58,915 bases of DNA from an uncultured Ruminococcus sp. (GTDB lineage Bacteria > Bacillota > Clostridia > Oscillospirales > Acutalibacteraceae). The notes beneath the pieces were generated by a model. The model was given only the letters and a program-made list of their open reading frames with translations. It was not told where the DNA came from and made no database searches. Where the stretch lies: positions 1-58,915 of the forward strand of contig CADCNI010000008.1 of the NCBI GenBank assembly GCA_902802795.1, read 5' to 3'. The number at the start of each line of letters is the position of its first letter. Within the stretch, counting starts at the first letter, position 1. The position numbers and the translations under genes were made by a program. Shown here one piece after another: positions 1-58,915 of this stretch.

Positions 1-192
1 GATGAGGTTTTGCTTGACATACATAATCAAGTTTCTGCCTGACTTTTTATCCTCTTTTTTTGCCTGTTTTTAACGGGCTTTTTCGGCATGTCTTTGCTTT
101 ATTCTTACTCGTCTTGTTTTTCACGTTAAAATACTTCTGATGATTTATCATATGATGGTCGAATAACGCGGTAGAGATTGAAAATGCAATGT

Positions 193-239
193 AAAAAACG
201 ACTATTGTTCACTGCGTTTTTGTACGATAGTCGCTTTTT
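193..239 (-). terminator. Intrinsic terminator of the 1797-255 operon
   Basis: Inverted arms at 199-208 and 224-233 pair 9 of 10 bases. A T-run follows on either strand, so it could work in both directions. It lies 16 bases past the stop of the last gene of the leftward operon. Confidence 0.7.
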
Positions 240-254
240 ATTACTTTCATTGGG

Positions 255-872
255 TTATCTTAAACGATAACGGTTTCCGCTGCTGTCCGTGAAGCTGTCA
301 CCCGTGCCGTTGACAGCCACACTCACACCGTCACGCTCTATATAAGCGACACCGCTGCGGATATCGCTCACGCGATACACATCGTTTGTGTAGCAGTCTA
401 CAAGTTCAGATCCTCTGGTGACGCTGGTATCCAGGCCCGTTGTCACGACGGTATTGTCTAAAAATCCGCCAGATATCGGAAGGAACGCAAACACAGTCCT
501 CGTGGAGGATCCAAAAGCTGCCAATATCATATTCTTGAGAAGATCTTTGCGAAGTTTTTTGGGACACTTTGCCTTTGCGTTTCGATAAATACAAACCGAA
601 ATCACCAATCCCACAATGCCTGTTGCAAAAATAAGCAGAAGCTGACCAATGCTGGCTAACCCGCTCTCAACTTCTCCCATGATAAGGGCAAGCAGTGTGC
701 CAGCCGTACAAAAAACAAACAGGAAAAAGAATGTTACGCAAAAACGAGCGCCCCATTTACCGAAAACATTTCGATATCTTTGGTATATCTGTTTTTCTTT
801 GGAAAGTCCTTTGAAGCCTAAAACCAATACAGCTATCATCAAAGGAATAATAAGCAATAATAAGAGTTCCAT
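255..872 (-). CDS. Hypothetical three-TM membrane protein
   Basis: A 205-residue protein of unrecognised family. Hydrophobic segments lie at about residues 1-23, 43-66 and 75-96. A mostly polar C-terminal half follows, rich in Thr/Ser/Gly/Asp and likely beta-structured (residues about 135-205). The ATG follows directly on the stop of the upstream broken gene; a weak G-rich ribosome site (GGGGG) sits nine bases before it. It is the last gene of a leftward operon starting near 1797 and ends just before an intrinsic terminator. The operon promoter carries a palindrome that the divergent Xre-type regulator could bind. No function can be assigned. Confidence 0.7.
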   Translation of the reverse strand: MELLLLLIIPLMIAVLVLGFKGLSKEKQIYQRYRNVFGKWGARFCVTFFFLFVFCTAGTLLALIMGEVESGLASIGQLLLIFATGIVGLVISVCIYRNAKAKCPKKLRKDLLKNMILAAFGSSTRTVFAFLPISGGFLDNTVVTTGLDTSVTRGSELVDCYTNDVYRVSDIRSGVAYIERDGVSVAVNGTGDSFTDSSGNRYRLR

Positions 873-873
873 T

Positions 874-1384
874 TTAATTTACCCCCGAATAATCTACGTT
901 TTTATACCAATAATTCAGTGCAAATACGGCGTTTTCATCTCCCGACCGTGCCATTTGTATTAGTCGATTAAGAAGCGCATTTGCGGCTGACGATTTTTCA
1001 TCATATGACCAAAGACAATTGAGAGTAAACGTATAAGGAAAATCCTCGCCTTTACATAACAATTTCAACATTTGAGAAACAAGTGCCATACTATAGCAAT
1101 CCAAACAAACAAAAAGACAAGTTCGGCGCGCTGGTGAGCACATGGCTGCGTTGTCGTCCTAGGTGGGCGCCAGCCCACCGTCGTCCTCATAGCATAATAT
1201 ATAAGTAAACTTATACCTAATTCTCCGAAATCGCTTAAATTAGGACCAAACAACTCTTTCAACTTAGATTCCATTGCCATAAACATGGCAATATTTTCAC
1301 CTAAATCTATTTTTACTTCTTCTTTTGGTTTATAATTTTCTTTACACCCTTGCCATGTTCATCTAAAAAGTCCAGAAATCCCAT
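874..1384 (-). pseudogene. Broken hypothetical gene interrupted by a MITE-like insertion
   Basis: Three leftward pieces seem to belong to one former gene. The first starts at 1384 (MGFLDFLDEHGKG, good GGAGG site upstream) and stops at 1313. A second frame runs past it (KEEVKIDLGENIAM... to about 1190). A third encodes the C-terminus (MALVSQMLKLL...YWYKNVDYSGVN, to 874). Between the second and third pieces lies a 97-bp copy of a repeat also found at 34.5 kb, which shifts the frame and adds repeat-encoded residues. The inference is a small gene, once about 130 residues, inactivated by an insertion and perhaps also by a frameshift near 1320. Short peptides could still be made. The family is not recognised. 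Confidence 0.55.
1092..1188 (-). mobile_element. Truncated MITE-like element, copy 1
   Basis: Starts with the inverted end TATAGCAATCC at 1092 and is near-identical, in reverse orientation, to the element at 34533-34694 (only a 2-base indel near the end) up to about 1188. There the match stops abruptly, so the other inverted end is missing. It includes the 7-4-7 hairpin GGTGGGC/GCCCACC. It sits inside a broken gene. Confidence 0.7.
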
Positions 1385-1401
1385 AAAATAACCTCCATTT
1401 A

Positions 1402-1797
1402 TCATGAATTGTAATATGTGTTGAATAAATAGTTCATTTCGGAGTAAAATTCCGCACTCTTTGCCGCCGCTAACGCCTGGTCTGCGGTGTTCTGCATTTC
1501 CTGCAATTGTTCCCGCTGCATTTGTGCCTGTTCCATCAGCATACTTTCCTGACGGTAGTAAGCTGCCTGTGCCTGACGGGACTGTTCTTTGGCAATATCC
1601 TCCATTTTCTTCCAATGAAGTTCCTGATGATAAAGATTGATGGCGTCGATTTGTTTTCTATATCCTTCCAGCCGGGACATTGTCTCATGAAATTCTTTTG
1701 AGATTCGGACAACATTTGCCAAATATTGCATAACTTCCACTTTGTTCATGGTATCGCCGTTGTAAACAATTGACAATGTATTTAACCCTGTTTCCAT
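1402..1797 (-). CDS. Hypothetical coiled-coil protein
   Basis: A 131-residue, Gln/Glu/Ala/Met-rich protein without membrane segments. Residues about 40-115 are almost wholly helical with heptad-like spacing (KKMEDIAKEQSRQAQAAYY, MEQAQMQREQLQEMQN), so a coiled coil is likely. The start at 1797 is chosen because AGGAG lies ten bases upstream; an in-frame ATG at 1863 has no such site. It is the first gene of the leftward operon ending at 255, transcribed from a consensus promoter at 1889-1917 and divergent from the Xre-type gene at 2004. No family is recognised. Confidence 0.7.
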   Translation of the reverse strand: METGLNTLSIVYNGDTMNKVEVMQYLANVVRISKEFHETMSRLEGYRKQIDAINLYHQELHWKKMEDIAKEQSRQAQAAYYRQESMLMEQAQMQREQLQEMQNTADQALAAAKSAEFYSEMNYLFNTYYNS

Positions 1798-1888
1798 GCG
1801 CAATCTTCTCCTATAATATATTTGCGGAATAGTATGTTTTACCTCAAAAACATTTCTTCCCAATGTTGTATTAGCTTTTCACATTCCT

Positions 1889-1917
1889 ATTATATATCCA
1901 TTTGGATATATTGTCAA
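1889..1917 (-). promoter_or_regulatory. Sigma-A promoter with palindromic operator
   Basis: On the minus strand, TTGACA (1912-1917) and TATAAT (1889-1894) are separated by exactly 17 bases. The spacer contains a perfect palindrome, ATATATCCA-TT-TGGATATAT (1892-1911). A repressor bound there would block RNA polymerase. The divergent Xre-type gene at 2004 is the obvious candidate, by inference. Confidence 0.75.
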
Positions 1918-2003
1918 GCGGTTTTTGTTTTTCGTGATAGCATTTTTACATATCCGGAAATACGACGTTTTTCGACATTTTTTTGAAAGAAGGAGTTTTC
2001 ATT

Positions 2004-2285
2004 TTGCTTTATTTACAGCGACTACGGGATTTGCGGGAAGATCACGATTTGCAGCAGGCGGATATCGCCAAGCTGCTTTATACGACACAGGCGCAGTATT
2101 CCCGTTATGAGCGGGGCGAGAGAGAACTGCCTATCCGCCATCTTATGACATTAGCTGATTTTTATGGCGTATCCGCCGATTATATTCTCGGACGAACAAA
2201 CAAGCTGCATCCCGAATGTCCGAAATGCGGCGCGGTGATGATGTTCTCTGATCATACCAAAAAACAAACCGACCGTCAGGCTTGA
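2004..2285 (+). CDS. Xre-family helix-turn-helix regulator
   Basis: A 93-residue DNA-binding protein. Residues about 4-60 form an HTH_XRE domain (LRDLREDHDLQQADIAKLL, then the recognition-helix stretch TTQAQYSRYERGERELP and the closing DFYGVSADYILGRT). A short C-terminal CPKC pair (residues about 75-78) could bind zinc with other ligands. The TTG at 2004 is preferred because AAGGAG lies ten bases upstream. It is divergent from the 1797 operon, whose promoter holds a 20-bp palindrome, so it probably controls that operon and possibly itself. The stop codon lies inside the terminator hairpin. Confidence 0.88.
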   Translation: MLYLQRLRDLREDHDLQQADIAKLLYTTQAQYSRYERGERELPIRHLMTLADFYGVSADYILGRTNKLHPECPKCGAVMMFSDHTKKQTDRQA

Positions 2286-2328
2286 TTTTTTTCAGAAATC
2301 ATGAAAGTCTGGCAGTCGGTTTGTTTTT
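2262..2328 (+). terminator. Terminator overlapping the end of the Xre gene
   Basis: CAAACCGAC (2265-2273) pairs with GTCGGTTTG (2315-2323), followed by a T-run. Its left arm lies within the last codons of the regulator. Confidence 0.75.
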
Positions 2329-2337
2329 GATTATCTA

Positions 2338-2862
2338 TCACTCATTCAGACCGGTTCCCACGATGACCCCGCAGGCGATTTTGGCGCCGGCATTGCCGGA
2401 GGGCTGCGTCTGAAAATCGTCGTAGGAAGCGTGGAGGATGACGGTCTTGCCGATGACGTCGTCTATGTTGAAGCGGTCGAGCAGCACGGCGTTCCATGCG
2501 CTGCCCCCATTGGCAAAGACAGGCGGAAGATCGCCCGCGTGCTGGGGATGGGGACAATCGTTGGGATTATAATGGTTCCCCGCGTCGGCAAAGGGATCCT
2601 CCTCATTGCCGCTGCATGAACCTCCCTCATGAATGTGCATGGCGTGTATCGTCCCGCCGCAAACGTCCTCCGGCACGGGAAGCCCGGACAGGGCGGTAAG
2701 TACCAGAACGCCCTCGTTTTCGGGATAAAATACCACCGTTCCCTCGATGTCGGGATAGGCGGACGAACCGAGTATCTGCGCGATCGCGCCGGGCGGACGG
2801 CTGATGATCAGTTCCGCGATACCCCCGATAATGCTGTCTGAACCTGTATTCAAAGCAATCAC
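2338..2862 (-). CDS. Cu/Zn superoxide dismutase family protein
   Basis: A 174-residue member of the SOD_Cu family, which dismutates superoxide. The copper/zinc ligand pattern is visible: HAMHIHEGGSC (residues about 74-84), NHYNP, HPQHAGDLP in the zinc loop, and a late HASYDD (about 145-150) followed by GNAGAKIACGVI. A Cys in HEGGSC and one in KIACGV can form the usual disulfide. The N-terminus shows no clear signal peptide, although most bacterial Cu/Zn enzymes are exported, so it may be cytoplasmic or not strictly an active SOD. The start is a GTG with a weak ribosome site and is uncertain. It is transcribed alone. Confidence 0.85.
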   Translation of the reverse strand: MIALNTGSDSIIGGIAELIISRPPGAIAQILGSSAYPDIEGTVVFYPENEGVLVLTALSGLPVPEDVCGGTIHAMHIHEGGSCSGNEEDPFADAGNHYNPNDCPHPQHAGDLPPVFANGGSAWNAVLLDRFNIDDVIGKTVILHASYDDFQTQPSGNAGAKIACGVIVGTGLNE

Positions 2863-2892
2863 CCTTTCTCATGGATTACTACATCATATGCG

Positions 2893-2946
2893 ACAAAAGC
2901 AAAACAGTCACACGGAAATTTTCGTTCCGCATGACTGTTTTGCTTC
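2893..2946 (-). terminator. Hairpin terminator after the small protein at 2980
   Basis: A perfect 14-bp inverted repeat (2897-2910 and 2932-2945) with a nested CGGAA/TTCCG stem, followed by a short T-run on the minus strand. Confidence 0.7.
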
Positions 2947-2979
2947 TATCAGGATAAATTCCCGAAAATAACGAAAAAC

Positions 2980-3165
2980 TTAGAAAGAATTCAAAAGGTT
3001 TTCCAGTGCGCTGCTCATCGAGTCCGTCGCGTGAAGCAGACGGCGTCGCACTTTGCGCTTGCTCGGCATACCGCAAACGCCGCAGTATCCGGCCGCGCCT
3101 GCCGCAGCGCCCAGCAGCAGCCCTAAGCCGAGGCCCTGCATGGTCTTTTTCATCTTGCCGTTCAT
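2980..3165 (-). CDS. Small protein with one glycine/alanine-rich membrane segment
   Basis: A 61-residue protein. Residues about 9-30 are a Gly/Ala/Leu-rich hydrophobic helix (GLGLGLLLGAAAGAAGY) with a CGVC pair just after, then a basic stretch (KRKVRRR) and an amphipathic C-terminus. This layout recalls YtxH-like small envelope proteins, but a family cannot be assigned. The ATG at 3165 is chosen because GGGAG lies nine bases before it. Single-gene unit with its own terminator. Confidence 0.6.
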   Translation of the reverse strand: MNGKMKKTMQGLGLGLLLGAAAGAAGYCGVCGMPSKRKVRRRLLHATDSMSSALENLLNSF

Positions 3166-3437
3166 GTGACTCATCTCCCTTAAATGATACCGTTTCTCAA
3201 AAGGAATGAACCATGTGTCAGCGGACAGAAATAGGTTCTGTAAAAATTGCGCAAAAAAACTTTTGAGAAATTTGCGTCCCGTCCGCATTTTTATTATTGA
3301 CATCGGGACGATTTTAATACATTATATAAGTATGGATTCCTTACAATGGTTTTCCAATATTCATTGCATACATTCTTTCATCGAATTATTTATGCGATGG
3401 GATGATACCTTTTACCTGAAGGATGGATTTTTTGATC

Positions 3438-3956
3438 ATGGCAAAACTCAATATTGTACTCGTCGAACCCGAAATTCCCCAGAATACCGGCAACATTGCC
3501 CGCACCTGCGCGGCTACCGGCGCGCGTCTTCATCTGGTGGAGCCGATGGGATTCAAGGTGGACGATAAAAAGCTCAAACGGGCGGGACTGGATTATTGGT
3601 ACCTGCTGGATATCACCTATTACGCCTCCCTGGACGATTTTTTCGCTAGAAACGCGAACGGACAGTTTTATTTTTTTACCACCAAGGCGCAGCATACGCA
3701 TTCCGATATTGCCTATCCCGACAATGCCTATCTTGTTTTCGGCAAAGAGACAGCGGGACTGCCTGAAAAGCTGCTGTTTGACAATCCCGAACGCTGCGTG
3801 CGGTTGCCGATGATCGGGGAGGCGCGCAGCCTGAATCTGTCCAACGCCGTAGCGGTGGGAGCTTATGAAGTGCTGCGGCAGTGGGGGTATCCCGAACTGG
3901 AAAACCGCGGGCATCTGCGTGATTACAATTGGGATGACGCGCAGCCTCAAAATTGA
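3438..3956 (+). CDS. trmL: tRNA (cytidine(34)-2'-O)-methyltransferase
   Basis: A 172-residue SPOUT-class methyltransferase that 2'-O-methylates the wobble base of leucine tRNAs using SAM. Diagnostic motifs are VEPEIPQNTGNIARTCAATG near the N-terminus (residues about 8-27), VFGKETAGLP (about 95-104) and IGEARSLNLSNAVAVGAYE at the trefoil knot (about 122-140). Length is typical for TrmL. The ATG at 3438 is preferred over one at 3423, which directly abuts the GAAGGA ribosome site. The surface-protein gene begins about 20 bases downstream and may be co-transcribed. Confidence 0.95.
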   Translation: MAKLNIVLVEPEIPQNTGNIARTCAATGARLHLVEPMGFKVDDKKLKRAGLDYWYLLDITYYASLDDFFARNANGQFYFFTTKAQHTHSDIAYPDNAYLVFGKETAGLPEKLLFDNPERCVRLPMIGEARSLNLSNAVAVGAYEVLRQWGYPELENRGHLRDYNWDDAQPQN

Positions 3957-3977
3957 TGAGAAAGGGTGAAACAGACC

Positions 3978-5642
3978 TTGAAAAAAATATCGAGAATTGC
4001 CATTATTCTGCTGCTGATGGCGGGGACGCTGACCACTTTTGTTTTTATGGGGCTGGACAGCCAAAAAGCGCCGGAGGACCGGATGGGCGCACGGAAGAAC
4101 AAAACGGCTTCTGTCGCGGATGGCAACGGGAAGGAAACGTCGGAAGACCGTTCGCTGGTGATGTCGGAGGAACATTTTTCCCTCGGCACAGGCGAATCCT
4201 GTCAATGCAGCGCACTTTATGATGACGGCAATTTCCCGGAGGGGCTGTCGTGGAGCAGTTCGGATACAGATGTGAGCGAGGTGAACGCCACCGGTCAGGT
4301 GACCGCCGTTGCGCCGGGAATCGCCGAAATCACTGCTTCTCTTGCCAATGGGCTGCGTGCTTCGGTCAAAGTAACGGTTTACAGCGATCCGAAGGCTTCT
4401 GCCTCTGACGCGGTGGATGCTCTTGCCAAAAACGGAAGTGACGACGCGATGAAAAACGTCCGAACGCTGGCGGATACATGGGGCATGGCCAAGAATGCTT
4501 CTGTAAAAAAATACGCTACACTGATGAATGCGCTGGTCAGTTTTTATACGCACGGAAAAAAGGGGAGCGGCAGTGCTCCCGATTTGTGGAAAGAACTGAG
4601 AGCGGCCAATCTTGCGGTTGAACCGTCAGTCAGTGACGGCGTTTTGCGGCGTGCGGCGTTGTCGGCGTATTGTCAGGGGGAAAAAGACGCGGCCGACGTC
4701 ACGGTTTCCTTTACAGGGGATTGTACCCTTGGCTATTTCAACGAAACCGATACCGATAATATGTTTCCCTCCGTCTACCGCAATTCCGGCAGTGTGACCT
4801 ATCCTTTTGACCTGACGAAAGGTGTGTTTGGGGCGGACGATATTACCATGATTAATTTTGAAGGCACCCTCACCCAATCGACCCAGCATAAAGACAAGAC
4901 GTTCTATTTCAGGGGAGAGCCGTCCTATGTGGATATTCTCACCCAATCCTCGGTGGAAGCGGTCACGCTGGAAAACAATCATTCTTATGATTATTTTGAA
5001 AAAGGTTATACAGATACCTTTAACTATTTAAAAGACGCAGGTGTCCGATGCGCGCTTTACCGTTCGCCCGATCCGATTGCGGTGGGGGATTACCGTGTGG
5101 CGATGATCGCGGTGTCTATGGTGGGAACCGGCTATACCGAAGAAATCCGCGGCACGGTGGAGCAGTACATCAACCAATACCGCGACAGCAGGACGGTGAT
5201 TGTCCTGAATCTTCATTGGGGCGTGGAAAGCTCTGATACCCCGGAAGCATGGCAGATCGAAGCCGCTCACAGTATGATCGACGCGGGCGCTGATCTGATC
5301 ATTGGGCATCATCCGCATGTCATGCAGGGGATCGAGGTCTACAAAGGGCATTATATCGCTTATAGTTTAGGCAATTTCAGCTTTGGCGGCAATTCCGCCG
5401 CCATCAATCCGGAAAGTATGATCTTCCGCGCGTCTTTCTCCAAAAACGCCAACGGCAATCTGGCACTCAGCCGCGTCTCCGTGGTACCCTGCTACACGAC
5501 TTCCTCCGGCAGCACTTCCAACAATTTTAAGCCCACGCCGCTTTACGGCAGTACAGGCAAGGCGGTCATCGACAAGATTGTTTCTCTCAGTACAAAACTG
5601 GAAGGCGGCGTAACCTCCCTGACATGGAGTCGCATCCCGTAA
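3978..5642 (+). CDS. CapA-family surface protein with BIG2 domain
   Basis: A 554-residue protein. An N-terminal membrane/signal segment (residues about 5-28, IAIILLLMAGTLTTFVF) precedes a polar linker and a BIG2 Ig-like domain (about 55-125, WSSSDTDVSEVNATG then VAPGIAEITA). A PGA_cap/CapA metallophosphoesterase-like domain (about 235-500) follows, with FTGDCTLGYF, NFEGTL, ENNHSYDY, LNLHWGVE, IIGHHPHVMQG and YSLGNFSFGG. CapA proteins take part in poly-gamma-glutamate or related cell-surface polymer handling. The BIG2 domain suggests binding outside the cell. The start is ambiguous between GTG 3966 and TTG 3978; the latter is better placed after the AAAGGG site. No capB/capC lies nearby, so the substrate is unknown. 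Confidence 0.88.
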   Translation: MKKISRIAIILLLMAGTLTTFVFMGLDSQKAPEDRMGARKNKTASVADGNGKETSEDRSLVMSEEHFSLGTGESCQCSALYDDGNFPEGLSWSSSDTDVSEVNATGQVTAVAPGIAEITASLANGLRASVKVTVYSDPKASASDAVDALAKNGSDDAMKNVRTLADTWGMAKNASVKKYATLMNALVSFYTHGKKGSGSAPDLWKELRAANLAVEPSVSDGVLRRAALSAYCQGEKDAADVTVSFTGDCTLGYFNETDTDNMFPSVYRNSGSVTYPFDLTKGVFGADDITMINFEGTLTQSTQHKDKTFYFRGEPSYVDILTQSSVEAVTLENNHSYDYFEKGYTDTFNYLKDAGVRCALYRSPDPIAVGDYRVAMIAVSMVGTGYTEEIRGTVEQYINQYRDSRTVIVLNLHWGVESSDTPEAWQIEAAHSMIDAGADLIIGHHPHVMQGIEVYKGHYIAYSLGNFSFGGNSAAINPESMIFRASFSKNANGNLALSRVSVVPCYTTSSGSTSNNFKPTPLYGSTGKAVIDKIVSLSTKLEGGVTSLTWSRIP

Positions 5643-5670
5643 AGAAAAAGTTTGACAACTATGGCAATGC

Positions 5671-5725
5671 AAAAAATAAGCCGTTCCCAACCATCGAAAG
5701 ACTGGCCAGAACGGCTTATTTTCTG
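5671..5725 (+). terminator. Bidirectional terminator between convergent genes
   Basis: AATAAGCCGTTC (5675-5686) pairs with GAACGGCTTATT (5709-5720), flanked by A- and T-runs. It serves the CapA gene and possibly the convergent DUF975 gene. Confidence 0.8.
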
Positions 5726-5789
5726 TTTTTCAGAAACTAATCAGAAAGAAATAATAGATAATTCCTTGGAATTACACGAGAAGCAATAA

Positions 5790-7025
5790 TTACTCAGCGG
5801 GGGTCTCAGCGGGAGCTTCCTCAGCGGGAGTTTCCTCAGCGGGAGTTTCCTCAGCGGGAGCTTCCTCAGCAGGAGCTTCCTCAGCGGGAACTTCCTCAGC
5901 GGGAGTTTCCTCAGCGGGAGCTTCCTCAGCGGGAGCTTCCTCAGCAGGAGCTTCCTCAACGGGAGCTTCCTCAGCAGGAGCTTCCTCAACGGGAACTTCC
6001 TCAGCAGGAGCTTCCTCAGCGGGAACTTCTTCAGCGGGAACTTCCTCAGCGGGAACCTCAGCAGGAGCTTCCTCAGCGGGAGTTTCTTCAACAGGAGCAG
6101 CGGTTTCAGTGGAAGCGGCGTTCTGTGCAACGGCTGTGGCAACAGCGGCAGCCGCGGCGGCGGTAGCTACATCAGAGGTGTTTGCTGCGTTTTCAGTTGT
6201 AGCCGGGGTTGCTGTCGCAGCGGAATCAAAAGGGACGGCAGGCTGAACAGCGGGCAGACAGATGTCAGGGAGTTCCTGAAGGGTAACGCTGCCGTTGGCG
6301 ACTGCTTCGGCCTTGAGCTTGTAATAAGCCTCGGTCATGGTTGCCTGCATATAGGGTGAGAGGTAGATACCGAGCAGACCGCAGGTGCAGACGGTGCCGA
6401 TGATCCAGAGAATGAAGGAAAGCTCAAGAACAAAGAGATCCCATTTGTGACCCTTGGTCATAGCCTTGGAAATCTGGAAAGCACGCTTGCCGGAAATGGA
6501 GGGATTCTCCGCGAGAATGTAAGGAACCATGCTGTACTCATAGGACTTGATGATACCGGGAACGATAAGGAGCAGGCTCCACAGGAACACCTTAATGCCC
6601 ATCCAGAGCATGGTGAAACCGACGTTCACACAGTTCTTGAGAGGAACAAAGAGTTCACCGAAACCGGTCTTGACGCCGCGGCTCTTTTCAAAGAAGCGGT
6701 TGAGACCAACGATGATCGGGAATACCAGGAAGATGTTGGCAACCAGTTGCAGAATGCCCAGGATGCTCTGGGCAGCGGAGGCGCCTTCGGACTGCTGGGC
6801 AGCCAGCACTTCGGTAGCGTCTGCACCGTCCTGAATCGCCTGGAGAGCTTCGGGGTTAAGTGTGCTGCCAAGCTGTTCGCCGGTGACCGCGCCGACAATC
6901 CCTTGCAGGATGGAGGATACCAGTCCGGAGATAGCGGAGACAATGATGATGGCTAACAAGCCCTTCCAGAAGAAGTTCTTGAGAGCGGTTTTGGCGTTTG
7001 TTTTAAGTTCGGATCTTGACCACAT
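5790..7025 (-). CDS. DUF975-family membrane protein with Pro-Ala-Glu-Glu repeat tail
   Basis: A 411-residue protein. Residues 1 to about 250 match the DUF975 layout: an N-terminal basic segment (WSRSELKTNAKTALK), then several membrane helices (about 19-45, 85-110, 135-160, 195-225), with SYEYSMVPYILAENP and the Gly/Phe-rich motifs of the family. After a Thr/Ala-rich linker, the last 105 or so residues are degenerate pentapeptides of the type (A/V/T)PAEE, with a charge near -2 per repeat. The DNA is a 15-bp tandem array, so length variation is expected. AAGGAG precedes the start; a promoter lies at 7094-7122. The tail could be a wall-spanning or cytosolic spacer; the side is not determined. 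Confidence 0.8.
   Translation of the reverse strand: MWSRSELKTNAKTALKNFFWKGLLAIIIVSAISGLVSSILQGIVGAVTGEQLGSTLNPEALQAIQDGADATEVLAAQQSEGASAAQSILGILQLVANIFLVFPIIVGLNRFFEKSRGVKTGFGELFVPLKNCVNVGFTMLWMGIKVFLWSLLLIVPGIIKSYEYSMVPYILAENPSISGKRAFQISKAMTKGHKWDLFVLELSFILWIIGTVCTCGLLGIYLSPYMQATMTEAYYKLKAEAVANGSVTLQELPDICLPAVQPAVPFDSAATATPATTENAANTSDVATAAAAAAVATAVAQNAASTETAAPVEETPAEEAPAEVPAEEVPAEEVPAEEAPAEEVPVEEAPAEEAPVEEAPAEEAPAEEAPAEETPAEEVPAEEAPAEEAPAEETPAEETPAEEAPAETPAE
5795..6095 (-). repeat. 15-bp tandem repeat array encoding PAEE units
   Basis: About 20 imperfect copies of a 15-bp unit (plus-strand core GCTTCCTCAGCGGGA) lie in the 3' end of the DUF975 gene. Variants differ at one or two positions. 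The reverse frame is open but encodes only the complementary Leu/Arg/Lys-rich repeat and is not a gene. Confidence 0.9.
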
Positions 7026-7093
7026 AAAAAAACAACTCCTTAAATTTAGATTTCTGATTTAGCTCTGAACATAAAACGGTTTTCACCATCTTT

Positions 7094-7122
7094 ATATTAA
7101 CAAATTCCTCTTATTTTTGCAA
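7094..7122 (-). promoter_or_regulatory. Promoter of the DUF975 gene
   Basis: Minus strand TTGCAA (7117-7122), a 17-base spacer and TAATAT (7094-7099), about 70 bases before the ATG. Confidence 0.6.
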
Positions 7123-7195
7123 TACTTTTTTTATTATTTGTCATTGTTTTGTATAGTTTTGATAGAATAGAATGGTATATTTTGACGAATCAATG

Positions 7196-7242
7196 AAAGG
7201 ACCCCTTTGTGTATTTCGCATAAAAATACACAAAGGGGCGTT
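7196..7242 (-). terminator. Terminator of the PadR/DUF2812 operon
   Basis: CCCCTTTGTGTATT near 7202 pairs with AATACACAAAGGGG ending near 7239, downstream of the last gene of the leftward operon. The stem is strong; the T-run is weak. Confidence 0.6.
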
Positions 7243-7252
7243 ACATTCAATC

Positions 7253-7471
7253 TTATTGCGCGGCGTCGTTCGGTTGATGAGAGACAGCGGCGTGTTTTAC
7301 GCCGAAATACACCGCATGGGGCAGCAGCACGATGGTGAATCCGATCAGCATGCCGCAGAGATACGCCTGGTCTTCAAAGGCGGCGAGTCTGCCAAGGAAC
7401 AGGGAGAGCCCCAGACTGACGAAACCGAGGCAGAAATAAACGAGCGCTTTCGGGTCAATGATTGTTTTCAT
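7253..7471 (-). CDS. Small two-TM membrane protein
   Basis: A 72-residue protein with hydrophobic helices at about residues 10-28 (LVYFCLGFVSLGLSLFLG) and 37-58 (YLCGMLIGFTIVLLPHAVYF) and a short polar tail. It is the last gene of the PadR/DUF2812 operon, 27 bases after the preceding stop, with AAAGGA upstream. The family is not recognised; its position suggests a membrane function shared with the DUF2812 proteins. Confidence 0.6.
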   Translation of the reverse strand: MKTIIDPKALVYFCLGFVSLGLSLFLGRLAAFEDQAYLCGMLIGFTIVLLPHAVYFGVKHAAVSHQPNDAAQ

Positions 7472-7498
7472 GATGTCATTTCCTTTCAGTAAAACGTG

Positions 7499-8245
7499 TT
7501 ATTTTTTATTGTTTTTCTTTAATTTTGCAAAGACGGCTGCTGCCGCCACAATGATGGCGCCCGTCAGGATTCCCACCATCAGTCCGAGCGCAGCATACGA
7601 GCCTTCCTGTATCAGAACGATTGTCGCAGAAACGAAAAGAAACACAAGCAGCAGGAAGAGCATGAAAAGAAACAGCCTGATCGGGTAGGGGCGTGTGTTT
7701 TTCTGTCCTCTGAGCTGGCGATTGATATTGAGGAGACCCGCAATGAGCATGCCGAACATCATTCCGGTGGCGAGGAGAAGTCCCACGCCGATAAAACCCG
7801 CGTCGCTCGTGTCCAGAATCCGCAGGGAATTTCCGACATTCAGCAGCAGAAAGCCAAAGCCGCCGAAGCAGAAATTCCGCCAGCGCTTGAGCATTTCCCC
7901 GCGGGACTGCTCGTCGGTGTAGATTTCGTATTCCTCCTCTGGCTTCTGCGGATCATACGCCTTGCGGAAGACGTGCCAGCCGTTGAAGGTGGAATTGACC
8001 CTCTCCCAGCCCGCGTCGCGGAAGGTTTCGTCATAACGCTCCATGTCTTTGATGTCGTTGTTGTAATCGAGCTGATAGCGGTAGATCACGCTGTCGTCAA
8101 ATTCGTATTTCTGGGTAAAGCTGCTGCCGCTGACAAGCTGCCAGCCCCGCTGCGACATACGGTCGTACTCCTTTTCCTCGAATTCATAATCCCACGCGGC
8201 GTATGTTTTAAAAGTTCTTTTGGTTTTTCTTGTGTTTTTCATCAT
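7499..8245 (-). CDS. DUF2812 domain membrane protein (paralogue 2)
   Basis: A 248-residue protein. Residues about 10-110 form a DUF2812 domain (YAAWDYEFEEKEYDRMSQRG, RYQLDYNN, RYDETFRDAGWERV). The C-terminal half has four predicted membrane helices (about 125-145, 152-175, 190-213 and 216-240). DUF2812 genes commonly sit next to PadR regulators, as here. It is paralogous to the next gene upstream (8259-8930), sharing the order of motifs including TDE(Q/K)S and RYYETFRDAGW-type sequence. The biochemical role is unknown; a PadR-regulated envelope function is inferred. Confidence 0.82.
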   Translation of the reverse strand: MMKNTRKTKRTFKTYAAWDYEFEEKEYDRMSQRGWQLVSGSSFTQKYEFDDSVIYRYQLDYNNDIKDMERYDETFRDAGWERVNSTFNGWHVFRKAYDPQKPEEEYEIYTDEQSRGEMLKRWRNFCFGGFGFLLLNVGNSLRILDTSDAGFIGVGLLLATGMMFGMLIAGLLNINRQLRGQKNTRPYPIRLFLFMLFLLLVFLFVSATIVLIQEGSYAALGLMVGILTGAIIVAAAAVFAKLKKNNKK

Positions 8246-8258
8246 TCATAAACTCCCT

Positions 8259-8930
8259 TTATATCAAGCCGAAGATATTTAGCAGTATACTTATTACAGA
8301 AGCAAGGATAACGGCAACGGACACGGCCGCAAAAGCATAATAATGAAACCTGCGTGCCTTTTTCCCTTTTTCCATGCGGCGAACCGAGACATACCACCGC
8401 ACAAACATATAGGCGGTAACGGACAGCAAAACCGGCGTCCATATTTCAATCACTTCGATGTCTGATATATGCATGAATAACCAGTCCCGGACAAGCGAAA
8501 AAATCATATACGGAATGATAACGGCATACATGAGCAGTACCGCGCCCACAAATCGCCGGGAACGCCGGAGCATTTCCTTTTTTGACTTTTCGTCGGTGTA
8601 AATCAGATAGGCGTCCTCAGGCTGTCCCGAAACATACGGTTTTGCAAAGATGTTCCATTCCCCTGCGGCGCATCTGACGGTCAGCCAGCCCGCATCCCTG
8701 AATGTTTCATAATAACGGGTCGGATCGGCGATGGTTTCGGTATAGTCAATCTGATACCGGTATGTCACGTTAGGGTCGTACACATAGGACTGACTAAACC
8801 GACTGAAATAGGCGATATGCCAGCCCTGCGCCGACATGGTATTGAAATCCTCGACCGCCGCCTCAAATTCCCAACTCATGTAAACGCAATGACGCTTTTT
8901 GACCTTTTGGATTGATTCATTCTTTTTCAT
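8259..8930 (-). CDS. DUF2812 domain membrane protein (paralogue 1)
   Basis: A 223-residue protein with an N-terminal DUF2812 domain (WEFEAAVEDFNTMSAQGWH, RYQIDYTE, YYETFRDAGWLTVRC, YLIYTDEKSKKEM; residues about 15-130). Four membrane helices follow in its C-terminal half. It lies 13 bases upstream of its paralogue and downstream of the DUF6440-like gene in the same PadR-led operon. Tandem duplication is likely. The function of the family is unknown. Confidence 0.82.
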   Translation of the reverse strand: MKKNESIQKVKKRHCVYMSWEFEAAVEDFNTMSAQGWHIAYFSRFSQSYVYDPNVTYRYQIDYTETIADPTRYYETFRDAGWLTVRCAAGEWNIFAKPYVSGQPEDAYLIYTDEKSKKEMLRRSRRFVGAVLLMYAVIIPYMIFSLVRDWLFMHISDIEVIEIWTPVLLSVTAYMFVRWYVSVRRMEKGKKARRFHYYAFAAVSVAVILASVISILLNIFGLI

Positions 8931-8954
8931 ACCCTTTTTGCTCCTTGAATTGTT

Positions 8955-9137
8955 TTACCTCTTGCTCACCACAGGCTTGCCGTCCGCGTCAACCATCACG
9001 GTCAATCCGCCGGAATAGCCGTCTTTGCGATAAATGTAATGCACGCCGGTCTCCTTGTCAACCCAGATTTCCAGACAAGAGCCAATGGCTTCCTTTTGCA
9101 CGCTGACGAGTTCAAATCTGTTTTCCTGTTTTGCCAT
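8955..9137 (-). CDS. Small DUF6440-like protein
   Basis: A 60-residue soluble protein resembling the DUF6440 pattern: RFELVSVQKEAIG, then a beta-hairpin VDKETGVHYIYRKDGYSGGL and VMVDADGKPVV at the C-terminus. The ATG at 9137 is chosen because AGGAG lies nine bases upstream; the in-frame TTG at 9143 is too close to that site. It follows the PadR gene by about 20 bases in the same operon. Function unknown. Confidence 0.7.
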   Translation of the reverse strand: MAKQENRFELVSVQKEAIGSCLEIWVDKETGVHYIYRKDGYSGGLTVMVDADGKPVVSKR

Positions 9138-9159
9138 TTTCAAAATCTCCTTTCAGTTT

Positions 9160-9483
9160 TTACGTGGTTTCTTCGATTACGGTTTTCGCACTTGCGGTCA
9201 GTTCCGAAATGCGTTGGTATTCTTCCAGACACACCCGCCGTCCCTCGTCGGTCAGCCGGTACATGCGCCGCCGTTCGCCGCCAAGTTCGGGACACTCGAT
9301 AATCCAGCCCTTTTTGAGCATGTTGCTGGTCGCGCCGTACATCGTTCCTGAACCGATCTTCACTCTGCCGCCCGACAGGCTTTCGGTCATCTGCATGATG
9401 CCGTAGCCGTGGTTGTCGCCGCCGTAGAGGCAGAGCAGAATGTAGAAATAACTCTCCGTCAGCGGTTCAGACTGCTTTCCCAT
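9160..9483 (-). CDS. PadR-family transcriptional regulator
   Basis: A 107-residue winged-helix regulator. The PadR signature is clear: LTESYFYILLCLYGGDNHGYGIMQ at the N-terminus, GSGTMYGATSNMLKKGWI in the recognition region (residues about 44-61), and GGERRRMYRLTDEGRR in the wing (about 69-84). A short C-terminal helix suggests the small PadR-s2 subtype. GAAAGGAG precedes the ATG. It leads an operon of one DUF6440-like, two DUF2812 and one small membrane protein. A near-perfect 20-bp inverted repeat overlaps its promoter, so autorepression is likely. Confidence 0.93.
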   Translation of the reverse strand: MGKQSEPLTESYFYILLCLYGGDNHGYGIMQMTESLSGGRVKIGSGTMYGATSNMLKKGWIIECPELGGERRRMYRLTDEGRRVCLEEYQRISELTASAKTVIEETT

Positions 9484-9565
9484 GTCAGCCTCTCCTTTCT
9501 TTTATGTCGCTCGGCAATATATCGCCGCTCAATGTGTTGTCTGACGATGTATCGCCTTACGACAT

Positions 9566-9614
9566 AAATATACCACCAACTATGTCGCCTGTCAACATAG
9601 TTGGCGGTATATTT
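9566..9614 (-). promoter_or_regulatory. PadR operon promoter overlapped by an operator
   Basis: Arms 9566-9585 and 9595-9614 pair 19 of 20 bases. On the minus strand, TTGACA (9590-9595) lies in the loop and TATATT (9567-9572) in the distal arm, 17 bases apart, so a bound repressor would cover both promoter elements. Further TATCGCC-type repeats lie between the promoter and the PadR start. Confidence 0.8.
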
Positions 9615-9642
9615 ACATAAAGTTCATAATCTTATTTGCAAT

Positions 9643-9690
9643 AAAAAAATCCTCCTGCCATTGGCATATGCCAACAGCGGGAGGATTTAT
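9643..9690 (-). terminator. Terminator of rpsB-tsf
   Basis: AAATCCTCC (9648-9656) pairs with GGAGGATTT (9680-9688), with an inner TTGGCATATGCCAA palindrome and a T-run on the minus strand. Confidence 0.85.
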
Positions 9691-9727
9691 CATGCTGATT
9701 GATAGAATGAAAAACCTCGAAGCTTGA

Positions 9728-10648
9728 CTACTTAATCATGCTGGCTACTTCGTCTGCGAAGTTGTCTTCTCTCTTCTCAAGCCCTTCGCCCTTTTCAAAG
9801 CGAACGAACGCGGCTACCTTGATGTCGCCGCCGAGTGCCTTGGCGGTGTTCTCGACATACTTGCCGACGGTGATGTCGCCGTCCTTGACATAAGCCTGGT
9901 TGAGGAGGCAGACTTCCTCGTAGTACTTGTTGATACGACCGGAAACGATCTTTTCCAGAATGTTCGCGGGCTTCTTGGCGTTCTTGGGATCGTTGCGGAG
10001 CTGCTCGGTGAGAATCGCTTTCTCCTTGTCAACGACCTCAGCCGGTACGTTCTCGGGCGCGATGTACTTGGGGTTGACCGCGGCGATCTGCATGGCAATG
10101 TCCTTGCCGAACTCAGCGAACTCCGCCTTGGCAGCCACCTCGTCGGTGGTGTCAAATCTGACCATAACGCCGATTCTGCCGCCGCCGTGTACATAGGTGA
10201 CAACAGCGCCTTCGTACTTCTCAAAGCGGCGAATCTTGATGTTTTCGCCGATGACCAGAATCTTCTCCTTCAGGAGCGCGTCAACGGTCATCTCGGTGCC
10301 GGCAGCCGTCTCCGCCAGAAGGGCCTCCACGTCGGCGGGGTTCTTTTCGATCACAGTCTTGGCGCAGGTGTCAACGAATGCCATGAATTCGGCGTTCTTT
10401 GCCACGAAGTCGGTCTCGGCGTTGACTTCGATCACAACGCCCGTGTTGCCCTCGACCAGCGCGTAAACGGTACCCTCGGCAGCGATTCTGCCCGCTTTCT
10501 TCTGGGAAGCAGCGAGGCCCTTTTCGCGCAGAATGTCAACAGCCTTATCCATATCGCCGTCGGCTTCGGTGAGTGCCTTTTTGCAGTCCATCATGCCGCA
10601 GCCGGTCATTTCTCTCAGATTTTTAACATCAGCAGCTGTAAATGCCAT
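9728..10648 (-). CDS. tsf: Elongation factor Ts
   Basis: A 306-residue guanine-nucleotide exchange factor for EF-Tu. The N-terminal UBA-like segment and hallmark are clear: VKNLREMTGCGMMDCKKAL (residues about 8-26), then AVDILREKG, VIEVNAETDFVAKN (about 72-85) and MQIAAVNPKYIAPENVP. Length is usual. It lies about 100 bases downstream of rpsB in the classic rpsB-tsf order and ends before a strong terminator. A hairpin in the intergenic gap may set the ratio of the two products. Confidence 0.98.
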   Translation of the reverse strand: MAFTAADVKNLREMTGCGMMDCKKALTEADGDMDKAVDILREKGLAASQKKAGRIAAEGTVYALVEGNTGVVIEVNAETDFVAKNAEFMAFVDTCAKTVIEKNPADVEALLAETAAGTEMTVDALLKEKILVIGENIKIRRFEKYEGAVVTYVHGGGRIGVMVRFDTTDEVAAKAEFAEFGKDIAMQIAAVNPKYIAPENVPAEVVDKEKAILTEQLRNDPKNAKKPANILEKIVSGRINKYYEEVCLLNQAYVKDGDITVGKYVENTAKALGGDIKVAAFVRFEKGEGLEKREDNFADEVASMIK

Positions 10649-10693
10649 GTGATATTCCTCCTACACAATTTATTAATTAATATGATAATCAAC

Positions 10694-10730
10694 GCATCGG
10701 GAACCATCGCATTGTGACGCATCCCGATGC
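10694..10730 (-). other. Hairpin between rpsB and tsf
   Basis: A perfect 9-bp inverted repeat, GCATCGGGA (10694-10702) and TCCCGATGC (10722-10730), lies between the two genes. No T-run follows, so attenuation, processing or mRNA stability are all possible. Confidence 0.5.
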
Positions 10731-10746
10731 ACCGGAATCAGCCGGA

Positions 10747-11481
10747 TTATTCAGCGGCTTCCTCTGCCTGGGCAGCCTCCGCCTCGGCTTCGGCCTGCTC
10801 GCCCTGTCTGCCCTCGATGACAGCGTTGGCAATCACAGAGGAGATGAGCTTGACAGCGCGGATGGCGTCGTCGTTGCCGGGTATGACATAGTCGATGTCG
10901 TCGGGGTCGCAGTTGGTGTCAACGATGGCAACCACCGGAATGCCGAGCTTCTTGGCTTCGGAAACAGCGATCTTCTCTTTTCTGGGGTCGACGATGAAGA
11001 GCGCGCCGGGGAGCTTGGTCATGTTCTTGATGCCGCCGAGGAATTTTTCGAGCTTCTCGATTTCGAGGTTGAACTTGATAACTTCCTTCTTGGGAAGTCT
11101 CTCGAAAGTGCCGTCGGTCGCCATGGTGTTGAGCTGGTTGAGACGGGCAATTCTGCGGCGGATGGTGGTGAAGTTGGTGAGCATGCCGCCCAGCCATCTC
11201 TCATTGACAAAGTAAGAATCGCAGCGAAGCGCTTCTTCCTTGATGGATTCCTGCGCCTGCTTCTTGGTGCCGACGAAGAGAACCGAATCGCCGTTCTCGG
11301 CTACGCTTCTGACGAACATGTAGGCTTCATCGAGCTTCTTGACGGTCTTCTGCAGGTCGATGATGTAGATACCGTTGCGCTCGGTGAAGATGTACTCCGC
11401 CATTTTAGGGTTCCAGCGTCTGGTCTGATGTCCGAAATGGACGCCTGCTTCGAGCAACTGCTTCATAGATGCTACTGCCAT
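10747..11481 (-). CDS. rpsB: 30S ribosomal protein S2
   Basis: A 244-residue small-subunit protein. Signatures include [20 protein letters not shown] at the N-terminus, [34 protein letters not shown] and [16 protein letters not shown]. The C-terminus has an acidic Glu/Ala-rich extension ([16 protein letters not shown]). GGGAGG precedes the ATG. First gene of the rpsB-tsf operon, with a leader of about 160 bases. Confidence 0.98.
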
Positions 11482-11831
11482 AGTGAAAATTCCTCCCGGT
11501 TAATACCTCCGCCGGTGCTTTAAGTCCAGTGGAACGGCGCCTGATGCCATGCGGCGATCGCTTTGATAAAATTTAGACAAATGGAAAAATGACGAACCTA
11601 AAAAGTCCGCACCGATTTTTCCACAGCACGGCGTGCGAATTTCTAAAAAATTATAGCATATCCTCTTTTGATTTGCAAGACTTTTTCCAAATGTTTTTTC
11701 CATTTTTTTCGTTTTTTTCCGTCAGCCTTTTTCAAATTCGATAAATATTAGAAGTTAGTTTACACATTCGTAATAAAGCTACCTTAAATCTGTGCGATAA
11801 TAAACCATATGAAAAAATAAGGAGCAATACC
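11482..11831 (-). promoter_or_regulatory. rpsB promoter and leader region
   Basis: A 350-base gap between the divergent rpsB and DUF5685 genes. On the minus strand, TTGCAA (11673-11678), a 17-base spacer and TATAAT (11650-11655) form a strong promoter. The transcript would have a leader of about 160 bases before rpsB, a possible site for S2 autoregulation, although I recognise no named leader motif. For the rightward gene only a weak GATAAT-like -10 near 11800 and an AAGGAG site are seen. Confidence 0.7.
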
Positions 11832-12773
11832 GTGTTTGGTTATATCCGTATTTGTAAACCGCAAATGAAAATATGCGAATATGAGGTCTACCAGTCGGTT
11901 TACTGCACCCTTTGCCGTCATCTGGGTAAGCAATTGGGGCTGCCCGCGCGGCTGCTGCTCAATTATGACTATACCTTTATGACGATGCTCATGATGGCGC
12001 TCAGCGGGGAGCGGGCTCAATTTGTGCCGGGGCGGTGCGTATTTAATCCCGCCAAGAAATGCGGCAGGTGCGCGACCCATGACGAAGCCTTTGCCTACAC
12101 CTCGGCGCTGACGGCGATCATGTTTTATCACAAGCTGCGGGATAATCTGAATGATTCCTCCGGACTCAAAAAAATGGCGTGGCGGGCGCTCATGCCCTAC
12201 GCGTCCCATGTGCGGAGGAAAGCGATGAAACACTATCCCGAAGAAGACATGCTGGTGGATGACTACATACGGCGGCAGTTTGACGCGGAGCGGCAGGCGG
12301 CCGAGAGCGGGGAAGTGCTGATCGACGCGCTTTGCGAGCCGACCGCCGACGTGATCGCGGCGTTTGCGCAGCGGCTTTCTCCGGTGGAGAGCGACCAAAA
12401 GATTCTTCGCCACTTTGGTTATTTTCTCGGGCGCTGGATCTATCTGATCGACGCGCTTGACGATCTGGACGACGATTTGGAGGACGGGTCTTTCAATCCC
12501 TTAGCGCTGCGCTTCGGGCTGGTTCCTGAGGACGCGCTGGCCAAATCAGACAACTATGAAAACGCGAGGTGCTTCGGCAATGACAGCCTGAATTTGTCGA
12601 TTGCGGAGGCGATCAAATATTACGAGCTGCTGGATCTCGGAGAATACAAGCCTATTCTGGACAATATTATGTATCTCGGCGTGTCCGAGGCACAGAGATC
12701 GGCCTTGTTTCCGCCCCAAAAAAGGAAGCGGAAACGCATTTCAGAAACGCAGGAGTTGAAAAAAGATGAATGA
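11832..12773 (+). CDS. DUF5685 family protein
   Basis: A 313-residue protein matching DUF5685. It opens with MFGYIRICKPQMKICEYEVY and YCTLCRHLG (two Cys), has KKCGRC at about 77-82, and a helical body ending in FGYFLGRWIYLIDALDDLDDD (about 196-216). The Asp-rich DALDDLDDD helix is reminiscent of metal-binding helices in all-alpha prenyltransferase-like folds, but no enzymatic activity is known to me. Start is GTG with AAGGAG upstream. It overlaps the next gene, a J-domain protein, by eight bases, which argues for a joint function. Confidence 0.8.
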   Translation: MFGYIRICKPQMKICEYEVYQSVYCTLCRHLGKQLGLPARLLLNYDYTFMTMLMMALSGERAQFVPGRCVFNPAKKCGRCATHDEAFAYTSALTAIMFYHKLRDNLNDSSGLKKMAWRALMPYASHVRRKAMKHYPEEDMLVDDYIRRQFDAERQAAESGEVLIDALCEPTADVIAAFAQRLSPVESDQKILRHFGYFLGRWIYLIDALDDLDDDLEDGSFNPLALRFGLVPEDALAKSDNYENARCFGNDSLNLSIAEAIKYYELLDLGEYKPILDNIMYLGVSEAQRSALFPPQKRKRKRISETQELKKDE

Positions 12774-13428
12774 TCCTTATGTGGTGCTGGGAGTTTCTCA
12801 GAATGCCTCCGATGAAGAGGTAAAAACGGCTTACCGCAATCTTGCCAAGAAATATCACCCCGATAATTATGCCAATGCTCCCGATGTGGCGGAGTTGGCC
12901 GCCGAAAAAATGGCGGAGGTCAACGAGGCATATGACGCGATTATGAACGCCCGCAAAAACGGTACCTCTGCGAGAGGTACGTCGTCATCTTCACAGGGAA
13001 ACTACGGCAATACCTACGGTACCTATTCCGGCACGCAGCACACGGATTTTGCCGATGTGCGCAACCTCATCAGCGCCGGACGCGTTACCGACGCGGAAAT
13101 GGTGCTTGACGGCGTGCCCGTTGCCCGCAGAAATGCCGAATGGTACTTCCTCAAAGGTACGGTGCTTTATCGCCGCGGCTGGATCGATCAGGCGTATGCC
13201 TATTTTGAAACGGCCGTCAACAACGCGCCCAACAACACCGAGTACCGCGCTGCCTACACGCAGGTATCGCAGCAGCGCAGCGGCAAGACGAGCGGTTACA
13301 GCTACCAGCCCCGCCAGAGCGGTTCTTCCTGCAGCAGCGGCTGCGGTCCCTGCTCCACCTGCGTGGGTCTGCTCTGTGCTGATTCCTGCTGCGAGTGTTT
13401 TGGCGGCGACCTGATTACCTGCTGCTGA
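12766..13428 (+). CDS. J-domain protein with Cys-rich tail
   Basis: A 220-residue co-chaperone-like protein. The J domain spans residues about 3-65 with the essential HPD in KKYHPDNY. A Ser/Thr/Gly/Tyr linker follows, then a TPR-like helical pair (about 88-165, VRNLISAGRVTDAEMVLDG and GWIDQAYAYFETAVNNAP). The C-terminal 35 residues carry ten cysteines ending in CC, which might bind metal or be lipidated. There is no DnaJ zinc-finger domain, so it is a specialised J protein that presumably recruits DnaK. Overlaps the DUF5685 gene by eight bases. Confidence 0.9.
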   Translation: MNDPYVVLGVSQNASDEEVKTAYRNLAKKYHPDNYANAPDVAELAAEKMAEVNEAYDAIMNARKNGTSARGTSSSSQGNYGNTYGTYSGTQHTDFADVRNLISAGRVTDAEMVLDGVPVARRNAEWYFLKGTVLYRRGWIDQAYAYFETAVNNAPNNTEYRAAYTQVSQQRSGKTSGYSYQPRQSGSSCSSGCGPCSTCVGLLCADSCCECFGGDLITCC

Positions 13429-13475
13429 TAGCTGCCGCGTGGAACGTCCGAAAATGACAGGGAGAAGGCGCTAAA

Positions 13476-14021
13476 ATGAAAGACGGGAAGATTTCTTTCA
13501 AGATCGCTCTTTGCGGCATACTGACGGCGCTGAGCGTTGTCTGGATGCTGCTGGCGGGATTTTTCGGCGTGCTGACTTATGCCGCGCCTATGATCGCGGG
13601 CGGCTTGTTAATTGTTCCGGTAAAAGAGTACGGCAGTAAAACGGCGCTGACGATGTTCGCCGCCGTGTCGCTGCTGGGGATGATACTCATTCCCGACAAG
13701 GAACTGGCGCTGTTTTACCTGTTGCTGTTCGGACATTATCCGATGTTGCAGCCGTTTGTCAACCGCATCGACATTAAACCGCTGCGCGTGGCGGTAAAAG
13801 CTGTGATTTTCAACGGTTGTTCGGTGCTGGCGGTGTGGCTGGCGCAGGTGATTTTCAGCATCCCGATGTTTGACGGCGACAAGCTGTCATGGTTCATCCT
13901 TGTGGGCTTTTTCGCGGTGGCCAATGTCTGCTTTGCTTTGTATGACAGGGCTTTGCTGCAATTTTATACGGTTTATGATGTGAAGCTGCGCGTGTTGCTG
14001 CACAAGCTGTTTCATTTCTGA
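13476..14021 (+). CDS. Polytopic membrane protein
   Basis: A 181-residue protein with five or six hydrophobic segments (residues about 8-28, 30-47, 54-70, 76-90, 105-125, 132-155). The layout, with an N-terminal basic KDGKISFKIALCGILTALS, resembles S-component-like or DUF2232-like membrane proteins, but no family is certain. A short AGGGAG site precedes the ATG. It follows the DUF5685/J-protein pair by 47 bases and ends before a terminator, so it is probably the third gene of that unit. Confidence 0.7.
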   Translation: MKDGKISFKIALCGILTALSVVWMLLAGFFGVLTYAAPMIAGGLLIVPVKEYGSKTALTMFAAVSLLGMILIPDKELALFYLLLFGHYPMLQPFVNRIDIKPLRVAVKAVIFNGCSVLAVWLAQVIFSIPMFDGDKLSWFILVGFFAVANVCFALYDRALLQFYTVYDVKLRVLLHKLFHF

Positions 14022-14031
14022 TTTCAAAAGG

Positions 14032-14081
14032 AAACACGGGACATTGGCTTTTGTTGAGAAGCCTTTGCCCCGTGTTTTTTT
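14032..14081 (+). terminator. Terminator between convergent genes
   Basis: AAACACGGG (14032-14040) pairs with CCCGTGTTT (14069-14077), followed by a T-run. It may also end the convergent deacetylase transcript. Confidence 0.75.
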
Positions 14082-15081
14082 ATGATGATTCATATTTTTT
14101 TATCACATTGTGGTATCCCAGCAGTTTTTGAAAGCTGCTGATATCCGGCGATCCGCTGACACGTTGACGGGGCAGCTCGTAAAGATCATTGCCGCGTCTG
14201 ACCATACCGCTTCGTGTGGTAAAGGCCATGCGGAAGCCGGCCTGTGCGAGAATTTCTTTGGAGTTGCCGCCGAAATTGCCGAAAGGATAGGCGAAATATT
14301 GCGAACCGCCGAGAATATCTTTGCTGGTATTGAGGTCAGCCACGCCTTCTTCAACGGAAACCGCCTGCATCATGCCCCATTTGCCGGGAAATGCGACCTC
14401 CGGCGGTGCACTGCCGCGATGCATGTTGTGGGTGTGGGAGTGCAGTTCAATATTGGGCAGGGTCAGTTTGTAGGGGATATTTTCTCGGTAGCTGGTGATG
14501 ACAAAGGACGTGGCGACAAAGCCGTATTTGTGGAGCAGGGGTTGGAGCAGATCAAAAAAGTTGTCCTGTCCGTCATCCGACGTGAGCACCACACATTTGG
14601 CAGGAACCTCTATGCCGTTGTTCATCCATTCGTACAGCTCGTCCATTGTCAAGGTGACATAGCCGTTTTCCCACAGCCATTGCAACTGTTCCTCTACCGA
14701 CTGAATGGAATGGCTGTTTGTGCCCTTGGTTGGCACGTCAACATTCGCGTCGTAAAAATAATGGTACATAAGTACGGGAACAAAATCTGCCGTGACGCCC
14801 TCGTAATAGCGAAAGCGTTCGACATATTCGGGTTCCTGCGGCACAAAATCCATGTGAAAGGCCGATTGGTCAAAGGAGATTTCGGAGCCGGAACCCGTGC
14901 CGCAGCAAAGTGCAGCCATACGCTCCGCCGCGTCGGATGCATAAGTCGTTCGGGCCGCCAATCCCGCCATGCCTTGTGTTTGTTTTCCTGTGCCGTTGAC
15001 CCCTACATAGACCGCGAAACAGGCCAGCGCCACAGCCAGACCGGCCATAATGACCGGAAGTTTTTTATTCAAAGTTATCAC
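14080..15081 (-). CDS. Polysaccharide deacetylase family protein
   Basis: A 333-residue secreted or membrane-anchored NodB-type carbohydrate esterase (CE4). An N-terminal hydrophobic anchor (residues about 8-28, LPVIMAGLAVALACFAVYV) is followed by a linker. The catalytic domain (about 95-325) has VPVLMYHYF, TSDDGQDNFF in place of the usual TFDDG motif (Asp pair for base and metal), IELHSHTHNMHRG with the metal-binding HSHTH, and a late FAYPFGNFG. It may deacetylate peptidoglycan or a surface glycan. Start is GTG 15081, with TTG 15072 as an alternative. Transcribed after the SDR gene with an inverted repeat between them. Confidence 0.92.
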   Translation of the reverse strand: MITLNKKLPVIMAGLAVALACFAVYVGVNGTGKQTQGMAGLAARTTYASDAAERMAALCCGTGSGSEISFDQSAFHMDFVPQEPEYVERFRYYEGVTADFVPVLMYHYFYDANVDVPTKGTNSHSIQSVEEQLQWLWENGYVTLTMDELYEWMNNGIEVPAKCVVLTSDDGQDNFFDLLQPLLHKYGFVATSFVITSYRENIPYKLTLPNIELHSHTHNMHRGSAPPEVAFPGKWGMMQAVSVEEGVADLNTSKDILGGSQYFAYPFGNFGGNSKEILAQAGFRMAFTTRSGMVRRGNDLYELPRQRVSGSPDISSFQKLLGYHNVIKKYESS

Positions 15082-15093
15082 GTCCTATTCGTT

Positions 15094-15128
15094 ATACTAA
15101 TTGTCTACTTTCAATCGACAATTAGTAT
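15094..15128 (-). promoter_or_regulatory. Perfect inverted repeat between the SDR and deacetylase genes
   Basis: ATACTAATTGTC (15094-15105) and GACAATTAGTAT (15117-15128) form a perfect 12-bp inverted repeat with an 11-base loop, starting at the SDR stop codon. There is no T-run. A TATAAT-like sequence overlaps the right arm on the minus strand. It could be an operator or an mRNA-processing hairpin. Confidence 0.55.
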
Positions 15129-15862
15129 TATACCACATAGCCGCCATTGGGAGACAGAACCTGACCCGTGATAAACGAGGCATTGTCCGACGTCAGAAAG
15201 TAAATCGCGTTGGCGACGTCTTCGGGCGTTCCTAACCGCATAAGCGGCGTATCGTTTTTTAAGGTGTCCATATCCTCGGCGCTCAGATGGGCGTTCATCT
15301 CGGTGTCGATCACGCCGGGCGCGACACAGTTGACCCGCACGCCGCCGAGGCCTGCCTCCTGCGCGAGCGCTTTGGTCAGACCGATGACCGCCGCTTTAGT
15401 GGCGGAATACAGTACCTCGCAGGACGCGCCGACCTGTCCCCACATAGAGGAGAGATTGACAATGCAGCCTTTATGCTGACGGAGCATATGCGGCAGCGCG
15501 AGTTGAGAGCAGTGGAACATGCCGTCCACGTTGACCGCGAAGGTGTTGCGCCATTCTTCGGGGGAGATGTCGGTGAAGAGACATTGCCGCGCGACAGCCG
15601 CGTTGTTGATCAGAATGTCCACACCGCCGAGCTGGCTTTCGATTTCCGCGAACATGGCTTCCACTTGCGCGCGGTCGGAGACGTCCGCCTGTATTGCCAT
15701 GGCTATGCCGCTCGCCGCGTTGATGGCGCGAGCCGCCGCAAAGGCGCTTTCACGGCTTTTGTTGTAATTGAGCACGACAGGGTGTCCCTTAGCCGCGAAC
15801 AACCGCGCGGTTGCCAGCCCGATGCCTCGCGACGCGCCTGTGATTAAAACCGTATCTTTCAT
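15128..15862 (-). CDS. ymfI: SDR oxidoreductase, probable EF-P 5-aminopentanone reductase
   Basis: A 244-residue NAD(P)H-dependent short-chain reductase. Cofactor motif TGASRGIG (residues about 8-15), NNAA, the catalytic Ser in NLSSMWGQVGASCEVLYSATK and the YxxxK pair are all present, with a C-terminal GQVLSPNGGYVV. The SSMWGQVGASCEV stretch resembles YmfI, which reduces 5-aminopentanoyl-modified EF-P, rather than the fatty-acid enzyme FabG, and no fatty-acid genes are nearby. FabG-type activity cannot be excluded from sequence alone. Overlaps no neighbour; the GNAT gene ends 14 bases upstream. Confidence 0.8.
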   Translation of the reverse strand: MKDTVLITGASRGIGLATARLFAAKGHPVVLNYNKSRESAFAAARAINAASGIAMAIQADVSDRAQVEAMFAEIESQLGGVDILINNAAVARQCLFTDISPEEWRNTFAVNVDGMFHCSQLALPHMLRQHKGCIVNLSSMWGQVGASCEVLYSATKAAVIGLTKALAQEAGLGGVRVNCVAPGVIDTEMNAHLSAEDMDTLKNDTPLMRLGTPEDVANAIYFLTSDNASFITGQVLSPNGGYVV

Positions 15863-15876
15863 CTACCGCACTCCTG

Positions 15877-16479
15877 TCAGGATGAGGGAGTAAATTTGTA
15901 TTGGATGGCCGGAAACCTGCCAAAAAACGCGCCCTGTTCAAAAAAGTCGTGACGCAGTTCCCGCGAACCAAAGCGCATCGTCCATACATCCTCGGATACG
16001 CCGTCGGTTGTTACACCGTTTTTGGCGTAAGCGATCTTGACGAAGCCGAGGCGGCGATAGGTGCGGATGGCGTTGTAGTTAGAAGCGCGCACTTCCAGCC
16101 GGATCTCCCGAAAGCCGCGTTTTTGCGCGTGGGCGATGGTCGCCGCCATAAGCTTGCTGCCCCAGCCTTGACCGCGATATTCCTTGAGAATGCCGACGCC
16201 AAGGAATCCCACGTCGTCGGGGCAGTTGGTTCGTCGCACGATGTCGCACCAGCCAACCGCCCTGCCTTGGCGGTCGATCAGAAAGAATTGGGGAAAGCCG
16301 CAGTCGCGGCAGCCCTTGATAAACTGCCGCATATCGGCCAGAGGATAGCCGCTCGAAATGGAGAGAAACTTGCCCTCCCGCGCGACCGCGTCAAAGGTTT
16401 CGGTGTAGGAAGGCGCGTAAGAGAGAGAGGCTTCCGTAATTTTCAGTTCATCCATTGCTTTCAATCGTTCGGTTGGCAT
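15877..16479 (-). CDS. GNAT-family N-acetyltransferase
   Basis: A 200-residue acetyltransferase. The GNAT acetyl-CoA-binding core is seen as VGILKEYRGQGWGSKLMAA (the Q/RxxGxG/A loop), followed by IRLEVRASNYNAIRTYRRLGF (motif B). The substrate is unknown; the AIRTYRRLGF end is typical of RimI/RimJ-like small-molecule or protein acetylases. The start is uncertain: ATG 16479 overlaps the preceding coding region, while an internal ATG about eight codons later is equally possible. The ribosome site is weak, so coupling to the maturase gene upstream is likely. Confidence 0.88.
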   Translation of the reverse strand: MPTERLKAMDELKITEASLSYAPSYTETFDAVAREGKFLSISSGYPLADMRQFIKGCRDCGFPQFFLIDRQGRAVGWCDIVRRTNCPDDVGFLGVGILKEYRGQGWGSKLMAATIAHAQKRGFREIRLEVRASNYNAIRTYRRLGFVKIAYAKNGVTTDGVSEDVWTMRFGSRELRHDFFEQGAFFGRFPAIQYKFTPSS

Positions 16480-16483
16480 CCAG

Positions 16484-17839
16484 TCAGTCGGCCAGTGCCG
16501 CCTGCATCATGATGGCGCATTCGAGGCGCTTTTTTTCCATCTCGCAATAGAGGGGATAGGGTTTGAGAATATCGCCGTTTTTCTCAAAATTGGCTGCGTT
16601 GCAGCCGCCGCTGCAATAGAATCTTGCCCAGCAGTCGCGGCATTTTTCCTTGTTGTAGATGGTGGTTTTGGCAAACTGCTTTTTGATGTCCACATTGAAA
16701 GTGCCGTCGAGCACGTTGCCCATTTTCCAGTCGTCATTGCCGACGAACTGGTGACAGGGGAAGATATCCCCGTGCGGGGTGACGGCGACGTATTCGTTGC
16801 CGCAACTGCACCCTCTCAGGCGGCGGATGGCGCAGGGGCCTTGGTTGAGGTCGATCATGAAGTGGAAGAAGTTGATTTTTTCGCCGGCCTTTTTCATTTC
16901 GATCAGCTTTTTGGCGAGTGCCTCATATTCCTCAAAAATGCGGGGCAGATCTTCCTCCTGAATGGAGAAGTCCAGCTTCGGGTCGGAAACGACGGGTTCC
17001 TCCGAAAGCTGGTCAAATCCCTGCTCGTAAAGATAGAGGATGTCCTGCATGAAGTCGAGGTTGTAGCGGGTGTAGGTGGCGCGGGCGTAGTAATCCTTGT
17101 CGCCGCGCTGCGCGACCAGCTTTTTGAATTTAGGGAGAATGAGATCGTGACAGCCTTTGCCGCCCCAGTTGGGACGCATACGGTCGTTGACCTCCTTGCG
17201 TCCGTCGATGGAGAGCACGCAGTTGTGCATTTCTTTGTTGATGAAGTCGATCTTGTCATCGTCAAGCAGCAGGCCGTTGGTAGTGATGGTGAAGCGGAAA
17301 TTCTTGCCGTACTCCTGTTCTTTGGCGCGGGCGTATTCCACCGTTTTTTTGACCACGTCAAAATTCATCAGCGGTTCGCCGCCGAAGAAGTCAACTTCCA
17401 GATTGCGTCTGCCGACGGATTTTTCGATGAGGAAGTCGATGGCCTTTTTGGCGACTTCTTCGCTCATCAGGCAGCGCTCGCCGCCGAAGCCGCCTTTGCT
17501 GGCGAAGCAGTATTCACAGGCGAGGTTGCAGTCGTGGCTGATGTTGAGGCACATGGATTTGACAGAGGCATTTATCATCATATTGGCAAACTGCTCGTAA
17601 TCGTCGGGCGCGTGAAGCTGTCCTCTTTCAAAGGCCTCATAAAGCTCGGTATAGGCTTCGTCGATTTCTTCCTCTCCGTAATCACTCAGCGCTTCATATG
17701 CCGCTGCGGGTGTTTCTTTCGTCATATCCTCGGAGGTGAAGTCCACCAGACGGTAGGTGAGGTCATCCACCACATGCACCGCGCCGCTGTAAACGTCCAA
17801 TAGAATGTTGTAGCCGTTGAGAATGTATTTATGTATCAT
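16484..17839 (-). CDS. scfB: SCIFF peptide maturase (radical SAM/SPASM)
   Basis: A 451-residue radical SAM enzyme that installs Cys-to-Thr thioether links in the SCIFF precursor encoded just upstream. The N-terminal 85 residues resemble a RiPP recognition element. The 4Fe-4S motif CNLACEYC is at residues 104-111, with FFGGEP about 50 residues later. The SPASM region carries the auxiliary-cluster cysteines (GPCAIRRLRGCSCGNEY, FPCHQF, CRDCWARFYCSGGCNAANF). Length is typical. AAAGGA precedes the ATG. The precursor lies 150 bases upstream with a terminator-like hairpin between, which would favour precursor over enzyme. Confidence 0.97.
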   Translation of the reverse strand: MIHKYILNGYNILLDVYSGAVHVVDDLTYRLVDFTSEDMTKETPAAAYEALSDYGEEEIDEAYTELYEAFERGQLHAPDDYEQFANMMINASVKSMCLNISHDCNLACEYCFASKGGFGGERCLMSEEVAKKAIDFLIEKSVGRRNLEVDFFGGEPLMNFDVVKKTVEYARAKEQEYGKNFRFTITTNGLLLDDDKIDFINKEMHNCVLSIDGRKEVNDRMRPNWGGKGCHDLILPKFKKLVAQRGDKDYYARATYTRYNLDFMQDILYLYEQGFDQLSEEPVVSDPKLDFSIQEEDLPRIFEEYEALAKKLIEMKKAGEKINFFHFMIDLNQGPCAIRRLRGCSCGNEYVAVTPHGDIFPCHQFVGNDDWKMGNVLDGTFNVDIKKQFAKTTIYNKEKCRDCWARFYCSGGCNAANFEKNGDILKPYPLYCEMEKKRLECAIMMQAALAD

Positions 17840-17865
17840 ACTTTATAAATCCTTTCATCGGGCAA

Positions 17866-17934
17866 AAATAATGGACTGCAATGAGAAGGCTTCCGTCCGG
17901 AAGCTCTCTCACCATTACAGTCCTTATTTTTTCG
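17866..17934 (-). terminator. Hairpin between SCIFF precursor and maturase
   Basis: A long imperfect stem: GGACTG (17873-17878) with CAGTCC (17918-17923), and a nested GGCTTCC/GGAAGC at the tip. On the minus strand it is followed by ATTATTTTT. It is likely a partial terminator. Confidence 0.75.
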
Positions 17935-17990
17935 GGCAGGAAGTCAGCTTATGAAGCCGATTCCCAAAGATAAAATCATTTGCCCGTAGA

Positions 17991-18131
17991 TTACTTCTCG
18001 CACTTCTGATTGGCAACGGTGCAGGAAGTCTTGCAGGCGGACTGGCAGGAGGCCTGGCATTCGCCGCAGCCGCCCTTGACAGCGGTTTCCTTCAGATTCG
18101 CCTTGTTGAGGGTCTTGATGTGCTTTTCCAT
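17991..18131 (-). CDS. scfA: SCIFF peptide precursor (six cysteines in forty-five)
   Basis: A 46-residue RiPP precursor. A leader of about 20 residues (MEKHIKTLNKANLKETAVKG) precedes a core with six cysteines at 22, 25, 29, 33, 37 and 44 and the TSC pair typical of thioether-forming sites. It matches the near-universal clostridial SCIFF peptide, whose biological role is still unclear. GGGAGG lies seven bases before the ATG. It stands between the TIGR04086 membrane protein and the maturase, the usual clostridial order. Confidence 0.97.
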   Translation of the reverse strand: MEKHIKTLNKANLKETAVKGGCGECQASCQSACKTSCTVANQKCEK

Positions 18132-18243
18132 GAGTTTACCTCCCATCGGTTGATAATACATCTATTATAGCAAATCTTTTTTTATATTTCAACCTATAAA
18201 TTCATAAATTTACACATTTGCAAGGATTCGTCATCATAAGGCG

Positions 18244-18708
18244 TTATCTTCTGCGCGTATGCGTGCGGTTGGAACCGATCCAGCCGCCGCAGCCTCCCGC
18301 CAGCAGCAGCAGTACCAGTTTGACCGCCGTGAGCAGTCCGAAGGTTTCGCCGCCCATGGCAATGCCGATAATCCACGCGCCAAGAAAGACAATCGCGCCG
18401 ATGGCCAGTCCGTAGAGCAGACCCCGTTCCCGTGAGATCGAGGCGCTGAGAAATCCTCCCACAAAGCAGCCGATCATCAGCGCCAGCAGCGAAAGCGGTA
18501 TGACGGCGGACGCTACAATCGACTTCATAATGACAAACACCAGCGCGAAAACCATGACGAACGCCATTGCCACCAGCAATGCGACCGCCAGTCCGATGGC
18601 GGTGGGTTTGACGATGCTGACAGCGCCGCCGGAGCAGCTTCCGACCGAAGGTCTTTTTCTCATGCTGCCCATGTGTCTTCTGTTTTTTCCGTTTCTTCCA
18701 TATGCCAT
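18244..18708 (-). CDS. TIGR04086 family membrane protein
   Basis: A 154-residue protein with a basic N-terminus (about 30 residues rich in Arg/Lys/Gly) and four membrane helices (about 35-60, 65-85, 93-115, 125-143) with small-residue motifs such as GCFVGGFLSA and LLAGGCGGW. It is the clostridial family regularly found between yajC and the SCIFF gene, as here. Function is unknown, and involvement in SCIFF export is only a guess from position. Its ribosome site lies in the arm of a 13-bp hairpin. Confidence 0.88.
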   Translation of the reverse strand: MAYGRNGKNRRHMGSMRKRPSVGSCSGGAVSIVKPTAIGLAVALLVAMAFVMVFALVFVIMKSIVASAVIPLSLLALMIGCFVGGFLSASISRERGLLYGLAIGAIVFLGAWIIGIAMGGETFGLLTAVKLVLLLLAGGCGGWIGSNRTHTRRR

Positions 18709-18716
18709 AAAAAATC

Positions 18717-18759
18717 CTCCCGGTCTTTTTTGGTAAATGCATACGCAAAAGACCGGGAG
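18717..18759 (-). promoter_or_regulatory. Hairpin enclosing the ribosome site of the TIGR04086 gene
   Basis: CTCCCGGTCTTTT (18717-18729) and AAAAGACCGGGAG (18747-18759) pair perfectly over 13 bp. On the minus strand the 3' arm ends in GGGAG, the Shine-Dalgarno of the gene starting at 18708, followed by a T-run. It can act as a terminator after yajC and as a translational block. Confidence 0.75.
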
Positions 18760-18798
18760 AATATGCCCGCCGAAACGGGTAAATTTTTGGTTTTGTTT

Positions 18799-19173
18799 TT
18801 ACTTTTTGAGGAAGCTGAAGAAGCCTTTCTTTTCACCGTCTTCTTTCTTTTCCTCCGTCTTGGAAACGGTTTTGCGGGTTTCATTGCTGCCGATGGCCCA
18901 TTTCTTGATTTTCATCTTGTTGCGATCCGCGCCGGTTTCGATCACGATATCCTCGTCCTTGATGCTGACCACTCTGCCGATGATGCCGCCGATGGTGACG
19001 ATGGTATCACCGACATCCAGGTTGTTTCTCATTTCCTCTTCCTTTTTCTTTTGCTTGGACTGGGGACGGATGAGAATGAAATAGAAAACAGCGATGATCA
19101 GACCATAGAGAAGAATCATGGTCCACATGCTGCCGGTGCTGCCGCCCTGCGTCGCAAAACCTGTCAGATTCAT
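18799..19173 (-). CDS. yajC: Preprotein translocase subunit YajC
   Basis: A 124-residue accessory protein of the Sec/YidC translocon. A single N-terminal membrane helix (residues about 18-38, MILLYGLIIAVFYFILIRPQ) is followed by the family motif RPQSKQKKKEEEM, then a small beta domain (LDVGDTIVTIGGIIGRVVSI) and a Lys-rich tail. GGAGG precedes the ATG. It lies 107 bases downstream of tgt, a conserved pairing in bacteria. Confidence 0.97.
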   Translation of the reverse strand: MNLTGFATQGGSTGSMWTMILLYGLIIAVFYFILIRPQSKQKKKEEEMRNNLDVGDTIVTIGGIIGRVVSIKDEDIVIETGADRNKMKIKKWAIGSNETRKTVSKTEEKKEDGEKKGFFSFLKK

Positions 19174-19280
19174 GTTGCAATTCCTCCAAAATAAAATTTT
19201 CTTTCATTATAGCAAGATTTCCACGAAAGTGCAAGAAAAAAATTTCGTGAATGCGGGTTGAAATATGAATATTCGGTAAA

Positions 19281-20411
19281 TTATATGCGCTGTCCCAATA
19301 TTTCGCGCTGCTCGCGGTAGAATTCCTTATACCGACCATCGGCCAGCGCCGCGCGGATTTTCTCCATGAGCGTGTTGTAAAAATACAGATTGTGCATGAC
19401 CGTCAGCCGCATGGCGAGCATTTCCCCGCTTTTGATGAGGTGGTGGATGTAGGCGCGGGAGAAGCGGCGGCAGGTGGGGCAGTCGCAGTGCTCGTCGAGC
19501 GGACGCTCGTCGAGTTTATACTTGGCGTTGTTCATGTTGATCACGCCCTGCGACGTGAAGATGTGTCCGTGACGGGCGTTGCGGCTGGGCATGACGCAGT
19601 CGAAGAGATCAACCCCGCGGTAAACGGCTTCGAGGATATTGACCGGCGTGCCGACGCCCATCAGATAACGTGGCTTGTCCTTGGGCATGAATTCTTCCAC
19701 CGTTTCGATGATGTCATACATGACCTCGGCTGGTTCGCCCACCGCCAAACCGCCGATGGCGTAGCCGCTGAGGTCAAGCTGCGCGATTTCCTGCATATTC
19801 TCCATGCGGATATCCTTGTAGGTGCCGCCCTGGTTGATGCCAAAGAGCATTTGCTGTCGGTTGATGGTGCCGTCCAGCGTGTTGAGCCTGTCCATTTCCG
19901 TCTTGCAGCGTTTGAGCCAGCGAATGGTGCGGTCAGAGCTTTTTTTGACATAGTCGTAGGGAGAGGGATTTTCCACGCATTCATCAAAGGCCATCGCGAT
20001 GGTGGAGGCAAGGTGCGACTGGATGCGCATGCTTTCCTCAGGCCCCATGAAGATTCTATGCCCGTCGATGTGTGAGCGGAAATGCACGCCCTCCTCGGTG
20101 ATCCTGCGAAGCTGGGAGAGGGAAAACACCTGAAATCCGCCGCTGTCGGTGAGAATGGGGCCGTCCCAGCAGGTGAATTTGTGCAGTCCGCCGAGCGTGT
20201 GGACATTTTCGTCGCCGGGGCGCAGGTGGAGATGGTAGGTATTGCAGAGCTGCACCTGACAGTGCAGGTCTTTGAGGTCATAGGCCGAGACCGCGCCGCG
20301 GATGGCGCCGGTCGTGGCGACATTCATAAAAGCGGGCATGTGCACCGTGCCGTGGACGGTGTGAAAATCGCCCAGACGCGCGCGTCCCTCTTGTTTGATA
20401 AGCTGGTACAA
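19281..20411 (-). CDS. tgt: tRNA-guanine transglycosylase
   Basis: A 376-residue enzyme exchanging the wobble guanine of GUN-anticodon tRNAs for preQ1 in queuosine synthesis. Seen are the nucleophile region TDSGGFQVFSL, GINQGG, GGLAVGEP, the catalytic-site segment FDCVMPSRNARHGHIFT and the zinc site CDCPTCRRFSRAYIHHL. The TTG at 20411 is chosen from AGGAGG about eight bases upstream; the long in-frame upstream extension lacks family similarity. It has a perfect consensus promoter with a hairpin at the transcript 5' end. QueA, the next step, is encoded 1.3 kb away. Confidence 0.97.
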   Translation of the reverse strand: MYQLIKQEGRARLGDFHTVHGTVHMPAFMNVATTGAIRGAVSAYDLKDLHCQVQLCNTYHLHLRPGDENVHTLGGLHKFTCWDGPILTDSGGFQVFSLSQLRRITEEGVHFRSHIDGHRIFMGPEESMRIQSHLASTIAMAFDECVENPSPYDYVKKSSDRTIRWLKRCKTEMDRLNTLDGTINRQQMLFGINQGGTYKDIRMENMQEIAQLDLSGYAIGGLAVGEPAEVMYDIIETVEEFMPKDKPRYLMGVGTPVNILEAVYRGVDLFDCVMPSRNARHGHIFTSQGVINMNNAKYKLDERPLDEHCDCPTCRRFSRAYIHHLIKSGEMLAMRLTVMHNLYFYNTLMEKIRAALADGRYKEFYREQREILGQRI

Positions 20412-20438
20412 ATTCGTTCCTCCTTGCAGTGACAAAGA

Positions 20439-20466
20439 ACAGCGCAAGACGATTGACTTGCGCTGT
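20439..20466 (-). other. 5'-UTR hairpin of tgt
   Basis: ACAGCGCAAG and CTTGCGCTGT (20439-20448 and 20457-20466) form a perfect 10-bp stem within a few bases of the predicted transcription start. It does not match a preQ1 riboswitch. It may stabilise the mRNA. Confidence 0.6.
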
Positions 20467-20472
20467 CGTTTC

Positions 20473-20501
20473 ATTATAACACAGAATGGGGCGGTTGTCA
20501 A
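20473..20501 (-). promoter_or_regulatory. Consensus promoter of tgt
   Basis: Minus strand TTGACA (20496-20501), a 17-base spacer and TATAAT (20473-20478): full consensus. Confidence 0.85.
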
Positions 20502-20502
20502 A

Positions 20503-20862
20503 TCAATTCTCCGGCGGGGATTGATAATATGTTCCCTCCGACCCCCACAGAAGATGGCCCCACAGATGGCTGTCGATGGTTTTCCGGCGGGTATTGCCCA
20601 CGCGTTTGTAAATGGGCTTGCCCCTGATGCAGCCGCCGAAGAAATACACTTCCCCGCAGGCGGGACACTCCAGATAAAAGCACACCGTGTAATGTTTTTC
20701 CTCACGCAGCACATCGGGCATATCCTCCAGCGGACAGTCCCCGGCCAATAGCTGGAGCTGTTCGTTTTTCACCATGGTGTTCAGCATGGCGTGCAGCGCC
20801 GCGAAATGCTCCGCCTGCGCTGCTTGGAAGGCACTGCTGACAATACCGCAGTTTTTGCACAT
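20503..20862 (-). CDS. Hypothetical protein with two Cys pairs
   Basis: A 119-residue soluble protein. It begins MCKNCGIVSS, with a second pair CPACGEVYFF at about residues 66-74, so a zinc ribbon formed by the two CxxC motifs is plausible. The stretch between is helical (FQAAQAEHFAALHAMLNTM). The C-terminal 45 residues are basic and aromatic. The family is not recognised. It ends two bases before the -35 of the tgt promoter. It may be co-transcribed with the short fragment at 20888. Confidence 0.65.
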   Translation of the reverse strand: MCKNCGIVSSAFQAAQAEHFAALHAMLNTMVKNEQLQLLAGDCPLEDMPDVLREEKHYTVCFYLECPACGEVYFFGGCIRGKPIYKRVGNTRRKTIDSHLWGHLLWGSEGTYYQSPPEN

Positions 20863-20887
20863 AATCGCTTGCCTCTTGTGATTTTAT

Positions 20888-20986
20888 TTATTTTTCATGC
20901 AGCAGGTTCTTTGCTTCTTCGTCTGATAAATCGGATAGGTTTCGGAAAGATCCTATTGACCGATCAAAATAATGATACAGATGCAT
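20888..20986 (-). pseudogene. 32-residue N-terminal gene remnant
   Basis: An open frame MHLYHYFDRSIGSFRNLSDL, ending in LLHEK and a stop, with AAAGGA seven bases upstream of the ATG. The sequence reads like the beginning of a larger protein (an N-terminal domain with a LYHYF start), cut off by a stop. It could be a remnant or a genuine tiny protein. Confidence 0.4.
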
Positions 20987-21026
20987 CGCGTGTCCTTTCT
21001 GCGCCGACGCCTTGAAATACAGGGGG

Positions 21027-21305
21027 TTAAAACAAATCGCTGTGGGTGCCGGTTCTGATTAATTCAAGTACCAGTTTGTCCGAATAAACCTTATAAATCA
21101 ACAACCAGTCGGGTCTGATGTGACATTCCCGCATATTTTTATACTTGCGCGAATTTTCGAGCGCATGATCTCTGTATTTTTCAGGAAGCGTTTTTTCGTT
21201 CATCAGTAAAGAGATCACTTCCGAAAGGGCATCAGGGTTGCAGCCGCGTTTCAGCGCCAGCTTGTAGTCCTTCTTGAACTGCCCGGTGAATTCAACTTTA
21301 AGCAT
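21027..21305 (-). CDS. YafQ-family mRNA interferase toxin
   Basis: A 92-residue RelE-superfamily toxin, expected to cut mRNA on the ribosome. Pattern: FTGQFKKDYKLALKRG at the N-terminus, LPEKYRDHAL, and the catalytic strand ECHIRPDWLLIYKV (His about 62, Asp about 65, Tyr), ending in LIRTGTHSDLF. The C-terminal HxDLF motif is typical of YafQ. It overlaps the antitoxin gene by eight bases and is translated from the same message. Length is normal and all expected residues are present. Confidence 0.93.
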   Translation of the reverse strand: MLKVEFTGQFKKDYKLALKRGCNPDALSEVISLLMNEKTLPEKYRDHALENSRKYKNMRECHIRPDWLLIYKVYSDKLVLELIRTGTHSDLF

Positions 21306-21564
21306 TGAGCGCCTCCATCAATTCCTTCACACTGTCAAATGGACCGTAGATATCCTCGTCCTTTTCGGCAGCGTCCATTGCCGCCAGTGTCACTGCGTTG
21401 GGAATTTCCGTCGTCAATTCAAAGGGAATTCTTTGTTCCCTGACCACTGTTTTGGCAAAAATATTGAACGCGGCGCTCATAGAGAGTCCGATTTCATTGC
21501 AAAAACGGTCAAATGCCACCTTGGTTGCCTCGTCCATTCTGATGTTTACACTGGTTTGTGCCAT
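21298..21564 (-). CDS. RelB/DinJ-family antitoxin
   Basis: An 88-residue antitoxin. The N-terminal ribbon-helix-helix (residues about 1-45) has SVNIRMDEATKVAFDRFCNE and LSMSAAFNIFAKTVVRE; the C-terminal acidic part (EDIYGPFDSVKELMEAL) should wrap the toxin. AAGGTGG lies upstream of the ATG. A consensus promoter at 21608-21636 drives the pair; AT-rich partial palindromes between it and the start are the probable autoregulatory site. Confidence 0.93.
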   Translation of the reverse strand: MAQTSVNIRMDEATKVAFDRFCNEIGLSMSAAFNIFAKTVVREQRIPFELTTEIPNAVTLAAMDAAEKDEDIYGPFDSVKELMEALNA

Positions 21565-21607
21565 ACATCATACCACCTTTTTTATGATTTTATATTTTTA
21601 TATCAAT

Positions 21608-21636
21608 ATTATACGCAAATTCATATCATTTGTCAA
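21608..21636 (-). promoter_or_regulatory. Promoter of the RelB/YafQ pair
   Basis: Minus strand TTGACA (21631-21636), a 17-base spacer and TATAAT (21608-21613). Confidence 0.8.
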
Positions 21637-21674
21637 TCATATCGCCGTAAAAAGCTATCAAAATTATATACTAA

Positions 21675-22700
21675 TCACACAATCATACAGGCGTCGCCAA
21701 AGGAGAAAAACCGATATTTCTCCTCCACCGCGATTTTGTAGGCGTTCATCACATGATCGTAGCCCGCAAAGGCGGACACAAGCATGATGAGCGTGCTTTC
21801 GGGCAGGTGGAAATTGGTAATCAGCCCGTCGATCACCTTGAACGAATACCCCGGATAAATAAAAATCTGCGTCCAGCCGTCGTCGGGCTGAATCTGGCCG
21901 TCCACGACAGGGCAGGATTCCAGCGTGCGGCAGCTCGTGGTGCCGACGGAGATGACACGGCCCCCCCGCGCGTGGGTTTCGTTGATGAGGTCGGCGGTTT
22001 CTTGGGGCAGGCAGTAATGCTCGGAATGCATGACGTGGTTGTTCACGTCGTCCACCTTCACGGGGCGGAAGGTGCCGAGTCCCACATGCAGGGTGACGTA
22101 CCCGATTTTCACGCCTTTGGCACGGATTTTTTGGAGCAGTTCGTTGGTAAAGTGCAGTCCCGCCGTGGGCGCGGCCGCCGAACCCAGTTCCCGCGCATAC
22201 ACCGTCTGATAGCGTTCCTTGTCCTCCAGCTTTTCGGTGATGTAGGGGGGGAGGGGCATTTGTCCGATGCGGTCGAGTACGGAGAAAAATTCGTCCTCGC
22301 AGTCAAAGCGGACAATGCGGTTGCCGTCGTCCAGCACTTCGATGACTTCGCCCGTCATCAGCCCCTCGCCAAAAACAAAGCGCGTGCCGACCTTGGCACG
22401 TTTGCCCGGTTTGGTGAGGCATTCCCACACCTTCTGTTCCTTTTGCGTGAGCAGCAGAAATTCGTTGACCGACTCGCCGCCTTCTTTCACGCCGAAGATC
22501 CGGGCGGGCAGCACGCGGGAATCGTTGAGGATCAGGCAGTCGTCCGGTGTGAGATAATCTATCACATCCCGGAAATGCCTGTGCTGTATTTCTCCGCTGA
22601 CTCTGTCCATCACCAGCAGGCGGGAAGCGTCACGCGGCTCGATGGGATGCTGGGCGATCAGCTCCTGCGGCAGGTCATAGTAAAAATCCGATGTTTTCAT
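21675..22700 (-). CDS. queA: S-adenosylmethionine:tRNA ribosyltransferase-isomerase
   Basis: A 341-residue enzyme that transfers the ribosyl part of SAM to preQ1-tRNA, forming epoxyqueuosine. Family hallmarks are seen: [72 protein letters not shown] and a late [20 protein letters not shown]. The ATG at 22700 follows GGACGGAG; a longer in-frame start is not supported. Tgt, encoded at 19281-20411, performs the preceding step. Confidence 0.97.
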
Positions 22701-22817
22701 ATCGTTCTCCGTCCTTTTCAAAAATATGAGAAAAATGTGCAAATCACTAAAAATCATCCCGCATCCCCCGTCATCTCCTGCATATTATGTAAAATAACGC
22801 GATTTGCGGCAAAACCC

Positions 22818-22845
22818 TTGACATTTGGCGAATTCGCGTTATAAT
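22818..22845 (+). promoter_or_regulatory. Promoter of the asd transcript
   Basis: TTGACA (22818-22823), a 16-base spacer and TATAAT (22840-22845), about 23 bases before the riboswitch. Confidence 0.85.
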
Positions 22846-22867
22846 AAAAAACAAGAAAACAGAATAT

Positions 22868-23041
22868 CGATAGAGGCGCGGCATTCAAAACAGTACCGCC
22901 GACCGAGGCAGCCATTGCCGACAGCAGGTCGATGAGAAAGGTTGTGCCGCCGAAGGGTCTGTCCGTGAATGGCGCGGCGGGCGCCTGGGGGTGCGGTCAA
23001 CAGCCGTACCACTGTCATCATTATTTGATGGAGTGCTATCT
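22868..23041 (+). promoter_or_regulatory. Lysine riboswitch (L box)
   Basis: A leader with the L-box core in order: GATAGAGGCGCG at the 5' side of P1, CAGTA, GCCGCCGAAGG, CTGGGGGTGCG, ACTGTCATCA and GGAGTGCTATC closing P1. It lies between a consensus promoter and the aspartate-semialdehyde dehydrogenase gene of lysine synthesis. Lysine should stop transcription at the hairpin near 23120. Confidence 0.9.
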
Positions 23042-23110
23042 TTGTGAAGCTGTGATGGTTTTCATACGGTTGTATGCGTTGGCAGACAGCCAGTGAATAC
23101 TATTATAGCG

Positions 23111-23142
23111 CATGGATAGCCGGTATTCAACCGGTTTTTTTA
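23111..23142 (+). terminator. Riboswitch-controlled terminator
   Basis: CCGGT (23120-23124) and ACCGG (23130-23134) with a T-run form the terminator. GATAGC (23115-23120) can instead pair with GCTATC of the P1 3' strand (23035-23040), a plausible antiterminator used when lysine is absent. Confidence 0.75.
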
Positions 23143-23172
23143 TTAATTTTATTTTTCCGGAGGTTTTACGGT

Positions 23173-24255
23173 ATGAAAGAGTCCTATCAGGTAGGTATCA
23201 TCGGAGCAACAGGTATGGTCGGTCAGAGATTTGCGACACTGCTCTCCGGTCATCCGTGGTTCAAGGTCGTCGTTTTAGCGGCCAGCGCGCGTTCCGCAGG
23301 CAAAACATACAAAGAGGCAGTCGGCTCCCGCTGGAAACTCGCCACCCCCATGCCCGCCGAGATGGAAGATATGGTGATTCTCGACGCGGACGCGGATATC
23401 GAAAAGATCACCTCTATGGTGGATTTCGTTTTCTGCGCGGTGGATATGAAGAAAGACGAGATCAAGGCACTGGAGGAAAAATACGCCAAGCATGAATGCC
23501 CCGTTATGTCCAACAACAGCGCCAACCGCTTTACCGAGGACGTTCCCATGATCATCCCCGAGATCAACGCCGATCATTCCCGGATCATCGAGGCACAGCG
23601 CAAGCGTCTCGGCACCAAGCGCGGCTTTATTTCCGTGAAATCCAACTGCTCCATTCAGAGCTATGTTCCCGCCCTCACTCCCTTGCTTGAGTACGGCGTG
23701 GAGGATGTGCTCGCCTGCACCTATCAGGCGATCTCCGGCGCGGGCAAGAATTTTGAGACATGGCCCGAAATGGTTGACAACCTCATCCCCTTCATCGGCG
23801 GCGAGGAAGAAAAATCCGAGAAAGAACCCCTCAAAGTCTGGGGTAAATATGAGGACGGCAAGATCACCCTCCGCGACGATATCCGCATCACCACCCAATG
23901 CCTGCGCGTTCCCGTTTCCGACGGTCACACGGCGGCGGTCTTTGTGAGATTCAAAAACAAGCCCTCCATCGAGGAAATCAAAGAGAAATGGGCGAATTTT
24001 GCGGGCGAACCCCAGAAACTCGGTCTTCCCAGCGCGCCCAAGCAGTTCATCCACTATTTTGAAGAAGACAACAGACCGCAGGCCAAGCTCGACAGAAATC
24101 TCGAGGGCGGCATGGCTGTGAGCTGCGGCCGTCTGCGCGAAGACACCCAGTATGACTACAAATTTGTCTGTCTCTCCCACAACACCCTCCGCGGCGCGGC
24201 AGGCGGCGCTGTCCTTATGGCGGAACTCCTCTGCGCACAGGGCTGGATGGACTGA
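23173..24255 (+). CDS. asd: Aspartate-semialdehyde dehydrogenase
   Basis: A 360-residue NADPH-dependent enzyme converting aspartyl phosphate to aspartate semialdehyde, the branch point to lysine, threonine and methionine. Seen are the nucleotide-binding GIIGATGMVGQRF (residues about 8-20), SNNSANR, the catalytic Cys in VKSNCSIQ (Cys159), and the later RVPVSDGHTAAVFV. The sequence is of the fungal/archaeal type rather than the E. coli type, which is common in Clostridia. GGAGG lies nine bases before the ATG at 23173. Controlled by the lysine riboswitch; dapA follows. Confidence 0.96.
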   Translation: MKESYQVGIIGATGMVGQRFATLLSGHPWFKVVVLAASARSAGKTYKEAVGSRWKLATPMPAEMEDMVILDADADIEKITSMVDFVFCAVDMKKDEIKALEEKYAKHECPVMSNNSANRFTEDVPMIIPEINADHSRIIEAQRKRLGTKRGFISVKSNCSIQSYVPALTPLLEYGVEDVLACTYQAISGAGKNFETWPEMVDNLIPFIGGEEEKSEKEPLKVWGKYEDGKITLRDDIRITTQCLRVPVSDGHTAAVFVRFKNKPSIEEIKEKWANFAGEPQKLGLPSAPKQFIHYFEEDNRPQAKLDRNLEGGMAVSCGRLREDTQYDYKFVCLSHNTLRGAAGGAVLMAELLCAQGWMD

Positions 24256-24328
24256 GGCGCTTCGCTAAGAGAATAGAGAATAAATAATAGATAATAGATA
24301 ATAGAAAATGAAGCCCTGCGGGCTTGAA
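24256..24328 (+). repeat. Post-stop repeat unit 1 (AT-rich tract plus AAGCCC hairpin)
   Basis: Directly after the asd stop: GCGCTTCGCTAAGAGAATAG, a run of AATAATAGAT-type units, then the hairpin AAGCCC-TGC-GGGCTT (24311-24325). The same arrangement occurs after dapA (25308-25381) and in part after pnkp. Confidence 0.75.
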
Positions 24329-24419
24329 ATAGAGTGTGCGTCGGTCACTTTATTGTGGTCGATGCATACTATAATAAAAATAAAATATTCATTTTGACAT
24401 AGAAAGAAGGACTTGTCGC

Positions 24420-25307
24420 ATGAAGAATACCATTTTTACGGGTGCGGGCGTTGCCATTGTCACCCCTATGAACGAGGACGGCTCTGTCAATTACGATGCG
24501 TATGCCGATCTCATTGATTTTCAGATTGAAAACAAGGTAGACGCCATCATTACCTGCGGCACAACGGGTGAATCCTCCACTTTGGGCGAGGAAGAGCATT
24601 GCAGCGTCATCAAGTTCGCCATCGACCATACGGCGGGCAGAGTGCCGGTCATTGCAGGCACGGGCAGCAACGACACCAAATTCGCCATCGAGCTTTCGAG
24701 AGAAGCGGCAGCTATGGGTGCGGACGGTCTGCTGCTGGTCACGCCTTACTACAACAAGACTTCGCAGCGCGGTCTGGTGGCGCATTTCGGCACCATCGCC
24801 AGCAATGTGGACGCGCCCATCATCCTCTACAGCGTGCAGAGCAGAACCGGCGTGAATATCGCTCCCGAAACGGCGTATGAGCTTTCCAAGTACCGGAACA
24901 TCGTCGCCATCAAGGAAGCCAGCGGCAACATTTCGCAGGTGGCCAAGATTCGCGCGCTGTGCGGTGATGAGCTGGACATTTATTCCGGCAACGACGACCA
25001 GATTGTCCCGCTGCTGTCGCTCGGCGGCAAGGGCGTCATTTCCGTGCTTGCCAATGTCGCGCCCGAAGTGACCCACAACATCTGCCAGCTTTACTTTGAC
25101 GGCAAGGTCAAGGAAAGCGCGGCGCTCCAGCTCGAATACCTTGATCTCTGCAACGATCTCTTCATCGACGTAAACCCGATTCCGGTCAAGGAAGCCCTCA
25201 ACATGATGGGCATGAAGGCGGGTCCCTGCCGTATGCCGCTCTTTGAGATGACCGAGGCTGCCAAGGATAAGCTTGCCGCCACTATGGCAAAGCACGGACT
25301 GATCTGA
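24420..25307 (+). CDS. dapA: 4-hydroxy-tetrahydrodipicolinate synthase
   Basis: A 295-residue class I aldolase condensing pyruvate with aspartate semialdehyde, the first committed step to lysine. Seen are CGTTGESSTL (residues about 46-55), the Tyr of IILYSVQSRTG (Tyr137, with Arg142), the Schiff-base Lys165 in AIKEASGN and the late SGNDDQIVPLLSLGGKGVIS. Length is normal. AGAAGGA precedes the ATG. It lies 164 bases after asd, separated by a repeat, so it may have its own weak promoter as well as riboswitch read-through. Confidence 0.97.
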   Translation: MKNTIFTGAGVAIVTPMNEDGSVNYDAYADLIDFQIENKVDAIITCGTTGESSTLGEEEHCSVIKFAIDHTAGRVPVIAGTGSNDTKFAIELSREAAAMGADGLLLVTPYYNKTSQRGLVAHFGTIASNVDAPIILYSVQSRTGVNIAPETAYELSKYRNIVAIKEASGNISQVAKIRALCGDELDIYSGNDDQIVPLLSLGGKGVISVLANVAPEVTHNICQLYFDGKVKESAALQLEYLDLCNDLFIDVNPIPVKEALNMMGMKAGPCRMPLFEMTEAAKDKLAATMAKHGLI

Positions 25308-25381
25308 GCGCTCGCATTCGCTCGCTTAAAGAATAGTGAATAAAGAATAACGAATAGTTGAGGAAGCCCTGCGGGCTTGAA
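25308..25381 (+). repeat. Post-stop repeat unit 2
   Basis: GCGCTCGCATTCGCTCGCTT, a GAATAGTGAATAAAGAATAA-type tract, then AAGCCC-TGC-GGGCTT (25364-25378), immediately after the dapA stop. The inverted form of the first part is found near 27700. Confidence 0.75.
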
Positions 25382-25449
25382 AATAATTCACATGCTTTCG
25401 GTTGTGATTCCGACCGGAAGCATGTGTTGTAATGACGGGAGGGTCAGGG

Positions 25450-25818
25450 ATGCTTTCATGGATGGCGGAAAAGTACGACGGGCACATAGAAACCTTTGCG
25501 CCCGCCGCTCAGACGGACGACTTTTTCGCCCTGCCCGATGCGCTGCGGCGCATCCTCAGCCAAAGCGACGGTGTGATGGAAACCATGCGCCACCCCGTCA
25601 CGGGCGAAACGGAACGCGTCGGCTGGATTGTCTATCCCTTGTCCGAGATGGTCAGATGAACAGGCTTTTACCGTGAGGAATACGGTATAGACGGCGTTGT
25701 CTTTTCCGATGATGGCGCGGGCAATCCCTACTATCTCAAGCCGGACGGCAAGATCTATTTGTGGGACAGCGGCGAGGAAACCGCTGCGGCGGATTCCATA
25801 CGGGAATTTTTTGAATAA
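25450..25818 (+). pseudogene. SMI1/KNR4-like gene with in-frame TGA
   Basis: An open frame MLSWMAEKYDGHIETFAPA... reads to SEMVR and a TGA at about 25657-25659. It then continues in the same frame (TGFYREEYGIDGVVFSDDGA, then YYLKPDGKIYLWDSG) to a TAA at 25816. Together the 122 codons look like one SMI1/KNR4 (SUKH)-type domain, a fold common in toxin-immunity proteins. The TGA may be a nonsense mutation, a sequencing error or, less likely, recoded. GGGAGG supports the ATG at 25450. A second, short translation of the C-terminal part is not obviously possible. Neighbours show no toxin. Confidence 0.6.
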
Positions 25819-25860
25819 AGCAGAAGAGAGATTTCATAAAGGGAAAGGAGTGACAGGACG

Positions 25861-26100
25861 ATGCAATGTCCGTATTGTCACGCAGAAATGCAGAAAGGCA
25901 GCATACAGGGCGCCGGAAGCAGGCCCGTGATCTGGACGCCTGACAGACCGTCCGACGTATGGGAGAAAATGGACAGGCTCATCGGCGGCAAGGGACAGTT
26001 GGAAGCCTCGCAATATAATCCCCTTGGATGTTTTCGTATGGAGGCGCATTACTGCGAGCATTGCCAAAAGATGATCTTCGATACGAAAATTACACAATAA
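25861..26100 (+). CDS. Small zinc-ribbon protein (PF20097-like)
   Basis: A 79-residue protein starting MQCPYCHAEMQKGSIQG and ending with HYCEHCQKMIFDTKI, so CPYC and CEHC should form a zinc ribbon. The middle part has a VIWTPDRPSD segment. This pattern matches the PF20097 (DUF6487-like) family of small Firmicutes proteins; function unknown. It has AAAGGAG nine bases upstream of the ATG and follows the SMI1-like gene by 42 bases. Confidence 0.75.
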   Translation: MQCPYCHAEMQKGSIQGAGSRPVIWTPDRPSDVWEKMDRLIGGKGQLEASQYNPLGCFRMEAHYCEHCQKMIFDTKITQ

Positions 26101-26118
26101 AAGACACAACACGATTTT

Positions 26119-26769
26119 TTGCGGGAAGAAGTGAGAGGCTTGCCCGCTTATTATTCCGTCCGGTTTGAATATGACCGCGCCGCGATCACCCATGACACCG
26201 TCAGGCGGCTGTATGCCGCCTTTGCGGAGGGCGGAGCGGACTTTGCGGGCGGTTATCGGGAGGACACAGAACTGTCGCTTGACGAAATAGCCGCCGTCAA
26301 TCAAAGCAAACTGGAAAATAACTTTATGCTGGGATTTGACGAGCATTTTTCCCACGACTATCGGCAGATTGTATGGAATTACGGCGGATTTACCGAAGTA
26401 CGGGGCTTCTTCCTCAACAACGAACCACGCGAGGGACGGTATGTGTTTGAACTGATTGTTCCGGAACGCGAGATGTTTCACCGGGGCGGACACGGCGGCT
26501 GGACATACAAATGCACGGCCGTCGAGGCACTGGCGCGCCTTGCGGCGGGCGTGATGAGAAACACGGGCGCGGCGATGGTGCAGACGGGTTTGGAACTGGA
26601 TGACGATTATACCGCCGCCGCAGAATTCGCCGCAAACGGACAATGCAATGCCTGCCCGTTTGCGCTGATCAGGAAGCCGTTAGCTGTATACGCCGACATG
26701 ACACGATTTGAATGCTATGAAACGGGCGATATTGTTCGGCTTGAGGACAGAAAAGCCGTTTTGATGTAA
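26119..26769 (+). CDS. Hypothetical protein, unrecognised family
   Basis: A 216-residue soluble protein rich in aromatic and acidic residues (for example FEYDRAAITHDTV, NFMLGFDEHFSHDYRQIVW, RGGHGGWTYKCTAVEALA). It contains three late cysteines (CNACPF and FECYE), without a clear metal site. No fold is recognised. The start is uncertain: TTG 26119 has no ribosome site, while GTG 26131 or TTG 26140 follow weak purine runs. It lies between the zinc-ribbon gene and dapB, in the same direction, and ends 28 bases before dapB, so co-transcription is likely. Confidence 0.65.
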   Translation: MREEVRGLPAYYSVRFEYDRAAITHDTVRRLYAAFAEGGADFAGGYREDTELSLDEIAAVNQSKLENNFMLGFDEHFSHDYRQIVWNYGGFTEVRGFFLNNEPREGRYVFELIVPEREMFHRGGHGGWTYKCTAVEALARLAAGVMRNTGAAMVQTGLELDDDYTAAAEFAANGQCNACPFALIRKPLAVYADMTRFECYETGDIVRLEDRKAVLM

Positions 26770-26797
26770 CACAAAACCTGAAAGGAAGTATAAAAAC

Positions 26798-27556
26798 ATG
26801 ACAAAAATCATTCTTTGCGGCTGCAACGGCAAAATGGGTGCCGCCATTACCGACATTGTCCGCGAGCGGGACGACTGCGAGATCGTCGCGGGTGTGGATG
26901 TGAACACCGCCGCGACACAGAGCTATCAGGTGTACGCCAATATCGCGGATGTGACCGAAAACGCCGACGTCATCATCGACTTTTCCCACCCCAGCACGCT
27001 CGATTCCATTCTGACTGCGGCCGTGGAAAAACAGATGCCCGCCGTCCTCTGCACCACCGGCTATTCCGACGGACAGATGGCGCAGATAAAGGAAGCCGCC
27101 AAAAAGGTGGCGCTGTTCCATTCCGGCAATATGTCCCTTGGCATTAATCTTTTGATTGCGCTCTCCCGAAAAGCGGCGCAGGTATTGGGCGACAGCTTTG
27201 ATGTGGAAATCGTGGAGCAGCACCATCACCGCAAGCTCGACGCCCCCAGCGGTACGGCGCTGATGATCGCCAACGCGATCAGCGAGGAAGTCCCCTATGA
27301 CGCGCGTTATGAGTATGACCGTCACAGCGTGCGCAGAAAACGTGAAAGAAACGAAATCGGTATTCATTCCGTGCGCGGCGGCACCATTGTCGGCGTGCAT
27401 GAGGTTATTTTTGCCGGACATGACGAAGTGGTGTCCATCAAGCATACCGCGCAGTCCCGCGGCGTTTTTGCGTCGGGAGCGGTCAATGCCGCCGTTTATA
27501 TGAGCGGCAGAGAGCCGGGACTGTACAATATGGGCGATGTGATCGCCGCGTCATAA
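26798..27556 (+). CDS. dapB: 4-hydroxy-tetrahydrodipicolinate reductase
   Basis: A 252-residue NAD(P)H enzyme reducing the product of DapA in the lysine/meso-DAP pathway. Seen are the cofactor loop CGCNGKMGAA (residues about 6-15), VIIDFSHPS, CTTGYS, the catalytic and substrate loop EQHHHRKLDAPSGTA (about 144-158) and SVRGGTIVGVHEV. AAAGGAAG precedes the ATG. It ends at a strong terminator, closing the asd-dapA-dapB region. Confidence 0.97.
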   Translation: MTKIILCGCNGKMGAAITDIVRERDDCEIVAGVDVNTAATQSYQVYANIADVTENADVIIDFSHPSTLDSILTAAVEKQMPAVLCTTGYSDGQMAQIKEAAKKVALFHSGNMSLGINLLIALSRKAAQVLGDSFDVEIVEQHHHRKLDAPSGTALMIANAISEEVPYDARYEYDRHSVRRKRERNEIGIHSVRGGTIVGVHEVIFAGHDEVVSIKHTAQSRGVFASGAVNAAVYMSGREPGLYNMGDVIAAS

Positions 27557-27584
27557 TCGGCATAACCTTTATCATAGGCAACCT

Positions 27585-27646
27585 GCGCCGTCCGGAAGAA
27601 TGTATATCGTTGCTTCGATGATACATGCTTCCGGGCGGCTTTTTTA
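27585..27646 (+). terminator. Strong terminator after dapB
   Basis: GCCGTCCGGAAG (27587-27598) pairs with CTTCCGGGCGGC (27628-27639), with a nested ATGTATATC/GATGATACAT stem and six T residues. Confidence 0.92.
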
Positions 27647-27965
27647 CATAGGCAATTGTAAAAATAAAAGAAAAAGAAGAAAAAGCGAAGCGTAATTAGC
27701 GAGCGAATGCGAGCGCGGGAGTCCAGGGGGAACTTGTTCCTCCTGGCAGGTCAAGGGCAGCGCCCTTGTGGGGGGTGGGGCAAAGCCCCACGAGTGAGGC
27801 GAAGCCGAACGAGCCATACGCGCTCAGATTTGCAACGGGGATGGGCGAATACCAAAACAGCCCCATAGCAAGACTTGCCTTGTTACAAACGGAGAAAAAA
27901 GCCCCCCTTTTCCATTGACCGTACCCCGTAACTGAGTTTTTTCTCAACATTTACAATCGGCTTTT
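27646..27965. repeat. Intergenic repeat with stacked hairpins
   Basis: A 320-base gap with no credible gene. It holds an inverted copy of the post-stop unit (AGCGAGCGAATGCGAGCGC near 27700), then hairpins GGGGGAAC/GTTCCTCC, AAGGGCAGCGCCCTT and GTGGGGCAAAGCCCCAC. It is bounded by ATTGTAAA (about 27655) and TTTACAAT (about 27951). It resembles a non-autonomous interspersed repeat; the exact ends are a guess. Confidence 0.5.
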
Positions 27966-27989
27966 TTGCAAGAAAGGAGATATAGAATT

Positions 27990-29438
27990 GTGTTATTAAC
28001 CATCACCTATGAAGGCGAACATACGCAGGATTTGGGATTTCTGCTGCACAAGAACCCCGACAGGGCGCAGCAGTTTGCACTCAGCTACGGCAAAGCGTAT
28101 GTCTTTTACCCCGAGGTCAGCGACGAACGCACCACGGCGGCGCTGCTGCTCGATATCGATCCCATTGATCTGGCGCGCGGCAAGCTGGGCGGCAGCGAGG
28201 GCGGCTTGTTCGATTACGTCAACGACCGCCCCTACGCCTCCACGTCGTTCATGAGCAACGCCATTTCCCGCGTGTTCGGCACCGCCATGAAAGGGCGCTG
28301 CGACAAAAAGCAGCAGCTCGCCGACACGCCGCTCCCCCTCACCGCCACGCTCACGTCCCTCCGGACAGGGGACGACAAGGAATTGGCGGCGCAGCTTTTT
28401 GAACCGCTCGGCTACACTGTCAAAACGGAAACGACGCTTCTCGACAGCCGCTTTCCCGAATGGGGCGAGTCGCCCTACATTGATCTGACGATCAGCGGCA
28501 CCGTAAAACTGTCGGAACTGCTCAATCACCTGTATGTCCTGATTCCGGTCTTCGATATGCAGAAGCATTACTACATCGCGCCCGACGAAATTCAGAAGCT
28601 GCTCGACCACGGCGGCTATATGGCGGATGCGGGTGAAGATGAAGGTTCCACGCAGTCCAAAGGCTGGCTGGCGTCTCATCCGTATAAGGAAAAAATCGCC
28701 CGCCGTTATTTCAAAAACAAGCAGTCCTATGCCCGCAAGGCGATAGACATTTTGATGTCCGAACTGCCGGAGGCGCAAAGTGAGGAGGATGCGGGCGCGG
28801 CGGCAGAAGAAGCGGAAGCGCAGGAAAAGCGCGTGCCGCTGAATACTCAGCGTATGGAGGCGGTCAGAAACGCGGTGCTGGCGAGCGGCGCATCCTCTGT
28901 GATCGACCTCGGCTGCGGGGAATGCCGTTTGACGTCCCTGCTGCTGAGCGAACCGCAGATTCAGCGCATCACCGCCTGCGATGTTTCCGTGAGCGTGCTG
29001 GAAAAGGCGGCGAAGCGGCTGCGGCTGGATGACATGAATCCTTTCAAGCGCCGCAAGCTGACCCTGATGCAGGCGTCGCTCACCTACCGTGACAAGCGCT
29101 TTGAAGGCTTCGACTGCGCCTGCGTCATCGAAGTCATCGAGCATATCGAACCGACCCGCCTGCCCGCCTTTGAGCGGATATTGTTTGCCTTTGCCGCGCC
29201 GAAAACCGTGATTCTCACCACGCCCAACCGCGAATATAACGAAAATTACACGAATATGAAGCGCAACGGTCTGCGCCACGACGACCACCGATTTGAGTGG
29301 ACGCGGGAGGAATTCCGGACATGGGCGGCGCATATCTGCGAGCAATTCGGCTATACCTGCGTGTGCAGCGGCATTGGAGAAAACGATCCGGCGTTCGGTA
29401 CGCCGACACAGATGGGGGTGTTTACAAGAAATGGATAA
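27990..29438 (+). CDS. hen1: 3'-terminal RNA ribose 2'-O-methyltransferase Hen1
   Basis: A 482-residue two-domain enzyme. The N-terminal half (residues about 1-245) is the bacterial Hen1 ligase-activating domain (LLTITYEGEHTQDLGFLLHK, SNAISRVFG). After an acidic linker comes the SAM-dependent methyltransferase (about 275-482) with VIDLGCGECRL, the metal-binding EVIEHIEP motif and LTTPNREYN. It 2'-O-methylates the 3' end of a broken RNA before Pnkp seals it, making the repaired tRNA resistant to the same ribotoxin. The GTG at 27990 is supported by AAGGAG ten bases upstream. It overlaps pnkp by eight bases. Confidence 0.96.
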   Translation: MLLTITYEGEHTQDLGFLLHKNPDRAQQFALSYGKAYVFYPEVSDERTTAALLLDIDPIDLARGKLGGSEGGLFDYVNDRPYASTSFMSNAISRVFGTAMKGRCDKKQQLADTPLPLTATLTSLRTGDDKELAAQLFEPLGYTVKTETTLLDSRFPEWGESPYIDLTISGTVKLSELLNHLYVLIPVFDMQKHYYIAPDEIQKLLDHGGYMADAGEDEGSTQSKGWLASHPYKEKIARRYFKNKQSYARKAIDILMSELPEAQSEEDAGAAAEEAEAQEKRVPLNTQRMEAVRNAVLASGASSVIDLGCGECRLTSLLLSEPQIQRITACDVSVSVLEKAAKRLRLDDMNPFKRRKLTLMQASLTYRDKRFEGFDCACVIEVIEHIEPTRLPAFERILFAFAAPKTVILTTPNREYNENYTNMKRNGLRHDDHRFEWTREEFRTWAAHICEQFGYTCVCSGIGENDPAFGTPTQMGVFTRNG

Positions 29439-32028
29439 TGCGAAGTCTTCCACTTTTACCATAGAGGTTCCCGAACTCTGCGTAGTGGCGCTCATCGGCG
29501 GCACTTCGTCAGGCAAATCCAGCTTTGCCGCCAGGCACTTCCTGCCCACAGAGGTGCTGTCGTCCGACTTTTTCCGGGGCATGATTACCGACGACGAGAA
29601 CGACCAGAGCATTTCCGCCGACGCGTTTGATCTGCTGTATTGCGCGGCTAACAAGCGGCTGAACCACAAAAAGCTTACCGTCATCGACGCGACCAATTTG
29701 CAGCAGAGCGCCCGTCAGCAGGTGGTGGAACTCGCCAAAAATCAGAATGTCCACGCCGTCGCCATCGTGCTCAATCCTCCCGAAGAGGTCATGCTGGCGC
29801 GCAACAAGGCGCGTGCCGACCGGAACCTGCCGGAGCGGGTAATTCATCAGCACCGCAACGCGCTTCGCAAAAGCATTCGCGGACTCAAGAGGGAGGGCTT
29901 TCGGTTTGTGTATGTGCTGCACTCTGTGGAGCAGATCGAGAATGCCGAAATTGTGCGCACCAAGCTGTGGAACGACAAACGGGAGCTGCACGGTCCCTTC
30001 GATATCATCGGCGATATTCACGGCTGCTGTGACGAATTGGAAATGCTGCTCGACCAACTCGGCTATATCCGCACCGACGGCGTTTATCGCCATCCGGGCG
30101 GCAGACAGGCGGCGTTTTTGGGCGACTTCTGCGACAGAGGCAACCGCAACGCCGATGTGCTGCGGCTGGTCATGGATATGGTGAAAGACGGTTCCGCCAT
30201 CGCGGTTCCCGGTAATCACGATGTGAAGCTGCTGAAATATCTGCGGGGCAAAAATATTGCTATGACTCATGGCATTGACAAGACCATCGCCGAAATCGAG
30301 GCGCAGGGGGAGGATTTCAAGCAGGAGGTCGCTTCCTTTATCGACGGGCTGATCAGCCATTATGTGCTGGATGACGGCAGACTGGTCATTGCCCACGCGG
30401 GACTGAAAGAGGAATACATCGGTCGGGCGTCCGGCAAAGTGCGGGAATTCTGCCTCTATGGGGAAGTCACGGGTGAAACGGATGAATTCGGTCTGCCGGT
30501 GCGGCATAACTGGGCGGCGGATTACCGGGGACGCGCCACCGTGGTGTACGGACACATTGCGGGGGAGGAAGTCAGCTCGCTCAACCGCACGGTCTGCATT
30601 GACACGGGCTGCGTCTTCGGCGGCAAGCTGACAGCTTACCGCTACCCGGAAGGCGAAACCGTGAGCGTGGATGCAAAGGAAACCTATTACCAGCCCATCC
30701 GACCGCTGGAGAGGCAGGGCGCCGCTATTGACCGCGATATGGGGGACATCCTGACCGTCGGGGATTTCGGAAAGAAGCTGCACATCGAGACGCAGCTCAT
30801 GCCGTCGGTGGATATCCACGAAAATAACGCGGCGGCGGCGCTGGAAATCATGTCGCGCTTTGCCGCCGACCCGCACTGGCTGATTTATTTGCCGCCCACC
30901 ATGTCGCCTTGTGAGACAAGCGATTTGGACGGTTATCTCGAGCATCCCCTGCAGGCGTTCGCCTATTACGCCGACAGGGGCGTGCGGCATGTGGTCTGCG
31001 AGAAGAAGCACATGGGTTCCCGCTGCGTGATGGTCGCCTGCAAGGATGCGCAGACCGCGCGGGAACGCTTCGGCGTGACCGACGGCAGCACAGGCATGAT
31101 TTACACCCGCACAGGGCGGCGCTTCTTTGACGATGCCGCCACGGAAAACGCCATTCTTGACCGACTCCGGAAGGTGCTGACCGACACGCATTTCTGGCAG
31201 GACTTCGGCACCGACTGGGTCTGCCTCGATACCGAACTCATGCCGTGGAGCGAGAAGGCGCAGGCGCTGCTTCGCACCCAGTACGCGCCCACAGGTCGGG
31301 CGGGCGTTGGCAGTCTGTCCGCCGCGGTGCAGGCGCTGGAGTGTGCCTGCCGCCGGAATCATATGGCGTATGAGGTGGACGCTGGCGCGTCGGGGCAGAA
31401 TGTGGATATCAGCGACCTGCTGACGCGCTACACCGTAAAGCTCCGTGACATGGAAAAATATACGGTCGCCTATGGAGAATACTGCTGGCGGGTGGATTCG
31501 GCGGACGATCTGCGCATTGCCCCCTTCCACCTTCTCGCCTGCGAGGGAAAAGTGTTCAGCGATCAGCAACACGTCTGGCACATGGAAACCATCCGGCAAT
31601 ACCTCACGGGTAGCGACCCGCTTTTTATGGCGACGCCCTATCTCTGTGTCGATACCGCCGACGAGCAAAGCGTGCGGGAAGGGGTGGACTGGTGGCTGGC
31701 GCTGACCGGCAGCGGCGGCGAAGGTATGGTGGTCAAGCCGGATACCTTCATCGCCAAAGAAAACGGCAAACTGCTCCAGCCCGCCGTCAAGTGCCGCGGC
31801 AGCGAGTACCTGCGCATCATCTACGGCGCGGAGTACCTCGAACCGGAGCATTTGCAGCGTCTCAAAAAGCGTTCCCTCAAGCGCAAGCGCACCCTGGCGC
31901 TCAAGGAATTCTCCCTCGGCATGGAATCGCTTTCCCGTTTTGTTGACCGTGAACCGCTATACCGCGTCCACGAATGCGCCTTTGCCGTGCTCGCGCTGGA
32001 AAGCGAACCCGTAGACCCGAGACTGTAG
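29431..32028 (+). CDS. pnkp: Polynucleotide kinase-phosphatase-ligase Pnkp
   Basis: An 865-residue RNA end-healing and sealing enzyme, the size of the Clostridium thermocellum enzyme. Kinase domain: P-loop GGTSSGKSS (residues 23-31). Metallophosphatase: GDIHGCCDE (about 194), GDFCDRGNRN, GNHD and VIAHAG. C-terminal adenylyltransferase: EKKHMGSR (about 524-531, with the lysine nucleophile), later motifs EGMVVKP and QPAVKCRG. With Hen1 it repairs RNAs cut by ribotoxins. The ATG at 29431 overlaps the hen1 stop, so translation is coupled. Ends before a post-stop repeat and a terminator. Confidence 0.97.
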   Translation: MDNAKSSTFTIEVPELCVVALIGGTSSGKSSFAARHFLPTEVLSSDFFRGMITDDENDQSISADAFDLLYCAANKRLNHKKLTVIDATNLQQSARQQVVELAKNQNVHAVAIVLNPPEEVMLARNKARADRNLPERVIHQHRNALRKSIRGLKREGFRFVYVLHSVEQIENAEIVRTKLWNDKRELHGPFDIIGDIHGCCDELEMLLDQLGYIRTDGVYRHPGGRQAAFLGDFCDRGNRNADVLRLVMDMVKDGSAIAVPGNHDVKLLKYLRGKNIAMTHGIDKTIAEIEAQGEDFKQEVASFIDGLISHYVLDDGRLVIAHAGLKEEYIGRASGKVREFCLYGEVTGETDEFGLPVRHNWAADYRGRATVVYGHIAGEEVSSLNRTVCIDTGCVFGGKLTAYRYPEGETVSVDAKETYYQPIRPLERQGAAIDRDMGDILTVGDFGKKLHIETQLMPSVDIHENNAAAALEIMSRFAADPHWLIYLPPTMSPCETSDLDGYLEHPLQAFAYYADRGVRHVVCEKKHMGSRCVMVACKDAQTARERFGVTDGSTGMIYTRTGRRFFDDAATENAILDRLRKVLTDTHFWQDFGTDWVCLDTELMPWSEKAQALLRTQYAPTGRAGVGSLSAAVQALECACRRNHMAYEVDAGASGQNVDISDLLTRYTVKLRDMEKYTVAYGEYCWRVDSADDLRIAPFHLLACEGKVFSDQQHVWHMETIRQYLTGSDPLFMATPYLCVDTADEQSVREGVDWWLALTGSGGEGMVVKPDTFIAKENGKLLQPAVKCRGSEYLRIIYGAEYLEPEHLQRLKKRSLKRKRTLALKEFSLGMESLSRFVDREPLYRVHECAFAVLALESEPVDPRL

Positions 32029-32090
32029 CGCTCACCTTGGAAAAAAACGCTCGCTAAGATAATAGAGAATAAAGAATATTTATTCAGTCT
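32028..32090 (+). repeat. Post-stop repeat unit 3 (partial)
   Basis: After the pnkp stop: GCGCTCACC, then CGCTCGCTAAGATAATAGAG and AATAAAGAAT-type sequence, as after asd and dapA, but without the AAGCCC hairpin. Confidence 0.6.
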
Positions 32091-32133
32091 TCTGAAATAT
32101 AAGGTTGACAGTCACCGCATTTCTCTAAAAAAG

Positions 32134-32182
32134 AACAGTGAAAGGAGGCGGAACTGCCGCAAAATCCTTTCACTGTTTTTTG
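32134..32182. terminator. Bidirectional terminator between pnkp and rqcP
   Basis: AACAGTGAAAGGA (32134-32146) and TCCTTTCACTGTT (32165-32177) pair perfectly over 13 bp, with A- and T-runs outside. Confidence 0.85.
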
Positions 32183-32260
32183 ATGGGAATGATTTTAATG
32201 CAACGCTGTGATTTGTGCAAATGCTTCACATTCCACATTTCACATTTCACTTTCCGTTGT

Positions 32261-32500
32261 TTAAATGGCTTCAAAGAGTCGGTCGGCGGATTCCTTGGTG
32301 GCGTATTCGCTGACCTCCAGCACGCGGATTTTGAGCGTGCGCGCGCCGAGAGTCACTTCGATGATGTCGCCCACCTTTACGTCATACGACGCGCGGGCGG
32401 GTTTGCCGTTGACAATCACTCTGCCCGCGTCGCAGGCTTCGTTGGCGACGGTGCGGCGCTTGATGATGCGCGATACTTTTAAATATTTATCCAGTCTCAT
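32261..32500 (-). CDS. rqcP: S4-domain RNA-binding protein RqcP
   Basis: A 79-residue S4 protein (MRLDKYLKVSRIIKRRTVAN at the start, then GRVIVNGKPARASYDVKVGD, typical alpha-L fold). RqcP (YabO/Hsp15-like) supports C-terminal alanine tailing on stalled 50S subunits with RqcH. The ATG at 32500 is chosen because the family starts at MRLDKYLK and AAAGGA lies upstream. It follows degV closely, so it probably shares its transcript. Confidence 0.9.
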   Translation of the reverse strand: MRLDKYLKVSRIIKRRTVANEACDAGRVIVNGKPARASYDVKVGDIIEVTLGARTLKIRVLEVSEYATKESADRLFEAI

Positions 32501-32522
32501 AAATACGTTCCTTTCGTGAGGG

Positions 32523-33353
32523 TTATTTGCCGACAAATATGTACCCGAAGGCATTCGGACCCCAATGGCAGGCGATGGCGGGGTCGAGATTGTCCGCCGA
32601 TTCGATCATGGCGGGGACGTATTTTTTGTCGGTCATCTTGATGAGATCGACCAGATTTTTGTGCGAATAGGTATAGGACGGAACAATGCTGTAATTTGTG
32701 TCGCACTGAAACTCATTCATCGTGTTGACGAGCATCTGCATGGCGCGTTTGAGTCCGATCGCTTTGGAAAGCACCTTGACGTGTCCTTCGAGGTCAAAGG
32801 TGATGAGCGGTTTGACTTGCGCCAGACTGCCCGCGACGTAGGCGGTTTTGCTGAGTCGGCCGCCTCGGTGCAGATATTCCAGCGTTTCGGGAATGGCGAC
32901 AACCTTGATTTTAGGAATCAGCTTGAGAAGCTTTTTTTCGATGGTATCGAGGTCTTTGTCGCGGTATTTGTTGACCTCCTCCACGAGTATGCGGATACCG
33001 CCCACAGCGGTCTTTGTGTCAATCACGCGCACCTTGGGCTGGTCTTCAAAGAGCATGCGCAGGGTGTTGTAGGTGCCGGAGATGCCCGAAGAAATAGGCA
33101 GAAAGATCACATCGTCGCCCTGCCGGACATATTCCATGACACGTTTCTCGGTTTCCTCCAAAGAGGGGAGAGAGGTCTTGGGAAAGAGCTTTTCATCAAT
33201 CAGCTTGGAATAAAAATAGTCCATGCTTAAATCAATGCCGTCGCTGTATTCCTTGTCCCCCAGCAATATTTTCAGCGGAATAATTTCCACGTCGTATTTT
33301 TTCTTTTCGTCCTGCTTGATGCTGCTGCCGGAATCAACAAATAATCTGATCAT
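32523..33353 (-). CDS. DegV family fatty-acid-binding protein
   Basis: A 276-residue DegV/FakB-type protein, which binds a fatty acid for phosphorylation by FakA. Pattern: LFVDSGSSI, the segment SLPSLEE, LPISSGISGTYNT (the Ser/Gly-rich lipid-head site), VIDTKTAVGG and a C-terminal HWGPNAFGYIF. GAGG lies upstream of the ATG at 33353. It leads the degV-rqcP transcript. No fakA is nearby. Confidence 0.92.
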   Translation of the reverse strand: MIRLFVDSGSSIKQDEKKKYDVEIIPLKILLGDKEYSDGIDLSMDYFYSKLIDEKLFPKTSLPSLEETEKRVMEYVRQGDDVIFLPISSGISGTYNTLRMLFEDQPKVRVIDTKTAVGGIRILVEEVNKYRDKDLDTIEKKLLKLIPKIKVVAIPETLEYLHRGGRLSKTAYVAGSLAQVKPLITFDLEGHVKVLSKAIGLKRAMQMLVNTMNEFQCDTNYSIVPSYTYSHKNLVDLIKMTDKKYVPAMIESADNLDPAIACHWGPNAFGYIFVGK

Positions 33354-33518
33354 AATAATTGTTTCCTCATTTCCGAAAGATAACAGGTCATCGACCGATT
33401 TCTCATCTATTGTATCATATACCAACCCGATTTTCCACTATAAATTTTTTCATTTGGCTATTTTTTTAACTTTTTGCTGTTTTATTGTGATTTGTCTTTT
33501 CATCAGGGACTTGCGCAG

Positions 33519-33547
33519 TTGATTTTATACAAAAAAGGTGCTATAAT
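33519..33547 (+). promoter_or_regulatory. Promoter of the small unit
   Basis: TTGATT (33519-33524), a 17-base spacer and TATAAT (33542-33547). Confidence 0.65.
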
Positions 33548-33598
33548 AACCACAAGAGTGATTTTTTACATCGTTTTTGCTATTTTTGATGCTATGAG

Positions 33599-33691
33599 AT
33601 GATCGGAAGGAAAAGAAACAAGCTGCTGGCTGCTGTGATGGCGTCTATAGCCTTGACAGGCGGTTCAGAGGATGGCGATGATGATATTTGA
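33599..33691 (+). CDS. Possible 30-residue peptide, or a small RNA
   Basis: A short frame starting MIGRKRNKLLAAVMASIALT and ending in GGSEDGDDDI. The basic start and hydrophobic stretch look like a signal or membrane peptide; the end is acidic. No good ribosome site precedes the ATG. It is bracketed by a promoter at 33519 and a terminator at 33696, so transcription is likely, but the product could equally be a non-coding RNA of about 180 bases or the remnant of a lipoprotein gene. Confidence 0.35.
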   Translation: MIGRKRNKLLAAVMASIALTGGSEDGDDDI

Positions 33692-33695
33692 AAAA

Positions 33696-33730
33696 ACCGA
33701 CCTTTTCCATCAAAGGAAAGGGTCGGTACG
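33696..33730 (+). terminator. Terminator of the small unit
   Basis: ACCGACCTTTTCC (33696-33708) pairs with GGAAAGGGTCGGT (33715-33727); the tail after it is only moderately T-rich. Confidence 0.65.
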
Positions 33731-33846
33731 TTTATTTCGTAACGATCTGGTGATCACTCGGCAATGTAATAACTATTCTTTTTTGTCCTTTTTTTGGAAC
33801 GTAAAACCGCCTTGTTATTTTTGCATTTGTTTGTGATGCGTCAGGG

Positions 33847-34224
33847 TTATTTTTTGTCTTCCTTCTGTTCGGCTTTCTCGTCTTTGTCATCGTCCTTATC
33901 TTTAAAAGCGCCAACCGCAATGCTTACGCCCACGGCGATAATGGCGACGGGAGCAATCCAGGTCCAGATGTTCAGATGAATGAACTGACTGAGCAGCAAT
34001 GCCGCGCCTACCGCTATCAAAACCACGGCGAAGACTTTGTTGGAATCCTTTTCAAAGAGCATGAGCACGCCTGGAATAATAATAAATACTGTCCACCATC
34101 CGTCAAAAAAGAGGGAAGAAAGGTCGAACTCGTAACCCATTGTTTTGGCAGCGTAGCCAATTCCCACGAGAATGATACTCAAACCTACCATAAGGGCACC
34201 GATTTTCTTACGCATTGTTTTCAT
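33847..34224 (-). CDS. LiaF/LiaI-like membrane protein
   Basis: A 125-residue protein with about four hydrophobic helices (residues about 7-27, 44-58, 63-80, 87-107), including GWWTVFIIIPGVLMLF, the LiaI-LiaF-like transmembrane signature, and a highly charged tail (KDKDDDKDEKAEQKEDKK). Such proteins sense or modulate cell-envelope stress systems, but no LiaRS-type regulator is adjacent. AGGACGG precedes the ATG. Confidence 0.75.
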   Translation of the reverse strand: MKTMRKKIGALMVGLSIILVGIGYAAKTMGYEFDLSSLFFDGWWTVFIIIPGVLMLFEKDSNKVFAVVLIAVGAALLLSQFIHLNIWTWIAPVAIIAVGVSIAVGAFKDKDDDKDEKAEQKEDKK

Positions 34225-34317
34225 AAATTACCGTCCTTTAAAAAATGGGAATATTTTGTGGAGATTTTCATCTCCGCTTTACGATTGAATAATACCACAT
34301 CGGAAGGAGGGCATCCG

Positions 34318-34521
34318 GTGAGCTACAAAAAACGGCGGTTGAAATACGTTTGGATTGCTATAGCATTACTCATTCTTCCATTTTTTCACACTTTCTCCAA
34401 TTGTCAGCTTTACGAGAATACAGACTGTATTTTAGTTCGTGCTGTCCTCTCTCCTTTTATCCACAGGTTAATCGCGCAACGTATTACAAAAAGGATAGCT
34501 GGTCTTTGCGATATTTACTAA
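34318..34521 (+). CDS. Small membrane protein next to MITE ends
   Basis: A 67-residue protein from a GTG preceded by GGAAGGAGG (seven-base spacing). It has a basic N-terminus (SYKKRRLKYVW), one hydrophobic helix (IAIALLILPFFHTF), two cysteines and an amphipathic C-terminus. The codons for VWIAIA lie exactly on a 16-bp sequence identical to the MITE inverted end, so the present frame may be partly built from repeat sequence. It ends 12 bases before the intact MITE at 34533. Family not recognised. Confidence 0.45.
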   Translation: MSYKKRRLKYVWIAIALLILPFFHTFSNCQLYENTDCILVRAVLSPFIHRLIAQRITKRIAGLCDIY

Positions 34522-34546
34522 CATTATGGAGCTATAGCAATCCAAA
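34349..34546. repeat. Perfect 16-bp inverted repeat matching MITE ends
   Basis: TTTGGATTGCTATAGC (34349-34364) is the exact reverse complement of 34531-34546, the left end of the MITE. It has right-end polarity, as if another element once ended here. Confidence 0.7.
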
Positions 34547-34694
34547 TAATCAGAGAGACAAAAGGAGGCGATGATGGTGAGTTCAGGGCAAGGCGGAGGA
34601 CGACGGTGGGCTGGCGCCCACCTAGGACGACAACGCAGCCATGTGCTCACCAGCGCGCCGAACTTGTCTTTTTGTTTGTTTGTGGATTGCTATA
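34533..34694 (+). mobile_element. MITE-like element, intact copy 2
   Basis: A 162-bp element bounded by TATAGCAATCC (34533) and GGATTGCTATA (ending 34694). The centre holds the perfect hairpin GGTGGGC-TGGC-GCCCACC, flanked by GGACGAC repeats, and an AAAAGGAGG sequence near the left end. It has no transposase. Terminal TA dinucleotides suggest a TA-targeting (IS630/Tc1-like) parent, by inference. With the ends nearby it fills the 310-base gap between 34521 and the first polysaccharide gene. Confidence 0.8.
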
Positions 34695-34741
34695 ACTGCC
34701 TATGCCGATATAGCGTGTCGTTTATGGTTGATAGAGAACCG

Positions 34742-34792
34742 TTTAATTTTGCTTGACTTTTTTTTATACGACTATTATAATGAACTAAGTAT
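34742..34792 (+). promoter_or_regulatory. EPS promoter P1
   Basis: TTGACT (34753-34758), a 17-base spacer, TATAAT (34776-34781), then GAACT-A-AGTAT. It is one of three 51-bp blocks aligned without gaps (P2 at 42384, P3 at 44333). It drives the first module, 34833-42086. Confidence 0.9.
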
Positions 34793-34832
34793 CATAGAGG
34801 GTTATTTTCCAGATTGAACAAGAGGTAGTACC

Positions 34833-35792
34833 GTGAAAAAAATAAAATTTGTGATTGTTTCTTCAAGGCAATTCAGTGGAGGCGCTATTGTGTTACATGC
34901 ATTATGCAAATACTTGGCGGAGGATGGATACGATGCTAAGATCATGCATTCTGATGTATTTATTTATAGACGTTTCCATAAAATCCAATTCTGGATTGAA
35001 TGGATCGCTTATTCTTTAAAAGATATTTTTAAGGAAATCGCTGTGAAACTGCTTGGAGAGAAGGGCAGAAAGTACGGTGAATTCTTTAAAGGATATTATG
35101 ATGAGAGTGTGAAAGGCTATAAAAAAACAAGATGGCCCTTTGTAGATAAAAACACAGTCGCGGTATATCCCGACATTGTTTTTGGAAATCCTTTGCGCTC
35201 GAAAAACGTAGTTCGTTGGCTGTTGTATTATAATCGGTTCACGAAATATGAGAGAGCATATGGAAAAAACGATATGTTTTTCGCTTATCGAAGTATTTTT
35301 AATGACGAGAAACGCAATCCGGAAAAACGATTGTTATGTTTGTCTTATTTTGATTTGGATTTATATAAAAGAACCAATTTCGGGGAAAGAAGCGGAACAT
35401 GCTACATTATCAGAAAGGGAAAGCAGCGATCGGATTTGCCTGTGTCATTTGATGGTGTCATTATTGATGATTTGCCGGAAGAGGAAAAAGTAAAAGTTTT
35501 TAACCAATCAAAATACTGTGTTTCCTACGATCCGCAGACTGCCTATTCGGATCTGGCCGCGCTGTGTGGCTGTATCTCGGTTATCGTTCCGGAACCGGGG
35601 AAAACGCGTGAGGATTACCGTAAGCAAGAGGATAAAAGCTATGGCGTGGCGTTTGGCTTTGCGCCTGATGAGATAGAATACGCGGAAAAGACCGCAGCGT
35701 ATCTTCCGGCGTATTTTACATCAATCAATGAAAACGGAAAAAAAGCAGCACGCGGGTTCGCGGAAGAATGCGAAACGTATTTTGGGATTTAG
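34833..35792 (+). CDS. Probable glycosyltransferase
   Basis: A 319-residue protein, first of the polysaccharide locus. The start IKFVIVSSRQFSGGAIVLHALCKYL reads as the beginning of a GT-B N-terminal Rossmann domain. The C-terminal part has KYCVSYDPQTAYSDLAALCG and SVIVPEPGKTREDY, resembling the donor-binding half of some polysaccharide transferases. No classical E-x7-E motif is seen, so the family is uncertain. GTG start with AGAGG upstream, about 45 bases after P1. The donor and acceptor are unknown. Confidence 0.65.
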   Translation: MKKIKFVIVSSRQFSGGAIVLHALCKYLAEDGYDAKIMHSDVFIYRRFHKIQFWIEWIAYSLKDIFKEIAVKLLGEKGRKYGEFFKGYYDESVKGYKKTRWPFVDKNTVAVYPDIVFGNPLRSKNVVRWLLYYNRFTKYERAYGKNDMFFAYRSIFNDEKRNPEKRLLCLSYFDLDLYKRTNFGERSGTCYIIRKGKQRSDLPVSFDGVIIDDLPEEEKVKVFNQSKYCVSYDPQTAYSDLAALCGCISVIVPEPGKTREDYRKQEDKSYGVAFGFAPDEIEYAEKTAAYLPAYFTSINENGKKAARGFAEECETYFGI

Positions 35793-35820
35793 TTTTGGAA
35801 AGATAGGGTGTGATCGCCGG

Positions 35821-37284
35821 ATGGACAAGGCGCAAAATCAATCGCTGAAAAAAAAGGTTTTTTCCGGATTATTCTGGACATTTGGAGAGCGAATCATTGC
35901 ACAGCTTATCAGCTTGATTGTTTCCTTAGTTCTGGCAAGATTGCTTTTGCCCAGTGACTATGGCGTGGTTTCACTTGTTTTAGTTTTTATTTCATTTGCG
36001 GATGTTTTTGTATCAAGCGGATTTGGCAATGCTTTGGTTCAAAAAAAAGACGCGGATAATCTGGACTTTTCTTCCGTCTTTTTTATTAATGTTGGTTTTT
36101 CCATTGTATTATACATTGTGATTTTCTTGTTTGCTCCGTTGATAGCTGATTTTTATCAGATGCCCCTGATAAAACCGGTAATTCGGGTGTTTGCACTAAG
36201 AATTATTGTTGCTGCGGTCAATACGATTCAACGCGCTTATGTTTCAAGGCATATGTTATTTAAGCGTTTTTTTTGGGCTACGCTGTTTGGCACGATAATA
36301 TCAGGAATTGTGGGAATTATGATGGCACGCAATGGATATGGAGTATGGGCTCTTGTGGCGCAATATCTCACGAATTCCTGCATTGATACCGTTGTGCTTT
36401 GGTTCACTGTAAAATGGCGTCCGGAACTTCGTTTCTCATGGAAAAGAGCGAGAGTCCTTTTATCGTTTGGCTGGAAGCTATTGGTATCTGCTTTGATTGA
36501 TACCGGATACAACGAGCTTCGCAGTTTAATCATTGGTAAATTGTACACGGCCGAAGATCTTGCCTTTTATGATCGGGGGGATAAGTTTCCAAAGCTGGTG
36601 GTTGTCAATGTTAATTCTTCCATCAGCGGAGTGCTTCTTCCGGCGATGTCCAAATCACAGGATAACAGGGAAAATGTGAAAAAAATGACAAGAAGAGCTA
36701 TACAGGTTTCTTCTTATGTGATATGGCCTCTTCTGATTGGATTAGCTGCGATTGCAACTCCTCTTACCAGATTACTTTTGACAGAAAAATGGCTTCCGTG
36801 TGTCCCTTATTTGAGAATTTTTTGTTTAACGTATGGCTTTTGGCCTATTCATACTTCCAATCTCCAGGCCATCAATGCCATGGGACGAAGCGATCTGTTT
36901 CTAAAGCTGGAAATCATTAAAAAAACAGCGGGCATAGTGGCTTTGCTCAGTACCTTGTGGATCGGACCTTTGGCTATGGCGGAAAGTCTGTTTGTATTGG
37001 GCATATTGAGTACAATTATTAATGCTTTTCCCAACAGAAAACTTTTGAATTATTCGTATCTGGAGCAGATAAAAGATATTTTGCCATCCTTATTAACGTC
37101 GTTATTGATGGCAGTATGTATTTATCCGATACAGTGGTTTTCATTCAGCGACCTGATAACAGTTGTTTTACAGATTACAGTCGGTTTTGCCGTGTATATG
37201 CTGTTGTCAATCATTACAAAGAATTCGTCTTTGCAGTATCTGTTAAAACTCTTACCAAAGGCTGGAAAAAGTCAAAAGGAGTAA
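35821..37284 (+). CDS. Polysaccharide flippase (Wzx-like) 1
   Basis: A 487-residue MOP-superfamily exporter with about 12-14 membrane helices. The N-terminus FSGLFWTFGERIIAQLISL and LARLLLPSDYGVVSLVLVF, then SSGFGNALVQKKDAD, are typical of the WzxC/RfbX (PST) group that flips lipid-linked repeat units. The ATG at 35821 is the first after the previous gene; the ribosome site is weak. It lies 28 bases after the first gene. A second flippase of another subgroup is at 54171, suggesting a composite locus. Confidence 0.92.
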   Translation: MDKAQNQSLKKKVFSGLFWTFGERIIAQLISLIVSLVLARLLLPSDYGVVSLVLVFISFADVFVSSGFGNALVQKKDADNLDFSSVFFINVGFSIVLYIVIFLFAPLIADFYQMPLIKPVIRVFALRIIVAAVNTIQRAYVSRHMLFKRFFWATLFGTIISGIVGIMMARNGYGVWALVAQYLTNSCIDTVVLWFTVKWRPELRFSWKRARVLLSFGWKLLVSALIDTGYNELRSLIIGKLYTAEDLAFYDRGDKFPKLVVVNVNSSISGVLLPAMSKSQDNRENVKKMTRRAIQVSSYVIWPLLIGLAAIATPLTRLLLTEKWLPCVPYLRIFCLTYGFWPIHTSNLQAINAMGRSDLFLKLEIIKKTAGIVALLSTLWIGPLAMAESLFVLGILSTIINAFPNRKLLNYSYLEQIKDILPSLLTSLLMAVCIYPIQWFSFSDLITVVLQITVGFAVYMLLSIITKNSSLQYLLKLLPKAGKSQKE

Positions 37285-37292
37285 AGTGAATC

Positions 37293-38531
37293 ATGAAAAA
37301 ATTAATGATTTTGGGTGGCTCAAGATATGTTATTCCAGTGATTGAGAAGGCACATGAATTGGGACTCTATGTTATTACCTGTGATTATCTTCCGGACAAC
37401 ATAGCACATAAATATTCCGATCAGTTTTGCAATATCTCAATTATTGAAAGGGAAAAAGTATTAAAAGCCGCGCAGGAGCTTGCTATCGACGGAATCATAT
37501 CGTTTGCGTGTGATCCAGGTGTTGTTACTGCGGCTTATGTGGCGGAACAAATGGGATTACCGTTTCAAGGCTCTTATGAGTCTGTGTCTATTTTGCAGGA
37601 TAAGGGGCTTTTTCGTAAATTTCTGGCGGATAACGGATTCAATGTTCCACATGCCAAAAGATATACAGATAAAAAAGAACCTTTCAATGACATTGGGTTC
37701 TTTACATGGCCGGTGATCGTTAAGCCGACAGATTCCGCAGGAAGCAAGGGCGTGACAAAAGTTGACAGTCCCGATGAACTGGCCAATGCCATTGACATCG
37801 CAATGGCAGGTGCACATAATAATGCCTTTATCATTGAGGATTTTCTGACATTCAAAGGTTATCACTCAAGCGCTGACCCATTTACAGTCGATGGTGAACT
37901 TCAATTTGTCACGTATTCCGATCAGCTCTTTGATAAGGAAGCGGAAAACGCATACACACCGGCACTGATTATCTGGCCGAGCACCATGGAGCGGAAAGAC
38001 CAGGATTATCTGACTTCTGAAACACAGAGACTGATGCATTTATTAAAAATGAAGACGGGCATTTATAATATTGAGTCCTGCGTTGGCAGTGACGGCAAAC
38101 CGTATCTGATGGAGGTGTCTCCCCGTGGAGGCGGATGCAAGATCGCTGAAATCCAGCAATTGGCTATGGGGGCAAGATTAATTGAGAATGAGATCAGAAG
38201 CGCGGTGGGATTGCCGCTGATTGATTTGAATTGGCATGAGAGCGACGGTTATTGGTGCGAGATGATTGTGCATGCAAGGCCGGGGCAGTCGGGCATCCTG
38301 AAAGAAATCATCATTGATGATGAGATCAGGGAAAAATACTTAAAGGTGGCAGATATCTCAGCGAAACCAGGGGATACCATTCTGCCGTTTACAGGGGCCA
38401 ATATGTCATTAGGCGATATCTTTTTGCGGTTTGACAACAGAGAAGAACTGGATCGTGTCGTGGGGGCTTCAAAGGAATGGCTTCACATCGTGCTGGAAGA
38501 CGGAGAATCAAACAGAGAATCAAACAGATAG
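37293..38531 (+). CDS. ATP-grasp ligase 1
   Basis: A 412-residue ATP-grasp enzyme of the carbamoyl-phosphate-synthase/PurK-like group. An N-terminal pre-ATP-grasp domain (LMILGGSRYVIPVIEKA, CDYLPDNIAHKYSD) is followed by the grasp domain with VIVKPTDSAGSKGV (residues about 147-160), IIEDFL and metal-binding LMEVSPRGGGCKIAE (about 273-287). Such ligases join a carboxylate to an amine or thiol. Its place next to DegT-type aminotransferases suggests that it acylates an amino sugar or makes an amino-acid-like substituent; the substrate is not evident. The C-terminus ends with a duplicated ESNR. Confidence 0.88.
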   Translation: MKKLMILGGSRYVIPVIEKAHELGLYVITCDYLPDNIAHKYSDQFCNISIIEREKVLKAAQELAIDGIISFACDPGVVTAAYVAEQMGLPFQGSYESVSILQDKGLFRKFLADNGFNVPHAKRYTDKKEPFNDIGFFTWPVIVKPTDSAGSKGVTKVDSPDELANAIDIAMAGAHNNAFIIEDFLTFKGYHSSADPFTVDGELQFVTYSDQLFDKEAENAYTPALIIWPSTMERKDQDYLTSETQRLMHLLKMKTGIYNIESCVGSDGKPYLMEVSPRGGGCKIAEIQQLAMGARLIENEIRSAVGLPLIDLNWHESDGYWCEMIVHARPGQSGILKEIIIDDEIREKYLKVADISAKPGDTILPFTGANMSLGDIFLRFDNREELDRVVGASKEWLHIVLEDGESNRESNR

Positions 38532-38632
38532 CGATGCAGGAGGCTTTTCAGAGGTATCCTGCGTGTCGATCAGCGTATAGCCGTGCTGTTGTTTTCGGTT
38601 CTTTTGGTTTGGCTGTTTGCTTGGATTGCTAT
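38527..38632 (+). mobile_element. Possible degenerate MITE relic
   Basis: The right side reads TTGGATTGCTAT (38621-38632), identical to the MITE end, and encodes the same VCLDCY peptide frame as other copies. The left side, GATAGCGATGC followed by AGGAGGC, only loosely matches. It fills the gap between the ATP-grasp and DegT-like genes. Confidence 0.4.
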
Positions 38633-38658
38633 CAATACAAAGATGGGTGGGATGCGTT

Positions 38659-39609
38659 ATGAAAGAAATTGGCGGATATATCGAGTACGAGTATCATCAC
38701 GGACCAATGCTGCATGAAAAGGCGATTAAGCTGAATTGTGGCAGACGGGCCTTTTCCTATCTGATCAGAAGCAGGGGTATCAGGAAAATCTGGATTCCCG
38801 CATTTACATGCGGATCGGTTATTGAACCCTGTCAAAAAGCGCACACAGCGTATGAACTGTACAATATCAACCTAGATTTTCTTCCGGATGATGCACGTAT
38901 TTCTCCGGACGATTGGGTGTATGTCATCAATTATTACGGTCAGGTTACAAATGATAAAATCGAAGAGCTCCGACAGCGTTTTCCCCATTTGATAGTTGAC
39001 AACACGCAGGCCTATTACCAGATGCCGGTGAAGGGTGTTGACACATTCTATACCTGTCGTAAGTTTTTTGGCGTTACTGACGGAGCGATTTTATATACGG
39101 ATGACAAGCTGGATGATGATTTTGAGACGGATGAATCCTATCAGAGAATGACATACATTCTTGGACGGTTTGAGAGAACCGCCTCGGAATTTTATGCGCT
39201 TTATGACAGAAATAATTCTGTTTTTAATGAGGAACCGATCAAAATAATGTCAAAATTAACAGAGAACATTCTCAGAGGAATTGATTATGACTTTGTTGAG
39301 AATACTCGGACCGCTAATTTTGTGTACCTGCATGAAAGATTGGGAAAACACAACAGATTAAATCTTGCCATACCCGAAGGAGCCTTTATGTATCCGTTGT
39401 ACGTGCCCAACGGCGAGATGATTCGGAAACATCTGATAGCCAACAAGATTTATATTCCTACACTTTGGCCGGATGTATTTGATTATTGTTCCCCTGACAG
39501 GCTTGAATATGACATGGCGAAACATATTTTGCCATTGCCGGTTGATCAAAGATATGGAAAAGAAGAAATGGATACGATTGTCAGGGAGATAATCCAATAT
39601 TTGAATTGA
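38659..39609 (+). CDS. DegT-fold PLP-type protein, divergent
   Basis: A 316-residue protein of the DegT/DnrJ/EryC1 aminotransferase fold, but shorter and divergent. Recognisable parts: NCGRRAFSYLIRSRGI at the start, WIPAFTCGSVIEPC, VYVINYYGQV, LIVDNTQAYY (aspartate that holds the PLP pyridine) and YTCRKFFGVTDGAILY, whose Lys would be the Schiff-base residue. Many usual C-terminal motifs are missing. It could transfer an amino group to a sugar nucleotide or a small acid. The start at 38659 follows GGTGGGA. Flanked by two ATP-grasp genes. Confidence 0.8.
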   Translation: MKEIGGYIEYEYHHGPMLHEKAIKLNCGRRAFSYLIRSRGIRKIWIPAFTCGSVIEPCQKAHTAYELYNINLDFLPDDARISPDDWVYVINYYGQVTNDKIEELRQRFPHLIVDNTQAYYQMPVKGVDTFYTCRKFFGVTDGAILYTDDKLDDDFETDESYQRMTYILGRFERTASEFYALYDRNNSVFNEEPIKIMSKLTENILRGIDYDFVENTRTANFVYLHERLGKHNRLNLAIPEGAFMYPLYVPNGEMIRKHLIANKIYIPTLWPDVFDYCSPDRLEYDMAKHILPLPVDQRYGKEEMDTIVREIIQYLN

Positions 39610-39683
39610 CAAAACAGGACGTAGTGCGGTGTGAGCGTCAATAAACGGAAGTCTATTTTTACTCAAAAGGAGAAAGAGCGTGT

Positions 39684-40967
39684 ATGAAGTCAAATGTATT
39701 AGTTTTCCCCGCAGGAGAAATCAACTCCGTCGAGCTGCATGACGCGTTGTCGAATAATGTGAATATCGAGGTTTTTGGCGCTTCATCCAAAGAAAGGCAT
39801 GGCTCTTATGTTTTTAAAAACTACCGTGGAGGACTGCCTTTGATAACGGACGATAGCTTTATTGCGGCATTGAATCAATTGATAAAAGAATGGCATATTG
39901 ATTTTATTTTTCCCACACATGATACGGTTTCCCTGTTTCTTGCAAAGAAGCAGAGTGAGATTCATGCAAAGGTGATAGTCGCTGATATTTACACGGCTGA
40001 GGTTTGCAGAAGCAAAAAAAAGACGTATCAATTATTTAAAGAATACGGCTTCTGCCCGGAACAATATGAAAATTTCAATCATCTGCCTTGTTTCATTAAG
40101 CCAGATGACGGGCAGGGTGCGGTTGGCGCAAAGATCATTCACTCGGCGCACGATATTCCTGAGAACTTTGATTTTGAGGAATATGTTATTATGGAATTAC
40201 TTCCAGGTGACGAAATGACCGTTGACTGCCTTACTGATTATCATGGAAATTTGTGTGCGGTTCTCCCTCGTAAAAGACTGCGATTATTCAGTGGAGTAAG
40301 TGTGGCGGGTGTAAACGTCAAGTGTGATGAAGAAGTGAAAGGCATTGCTGAGAGTATCAATTCCAGATTGAAGTTTTTTGGTCTGTGGTATTTTCAGATT
40401 AAAAGGGATTATAACGGGAAGTATAAACTGCTTGAAATATCTACACGATGTGCAGGAACAATGTGCCTCTCAAGGGCACGGGGAATCAATCTGCCTTTGT
40501 TGAGTGTATATACAGCGCAGGGGAAGGATATTTCAGTGTTTGAAAATCCCTATACGGTTGTGATGGACAGAACCCTTATCTCCCGGTATAAGATGGATTA
40601 TGACTATTCTACTGTTTACATTGATTATGATGATACCGTTGTAAGTGGTGAATATACTATTCCGTCTGTCATCCGATATTTGTATCAATGTAAGAATCAA
40701 CATAAGAAGATCATACTGATTACTCGCCATAACGAAGATCATGAAGATGAGTTATATCAGAGTTTATATCAGCATTGTATTTTTCCGGCCTTGTTTGATC
40801 AGATTATTTCTTTATCATTTAAACAAGAAAAGGTCGATTTTATTGACCCTTTAGGCGCAATATTTATTGATAATTCATTTGCCGAGAGAAAAAAAGTGTT
40901 TGATAAATATGCAATCCCGGTATTTGATGTCGAAGGGATTGAGGTATTATTGGACTGGAGAGAATAG
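39684..40967 (+). CDS. ATP-grasp ligase fused to HAD-like domain
   Basis: A 427-residue two-domain protein. Residues about 1-290 are ATP-grasp: LVFPAGEINSVELHDAL, FIFPTHDTVSLFLAKK, FIKPDDGQGAVGAKII (about 116-131), VIMELLPGDEMTVDCL, and KLLEISTRCAGTM for metal. Residues about 312-427 form a small HAD-like domain with VYIDYDDTVVSG (Asp-x-Asp nucleophile motif), ILITRHNEDH and AIFIDNSFAERKK. The fusion suggests one partner ligates and the other removes or makes a phosphorylated intermediate. GGAGAAAG precedes the ATG. Neighbours on both sides are DegT-type proteins. Confidence 0.85.
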   Translation: MKSNVLVFPAGEINSVELHDALSNNVNIEVFGASSKERHGSYVFKNYRGGLPLITDDSFIAALNQLIKEWHIDFIFPTHDTVSLFLAKKQSEIHAKVIVADIYTAEVCRSKKKTYQLFKEYGFCPEQYENFNHLPCFIKPDDGQGAVGAKIIHSAHDIPENFDFEEYVIMELLPGDEMTVDCLTDYHGNLCAVLPRKRLRLFSGVSVAGVNVKCDEEVKGIAESINSRLKFFGLWYFQIKRDYNGKYKLLEISTRCAGTMCLSRARGINLPLLSVYTAQGKDISVFENPYTVVMDRTLISRYKMDYDYSTVYIDYDDTVVSGEYTIPSVIRYLYQCKNQHKKIILITRHNEDHEDELYQSLYQHCIFPALFDQIISLSFKQEKVDFIDPLGAIFIDNSFAERKKVFDKYAIPVFDVEGIEVLLDWRE

Positions 40968-40979
40968 GGAGGATTCATA

Positions 40980-42086
40980 ATGAATCAGATTCTTGTGACA
41001 AAATCATCTATGCCGGACCTGAACGAGTATATGGAAGAAATCAGCTCAATGTGGGATACCCATTGGCTTACCAACATGGGGCCGAAGCATAAGAAATTTC
41101 AGGAAGAATTATGCTCCTATATGGGGGTTGAAAATATTGATCTGCTGACGAATGGTCACATGGCACTTGAATTGACTCTTCAGGCGCTTGATCTGCATGG
41201 GGAAGTGATTACGACGCCTTTTACTTTTGCGTCTACCACGCATGCGATCGTCAGAAATGGGTTGGAACCCGTCTTTTGCGATATTGATCCCTTTAATTAT
41301 ACTATGGATACGAAAAAACTTGAAACCCTTATTACGGACCGGACGTGTGCCATTATGCCGGTTCATGTTTACGGGAATATTTGCCATGTAGAGGAAATTG
41401 AACGTATCGCCCGTAAATATGAATTGAAGGTTATTTATGATGCGGCCCATACCTTTGGAGAAACATATAAAGGAAAGGGAATTGGCACTTTTGGCGATGC
41501 GTCCTGTTTTAGTTTTCATGCTACAAAAGTATTTAATACCATTGAAGGCGGCGCCGTATGCTTTAAAGATAAAAAGCTGGGGGAAGCACTGTATGAATTA
41601 AAGAATTTTGGCATTCATGGTCCGGAGGAAGTTAGTGCCGTTGGCGCTAATGCGAAAATGAACGAATTCTGTGCGGCAATGGGAATCTGCAATTTAAGAC
41701 ATCTGGATGAGGAAATTGAAAAGAGAAAGAAAGTGGTAGAAAGATATCGCGCACATCTTGAAGGGATTGAGGGATTGCGGCTGAATTCTATTGATCCGGA
41801 TGTAAAATATAATTATGCCTATTTTCCGGTGGTATTTGAAGAGAGGATTTTTGGATCCACCCGCTCAGAAGTATTTGATGCTTTGGCGGAACAGGGAATA
41901 GGCGCCAGAAAATATTTTTATCCGTTGACCAATACTTTTTCTGCTTTCCACGGCAAATATGATGTAATGAAGACGCCTGTGGCTCTATCTGTTTCAAAGC
42001 GTGTACTGACTCTTCCGTTATATGCCGATCTAGCATTTGAAGATGTTGACAGGATATGTGAGATTATTTTGAGTTGTAAGAAGTAA
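40980..42086 (+). CDS. DegT/DnrJ/EryC1/StrS sugar aminotransferase
   Basis: A 368-residue PLP-dependent aminotransferase, expected to aminate a keto-sugar nucleotide. Motifs: GVENIDLLTNGHMALEL, ITTPFTFASTTHAIV, VIYDAAHTFGETYKG (Asp for PLP), SFHATKVFNTIEGGA (Schiff-base Lys, residue about 184) and GANAKMNEFCAAMG. Length is normal. GGGAGG is upstream of the ATG and it starts 12 bases after the ATP-grasp/HAD gene. It is the last gene of module 1. Confidence 0.93.
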   Translation: MNQILVTKSSMPDLNEYMEEISSMWDTHWLTNMGPKHKKFQEELCSYMGVENIDLLTNGHMALELTLQALDLHGEVITTPFTFASTTHAIVRNGLEPVFCDIDPFNYTMDTKKLETLITDRTCAIMPVHVYGNICHVEEIERIARKYELKVIYDAAHTFGETYKGKGIGTFGDASCFSFHATKVFNTIEGGAVCFKDKKLGEALYELKNFGIHGPEEVSAVGANAKMNEFCAAMGICNLRHLDEEIEKRKKVVERYRAHLEGIEGLRLNSIDPDVKYNYAYFPVVFEERIFGSTRSEVFDALAEQGIGARKYFYPLTNTFSAFHGKYDVMKTPVALSVSKRVLTLPLYADLAFEDVDRICEIILSCKK

Positions 42087-42383
42087 TGCGGCGTTGTAAT
42101 TTGGGAGAGATATTAGTAGCGAAAAGGATTGGATGTCCAATTATTTAGCCGGCCATACAACATTCCGTTTTAATTTGTTGTTTGTGTCTAAGGAACCGAT
42201 TGCAGATATGCCGATTATAAGGATAGAAACGGTAGATTATTTAAATCGTAATATTTCCAATGACAAGTTATCAAAATGAAGCATTGGATCAAATCACTTC
42301 ACAAGAACTGCCGATTTTGGTCAAGAAAAATATCTGTACGTATAAAAAGTTTAAAAAATCATTTCAAATAAGAGGAAAATATG

Positions 42384-42434
42384 TTCAATTTAGCTTGACT
42401 TTTTTTAATACTACTATTATAATATACTAAGTAT
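42384..42434 (+). promoter_or_regulatory. EPS promoter P2
   Basis: TTGACT (42395-42400), a 17-base spacer, TATAAT (42418-42423), then the perfect palindrome ATACT-A-AGTAT. About 45 of 51 positions are identical to P1. Confidence 0.9.
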
Positions 42435-42807
42435 TTTGGCGTGTACTTGAATAATACGATGGTTATAAGAAGTATAGCCTCTTTTTTAACAAACGAATAT
42501 AGAATGTACTTGTTTTTCATATATAAACTGATCATTCGCAAATTTGAGTTGATACGTACAATATTCATCAGATTATTTCAATTCCAATTTCACTGGAATT
42601 ATGATGATGGAAAAATGGATGGGGATAATAACAAAGTGCTGGATGATTTTTTTTATTTTCTGTTTGCAGGAAATAGAAAAAAAGAGCATTACTCGATATA
42701 GATTTAATATGCCTCACGCTTTTTTGTGTGTTTGGACTACACTTAGCTGCTTTATTTTTTGGTTAAGATTTTTTGTTTTTTGCTTTTCCATCCACTATCC
42801 ACAACTT

Positions 42808-42893
42808 AAGCACTCCCCCAGTCAGCTACGCTGACAGCCCCCTCAAAGAGGGAGCCATTTTTCGCCTCCCTCTCTGAGGGAGGTGGCAATTCT
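42808..42893. repeat. Palindromic interspersed repeat
   Basis: CACTCCCCCAGTCAGCTACG, with the GTCAGC/GCTGAC hairpin, is followed by CCCTCAAAGAGGGAGCC and an inverted CCTCCCTCTCTGAGGGAGG. Similar CCCTC/GAGGG palindromic repeats are frequent between genes in gut Clostridia. Confidence 0.6.
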
Positions 42894-42957
42894 TGGTGCT
42901 GGTGAAAGCCAGAACGGAGTGGAAGAGATTGAAATATTTTAAGAAAGAAGAACGGAA

Positions 42958-44037
42958 ATGTCGAAAGCAAGAGTAGAACTTGATAATAAAACAATATTGG
43001 TAACCGGCAGCCCCGGGTTTATTGGAGCAAATCTGGTAATAAGATTGCTCACTGAGATGAAAAGTGGCACTGTAATATCTTTCGACTCGATGAATCATTA
43101 TTACGATCCCGCGCTTAAGGAATACAGGCTTAAATTAATTGAGAACGCAGCCAAGGATTCTCAGGTTACACATATGTTTATCCGTGGTAACCTTGCTGAT
43201 AAGGAACTAGTTGATGAAGTTTTTGAAAAGTATAGACCATCCATTGTGGTTAACCTGGCGGCTCAAGCGGGCGTCAGATATTCAATTGATCATCCACAGG
43301 AATATATTAATTCGAACATTATAGGTTTTTTCAATATTTTGGAGGCGTGCAGGTGGAATCCGGTGAAGCATCTTGTTTATGCATCTAGCAGTTCTGTCTA
43401 CGGTGGAAATGAGAAAGTGCCGTTTAGCACCGATGATAAGGTGGACAATCCCGTGTCACTTTATGCGGCTACAAAGAAGAGCAATGAGCTTCTTGCTTAT
43501 AGTTATAGTAAACTTTATAATATTCCGTCTACAGGACTACGCTTCTTTACGGTGTATGGTCCTGCCGGCAGACCGGACATGTTCTACTTCTCGGCTACAA
43601 AGAAATTGAGTGAAGGCGATAAGATAAAGATTTTCAACTATGGAAATTGCAAGAGAGATTTTACCTACATTGATGACATAGTTGAAGGAATAGTGAGAGT
43701 AATGAGTGGTGCTCCGGAAAAGAAGAACGGTGAAGATGGACTTCCCGTGCCCCCTTATTCTATCTACAACATCGGTGGAGGTCAGCCAGTGAATTTGCTG
43801 GAGTACGTATCGGTTTTACAAGAAGAATTGGTTAGGGCAAAAGTTCTTTCCACTGACTACAATTTTGAAGCCCACAGGGAATTGGTTGGCATGCAACCAG
43901 GTGACGTTCCCGTTACCTATGCGGACACCATTGCCCTGGAACGAGATTTTGGCTTTACGCCAACAACAGATATACGACATGGTCTCAGGGCCTTTGCCGA
44001 TTGGTACAAGAAATATTATGGAGTGGAAAATCAATAA
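42958..44037 (+). CDS. NAD-dependent epimerase, UDP-glucuronate 4-epimerase-like
   Basis: A 359-residue extended SDR sugar-nucleotide epimerase. The NAD loop is TGSPGFIGANL (residues about 16-26), then SFDSMNHYYDP, NLAAQAGVRYSIDHP, the catalytic SSSSVYGG and YAATKKSNE (YxxxK), and RFFTVYGPAGRPDMFYF. The AGVRYSI and GPxGRPDM motifs are those of UDP-glucuronate 4-epimerases, making UDP-galacturonate, but related activities are possible. The start follows AAGAAAGAAG. Stand-alone module 2 behind P2. Confidence 0.9.
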   Translation: MSKARVELDNKTILVTGSPGFIGANLVIRLLTEMKSGTVISFDSMNHYYDPALKEYRLKLIENAAKDSQVTHMFIRGNLADKELVDEVFEKYRPSIVVNLAAQAGVRYSIDHPQEYINSNIIGFFNILEACRWNPVKHLVYASSSSVYGGNEKVPFSTDDKVDNPVSLYAATKKSNELLAYSYSKLYNIPSTGLRFFTVYGPAGRPDMFYFSATKKLSEGDKIKIFNYGNCKRDFTYIDDIVEGIVRVMSGAPEKKNGEDGLPVPPYSIYNIGGGQPVNLLEYVSVLQEELVRAKVLSTDYNFEAHRELVGMQPGDVPVTYADTIALERDFGFTPTTDIRHGLRAFADWYKKYYGVENQ

Positions 44038-44575
44038 TAAGATAAGCCCTTTCTAGGATATAGATAAAGGCATCTTTCTCCGGATTCTTTGAAAGAGCCT
44101 GAAGGCTTAAAGGAACAACTTATATCCTTCTTGTGTTATTGTTGGCAGTGGTGAGAAAAGCAGTAGAACTATAAAATTGTTAGCAAGATTGTTACAACAA
44201 GGTGCAAAAAGGAAAGTATTGATTTTATTTTTCAACATAGCTAATGGATATGTGTGTTGTGCGAAGGTCTATATGAGAGATAGTGTATGTAGAAAGTATC
44301 GAAAAGTCGTTTTATTTGACAGTTAAATTATGTTGAATTTGGCTTGACTTTTATTTATAGTAATATTATAATGTACTAAGTATTTTTGTATGTGGTGTTT
44401 TCAGTATTGCTATAAAATATCACACAGTGAAGAATATTCAACTGAATGATACCATGTTTTTACTGTGAAATAGTTGTTTTGTATAGATAAATGATAATAA
44501 AAATAGATTTTTAACGAGCGTTAACCCTTATCATTGATTTAATGGTTATAAGCGAATAATTTGGAGGGGTTTATT
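44038..44575 (+). other. Module junction with promoter P3
   Basis: A 540-base gap. Around 44137-44320 a frame (VIVGSGEKSSRTIKLLARLL...) looks like gene relic. P3 lies at 44333-44383. TATTGCTATAAAAT at about 44406 resembles a MITE right end. No other gene is seen; the leader to the next gene is about 190 bases. Confidence 0.55.
44333..44383 (+). promoter_or_regulatory. EPS promoter P3
   Basis: TTGACT (44344-44349), a 17-base spacer, TATAAT (44367-44372), then GTACT-A-AGTAT. It aligns with P1 and P2 without gaps and drives module 3 (44576-57618). Confidence 0.9.
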
Positions 44576-45715
44576 GTGGCTGAGAAAAAATTGAATATTG
44601 CCATGCTCGGCCATAAGCATATGTTATCACGTGAAGGTGGCATTGAAATTGTAGTTTGTGAATTGGCTACGAGAATGGCTGCAAAAGGCCATCATGTGAT
44701 TTGCTACGACAGAAGTTCCTCTCATGTGAGCGGTGAGACATTGGATGATAGAAGAGAGTACAAAGGAGTCAAAATTGTGCCAGTATGGACGTTGGAACGA
44801 AGGGGATTTGCCGCCTTTTCGAGCAGTATTTCCGCCGCATGGGAAGCCGCATTCAGCAAGGCTGATGTTGTCCATTTTCATGCAGAGGGTCCTGCCGCTA
44901 TGTGCTGGTTGCCTAAATTGAAGGGGAAAAAAGTAATTGTAACAATACATGGATTGGATTGGCAAAGGGAAAAATGGCATGGGTTGGCATCTAAATACAT
45001 TAAATTTGGCGAAAGGCAAGCCGTAAAACGAGCCGATGAAATTATTGTATTGTCGCATGGCGTACAGGAATATTTTCAGAAGGAATACAATCGTAAGACG
45101 GTTTACATTCCCAATGGTGTGAATACTCCTGAGAGACGAAAGGCTGTGGAGATAAAGGAAAAATGGGGCTTGACGAAGGATTCCTATGTTCTCTTTTTAG
45201 GTCGTATTGTTCCGGAGAAGGGGCTCAGGTATCTTATCGAATCGTGGAAAGGAATCAAGACTGATAAGAAGCTTGTGATTGCCGGTGGTTCATCTGATAC
45301 ACAAGTCTTTATGAATGAATTAAAGGCTATGGTTGGAAATACTGTTGATGATAATGTTTTATTTACAGGTTTTCAGCAGGGGAGGATTCTTGAAGAATTA
45401 TATAGTAACGCATATGTTTATACGCTCCCATCTGATCTTGAGGGTATGCCGCTGAGTCTGCTTGAGGCCATGAGTTATGGTAATTGCTGTGTTGTGAGTG
45501 ATATTCCGGAATGCGCTGATGTCGTTGAAGATAAGGCGGTTGTGTTTCCGAAAGGAAATGTAGATGAGCTGAGAAGTGTCATACAAACATTACTTGATGA
45601 CCCGCAAAAGGTTCAGGAGTATAAAGATAGTGCAGCAGACTACATAACTCACAAGTACAACTGGGATGCTGTGGTTGAAGAGACGTTAATGCTTTATCGG
45701 AGATGTAATAGATGA
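44576..45715 (+). CDS. Family 4 glycosyltransferase
   Basis: A 379-residue retaining GT-B enzyme. N-terminal acceptor half: IAMLGHKHMLSREGGIEIVV and GHHVICYDRSSSHVSG; then VVHFHAEGPAAMCWLP and VTIHGLDWQREKWHG. C-terminal donor half: VLFLGRIVPEKGLRYLIE and the E-x7-E region SDLEGMPLSLLEAMSYG. The opening resembles rhamnosyl- or GlcNAc-type transferases that act early in polysaccharide assembly. GTG at 44576 follows GGAGGGG. First gene of module 3; the next gene overlaps its stop by four bases. Confidence 0.93.
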   Translation: MAEKKLNIAMLGHKHMLSREGGIEIVVCELATRMAAKGHHVICYDRSSSHVSGETLDDRREYKGVKIVPVWTLERRGFAAFSSSISAAWEAAFSKADVVHFHAEGPAAMCWLPKLKGKKVIVTIHGLDWQREKWHGLASKYIKFGERQAVKRADEIIVLSHGVQEYFQKEYNRKTVYIPNGVNTPERRKAVEIKEKWGLTKDSYVLFLGRIVPEKGLRYLIESWKGIKTDKKLVIAGGSSDTQVFMNELKAMVGNTVDDNVLFTGFQQGRILEELYSNAYVYTLPSDLEGMPLSLLEAMSYGNCCVVSDIPECADVVEDKAVVFPKGNVDELRSVIQTLLDDPQKVQEYKDSAADYITHKYNWDAVVEETLMLYRRCNR

Positions 45716-46920
45716 AACTATTGATGGTTAATAAGTTTTTGTTTCCAAACGGGGGATCCGAGACTTATATATTCAAATTAGGCGATTATCTTAAAAGGCA
45801 GGGACATGAGGTTCAGTATTTTGGTATGGAGCATGAGGGACGCATTGTAGGAAATCGTCTGGATGCTTATACAAGTAATATGGATTTTCACGGTGGATCG
45901 AAGTTTTCAAAGATTACGTATCCGATAAAAACAATATACAACATTGAAGCGAGGAAAAAAATCAGATTAGTTTTGGATGATTTCCAGCCCGATGTGGTAC
46001 ATCTCAACAACTTTACTTATCAAATTACGCCGTCTGTGATTCTGGAGATTGTGAAGTGGAGAAAACAGACAGGGAGGGTGTGTCGTATTGTCTTTACGGC
46101 TCATGATTATAATCTTATCTGTCCTAATCACATGCTAAATAATCCTAATAACCATAGCAATTGTGAAAAATGCCTTGGAGGACATTTCGAGAATTGCGCA
46201 AAAGGCAAATGTATTCATGGTTCTACGGTTAAGAGCCTGATCGGAACAGCAGAAGGTTTCTTCTGGAATTGGAAAGGCACATACAAATATATTGACACAG
46301 TGATTTGCTGTTCGCATTTTATGAAAACCAAGATGGACACTAGTCCCTTTTTTAAAGGAAAAACTGTTGTGCTTCATAATTTCATTGATAAGGTCGAATG
46401 GCAGAACATTGAAAAAAAAGACTATGTTCTTTATTTTGGGCGTTTTTCTGAGGAAAAAGGCATCGGTACGCTAATCGATGTTTGCAGGCAGCTTCCGTAT
46501 ATTAACTTTATCTTTGCCGGTACTGGTCCCCTGGAGAAAAAAATTAATGGGGTATCCAATATTAAGAATGTTGGTTTTAAAACTGGATTTGAACTGGAAC
46601 AGTTAATTAGGGAAGCACGTTTTTCTATCTATCCGTCTGAATGGTATGAAAATTGTCCGTTTTCAGTTATGGAAAGTCAGATGTTTGGGACGCCGGTTCT
46701 GGGAGCTGATATTGGTGGTATTCCTGAACTGATTCAAGTTGATAAGACGGGAGAATTGTTTAAAGCTGGAGATAAAACTGATCTGAAAATAAAAATAGAA
46801 AATATGTGGAACAATGAAGAAAAAACAGAGAAATATTGTCAAAATTGTAAAACAATTCGTTTTGACAATATTTCTCAATACTACGACAAAATTGTGAAGC
46901 AATATGAAGGGAAGAACTGA
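45712..46920 (+). CDS. Family 4 glycosyltransferase
   Basis: A 402-residue GT-B enzyme. Start MKLLMVNKFLFPNGGSETY, then GHEVQYFGM, PDVVHLNNFTYQITPSV and a Cys-rich insert (CPNHMLNNP, CEKCLGG, CAKGKC; residues about 140-168) found in a subset of GT4 proteins and possibly binding zinc. Donor site: YVLYFGRFSEEKGIGTLI, then WYENCPFSVMESQMFGTPVL. It overlaps the previous gene by four bases (ATGA), so translation is coupled. Confidence 0.93.
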   Translation: MKLLMVNKFLFPNGGSETYIFKLGDYLKRQGHEVQYFGMEHEGRIVGNRLDAYTSNMDFHGGSKFSKITYPIKTIYNIEARKKIRLVLDDFQPDVVHLNNFTYQITPSVILEIVKWRKQTGRVCRIVFTAHDYNLICPNHMLNNPNNHSNCEKCLGGHFENCAKGKCIHGSTVKSLIGTAEGFFWNWKGTYKYIDTVICCSHFMKTKMDTSPFFKGKTVVLHNFIDKVEWQNIEKKDYVLYFGRFSEEKGIGTLIDVCRQLPYINFIFAGTGPLEKKINGVSNIKNVGFKTGFELEQLIREARFSIYPSEWYENCPFSVMESQMFGTPVLGADIGGIPELIQVDKTGELFKAGDKTDLKIKIENMWNNEEKTEKYCQNCKTIRFDNISQYYDKIVKQYEGKN

Positions 46921-46921
46921 A

Positions 46922-48112
46922 ATGGCATCTAATGAGAAGAAATTAAACGGTACTGTGATTGTAACATATCGCTGTAACGCTCGATGCTCCATGTGCAATC
47001 GATACAAAGCCCCTTCAAAGCCGGAAGAGGAAATCAGCATTGAAACGATAAAAAAGCTGCCAAAAATGTATTTTACCAATATTACTGGTGGTGAGCCTTT
47101 CATAAGGACAGACCTCCCTGATATAGTGCGTGAGTTGTATAAACTATCCGACCGCATCGTTATTTCGACAAATGGTTTTTTTACAGATCGTATTGTCGCG
47201 CTTGCCAAGGAATTCCCTCGGATTGGGATAAGAATCAGTATTGAGGGGCTTGAACAGACTAATAATGAGATTAGAGGCTTGGAGAATGGTTATCAGCGTG
47301 GATATCAGACATTAAAAACCCTTCGGGAAATGGGAATGAAAGATGTTGGCTTTGGTATGACAGTTCAGGATAGGAATGCGCCTGACCTTGTACCTCTTTA
47401 TGATATTTCTGATGAGATGGGAATGGAGTTTGCCACTGCTTCTCTTCACAACAGCTTCTATTTTGTAGAGGCCAAGAATATCATTCACGATCGTCCCATG
47501 GTTGCAGAGAACTTTGAGCAGCTTATTAACAAGCTGCTCCAGTCCAAGTCTCCGAAGAAGTGGTTCCGCGCTTATTTTAACCATGGGCTTATCAATTATA
47601 TTTACGGTCAGCCGCGTCTTCTTCCGTGCGATATGTCTTTTGATACGTTTTTTATCGACCCGTATGGTGATGTGATGCCCTGTAATGGTACAAAGGATAA
47701 AGAAGTGATGGGCAACTTAAATAGCCAGACGTGGGATGAACTATGGAATAGTCCGGAAGCTGAAAAGGTTCGGACGAAGGTCAGGCACTGTGACAGACAG
47801 TGCTGGATGATTGGCAGCGTAAGTCCCGCTATGCACAAATACATCTGGAAACCAGGCTGGTGGGTTGTAAAACATAAGGTGAAGGGACTGTTTACCGGTC
47901 ATCCTTACTCGATGTATGAAAATAAGATTTGCTGCGATTATCGAGACGGAAAGGTGACAAAGGAATATTTGGATACATGTTCAACATGTGATTTGAAGGC
48001 AGTTGTTAATAACGGTCTTTCTGAGGCCAGCAAAGCACAACTCATCGGTAAAACTGGAGAAGAAATTGTCGATAATGATATTAAAGAACAGATGCAAACC
48101 ACAGATAAGTGA
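46922..48112 (+). CDS. Radical SAM/SPASM protein of the polysaccharide locus
   Basis: A 396-residue radical SAM enzyme. The cluster motif CNARCSMC lies at residues 18-25, with NITGGEPFIRTD about 30 residues later and ISTNGFF. The C-terminal SPASM/twitch-like part has LLPCDMSFDTFFIDPYGDVMPCNGT, then CDRQCW, CCDY and CSTCDLK, enough cysteines for an auxiliary cluster. Relatives occur in O-antigen-type clusters. The substrate is unknown; a sugar-nucleotide or lipid-linked sugar dehydrogenase or epimerase is possible. It starts two bases after the GT4 stop, with AAGGGAAG upstream. Confidence 0.9.
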   Translation: MASNEKKLNGTVIVTYRCNARCSMCNRYKAPSKPEEEISIETIKKLPKMYFTNITGGEPFIRTDLPDIVRELYKLSDRIVISTNGFFTDRIVALAKEFPRIGIRISIEGLEQTNNEIRGLENGYQRGYQTLKTLREMGMKDVGFGMTVQDRNAPDLVPLYDISDEMGMEFATASLHNSFYFVEAKNIIHDRPMVAENFEQLINKLLQSKSPKKWFRAYFNHGLINYIYGQPRLLPCDMSFDTFFIDPYGDVMPCNGTKDKEVMGNLNSQTWDELWNSPEAEKVRTKVRHCDRQCWMIGSVSPAMHKYIWKPGWWVVKHKVKGLFTGHPYSMYENKICCDYRDGKVTKEYLDTCSTCDLKAVVNNGLSEASKAQLIGKTGEEIVDNDIKEQMQTTDK

Positions 48113-48143
48113 TAGGGGATAGAAGGGAAAGTATGAACAAATT

Positions 48144-49505
48144 ATGACGAATGTATTATGTGTTTTCATTATTATTTCAGCTTTTTTTCTGTCACTAAAA
48201 AAGAATACGATTGGGGTCTGCTTTTTTTTTGCAGTCAGAATCCTTGTTCCGGAGAATGTAAGGGTATCAGAAAGAATGAGCTTAAATACAGCTGTTATTT
48301 TGGTGGTGGCGATTGTTGTTTTTGTTAAACATTTTATTCAATTGCCTAAACTTGCTAATGACAAGTATTTACATGTGTTGCTTTTGTTTGTACTGTTTTC
48401 GGCGTTTCTTTTGCCTTTCTCTGGATACGGTGATTTGCAGTATCAATATCATCAATTGTTCCAATTTATGATTACTGATGTTTTTCCACCAATACTTCTT
48501 ATCTTTACCATAGATAATGACGAAGATATTATTGTTTTGGAGAAGTCTTTTGTAATTGTATGTATCATTACGTGCTCATATGGAGTATTAGCTTTTCTCT
48601 TAAACAATAATCCTTATCTCAATCTGCTGAATCCAGAAATATTATATTATTCAAATTGGAAGGGGCGCAGTACAAGCGCTACTTTTGTTCATAATACAGG
48701 GTTTGGCTACTATTTAACCATGATGCTTCCATATTTGTTTTATTTAAAAAGCAAATATACAAAAGATAGCTATATAAATATGGCGGTTATCCTTGTCTTA
48801 ATTGATGTTATTCTGTGTAAAAAAAGGACGGCATTTGTGGCTTGTGCGGCTTTTTTGATTGCTTGTTTTATTTATAAGCAAAATAAAAAAATGTTAAAGC
48901 TGTTAATGATTTTTAGTTTGTTTATAGCAGGAATTGTTATCTGGACTGTGCCAAAATTTGATACTCTAAAAAATTATACTATTTCGTCGATGTTTTTTTG
49001 GAACGATAAAGCGGTAAGTGGATTAAGTACCGGAGATTTAGGTTCCAGTTGGGCATTGAGAACTCGTCAGATTTGGTATCCGTTTGTTGAAGTAAGTGAA
49101 TATATTTTATTTGGCAACGGATTTGGATGGACTACTTGGTATAAAAGCACCTATGGAATACATTGGTTAATGTTTGGATTTGAAACCGTGTTATCGGTTG
49201 CTGTTTGTGAGTACGGTTTGTTGGGATATTTTATCTATGGTACGCTTTTTTATCAATCATATAAGTATTCCAAAGCCAACCACCATAACAGAAAGGTTAT
49301 GAGTTATCAGTTTTTATTTATTTTTGTGATTATTATTATGGCAATTGGTTCGGGCCTAAACTATCACTATTTGTTTTTTGGATTGATCGTTCTTATGAGA
49401 AGGCATGAATCAATTTTTGGAAATTATAGAAGATCATTTTTACTTGGAAGAAAAGGAATGAAAAAAAATGCCGCCTGCCATTTCCGTTATAGTTCCGGTT
49501 TATAA
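48144..49505 (+). CDS. O-antigen polymerase-like membrane protein (Wzy)
   Basis: A 453-residue protein with about 11-12 membrane helices and a larger extracytoplasmic loop in the middle (residues about 260-325). The Wzy_C-like region holds SSWALRTRQIWYPFVEVSEYILFGNGFGW, split by the loop, followed by GFETVLSVAVCEYGLLGYFIYG. Such proteins polymerise lipid-linked repeat units or ligate glycans. It is the only polymerase candidate of the locus. Its end overlaps the next gene by 38 bases. Confidence 0.85.
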   Translation: MTNVLCVFIIISAFFLSLKKNTIGVCFFFAVRILVPENVRVSERMSLNTAVILVVAIVVFVKHFIQLPKLANDKYLHVLLLFVLFSAFLLPFSGYGDLQYQYHQLFQFMITDVFPPILLIFTIDNDEDIIVLEKSFVIVCIITCSYGVLAFLLNNNPYLNLLNPEILYYSNWKGRSTSATFVHNTGFGYYLTMMLPYLFYLKSKYTKDSYINMAVILVLIDVILCKKRTAFVACAAFLIACFIYKQNKKMLKLLMIFSLFIAGIVIWTVPKFDTLKNYTISSMFFWNDKAVSGLSTGDLGSSWALRTRQIWYPFVEVSEYILFGNGFGWTTWYKSTYGIHWLMFGFETVLSVAVCEYGLLGYFIYGTLFYQSYKYSKANHHNRKVMSYQFLFIFVIIIMAIGSGLNYHYLFFGLIVLMRRHESIFGNYRRSFLLGRKGMKKNAACHFRYSSGL

Positions 49506-50451
49506 TACAGGTGATGTTCTTGAAGCTACTATTAAAAGTGTCATTTGCCAGACGTTTAATGATTTTGAATTAATTTTGGTAGACGATGGCTCTACAGATG
49601 GTAGCGGAAGAATTTGTGATGAATTTGCTGAAAAAGACCCAAGAATTAAAGTAGTACACAAGTCAAACGGTGGAATTTGTCAAGCCCGAAATGTTGGAAT
49701 CGAATTGTCAAAATCAAAATACATTACATTTTGCGATCATGATGATTTTTATTCCCCCTTTATCTTAGAAAAAGAATATGATACAATCACCAGAGAAAAT
49801 GTCGATATCGTGGTAGCTGGAAAAACCGTTATTCAAGGAAATAAAAAAACAACGTATGGATTATCTGGTTTATATACTAAAAAAGATATACAAGGTAATT
49901 TGCTTCTGTTGCTGGAAAGCAATGTGATAAATAATGTTTGGAATATTCTGTATAGAAGAGATATCGTAGGCAACATTCGCTTTGATGAAAGCTTGAAATT
50001 CGGTCAGGAAGATTATAAATTTAATTATTGTCTTTTGAGGAGCGTTAATTCAATCTTTTTTATCAAGGATCCTCTTTATACGCATGTGGTCAGAAAAGGT
50101 CTAAGCACTTCCTCAAAAACGTATAAAGAACTAATACCAGCTTTGATTGATACCAATAATGATTTGTATTCCTTGATTGAGGAAATGACAGAGGATAATC
50201 AAATATCATATGGTCAATATGTGAATGTTCAGGGAGCTTGTATACATACCTGTTTGATTTATACCGTTAAAACAGGTGTAAATTTTAAGGAATTTAAATC
50301 TGTTGCCGAAATGCTTAGATGCAAGGGGAAGTTTAAAAACCATGGGAATGATAAGTCAAAGCTAAAATATTATGTTGCATATGTGTTGTTTTACAAAAAG
50401 CACTATAGATTATTATTTCTTCTTTATAAAGTTTTTGCATGTAAGAGGTAG
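49468..50451 (+). CDS. Family 2 glycosyltransferase
   Basis: A 327-residue GT-A enzyme. Motifs: ISVIVPVYNTGDVLEATIKS, LILVDDGSTDGSGRICD (residues about 33-49), HKSNGGICQARNVGIELS and the DxD-like FCDHDDFYS (about 90-98). The C-terminal part has the FGQEDYKFNY acceptor motif (ED dyad). No membrane segments. It begins inside the end of the polymerase gene; the next GT2 starts four bases after its stop. Confidence 0.93.
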   Translation: MPPAISVIVPVYNTGDVLEATIKSVICQTFNDFELILVDDGSTDGSGRICDEFAEKDPRIKVVHKSNGGICQARNVGIELSKSKYITFCDHDDFYSPFILEKEYDTITRENVDIVVAGKTVIQGNKKTTYGLSGLYTKKDIQGNLLLLLESNVINNVWNILYRRDIVGNIRFDESLKFGQEDYKFNYCLLRSVNSIFFIKDPLYTHVVRKGLSTSSKTYKELIPALIDTNNDLYSLIEEMTEDNQISYGQYVNVQGACIHTCLIYTVKTGVNFKEFKSVAEMLRCKGKFKNHGNDKSKLKYYVAYVLFYKKHYRLLFLLYKVFACKR

Positions 50452-50455
50452 TTTG

Positions 50456-51427
50456 ATGGAAGAACTAGTTTCAATTATTGTTCCTTGCTATAATCACGAA
50501 AAATATGTTAAGAGTTGTATTCAGAGCATTATCAATCAGACATACGGAAATATAGAATTGATAATATGTGATGATTGTTCTACAGATAACAGTTACCATA
50601 TTATTAAAGAGTACGAAACGGCTCTTCAGCAAAAGTTCAAAACATATATTTACAGACATTCTGAAAATAAAGGTGTATGCACTACATTAAATGAAATGAT
50701 ACGTATGTCTTCAGGGAAATTTATTAAGAGTATTGCATCAGATGATATGCTTTCAGATCAGGCTATAGAGTGGATGGTTCAATATGCGCAAGACCATCCA
50801 TTTGATATTTTATTTACAAATGCTTATAAAATTGGAACAGATGATTTGTTGCCATTTGAAAATTATACGTTTCCGCTTCTTTATAAGAATCCGCCTGTGT
50901 ATGGTTTGAACATCACCGGTCAATTATGCTCGGGAAACTACATCTTAGGAGCTTCCATGTATTTTAAAAGGGAAACATTTGAAAAATATGGATTGTTTGA
51001 TGAGACATTGTCATATGAGGACTGGGAGTATTGTTTGAGAGTCTCAAGAAGCGGTTTGATTGAGTATTGCCATTTGCCAACTGTTTTTTATCGTGTCAGT
51101 TTGGGTTCTTTGTCTCATCCCTCGGAAGATGCTGATGGAATCAGAAAAAACAGATGTTTTTATCTGGATAAGAAAAGAATCTTCAATAAGTATAAATCGT
51201 TGTGTTCTCAGTCAGACAAATCAGCATTTTACAGTCAAAACTTAAGAGTGGCAATTATTCTAAATGATATACAGCTTGCTCACCAAATTGTGAAGGAAGC
51301 CGATGTTGACGGCACATTTATCGAAAAGAGCGCAAATCTTAGATATGTTCTTTTAAAGTTAGGTATATATAATTTTACAAGAAAAATTAAAAAAAAATTG
51401 AAAGGGAAGCCTAATAAATGCAAGTGA
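50456..51427 (+). CDS. Family 2 glycosyltransferase
   Basis: A 323-residue GT-A enzyme: VSIIVPCYNHEKYVKSCIQS, LIICDDCSTDNSYHII, SENKGVCTTLNEMIRMSSG, DxD-like SIASDDMLS (about residues 98-106), and the acceptor-side LSYEDWEYCLRV. The C-terminal tail is basic. The ATG at 50456 is selected from AAGAGG upstream and the family start; the longer frame overlaps the preceding gene. Its end overlaps the ketoisomerase gene by ten bases. Confidence 0.92.
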   Translation: MEELVSIIVPCYNHEKYVKSCIQSIINQTYGNIELIICDDCSTDNSYHIIKEYETALQQKFKTYIYRHSENKGVCTTLNEMIRMSSGKFIKSIASDDMLSDQAIEWMVQYAQDHPFDILFTNAYKIGTDDLLPFENYTFPLLYKNPPVYGLNITGQLCSGNYILGASMYFKRETFEKYGLFDETLSYEDWEYCLRVSRSGLIEYCHLPTVFYRVSLGSLSHPSEDADGIRKNRCFYLDKKRIFNKYKSLCSQSDKSAFYSQNLRVAIILNDIQLAHQIVKEADVDGTFIEKSANLRYVLLKLGIYNFTRKIKKKLKGKPNKCK

Positions 51428-51843
51428 TTAAATATGTGTTCCAGCCTCACGGAGATGATAGAGGACAATTGGTTGCTCTTGAAGAATTTAAGGACATTCC
51501 GTTTAGAATAAAGCGCGTATATTATATGTATGACACCGGTGAGGATGTAACTAGAGGTTATCATGCACATAAAAGCTTACAGCAAATTTTGATCTGCATT
51601 CATGGCAGTTGTAAGATACGTCTTGATAATGGCAAGGAAAAGAAGGTTGTGCCGCTGGAAAAACCTTATGAGGGTTTGTATGTATCTAATAATATGTGGC
51701 GAGAAATGTTTGATTTTTCTTCGGATGCTGTGTTGCTTGTTTTGGCTTCTGAATTGTATGATGAATCCGATTACATAAGAAGCTATGATGATTTTTTAGA
51801 CTATGTGAAAAAAATATCATTGACAACTACAGAAGAGGTGTAA
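51418..51843 (+). CDS. Sugar 3,4-ketoisomerase, FdtA/QdtA-type
   Basis: A 141-residue cupin of the WxcM-like/FdtA family. Motifs: [47 protein letters not shown] (catalytic His pair) and [16 protein letters not shown]. Enzymes of this type convert dTDP-4-keto-6-deoxyglucose to the 3-keto isomer. It is directly followed by a matching 3-aminotransferase, so a dTDP-3-amino-3,6-dideoxyhexose (Fuc3N or Qui3N) is the likely product. The rmlA/rmlB genes needed for the precursor are not in this window. Confidence 0.93.
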
Positions 51844-51844
51844 T

Positions 51845-52939
51845 ATGAAAATCCCATTCGTTAGTTTTGTGCCTATTGAGAAAGAACTAAATATAGATTT
51901 AACAGAAGCGTTTAATCGTGTATTGACTCGTTCCTGGTATATTCAAGGTCTGGAAAATGAGGCTTTTGAAAGGGTATTTGCTGAATATATTGGAGCAAAG
52001 TATTGCATTGGCGTGGGAAATGGTCTTGATGCCTTGATGCTGGCCCTTAAGGCTCTTGGAATCGGTAATGGTGATGAAGTAATTGTTCCTTCCAATACGT
52101 ATATAGCAACGGCTTTGGCCGTGACATATACTGGCGCAAAACCTGTGTTTGTAGAACCGTTTATCTCAACATTCAATCTGAATCCTGCTCGGATTGAAGA
52201 AAAAATTACAGAAAAGACCAAGGCAATTATGCCAGTTCACCTTTACGGACAAGCTTGCGAAATGGATTCGGTTATGGAAATTGCGAGAAAGTACGGATTA
52301 AAAGTGATTGAAGATTGTGCTCAAGCGCATGGAGCGACCTATAAAGGAAAAAAAATAGGCACGTTTGGTGATGCAGCTGGCTTTAGTTTTTATCCCGGGA
52401 AGAATTTAGGAGCATTAGGTGATGCAGGTGCTGTTGTAGTAAATAATAAAGAATTAGCGGATAAAATCAGGGCATTAGGAAATTATGGTTCAGATTATAA
52501 ATATCATCATGTTTACAAAGGAAATAATAGTAGACTTGATGAGCTTCAAGCTGCATTTTTAGCGGCTAAGCTCCCATATTTGGATAAAATGAACAATGAA
52601 AGAAGGAGGATTGCTAACAGATATTTAAATGAAATAAAGAATCCAAAAGTGGTACTTCCGACTGTAGCAGAAAATATGGTTCCTGTTTGGCACATCTTTG
52701 GAATACGATGTAAGGAGAGGGATGCGCTTGAAGTATATCTGAATAAAAGAGGAATCAGCACAAACAAACATTATCCGATTCCTATTCATTTGCAGGAGTG
52801 TTATAGAGATTTGGGATATAAAAAAGGAGATTTTCCTATAGCAGAAGAAATTAGCCAAACCGAACTCAGTCTTCCTATGTATTATGGAATGACCGATGAT
52901 GAAATTGATTATGTAATAGAATCTATAAACGATATGTAA
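51845..52939 (+). CDS. dTDP-3-amino-3,6-dideoxyhexose aminotransferase, FdtB-type
   Basis: A 364-residue DegT-family PLP enzyme: [74 protein letters not shown] (Schiff-base Lys, residue about 185) and [16 protein letters not shown]. The [11 protein letters not shown] form is typical of the 3-aminotransferases FdtB/QdtB. It starts one base after the stop of the ketoisomerase gene, supporting consecutive reactions. Confidence 0.95.
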
Positions 52940-52966
52940 TATAGTTCTAAAAGAGGCGGAATCTTG

Positions 52967-54025
52967 ATGGAAAAGAAAGAGCGGTTGTCTAATTTTGAAA
53001 TACTCAGAATATTAGCAATTATGGGGGTTATCGTCCTTCATTACAACAATAGAATATATGGAAATGCTTTCGGATTGACAGAGCATAATCCTGTTAATCA
53101 CTGTATGCTTATGATTTTGGAATCTTTATGTGTATGCTCTGTGGACCTTTTCGTCATAATCTCCGGTTTTTTTCTGTCTTCAAGACAAAAGAGAAATGGA
53201 TTTCGGATTATTGAATTAATGGTACAGGTTATGTTTTTTTCAGAGCTGAAATATCTGGTAACTAACAGAAAATACCTGACACTTGGTTCCTTGCTTGGCG
53301 CATTATTACCGAATAACTATTTTGTAACATTGTATGCTGTTCTTTTTTTCATCTCTCCACTGATAAATGTGATGCTGGATGAGGCGTCCAGACAAAATGC
53401 CTTGAAAAGAATACTGATTACTTTGTTTTGTGTTTTTTCTATTATTCCTTTTTGCATCGATATTCTTAGCGTTATACTAAGAACTAATTTAAACGGAATG
53501 TGCACAATTGGCGCAAACGGGGATCAATATGGATACACTATTGTCAACTTCTTTCTTCTTTATGTTATTGGCGCTTACTTAAGAAACATTCAAAAAAAAG
53601 TAACAAATTTGAAGTTACTGGCAGCAATAGTAGTTCTGATAATGGTGATTACATGCATATCATACTGGAACGAAAATGTGGCGTGGGAATATTGCAGTCC
53701 TTTCGTAATATTGTTAGCTGTGTGCTTGTTTTTGTTGTTTTCAAATTTTAACATTGGAAGCATCAAATTAATCAATGAATTATCCGGAAGTGTATTTACC
53801 TGTTTTTTAGTTCATGGAATGTTTATCAGTCATATTCATATTGATCAATTTGCCAATATGAATCCAATCTTATTATTTCTTCACGTTCTCATATCAACTC
53901 TTGGCATTTATCTTGTTTCGTGGTTTGTTTGGAAGTGTTGGAATTTGATTTTTAAAAGTGTTACAAAAAAAATTGATGAAAAGAAATTTATTATCGATTT
54001 TTTTCATTATAGTAATCCTATTTAA
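52967..54025 (+). CDS. Acyltransferase 3 family membrane protein
   Basis: A 352-residue protein with about ten membrane helices. N-terminal RLSNFEILRILAIMGVIVLHY contains the conserved R and H of acyltransferase-3 enzymes (O-acetyl or O-succinyl transfer to glycans); VDLFVIISGFFLSS is the second signature. It probably decorates the polymer. The ATG at 52967 follows GAGGCGG. The last six codons (YSNPI and stop) are made of the inverted end of a MITE, so the natural C-terminus may have been replaced. Confidence 0.88.
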   Translation: MEKKERLSNFEILRILAIMGVIVLHYNNRIYGNAFGLTEHNPVNHCMLMILESLCVCSVDLFVIISGFFLSSRQKRNGFRIIELMVQVMFFSELKYLVTNRKYLTLGSLLGALLPNNYFVTLYAVLFFISPLINVMLDEASRQNALKRILITLFCVFSIIPFCIDILSVILRTNLNGMCTIGANGDQYGYTIVNFFLLYVIGAYLRNIQKKVTNLKLLAAIVVLIMVITCISYWNENVAWEYCSPFVILLAVCLFLLFSNFNIGSIKLINELSGSVFTCFLVHGMFISHIHIDQFANMNPILLFLHVLISTLGIYLVSWFVWKCWNLIFKSVTKKIDEKKFIIDFFHYSNPI

Positions 54026-54131
54026 TTACGTAATAAAAGGAGGCAACAGAGGTTGATGCAAATAAAGGACAACAAAGTCATGTTCCAACCTTTGTGCCGA
54101 ACTTGTCTTGGTATTTGTTGGGATTGCTATA
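54008..54131 (+). mobile_element. MITE-like element, diverged copy 3
   Basis: A 124-bp element with ends TATAGTAATCC (54008) and GGATTGCTATA (ending 54131). It shares AAAAGGAGGC, a GGACAACAAAG/GGACGACAACG segment and GCCGAACTTGTCTT with the 34.5-kb copy, but has lost the central GC hairpin. It overlaps the end of the acyltransferase gene. Confidence 0.75.
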
Positions 54132-54166
54132 AAATGAAAACAGCAAAAGATAGCGAGGAACAGTAA
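54056..54166 (+). CDS. Possible 36-residue Cys-rich peptide from the MITE
   Basis: An ATG preceded by GGAGG (about 14 bases) opens a frame with CRTCLGICWDCYK and ends just before the flippase gene. The equivalent stretch in other copies encodes RTCLFVCLDCY and AVCLDCY. It may only reflect conserved DNA; translation is not shown. Confidence 0.25.
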   Translation: MQIKDNKVMFQPLCRTCLGICWDCYKMKTAKDSEEQ

Positions 54167-54170
54167 AAAT

Positions 54171-55697
54171 ATGCATAAAAAGAAAGTTGTTAGCAATAGC
54201 GTTATTGGTTTCTCTTTCAAGATATTGATGTTGGTCATTGGATTTGTATCCAGAAAGATTTTTATTGTATTTTTGGGTGAAGAAGTCCTTGGGCTTAACT
54301 CTCTGTATTCTAACTTGCTTGATTTGCTTAATCTTGCGGATCTTGGAATTGGGGTTGCTGTTCAATATCAGTTATATGAACCATTGGTAAATAAAGACTA
54401 TGAAAAACAATCAAAAATACTATCAGCCGCAAGGAAACTGTATAATCGAATAGGCCTTTGTGTATTTACCGCTGGAATAGTATTATCTTTTTTTATACAG
54501 TGGTTGATAAAAGAATCTACTTATCCGATTAGTTTTATTAGACTTTCATTTATGATAAGTGTATCAGGCGTTTCAATAGGCTATTTTTTTGTACATAAAC
54601 GACTTTTCCTGCAATCAGATGAGGAATTGGGATTAGTTAATATTATTGACTTGCTGGCAAAAATTGGAACGACTATTGTTTCATTAGTTTTGACAGTTAT
54701 TTTTCATAACTATTTTCTATATTTAATAATTAACGCATTATATGGCTTGATTGGGAATCTGATTATTCATGTAGTATTTAAGAAAAAATATCCCAATATT
54801 ACCTCAAAGGATAAATCCAATCAGTTGGAGAGTCGTTATTTAACAGCGAATCTGAAAAATGTCGTTCCAATGAAATTGTCTAACTATGTCTATAATTCAA
54901 CAGACAATGTTATTATTTCTAAGATTCTGGGTTTGGTTACAGTAGCACGATATTCTAATTATATGACTATTATCAACGGGATAATGGGAATAGAGTATAT
55001 TTTGGGCAATGTTGTGACATCCTCTATTGGAAAAATAATGAAAGAAAAAAATAACATAAAGGAAGTATTTGATTATTATCTTTTGTTTCAATATGTCCAC
55101 TTTATCTTTACAAATTTTTGTACAGTTTCAATAACAATCCTTATTACTCCTTTTATTCAGATTTGGCTTGGTGAAAGTTTTTTGTTAGATGTATACATTC
55201 TGGTGCTTTTGATTATTGATTTCTTTATTCATTCAATGTACCAACCAGCTTATGTGTTATTTGGAGCGGCAGGGAAATTTAAAGACGATAAATTTATTAC
55301 GATGATTAGTGCTGTATTAAATATCATTTTTTCATTAGTTGCTGTATATTTCATAGGATTGTCTGGTGTAATTCTGGGAACAATCGTATCTGATATTTAT
55401 ATTTGGATTGTAAGATCTTATCAGATGGTGGGCCGTTTTTTCAAACAATCCTTGCATCAATACTTTTTGCTTATGTTGAAGTATACTTGTTTGACAATAG
55501 GAAGTGTGGCGATTTCTATTGCTTTAATCAAACTTTTTGTCACAGAAAACATTTATTTGGAGTTCATTTTTCGTGCTATTATTTCTGTTATTATTCCCAA
55601 TATTATTTCATTCTTTTTTACATTTAAGGCAAAAGAATTTCTTACTTTAAAAAAGATGGTGCAGCAAAAATTAAATACTATAGGAGACAAACGATGA
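54171..55697 (+). CDS. Polysaccharide flippase (Wzx-like) 2
   Basis: A 508-residue MOP exporter with about 14 membrane helices. Typical features: VIGFSFKILMLVIGFVSRKI at the start, FLGEEVLGLNSLYSNLLDLLNLADLGIG, and the late PAYVLFGAAGKFKDD. It differs from the flippase at 35821 and belongs to the polysaccharide transport protein group often seen in Firmicutes capsule loci. GAGGAAC precedes the ATG. It overlaps the next GT2 gene by four bases. Confidence 0.93.
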   Translation: MHKKKVVSNSVIGFSFKILMLVIGFVSRKIFIVFLGEEVLGLNSLYSNLLDLLNLADLGIGVAVQYQLYEPLVNKDYEKQSKILSAARKLYNRIGLCVFTAGIVLSFFIQWLIKESTYPISFIRLSFMISVSGVSIGYFFVHKRLFLQSDEELGLVNIIDLLAKIGTTIVSLVLTVIFHNYFLYLIINALYGLIGNLIIHVVFKKKYPNITSKDKSNQLESRYLTANLKNVVPMKLSNYVYNSTDNVIISKILGLVTVARYSNYMTIINGIMGIEYILGNVVTSSIGKIMKEKNNIKEVFDYYLLFQYVHFIFTNFCTVSITILITPFIQIWLGESFLLDVYILVLLIIDFFIHSMYQPAYVLFGAAGKFKDDKFITMISAVLNIIFSLVAVYFIGLSGVILGTIVSDIYIWIVRSYQMVGRFFKQSLHQYFLLMLKYTCLTIGSVAISIALIKLFVTENIYLEFIFRAIISVIIPNIISFFFTFKAKEFLTLKKMVQQKLNTIGDKR

Positions 55698-56677
55698 ACG
55701 AGCTATCAATAATTATCGTTTCTTATAATGAAAAGGAGTATATTAAAGATGCGATCGAATCTTGTCTTTTTCAAAAAAAAGCAGATAACTTTGAACTGAT
55801 TATTGGCGATGACGGATCGTCTGACGGGAGCATTTTGCTAATTGAAGAATATTTTAGACGTTTTCCCGGAACAATCAAATATTTTGTTATGGATAGAGAT
55901 GATACCAATGAAATCATTCCATCAATACGAGTGTCAAATATCATAAAAAAGGCCTTTGATTACGCACAAGGTCAGTATTTCATGCTTATGTCGGCAGATG
56001 ATTTGGTGTTGAGAAAAGATCGTCTTTATAAGCAAGTTGACTTTTTGAAACAGCATCCATCAGTTTCTTCCTGTTATACAGATTATAAAAAATTTTGGTC
56101 GGATGGAAAAGAAGAAGAGATACTGTCAGAAGTTTCGTTAACTAAAGGTGTCTTTTGGGGCATTCATTACGTACATATTTCATGTTTTGTTTTTAAAAAG
56201 GAGGCGGCTGAAAATTTCCTACCGTCATTCTGCGATGATACGGGAGCATTATTCAGCATAATAAAGACAGGAAAAAGCAAACATTTAAATATGATGGGGT
56301 TTGCATATAGGCAACGTGATAAGAGTATTATGCATGTTGCTGACGTGATGGAATTGAGCATATTGGAACTGTTACTCTATCAGGATATTCTCAATTCAAA
56401 AGGATTATATTTTAGTTCACTCTCCAGATTTTCAAAGCCGTTGAAGTATGTTTATAGAAACAGGACGCTGCTCGCTAACGATAAGTATGAAAAGTATAGA
56501 AAATTATCAGCATCGAAAGAACATGATATTCTAAGTGATATCAGAAGTGCTGACAAAAAGGTTTCCAAAAGATTATACTATGAAATTAAAATTTTGATAT
56601 CAATTATTTTAAGAACTTATTTCAAACTATGTAGAAAAATTGAAAAAAGTTTCGTTATCAAAAAAATACTTAGATAA
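55694..56677 (+). CDS. Family 2 glycosyltransferase
   Basis: A 327-residue GT-A enzyme: LSIIIVSYNEKEYIKDAIES, LIIGDDGSSDGSILLIEEYF (residues about 34-53), the DxD-like LMSADDLVLRKD and HISCFVFKKEAAEN. The C-terminal 80 residues are basic with a hydrophobic end, suggesting membrane association. ATGA overlap with the flippase gene couples translation. Confidence 0.92.
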   Translation: MNELSIIIVSYNEKEYIKDAIESCLFQKKADNFELIIGDDGSSDGSILLIEEYFRRFPGTIKYFVMDRDDTNEIIPSIRVSNIIKKAFDYAQGQYFMLMSADDLVLRKDRLYKQVDFLKQHPSVSSCYTDYKKFWSDGKEEEILSEVSLTKGVFWGIHYVHISCFVFKKEAAENFLPSFCDDTGALFSIIKTGKSKHLNMMGFAYRQRDKSIMHVADVMELSILELLLYQDILNSKGLYFSSLSRFSKPLKYVYRNRTLLANDKYEKYRKLSASKEHDILSDIRSADKKVSKRLYYEIKILISIILRTYFKLCRKIEKSFVIKKILR

Positions 56678-56745
56678 ATATTTTTAGACACCGTTAATGG
56701 TTTTGTTGTATTATTAGATTTTTTGTTGAAAGGCGGATTGTAAAA

Positions 56746-57618
56746 TTGTCAAAGGAAATAAGAAAAGGAATGCATTGTATTATTGGGAATAATGTGAGTT
56801 TCGGGGATAATGTTACACTTGGACATAATTGCATTATTGAAGATAATGTTGTGATTGGTGACAACACATATATTGACAGCAACTCAATTATCAGAAATAA
56901 CACTCATATAGGAGGAGGCTCGTTCATTGGTTCCAACTGCATTCTTGGTGAATATGGAATGGATTTTTGCGTTGCCCGTGAATGTAACAAACATACACTG
57001 ATGATTGGTGATCATGCTCTTATCCGAAGCGGATCAATCATTTATACAGGTTCGGACATTGGGAATGGTTTTCAAACGGGTCATCAGGTGACAATTCGGG
57101 AAAAAACACAGATTGGCAGTCATGTAAGTGTTGGCACGTTGTCAGATATTCAAGGTAATTGCAAAATCGGAAATTATGTTAGACTTCACAGCAACAGTCA
57201 TATTGGTCAATTATCTGTTATAGATGATTTTGTCTGGATTTTCCCTTATGTTGTGCTTACAAATGATCCTACTCCTCCATCGGATCATTTTGTTGGAGTT
57301 CATATTCATTCTTTTGCCATCGTTGCAACAGGAGCTATTATTATGCCGGGAATTGATATTGCCCAGGATAGTTTAATAGGTGCTGGGGCAATTGTTACCA
57401 AATCAGTTGAACCTTATTCTGTGGTGGTTGGAAATCCTGCAAAATCTATTGCGGATGTTAGAAAAATCAAAAGTAAAATAACCGGTGAATTGGTATATCC
57501 GTGGCGTAAACATTTTAACAAATATATGCCGTGGGAAGATGTTGGTTTTGATGTATGGTACCAAAGTTTAAATTTGGAAGAAAAAAAGCAATATTCCATT
57601 TCAGAAATAGTTGAATAA
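56746..57618 (+). CDS. Left-handed beta-helix acyltransferase
   Basis: A 290-residue hexapeptide-repeat protein with about 12 turns of I-x-x-x-x-G type (IGNNVSFGDNVTLGHNCIIE, then GSFIGSNCILG). Its end, GAIVTKSVEPYSVVVGNPAKSI, is the classical acetyltransferase finish, followed by a helical tail. By context with the FdtA- and FdtB-like enzymes it may N-acetylate the 3-amino sugar (FdtC role), but an O-acyl role is possible. TTG start with AAAGGCGG upstream. Last intact gene of the locus. Confidence 0.88.
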   Translation: MSKEIRKGMHCIIGNNVSFGDNVTLGHNCIIEDNVVIGDNTYIDSNSIIRNNTHIGGGSFIGSNCILGEYGMDFCVARECNKHTLMIGDHALIRSGSIIYTGSDIGNGFQTGHQVTIREKTQIGSHVSVGTLSDIQGNCKIGNYVRLHSNSHIGQLSVIDDFVWIFPYVVLTNDPTPPSDHFVGVHIHSFAIVATGAIIMPGIDIAQDSLIGAGAIVTKSVEPYSVVVGNPAKSIADVRKIKSKITGELVYPWRKHFNKYMPWEDVGFDVWYQSLNLEEKKQYSISEIVE

Positions 57619-57647
57619 GAAATGTAACCAGGAAGAATAGTAAAACA

Positions 57648-57872
57648 GTTACAGGCATCGGAGCAGTCGGTACAATGGGCGCAAATGTTAGGGGTGTCTT
57701 TGCTTTTTTGGAAAATGAAAAGGTGTTTTGTATTGTACGAGAAATTGAGAAGGTAAAAATATTTTGTAGAAAAGCAAAATCTGTTAAAGCAGAAGCCATT
57801 TCTAAGAATTTTGTTCCAGCAGACGATTCGACTTTAGAAAACCGTGTATCAAAGAGCGATTTGTTTTTTTAG
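57648..57872 (+). pseudogene. Remnant resembling a ketopantoate reductase N-terminus
   Basis: A frame reads TVTGIGAVGTMGANVRGVFA, then VFCIVREIEKVKIF and SKSDLFF, ending at a TAG/stop near 57872. The GIGAVG loop followed by C(I)VR(x)E resembles the NADP-binding start of ApbA/PanE-type reductases. It lacks a ribosome site and the rest of the protein. It lies between the last polysaccharide gene and the IS21-type element. Confidence 0.35.
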
Positions 57873-57892
57873 GAACTGTCATAAAATAACAT

Positions 57893-58031
57893 TTAGTTTT
57901 TAAAGCCTCTAATGATGTAATTCCAGCCTTTGTTAGGGGTAAGAAAATCTATGTCAATTTTGTCTAAATCCTTATCGTCAACTTTCAAACCGATTTGATA
58001 TGTATTGTTGTCAACTGAATATTTCGCGGTC
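57893..58031 (-). pseudogene. C-terminal gene fragment cut by the IS element
   Basis: Leftward frame TAKYSVDNNTYQIGLKVDD, continuing through DIDFLTPNKGWNYIIRGFKN to a stop at 57893. It has no start and abuts the repeat-rich end of the insertion sequence at 58032, so it is the 3' end of a gene that the element interrupted or replaced. Confidence 0.45.
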
Positions 58032-58202
58032 TGGAACGCACCAATTCGCAACAAGGAAAACGGCAATTCGAAACAAGGAACGTACCAATTCGAAACGAAG
58101 AACGCACCGATCCGCGCAAGGAACGCACTTGCCACGATGTGACAAGCTGTTCTTAGATTCGGAACCGGAGGCAAAAGGTAGCCACCGACTTTAGGAGGCT
58201 TG

Positions 58203-58324
58203 CCCTTGACGGGTTCTGAAAGAAATGCTACAATAGCCGGCCGACGGTGAATCAACTTAGCTGTTCTTGAGTTCGTCACCGTCGGCGCAGACCACTCAGC
58301 ATTTCTTTCAGGTTCTGTCAAGGG
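58203..58324. repeat. Large two-step inverted repeat inside the IS end
   Basis: Arms 58203-58229 and 58298-58324 (27 bases, a few mismatches) enclose a second perfect pair, CCGACGGTGA (58241-58250) and TCACCGTCGG (58276-58285). The left arm also forms a rightward promoter-like pair, TTGACG (58206-58211) and TACAAT (58229-58234), with a 17-base spacer. Confidence 0.75.
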
Positions 58325-58398
58325 TGGCGGTCGTCTTGCAGGAAACCCCGATGTTCCTTTTCAGCCTTGCAGCGATTCCACATAGAAGGGTGTAATAC

Positions 58399-58596
58399 TC
58401 ACATTTCAGGATAATCGATATTGTTTTCTTTGAGGATGGATTTGAGTTTTTCAATGTACTCATACAGCTTCTGAATCTCAATCCAGTTGCCGTGGCACAG
58501 GACATCAGCCTCTTCCAATTCATGACGAGTAAGCTCGTAATCATCCCATTTCAGGCATTTGTGACCCTTGCTGAAGGCACAGTAATCTTCCATCAT
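58399..58596 (-). CDS. Small protein co-encoded with istB
   Basis: A 65-residue acidic, helical protein (MMEDYCAFSKGHKCLKWDDY, then RHELEEADVLCHGNWIEIQK and a Lys/Glu-rich end). Its ATG overlaps the istB stop, so it is translated by coupling. Such small passenger frames occur after istB in some gut IS21 elements; function unknown. Confidence 0.65.
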   Translation of the reverse strand: MMEDYCAFSKGHKCLKWDDYELTRHELEEADVLCHGNWIEIQKLYEYIEKLKSILKENNIDYPEM

Positions 58597-58915
58597 GACT
58601 CTGCCTCCTTCGCTTGCAATTCCCGCATATTGATGTCACCGGAGTACACCCAAGCAGCGGTATGTACAATTCTGTCCATGATCGCGTCAGCATGGATACC
58701 GCCGCCAAGACGGCTGTGCCAATCCTCGCGCTTGTACTGTGTACAGAAAATTGTGGAAGTGCAGTCATAACGGCGCTCAATCAGTTCAAAGATGAAGTGC
58801 TGTTCGATCTCCGTCATGTCATTCAGCAGCCATTCGTCAAGAATCAGCAATCGGTATCCGCTGAACTTTTTCAGGATTTTGGTTCTGCCGTGTATATCCA
58901 GCGATGCCTCGCCAA
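58593..58915 (-). CDS. istB: IstB-like ATP-binding protein (IS21 helper), partial
   Basis: The C-terminal 107 residues of the IS21 transposition helper; the 5' end lies outside the window. Seen are GYRLLILDEWLLNDMTEIE (Walker B with DEW), FELIERRYDCTSTIFCTQYKREDWHSRLGG and HADAIMDRIVHTAAWVYS, the conserved sensor region of IstB. IstB is an AAA+ ATPase that assists the IstA transposase in target choice. Confidence 0.95.
   Translation of the reverse strand, partial: GEASLDIHGRTKILKKFSGYRLLILDEWLLNDMTEIEQHFIFELIERRYDCTSTIFCTQYKREDWHSRLGGGIHADAIMDRIVHTAAWVYSGDINMRELQAKEAES

Follow-up and report, generated by a model that had tools for sequence, protein, structure and literature searches.

A surface-polysaccharide island in the window (the whole 58,915-nucleotide stretch of DNA analysed here, from an uncultured Ruminococcus sp.) contains three closely similar blocks, P1, P2 and P3, which we regard, with somewhat more confidence than doubt, as paralogous copies of one strong sigma-A-type promoter that would have been multiplied inside a probably acquired island and would supply it with a common start signal. 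We propose that one strong sigma-A (sigma-70) promoter was duplicated locally, a course that we infer in preference to convergence, and that the three resulting paralogous copies would fire, with transcription predicted to start roughly 7 bp downstream of the -10 element, inside the tail element ACTAAGTAT. Started by signals of one kind and similar strength, the island genes would then be made in step, and the promoter copies would have been retained in the probably acquired polysaccharide island. The locus would be a clean natural case in which a cluster of this kind may be wired for joint expression through promoter copying. The arrangement is ordinary in kind and neat in form, and a surface-level literature search found no published report of a triplicated-promoter arrangement. 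Against this explanation stands the conservation of the spacer and the tail, which, should the copies be old, is higher than a plain promoter would require; furthermore, the genomes searched yielded no donor or intermediate of the block copies.

The blocks and the polysaccharide island

Table 1. Promoter blocks and genes of the island, in window coordinates
Feature	Position	Strand	Layout or content
P1 block	34741..34792	+	TTGACT 34753-34758, 17 bp, TATAAT 34776-34781, GA, ACTAAGTAT 34784-34792
Genes behind P1	34833..42086	+	319-aa ORF, flippase, two ATP-grasp, 330-aa ORF, DegT-type aminotransferase
P2 block	42383..42434	+	TTGACT 42395-42400, 17 bp, TATAAT 42418-42423, AT, ACTAAGTAT 42426-42434
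ORF directly behind P2	42441..42701	+	86 aa, no Pfam match; possible gene remnant
NAD-dependent sugar epimerase/dehydratase gene	42958..44037	+	523 bp after P2
P3 block	44332..44383	+	TTGACT 44344-44349, 17 bp, TATAAT 44367-44372, GT, ACTAAGTAT 44375-44383
Genes behind P3	44576..57618	+	glycosyltransferases, radical SAM, Wzy-like (weak match), FdtA-like, aminotransferase, acyltransferase, flippase-like (weak NCBIfam match), hexapeptide-repeat protein

The three blocks share one orientation and align without gaps over 51 bp, with 42 invariant columns and pairwise identities of 45, 44 and 44 of 51; an extra invariant G directly 5' of this stretch brings the block to 52 bp. Re-reading and alignment confirmed the three positions, the gap-free 51-bp alignment and the TTGACT-17-TATAAT layout given in a preliminary description of this DNA. 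In every block the hexamers fit the sigma-A type at 11 of 12 bases with a spacing of 17. Invariant columns make up 9/11 of the upstream stretch, 6/6 of the -35 element, 12/17 of the spacer and 6/6 of the -10 element, followed by 0/2 between the -10 element and the tail and 9/9 in the tail itself. The similarity between P2 and P3 extends over 62 bp (42376-42437 versus 44325-44386, 87%), and the match of P1 to either of them stops where the 52-bp block ends.

The island has an odd composition, its GC content being 37.2% over 34.5-57.65 kb versus 51.8% in the DNA before it, and its gene content, as judged from the predicted proteins, is that of a surface polysaccharide cluster. P1 is separated by 41 bp from the GTG (34833) of the 319-aa ORF, which like the 330-aa ORF behind the same block has no Pfam match, and P3 is followed at a distance of about 190 bp by a glycosyltransferase gene. 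The gene directly 5' of the island has orthologues at 65-82% identity in five genus genomes; by eye, their neighbours differ in four of the five, the fifth contig ending at that point. The first gene behind P1 was recovered from only one of 150 family genomes (our own) and from five of 398 phylum genomes, namely our own, three of one other family (47-50%) and one with a weak, short match; for the first gene behind P3, three of 299 genomes gave matches at E 1e-60 or better, these being our own, G550 (60%) and G556 (54%). Acquisition of the island is therefore probable. Of the five clear relatives of these two genes, four have readable upstream DNA (three of the P1 gene and that in G550; the G556 contig ends at the gene), and the block is absent near all four, the best upstream score there being 6.0-12.2 bits versus 61-62 for the blocks. 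In the relatives examined, the blocks are not tied to these two genes.

A 168-bp MITE-like element (34531-34698) with inverted ends ATAGCAATCC...GGATTGCTAT stops 43 bp before P1; the window holds a partial copy at 1092-1188 and a weak copy at 54068-54132, and about 400 kb of the genome's other contigs hold ten more full or partial matches. Adjacent Hen1 and Pnkp genes at 27966-32028 constitute a bacterial RNA-repair cassette.

Comparison with other promoters and genomes

When the flanking regions were shuffled, the best 51-bp match in 200 trials reached 33/51, versus 44-45 for the blocks, and the expected number of occurrences of the block search pattern was 0.00 (100 shuffled windows). For comparison we took 20 other TTGAC-N18-TATAAT promoters from a 458-kb sample of the same genome. 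These agree with one another at a mean of 23.1 of 51 columns (maximum 33) and with the blocks at a mean of 23.2 (maximum 33); over the 39 non-hexamer columns the blocks are identical at 32-33, versus a mean of 11.4 (maximum 21) among the 20. Exact TTGAC-N18-TATAAT sites number six in the window, and the three inside the island are P1, P2 and P3. With consensus sigma-A promoters the blocks share the -35 element, the 17-bp spacer, the -10 element and an A/T-rich upstream stretch; they differ in additionally sharing spacer, upstream and start-site sequence among themselves and in a -35 element that ends in T, where 17 of the 20 sampled promoters have TTGACA. The exact tail is found in none of the 20, the best two matching 7 and 6 of its 9 positions. 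Because identities of 44-45 of 51 lie beyond the maximum of 33 in both the shuffles and the other promoters, we read the blocks, from their sequences, as copies or as strongly co-selected rather than as three independent consensus promoters.

In the genomes searched the blocks are restricted to this locus. Their own genome (2.82 Mb in 99 contigs, 98% complete) holds three matches at three or fewer mismatches, all in the polysaccharide locus, and the stricter search pattern hit none of the 397 other family genomes (398 scanned, including our own) and one of the 298 other phylum genomes (299 scanned, including our own); this site, in G414, has 3 mismatches and precedes a gene start that by eye resembles ribosomal protein L31. 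The viral contigs scanned gave no match. The preliminary description had named wide occurrence before unrelated housekeeping genes as what would speak against a special role for the block. In its own genome no such use was seen, since all three matches lie at the locus and the exact tail is missing from all 20 other promoters; the proposed conserved unit is likewise borne out by the confinement of matches at three or fewer mismatches to the polysaccharide locus.

Wide use of the element elsewhere was also rejected. An exact scan for TTGAC-N18-TATAAT-NN-ACTNAGTAT in a collection of species genomes, which may omit the record of our own genome, returned 22 loci, which on a rough estimate is about the number that could come by chance. 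Such look-alikes occur in many named genomes, mostly of Clostridia and Oscillospiraceae, the best 51-column score among the 22 is 28 bits versus 61-62 for the blocks, and the ORFs downstream, which by eye include leucyl-tRNA synthetase, DegV, phosphoglucomutase (twice) and RnfC, are assorted, three of the loci having no listed downstream ORF. The closest look-alike among the fetched loci, GCTTGACTTTTTTTTATATATAGTGTATAATATACTTAGTAT on a Paceibacterota contig (L040:5940-5979, 28 bits), is probably due to chance.

A more permissive pattern, allowing 3 mismatches in 21 positions, matched in 11 of 18 genus genomes including our own, the other ten carrying 2 or 3 mismatches, and gave two further sites in our genome, on contigs C1 and C84. 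The C1 site precedes the gene of a 720-aa Wzc/CpsCD-like tyrosine kinase, and the protein behind the kinase weakly matches Cps4B; the C84 site precedes, by eye, a Phd-like antitoxin gene. Relatives of the Wzc-like gene are present in all nine genus genomes asked, and the closest, in G014, G001, G010 and G011, have TTGACA promoters with unrelated tails, the -10 element being TATAAT in three and TATACT in one. The tail is absent at these four relatives. Both sites were dropped as chance rather than kept as regulon members in trans. The kinase and the weakly Cps4B-like protein (L070:1813-4729, contig C1) are distant from the island, and neither turned up among its scanned ORFs.

The start-site tail as a candidate operator

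The 9-bp tail is the sole fully conserved part of the blocks beyond an ordinary promoter, and its role may lie in tuning initiation or promoter escape, or in the binding of a factor. Its nine invariant columns overlap the expected start, which would suit an operator: a repressor or activator binding ACTAAGTAT at all three promoters would switch the island as a small regulon. We hold this to be unlikely. Full conservation of the tail has a probability of 0.07 given the conservation in the other non-hexamer columns. The arms around the A of ACTAAGTAT measure 3 (P1), 5 (P2) and 4 (P3) bases, so that ATACT-A-AGTAT is perfect in P2 and imperfect in P1 and P3, as previously described; however, this dyad does not exceed shuffles, which equalled the best palindrome length per 57-bp stretch in 636 (P1), 348 (P2) and 782 (P3) of 1000 cases, and conservation is complete only in its right half, with variation at the two outermost positions of the left. 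Odd palindromes with arms of at least 3 lie behind the -10 element in 5 of the 20 other promoters, two of these having arms of 5 or 6; this frequency mildly favours the palindrome reading, a point weakened by the fact that the three copies are not independent.

In the 458-kb sample, TACTNAGTA is confined to P2 and P3, which can be counted both for and against an operator. ACTAAGTAT itself has four occurrences there, of which the blocks account for three; with counts of 0, 0, 5 and 6 for four shuffled words, tail rarity was dropped as an argument. Among 20 island ORFs, four of which have no Pfam match of any kind, none was recognisable as a DNA-binding regulator or a recombinase, and the best extra genomic site, that at the Wzc-like gene, is not kept at the relatives in four genus genomes. 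The dedicated repressor suggested earlier has the mild palindrome frequency in its favour and is otherwise not supported, given that the 20 scanned ORFs include no recognised regulator and given the dyad statistics and the distribution of TACTNAGTA. We consider it unlikely that the locus forms a private regulon. In such a regulon ACTAAGTAT would be a new type of shared control, recognised by a factor or, as initiation proceeds, by RNA polymerase itself; copied along with the promoter, it would have placed polysaccharide genes that were newly acquired under a single switch. If the tail is truly a control element, it would offer a handle on the switching of such clusters in a poorly studied group.

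Recombination and transcription units

The preliminary description had alternatively seen in the blocks a recombination point, that is, sites of module exchange or inversion, a reading that is disfavoured and, in our estimate, very unlikely. The similarity has sharp edges within unrelated flanks, possible gene remnants may stand before P2 and P3, and two inverted-repeat pairs surround P2, one of 12 nt at 92% (202 nt between) and one of 17 nt at 82% (280 nt between). However, no inverted repeats were found flanking P1 or P3, and when the P2 flanks were shuffled, 27 of 60 trials produced a pair of 12 nt with no more than one mismatch within 250 bp. All blocks are oriented alike, no recombinase family was detected among 50 scanned window proteins (a subset of the ORFs), and the block is missing near the four readable relatives of the leading genes of the P1 and P3 modules. 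Moreover, homologous recombination works poorly on a stretch of only 51 bp at 87% identity. The invertible promoters of Bacteroidales capsule loci resemble the present case in that several similar promoters serve surface polysaccharides, but the blocks differ from them in their common orientation, in having no convincing flanking inverted repeats and in the lack of a recombinase among the scanned proteins. That three independent consensus promoters became alike through chance or convergence is extremely improbable and largely refuted, for although the hexamers and the 17-bp spacing are ordinary and looser look-alikes occur in many named genomes, the blocks match one another in their upstream, spacer and tail columns far better than the 20 other promoters of the genome do.

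Two observations on termination also count against the main reading, that of locally copied promoters. No terminator-like site was found on the + strand just before P2 or P3 (42087-42383 and 44038-44331), and the blocks may therefore not open separate transcripts. Between P2 and the epimerase gene there is one terminator-like site, at 42840-42852, which could stop P2 transcripts before that gene, so that the stretch served by P2 may be no more than a short and perhaps decayed one. The earlier notion of three module starts needs qualification at P2, which opens no clear module: behind it come the 86-aa ORF, a repeat with a terminator-like hairpin and then the epimerase gene.

Long polysaccharide operons are elsewhere expressed coordinately by LoaP/RfaH-type NusG paralogues acting with a conserved 5' element. 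In the present island what is conserved is the promoter and not a leader RNA; the similarity of the blocks ends at or just 3' of the block, and none of the 20 scanned island ORFs matched the NusG family. Near the blocks Rfam likewise gave no match at curated thresholds, a single chance-level RNA-family match falling at 40170-40245 (E 2.4).

The A/T-rich stretches before P2 (42087-42383) and P3 (44038-44331) carry open frames resembling gene remnants, at 42100-42276 and 44111-44323; neither has a Pfam match, the second reaching FMN_red at E 0.14. The terminator-like site behind P2 lies in a hairpin-rich repeat of about 98 bp (window 42792-42889), which recurs at six further sites in the part of the genome sampled.
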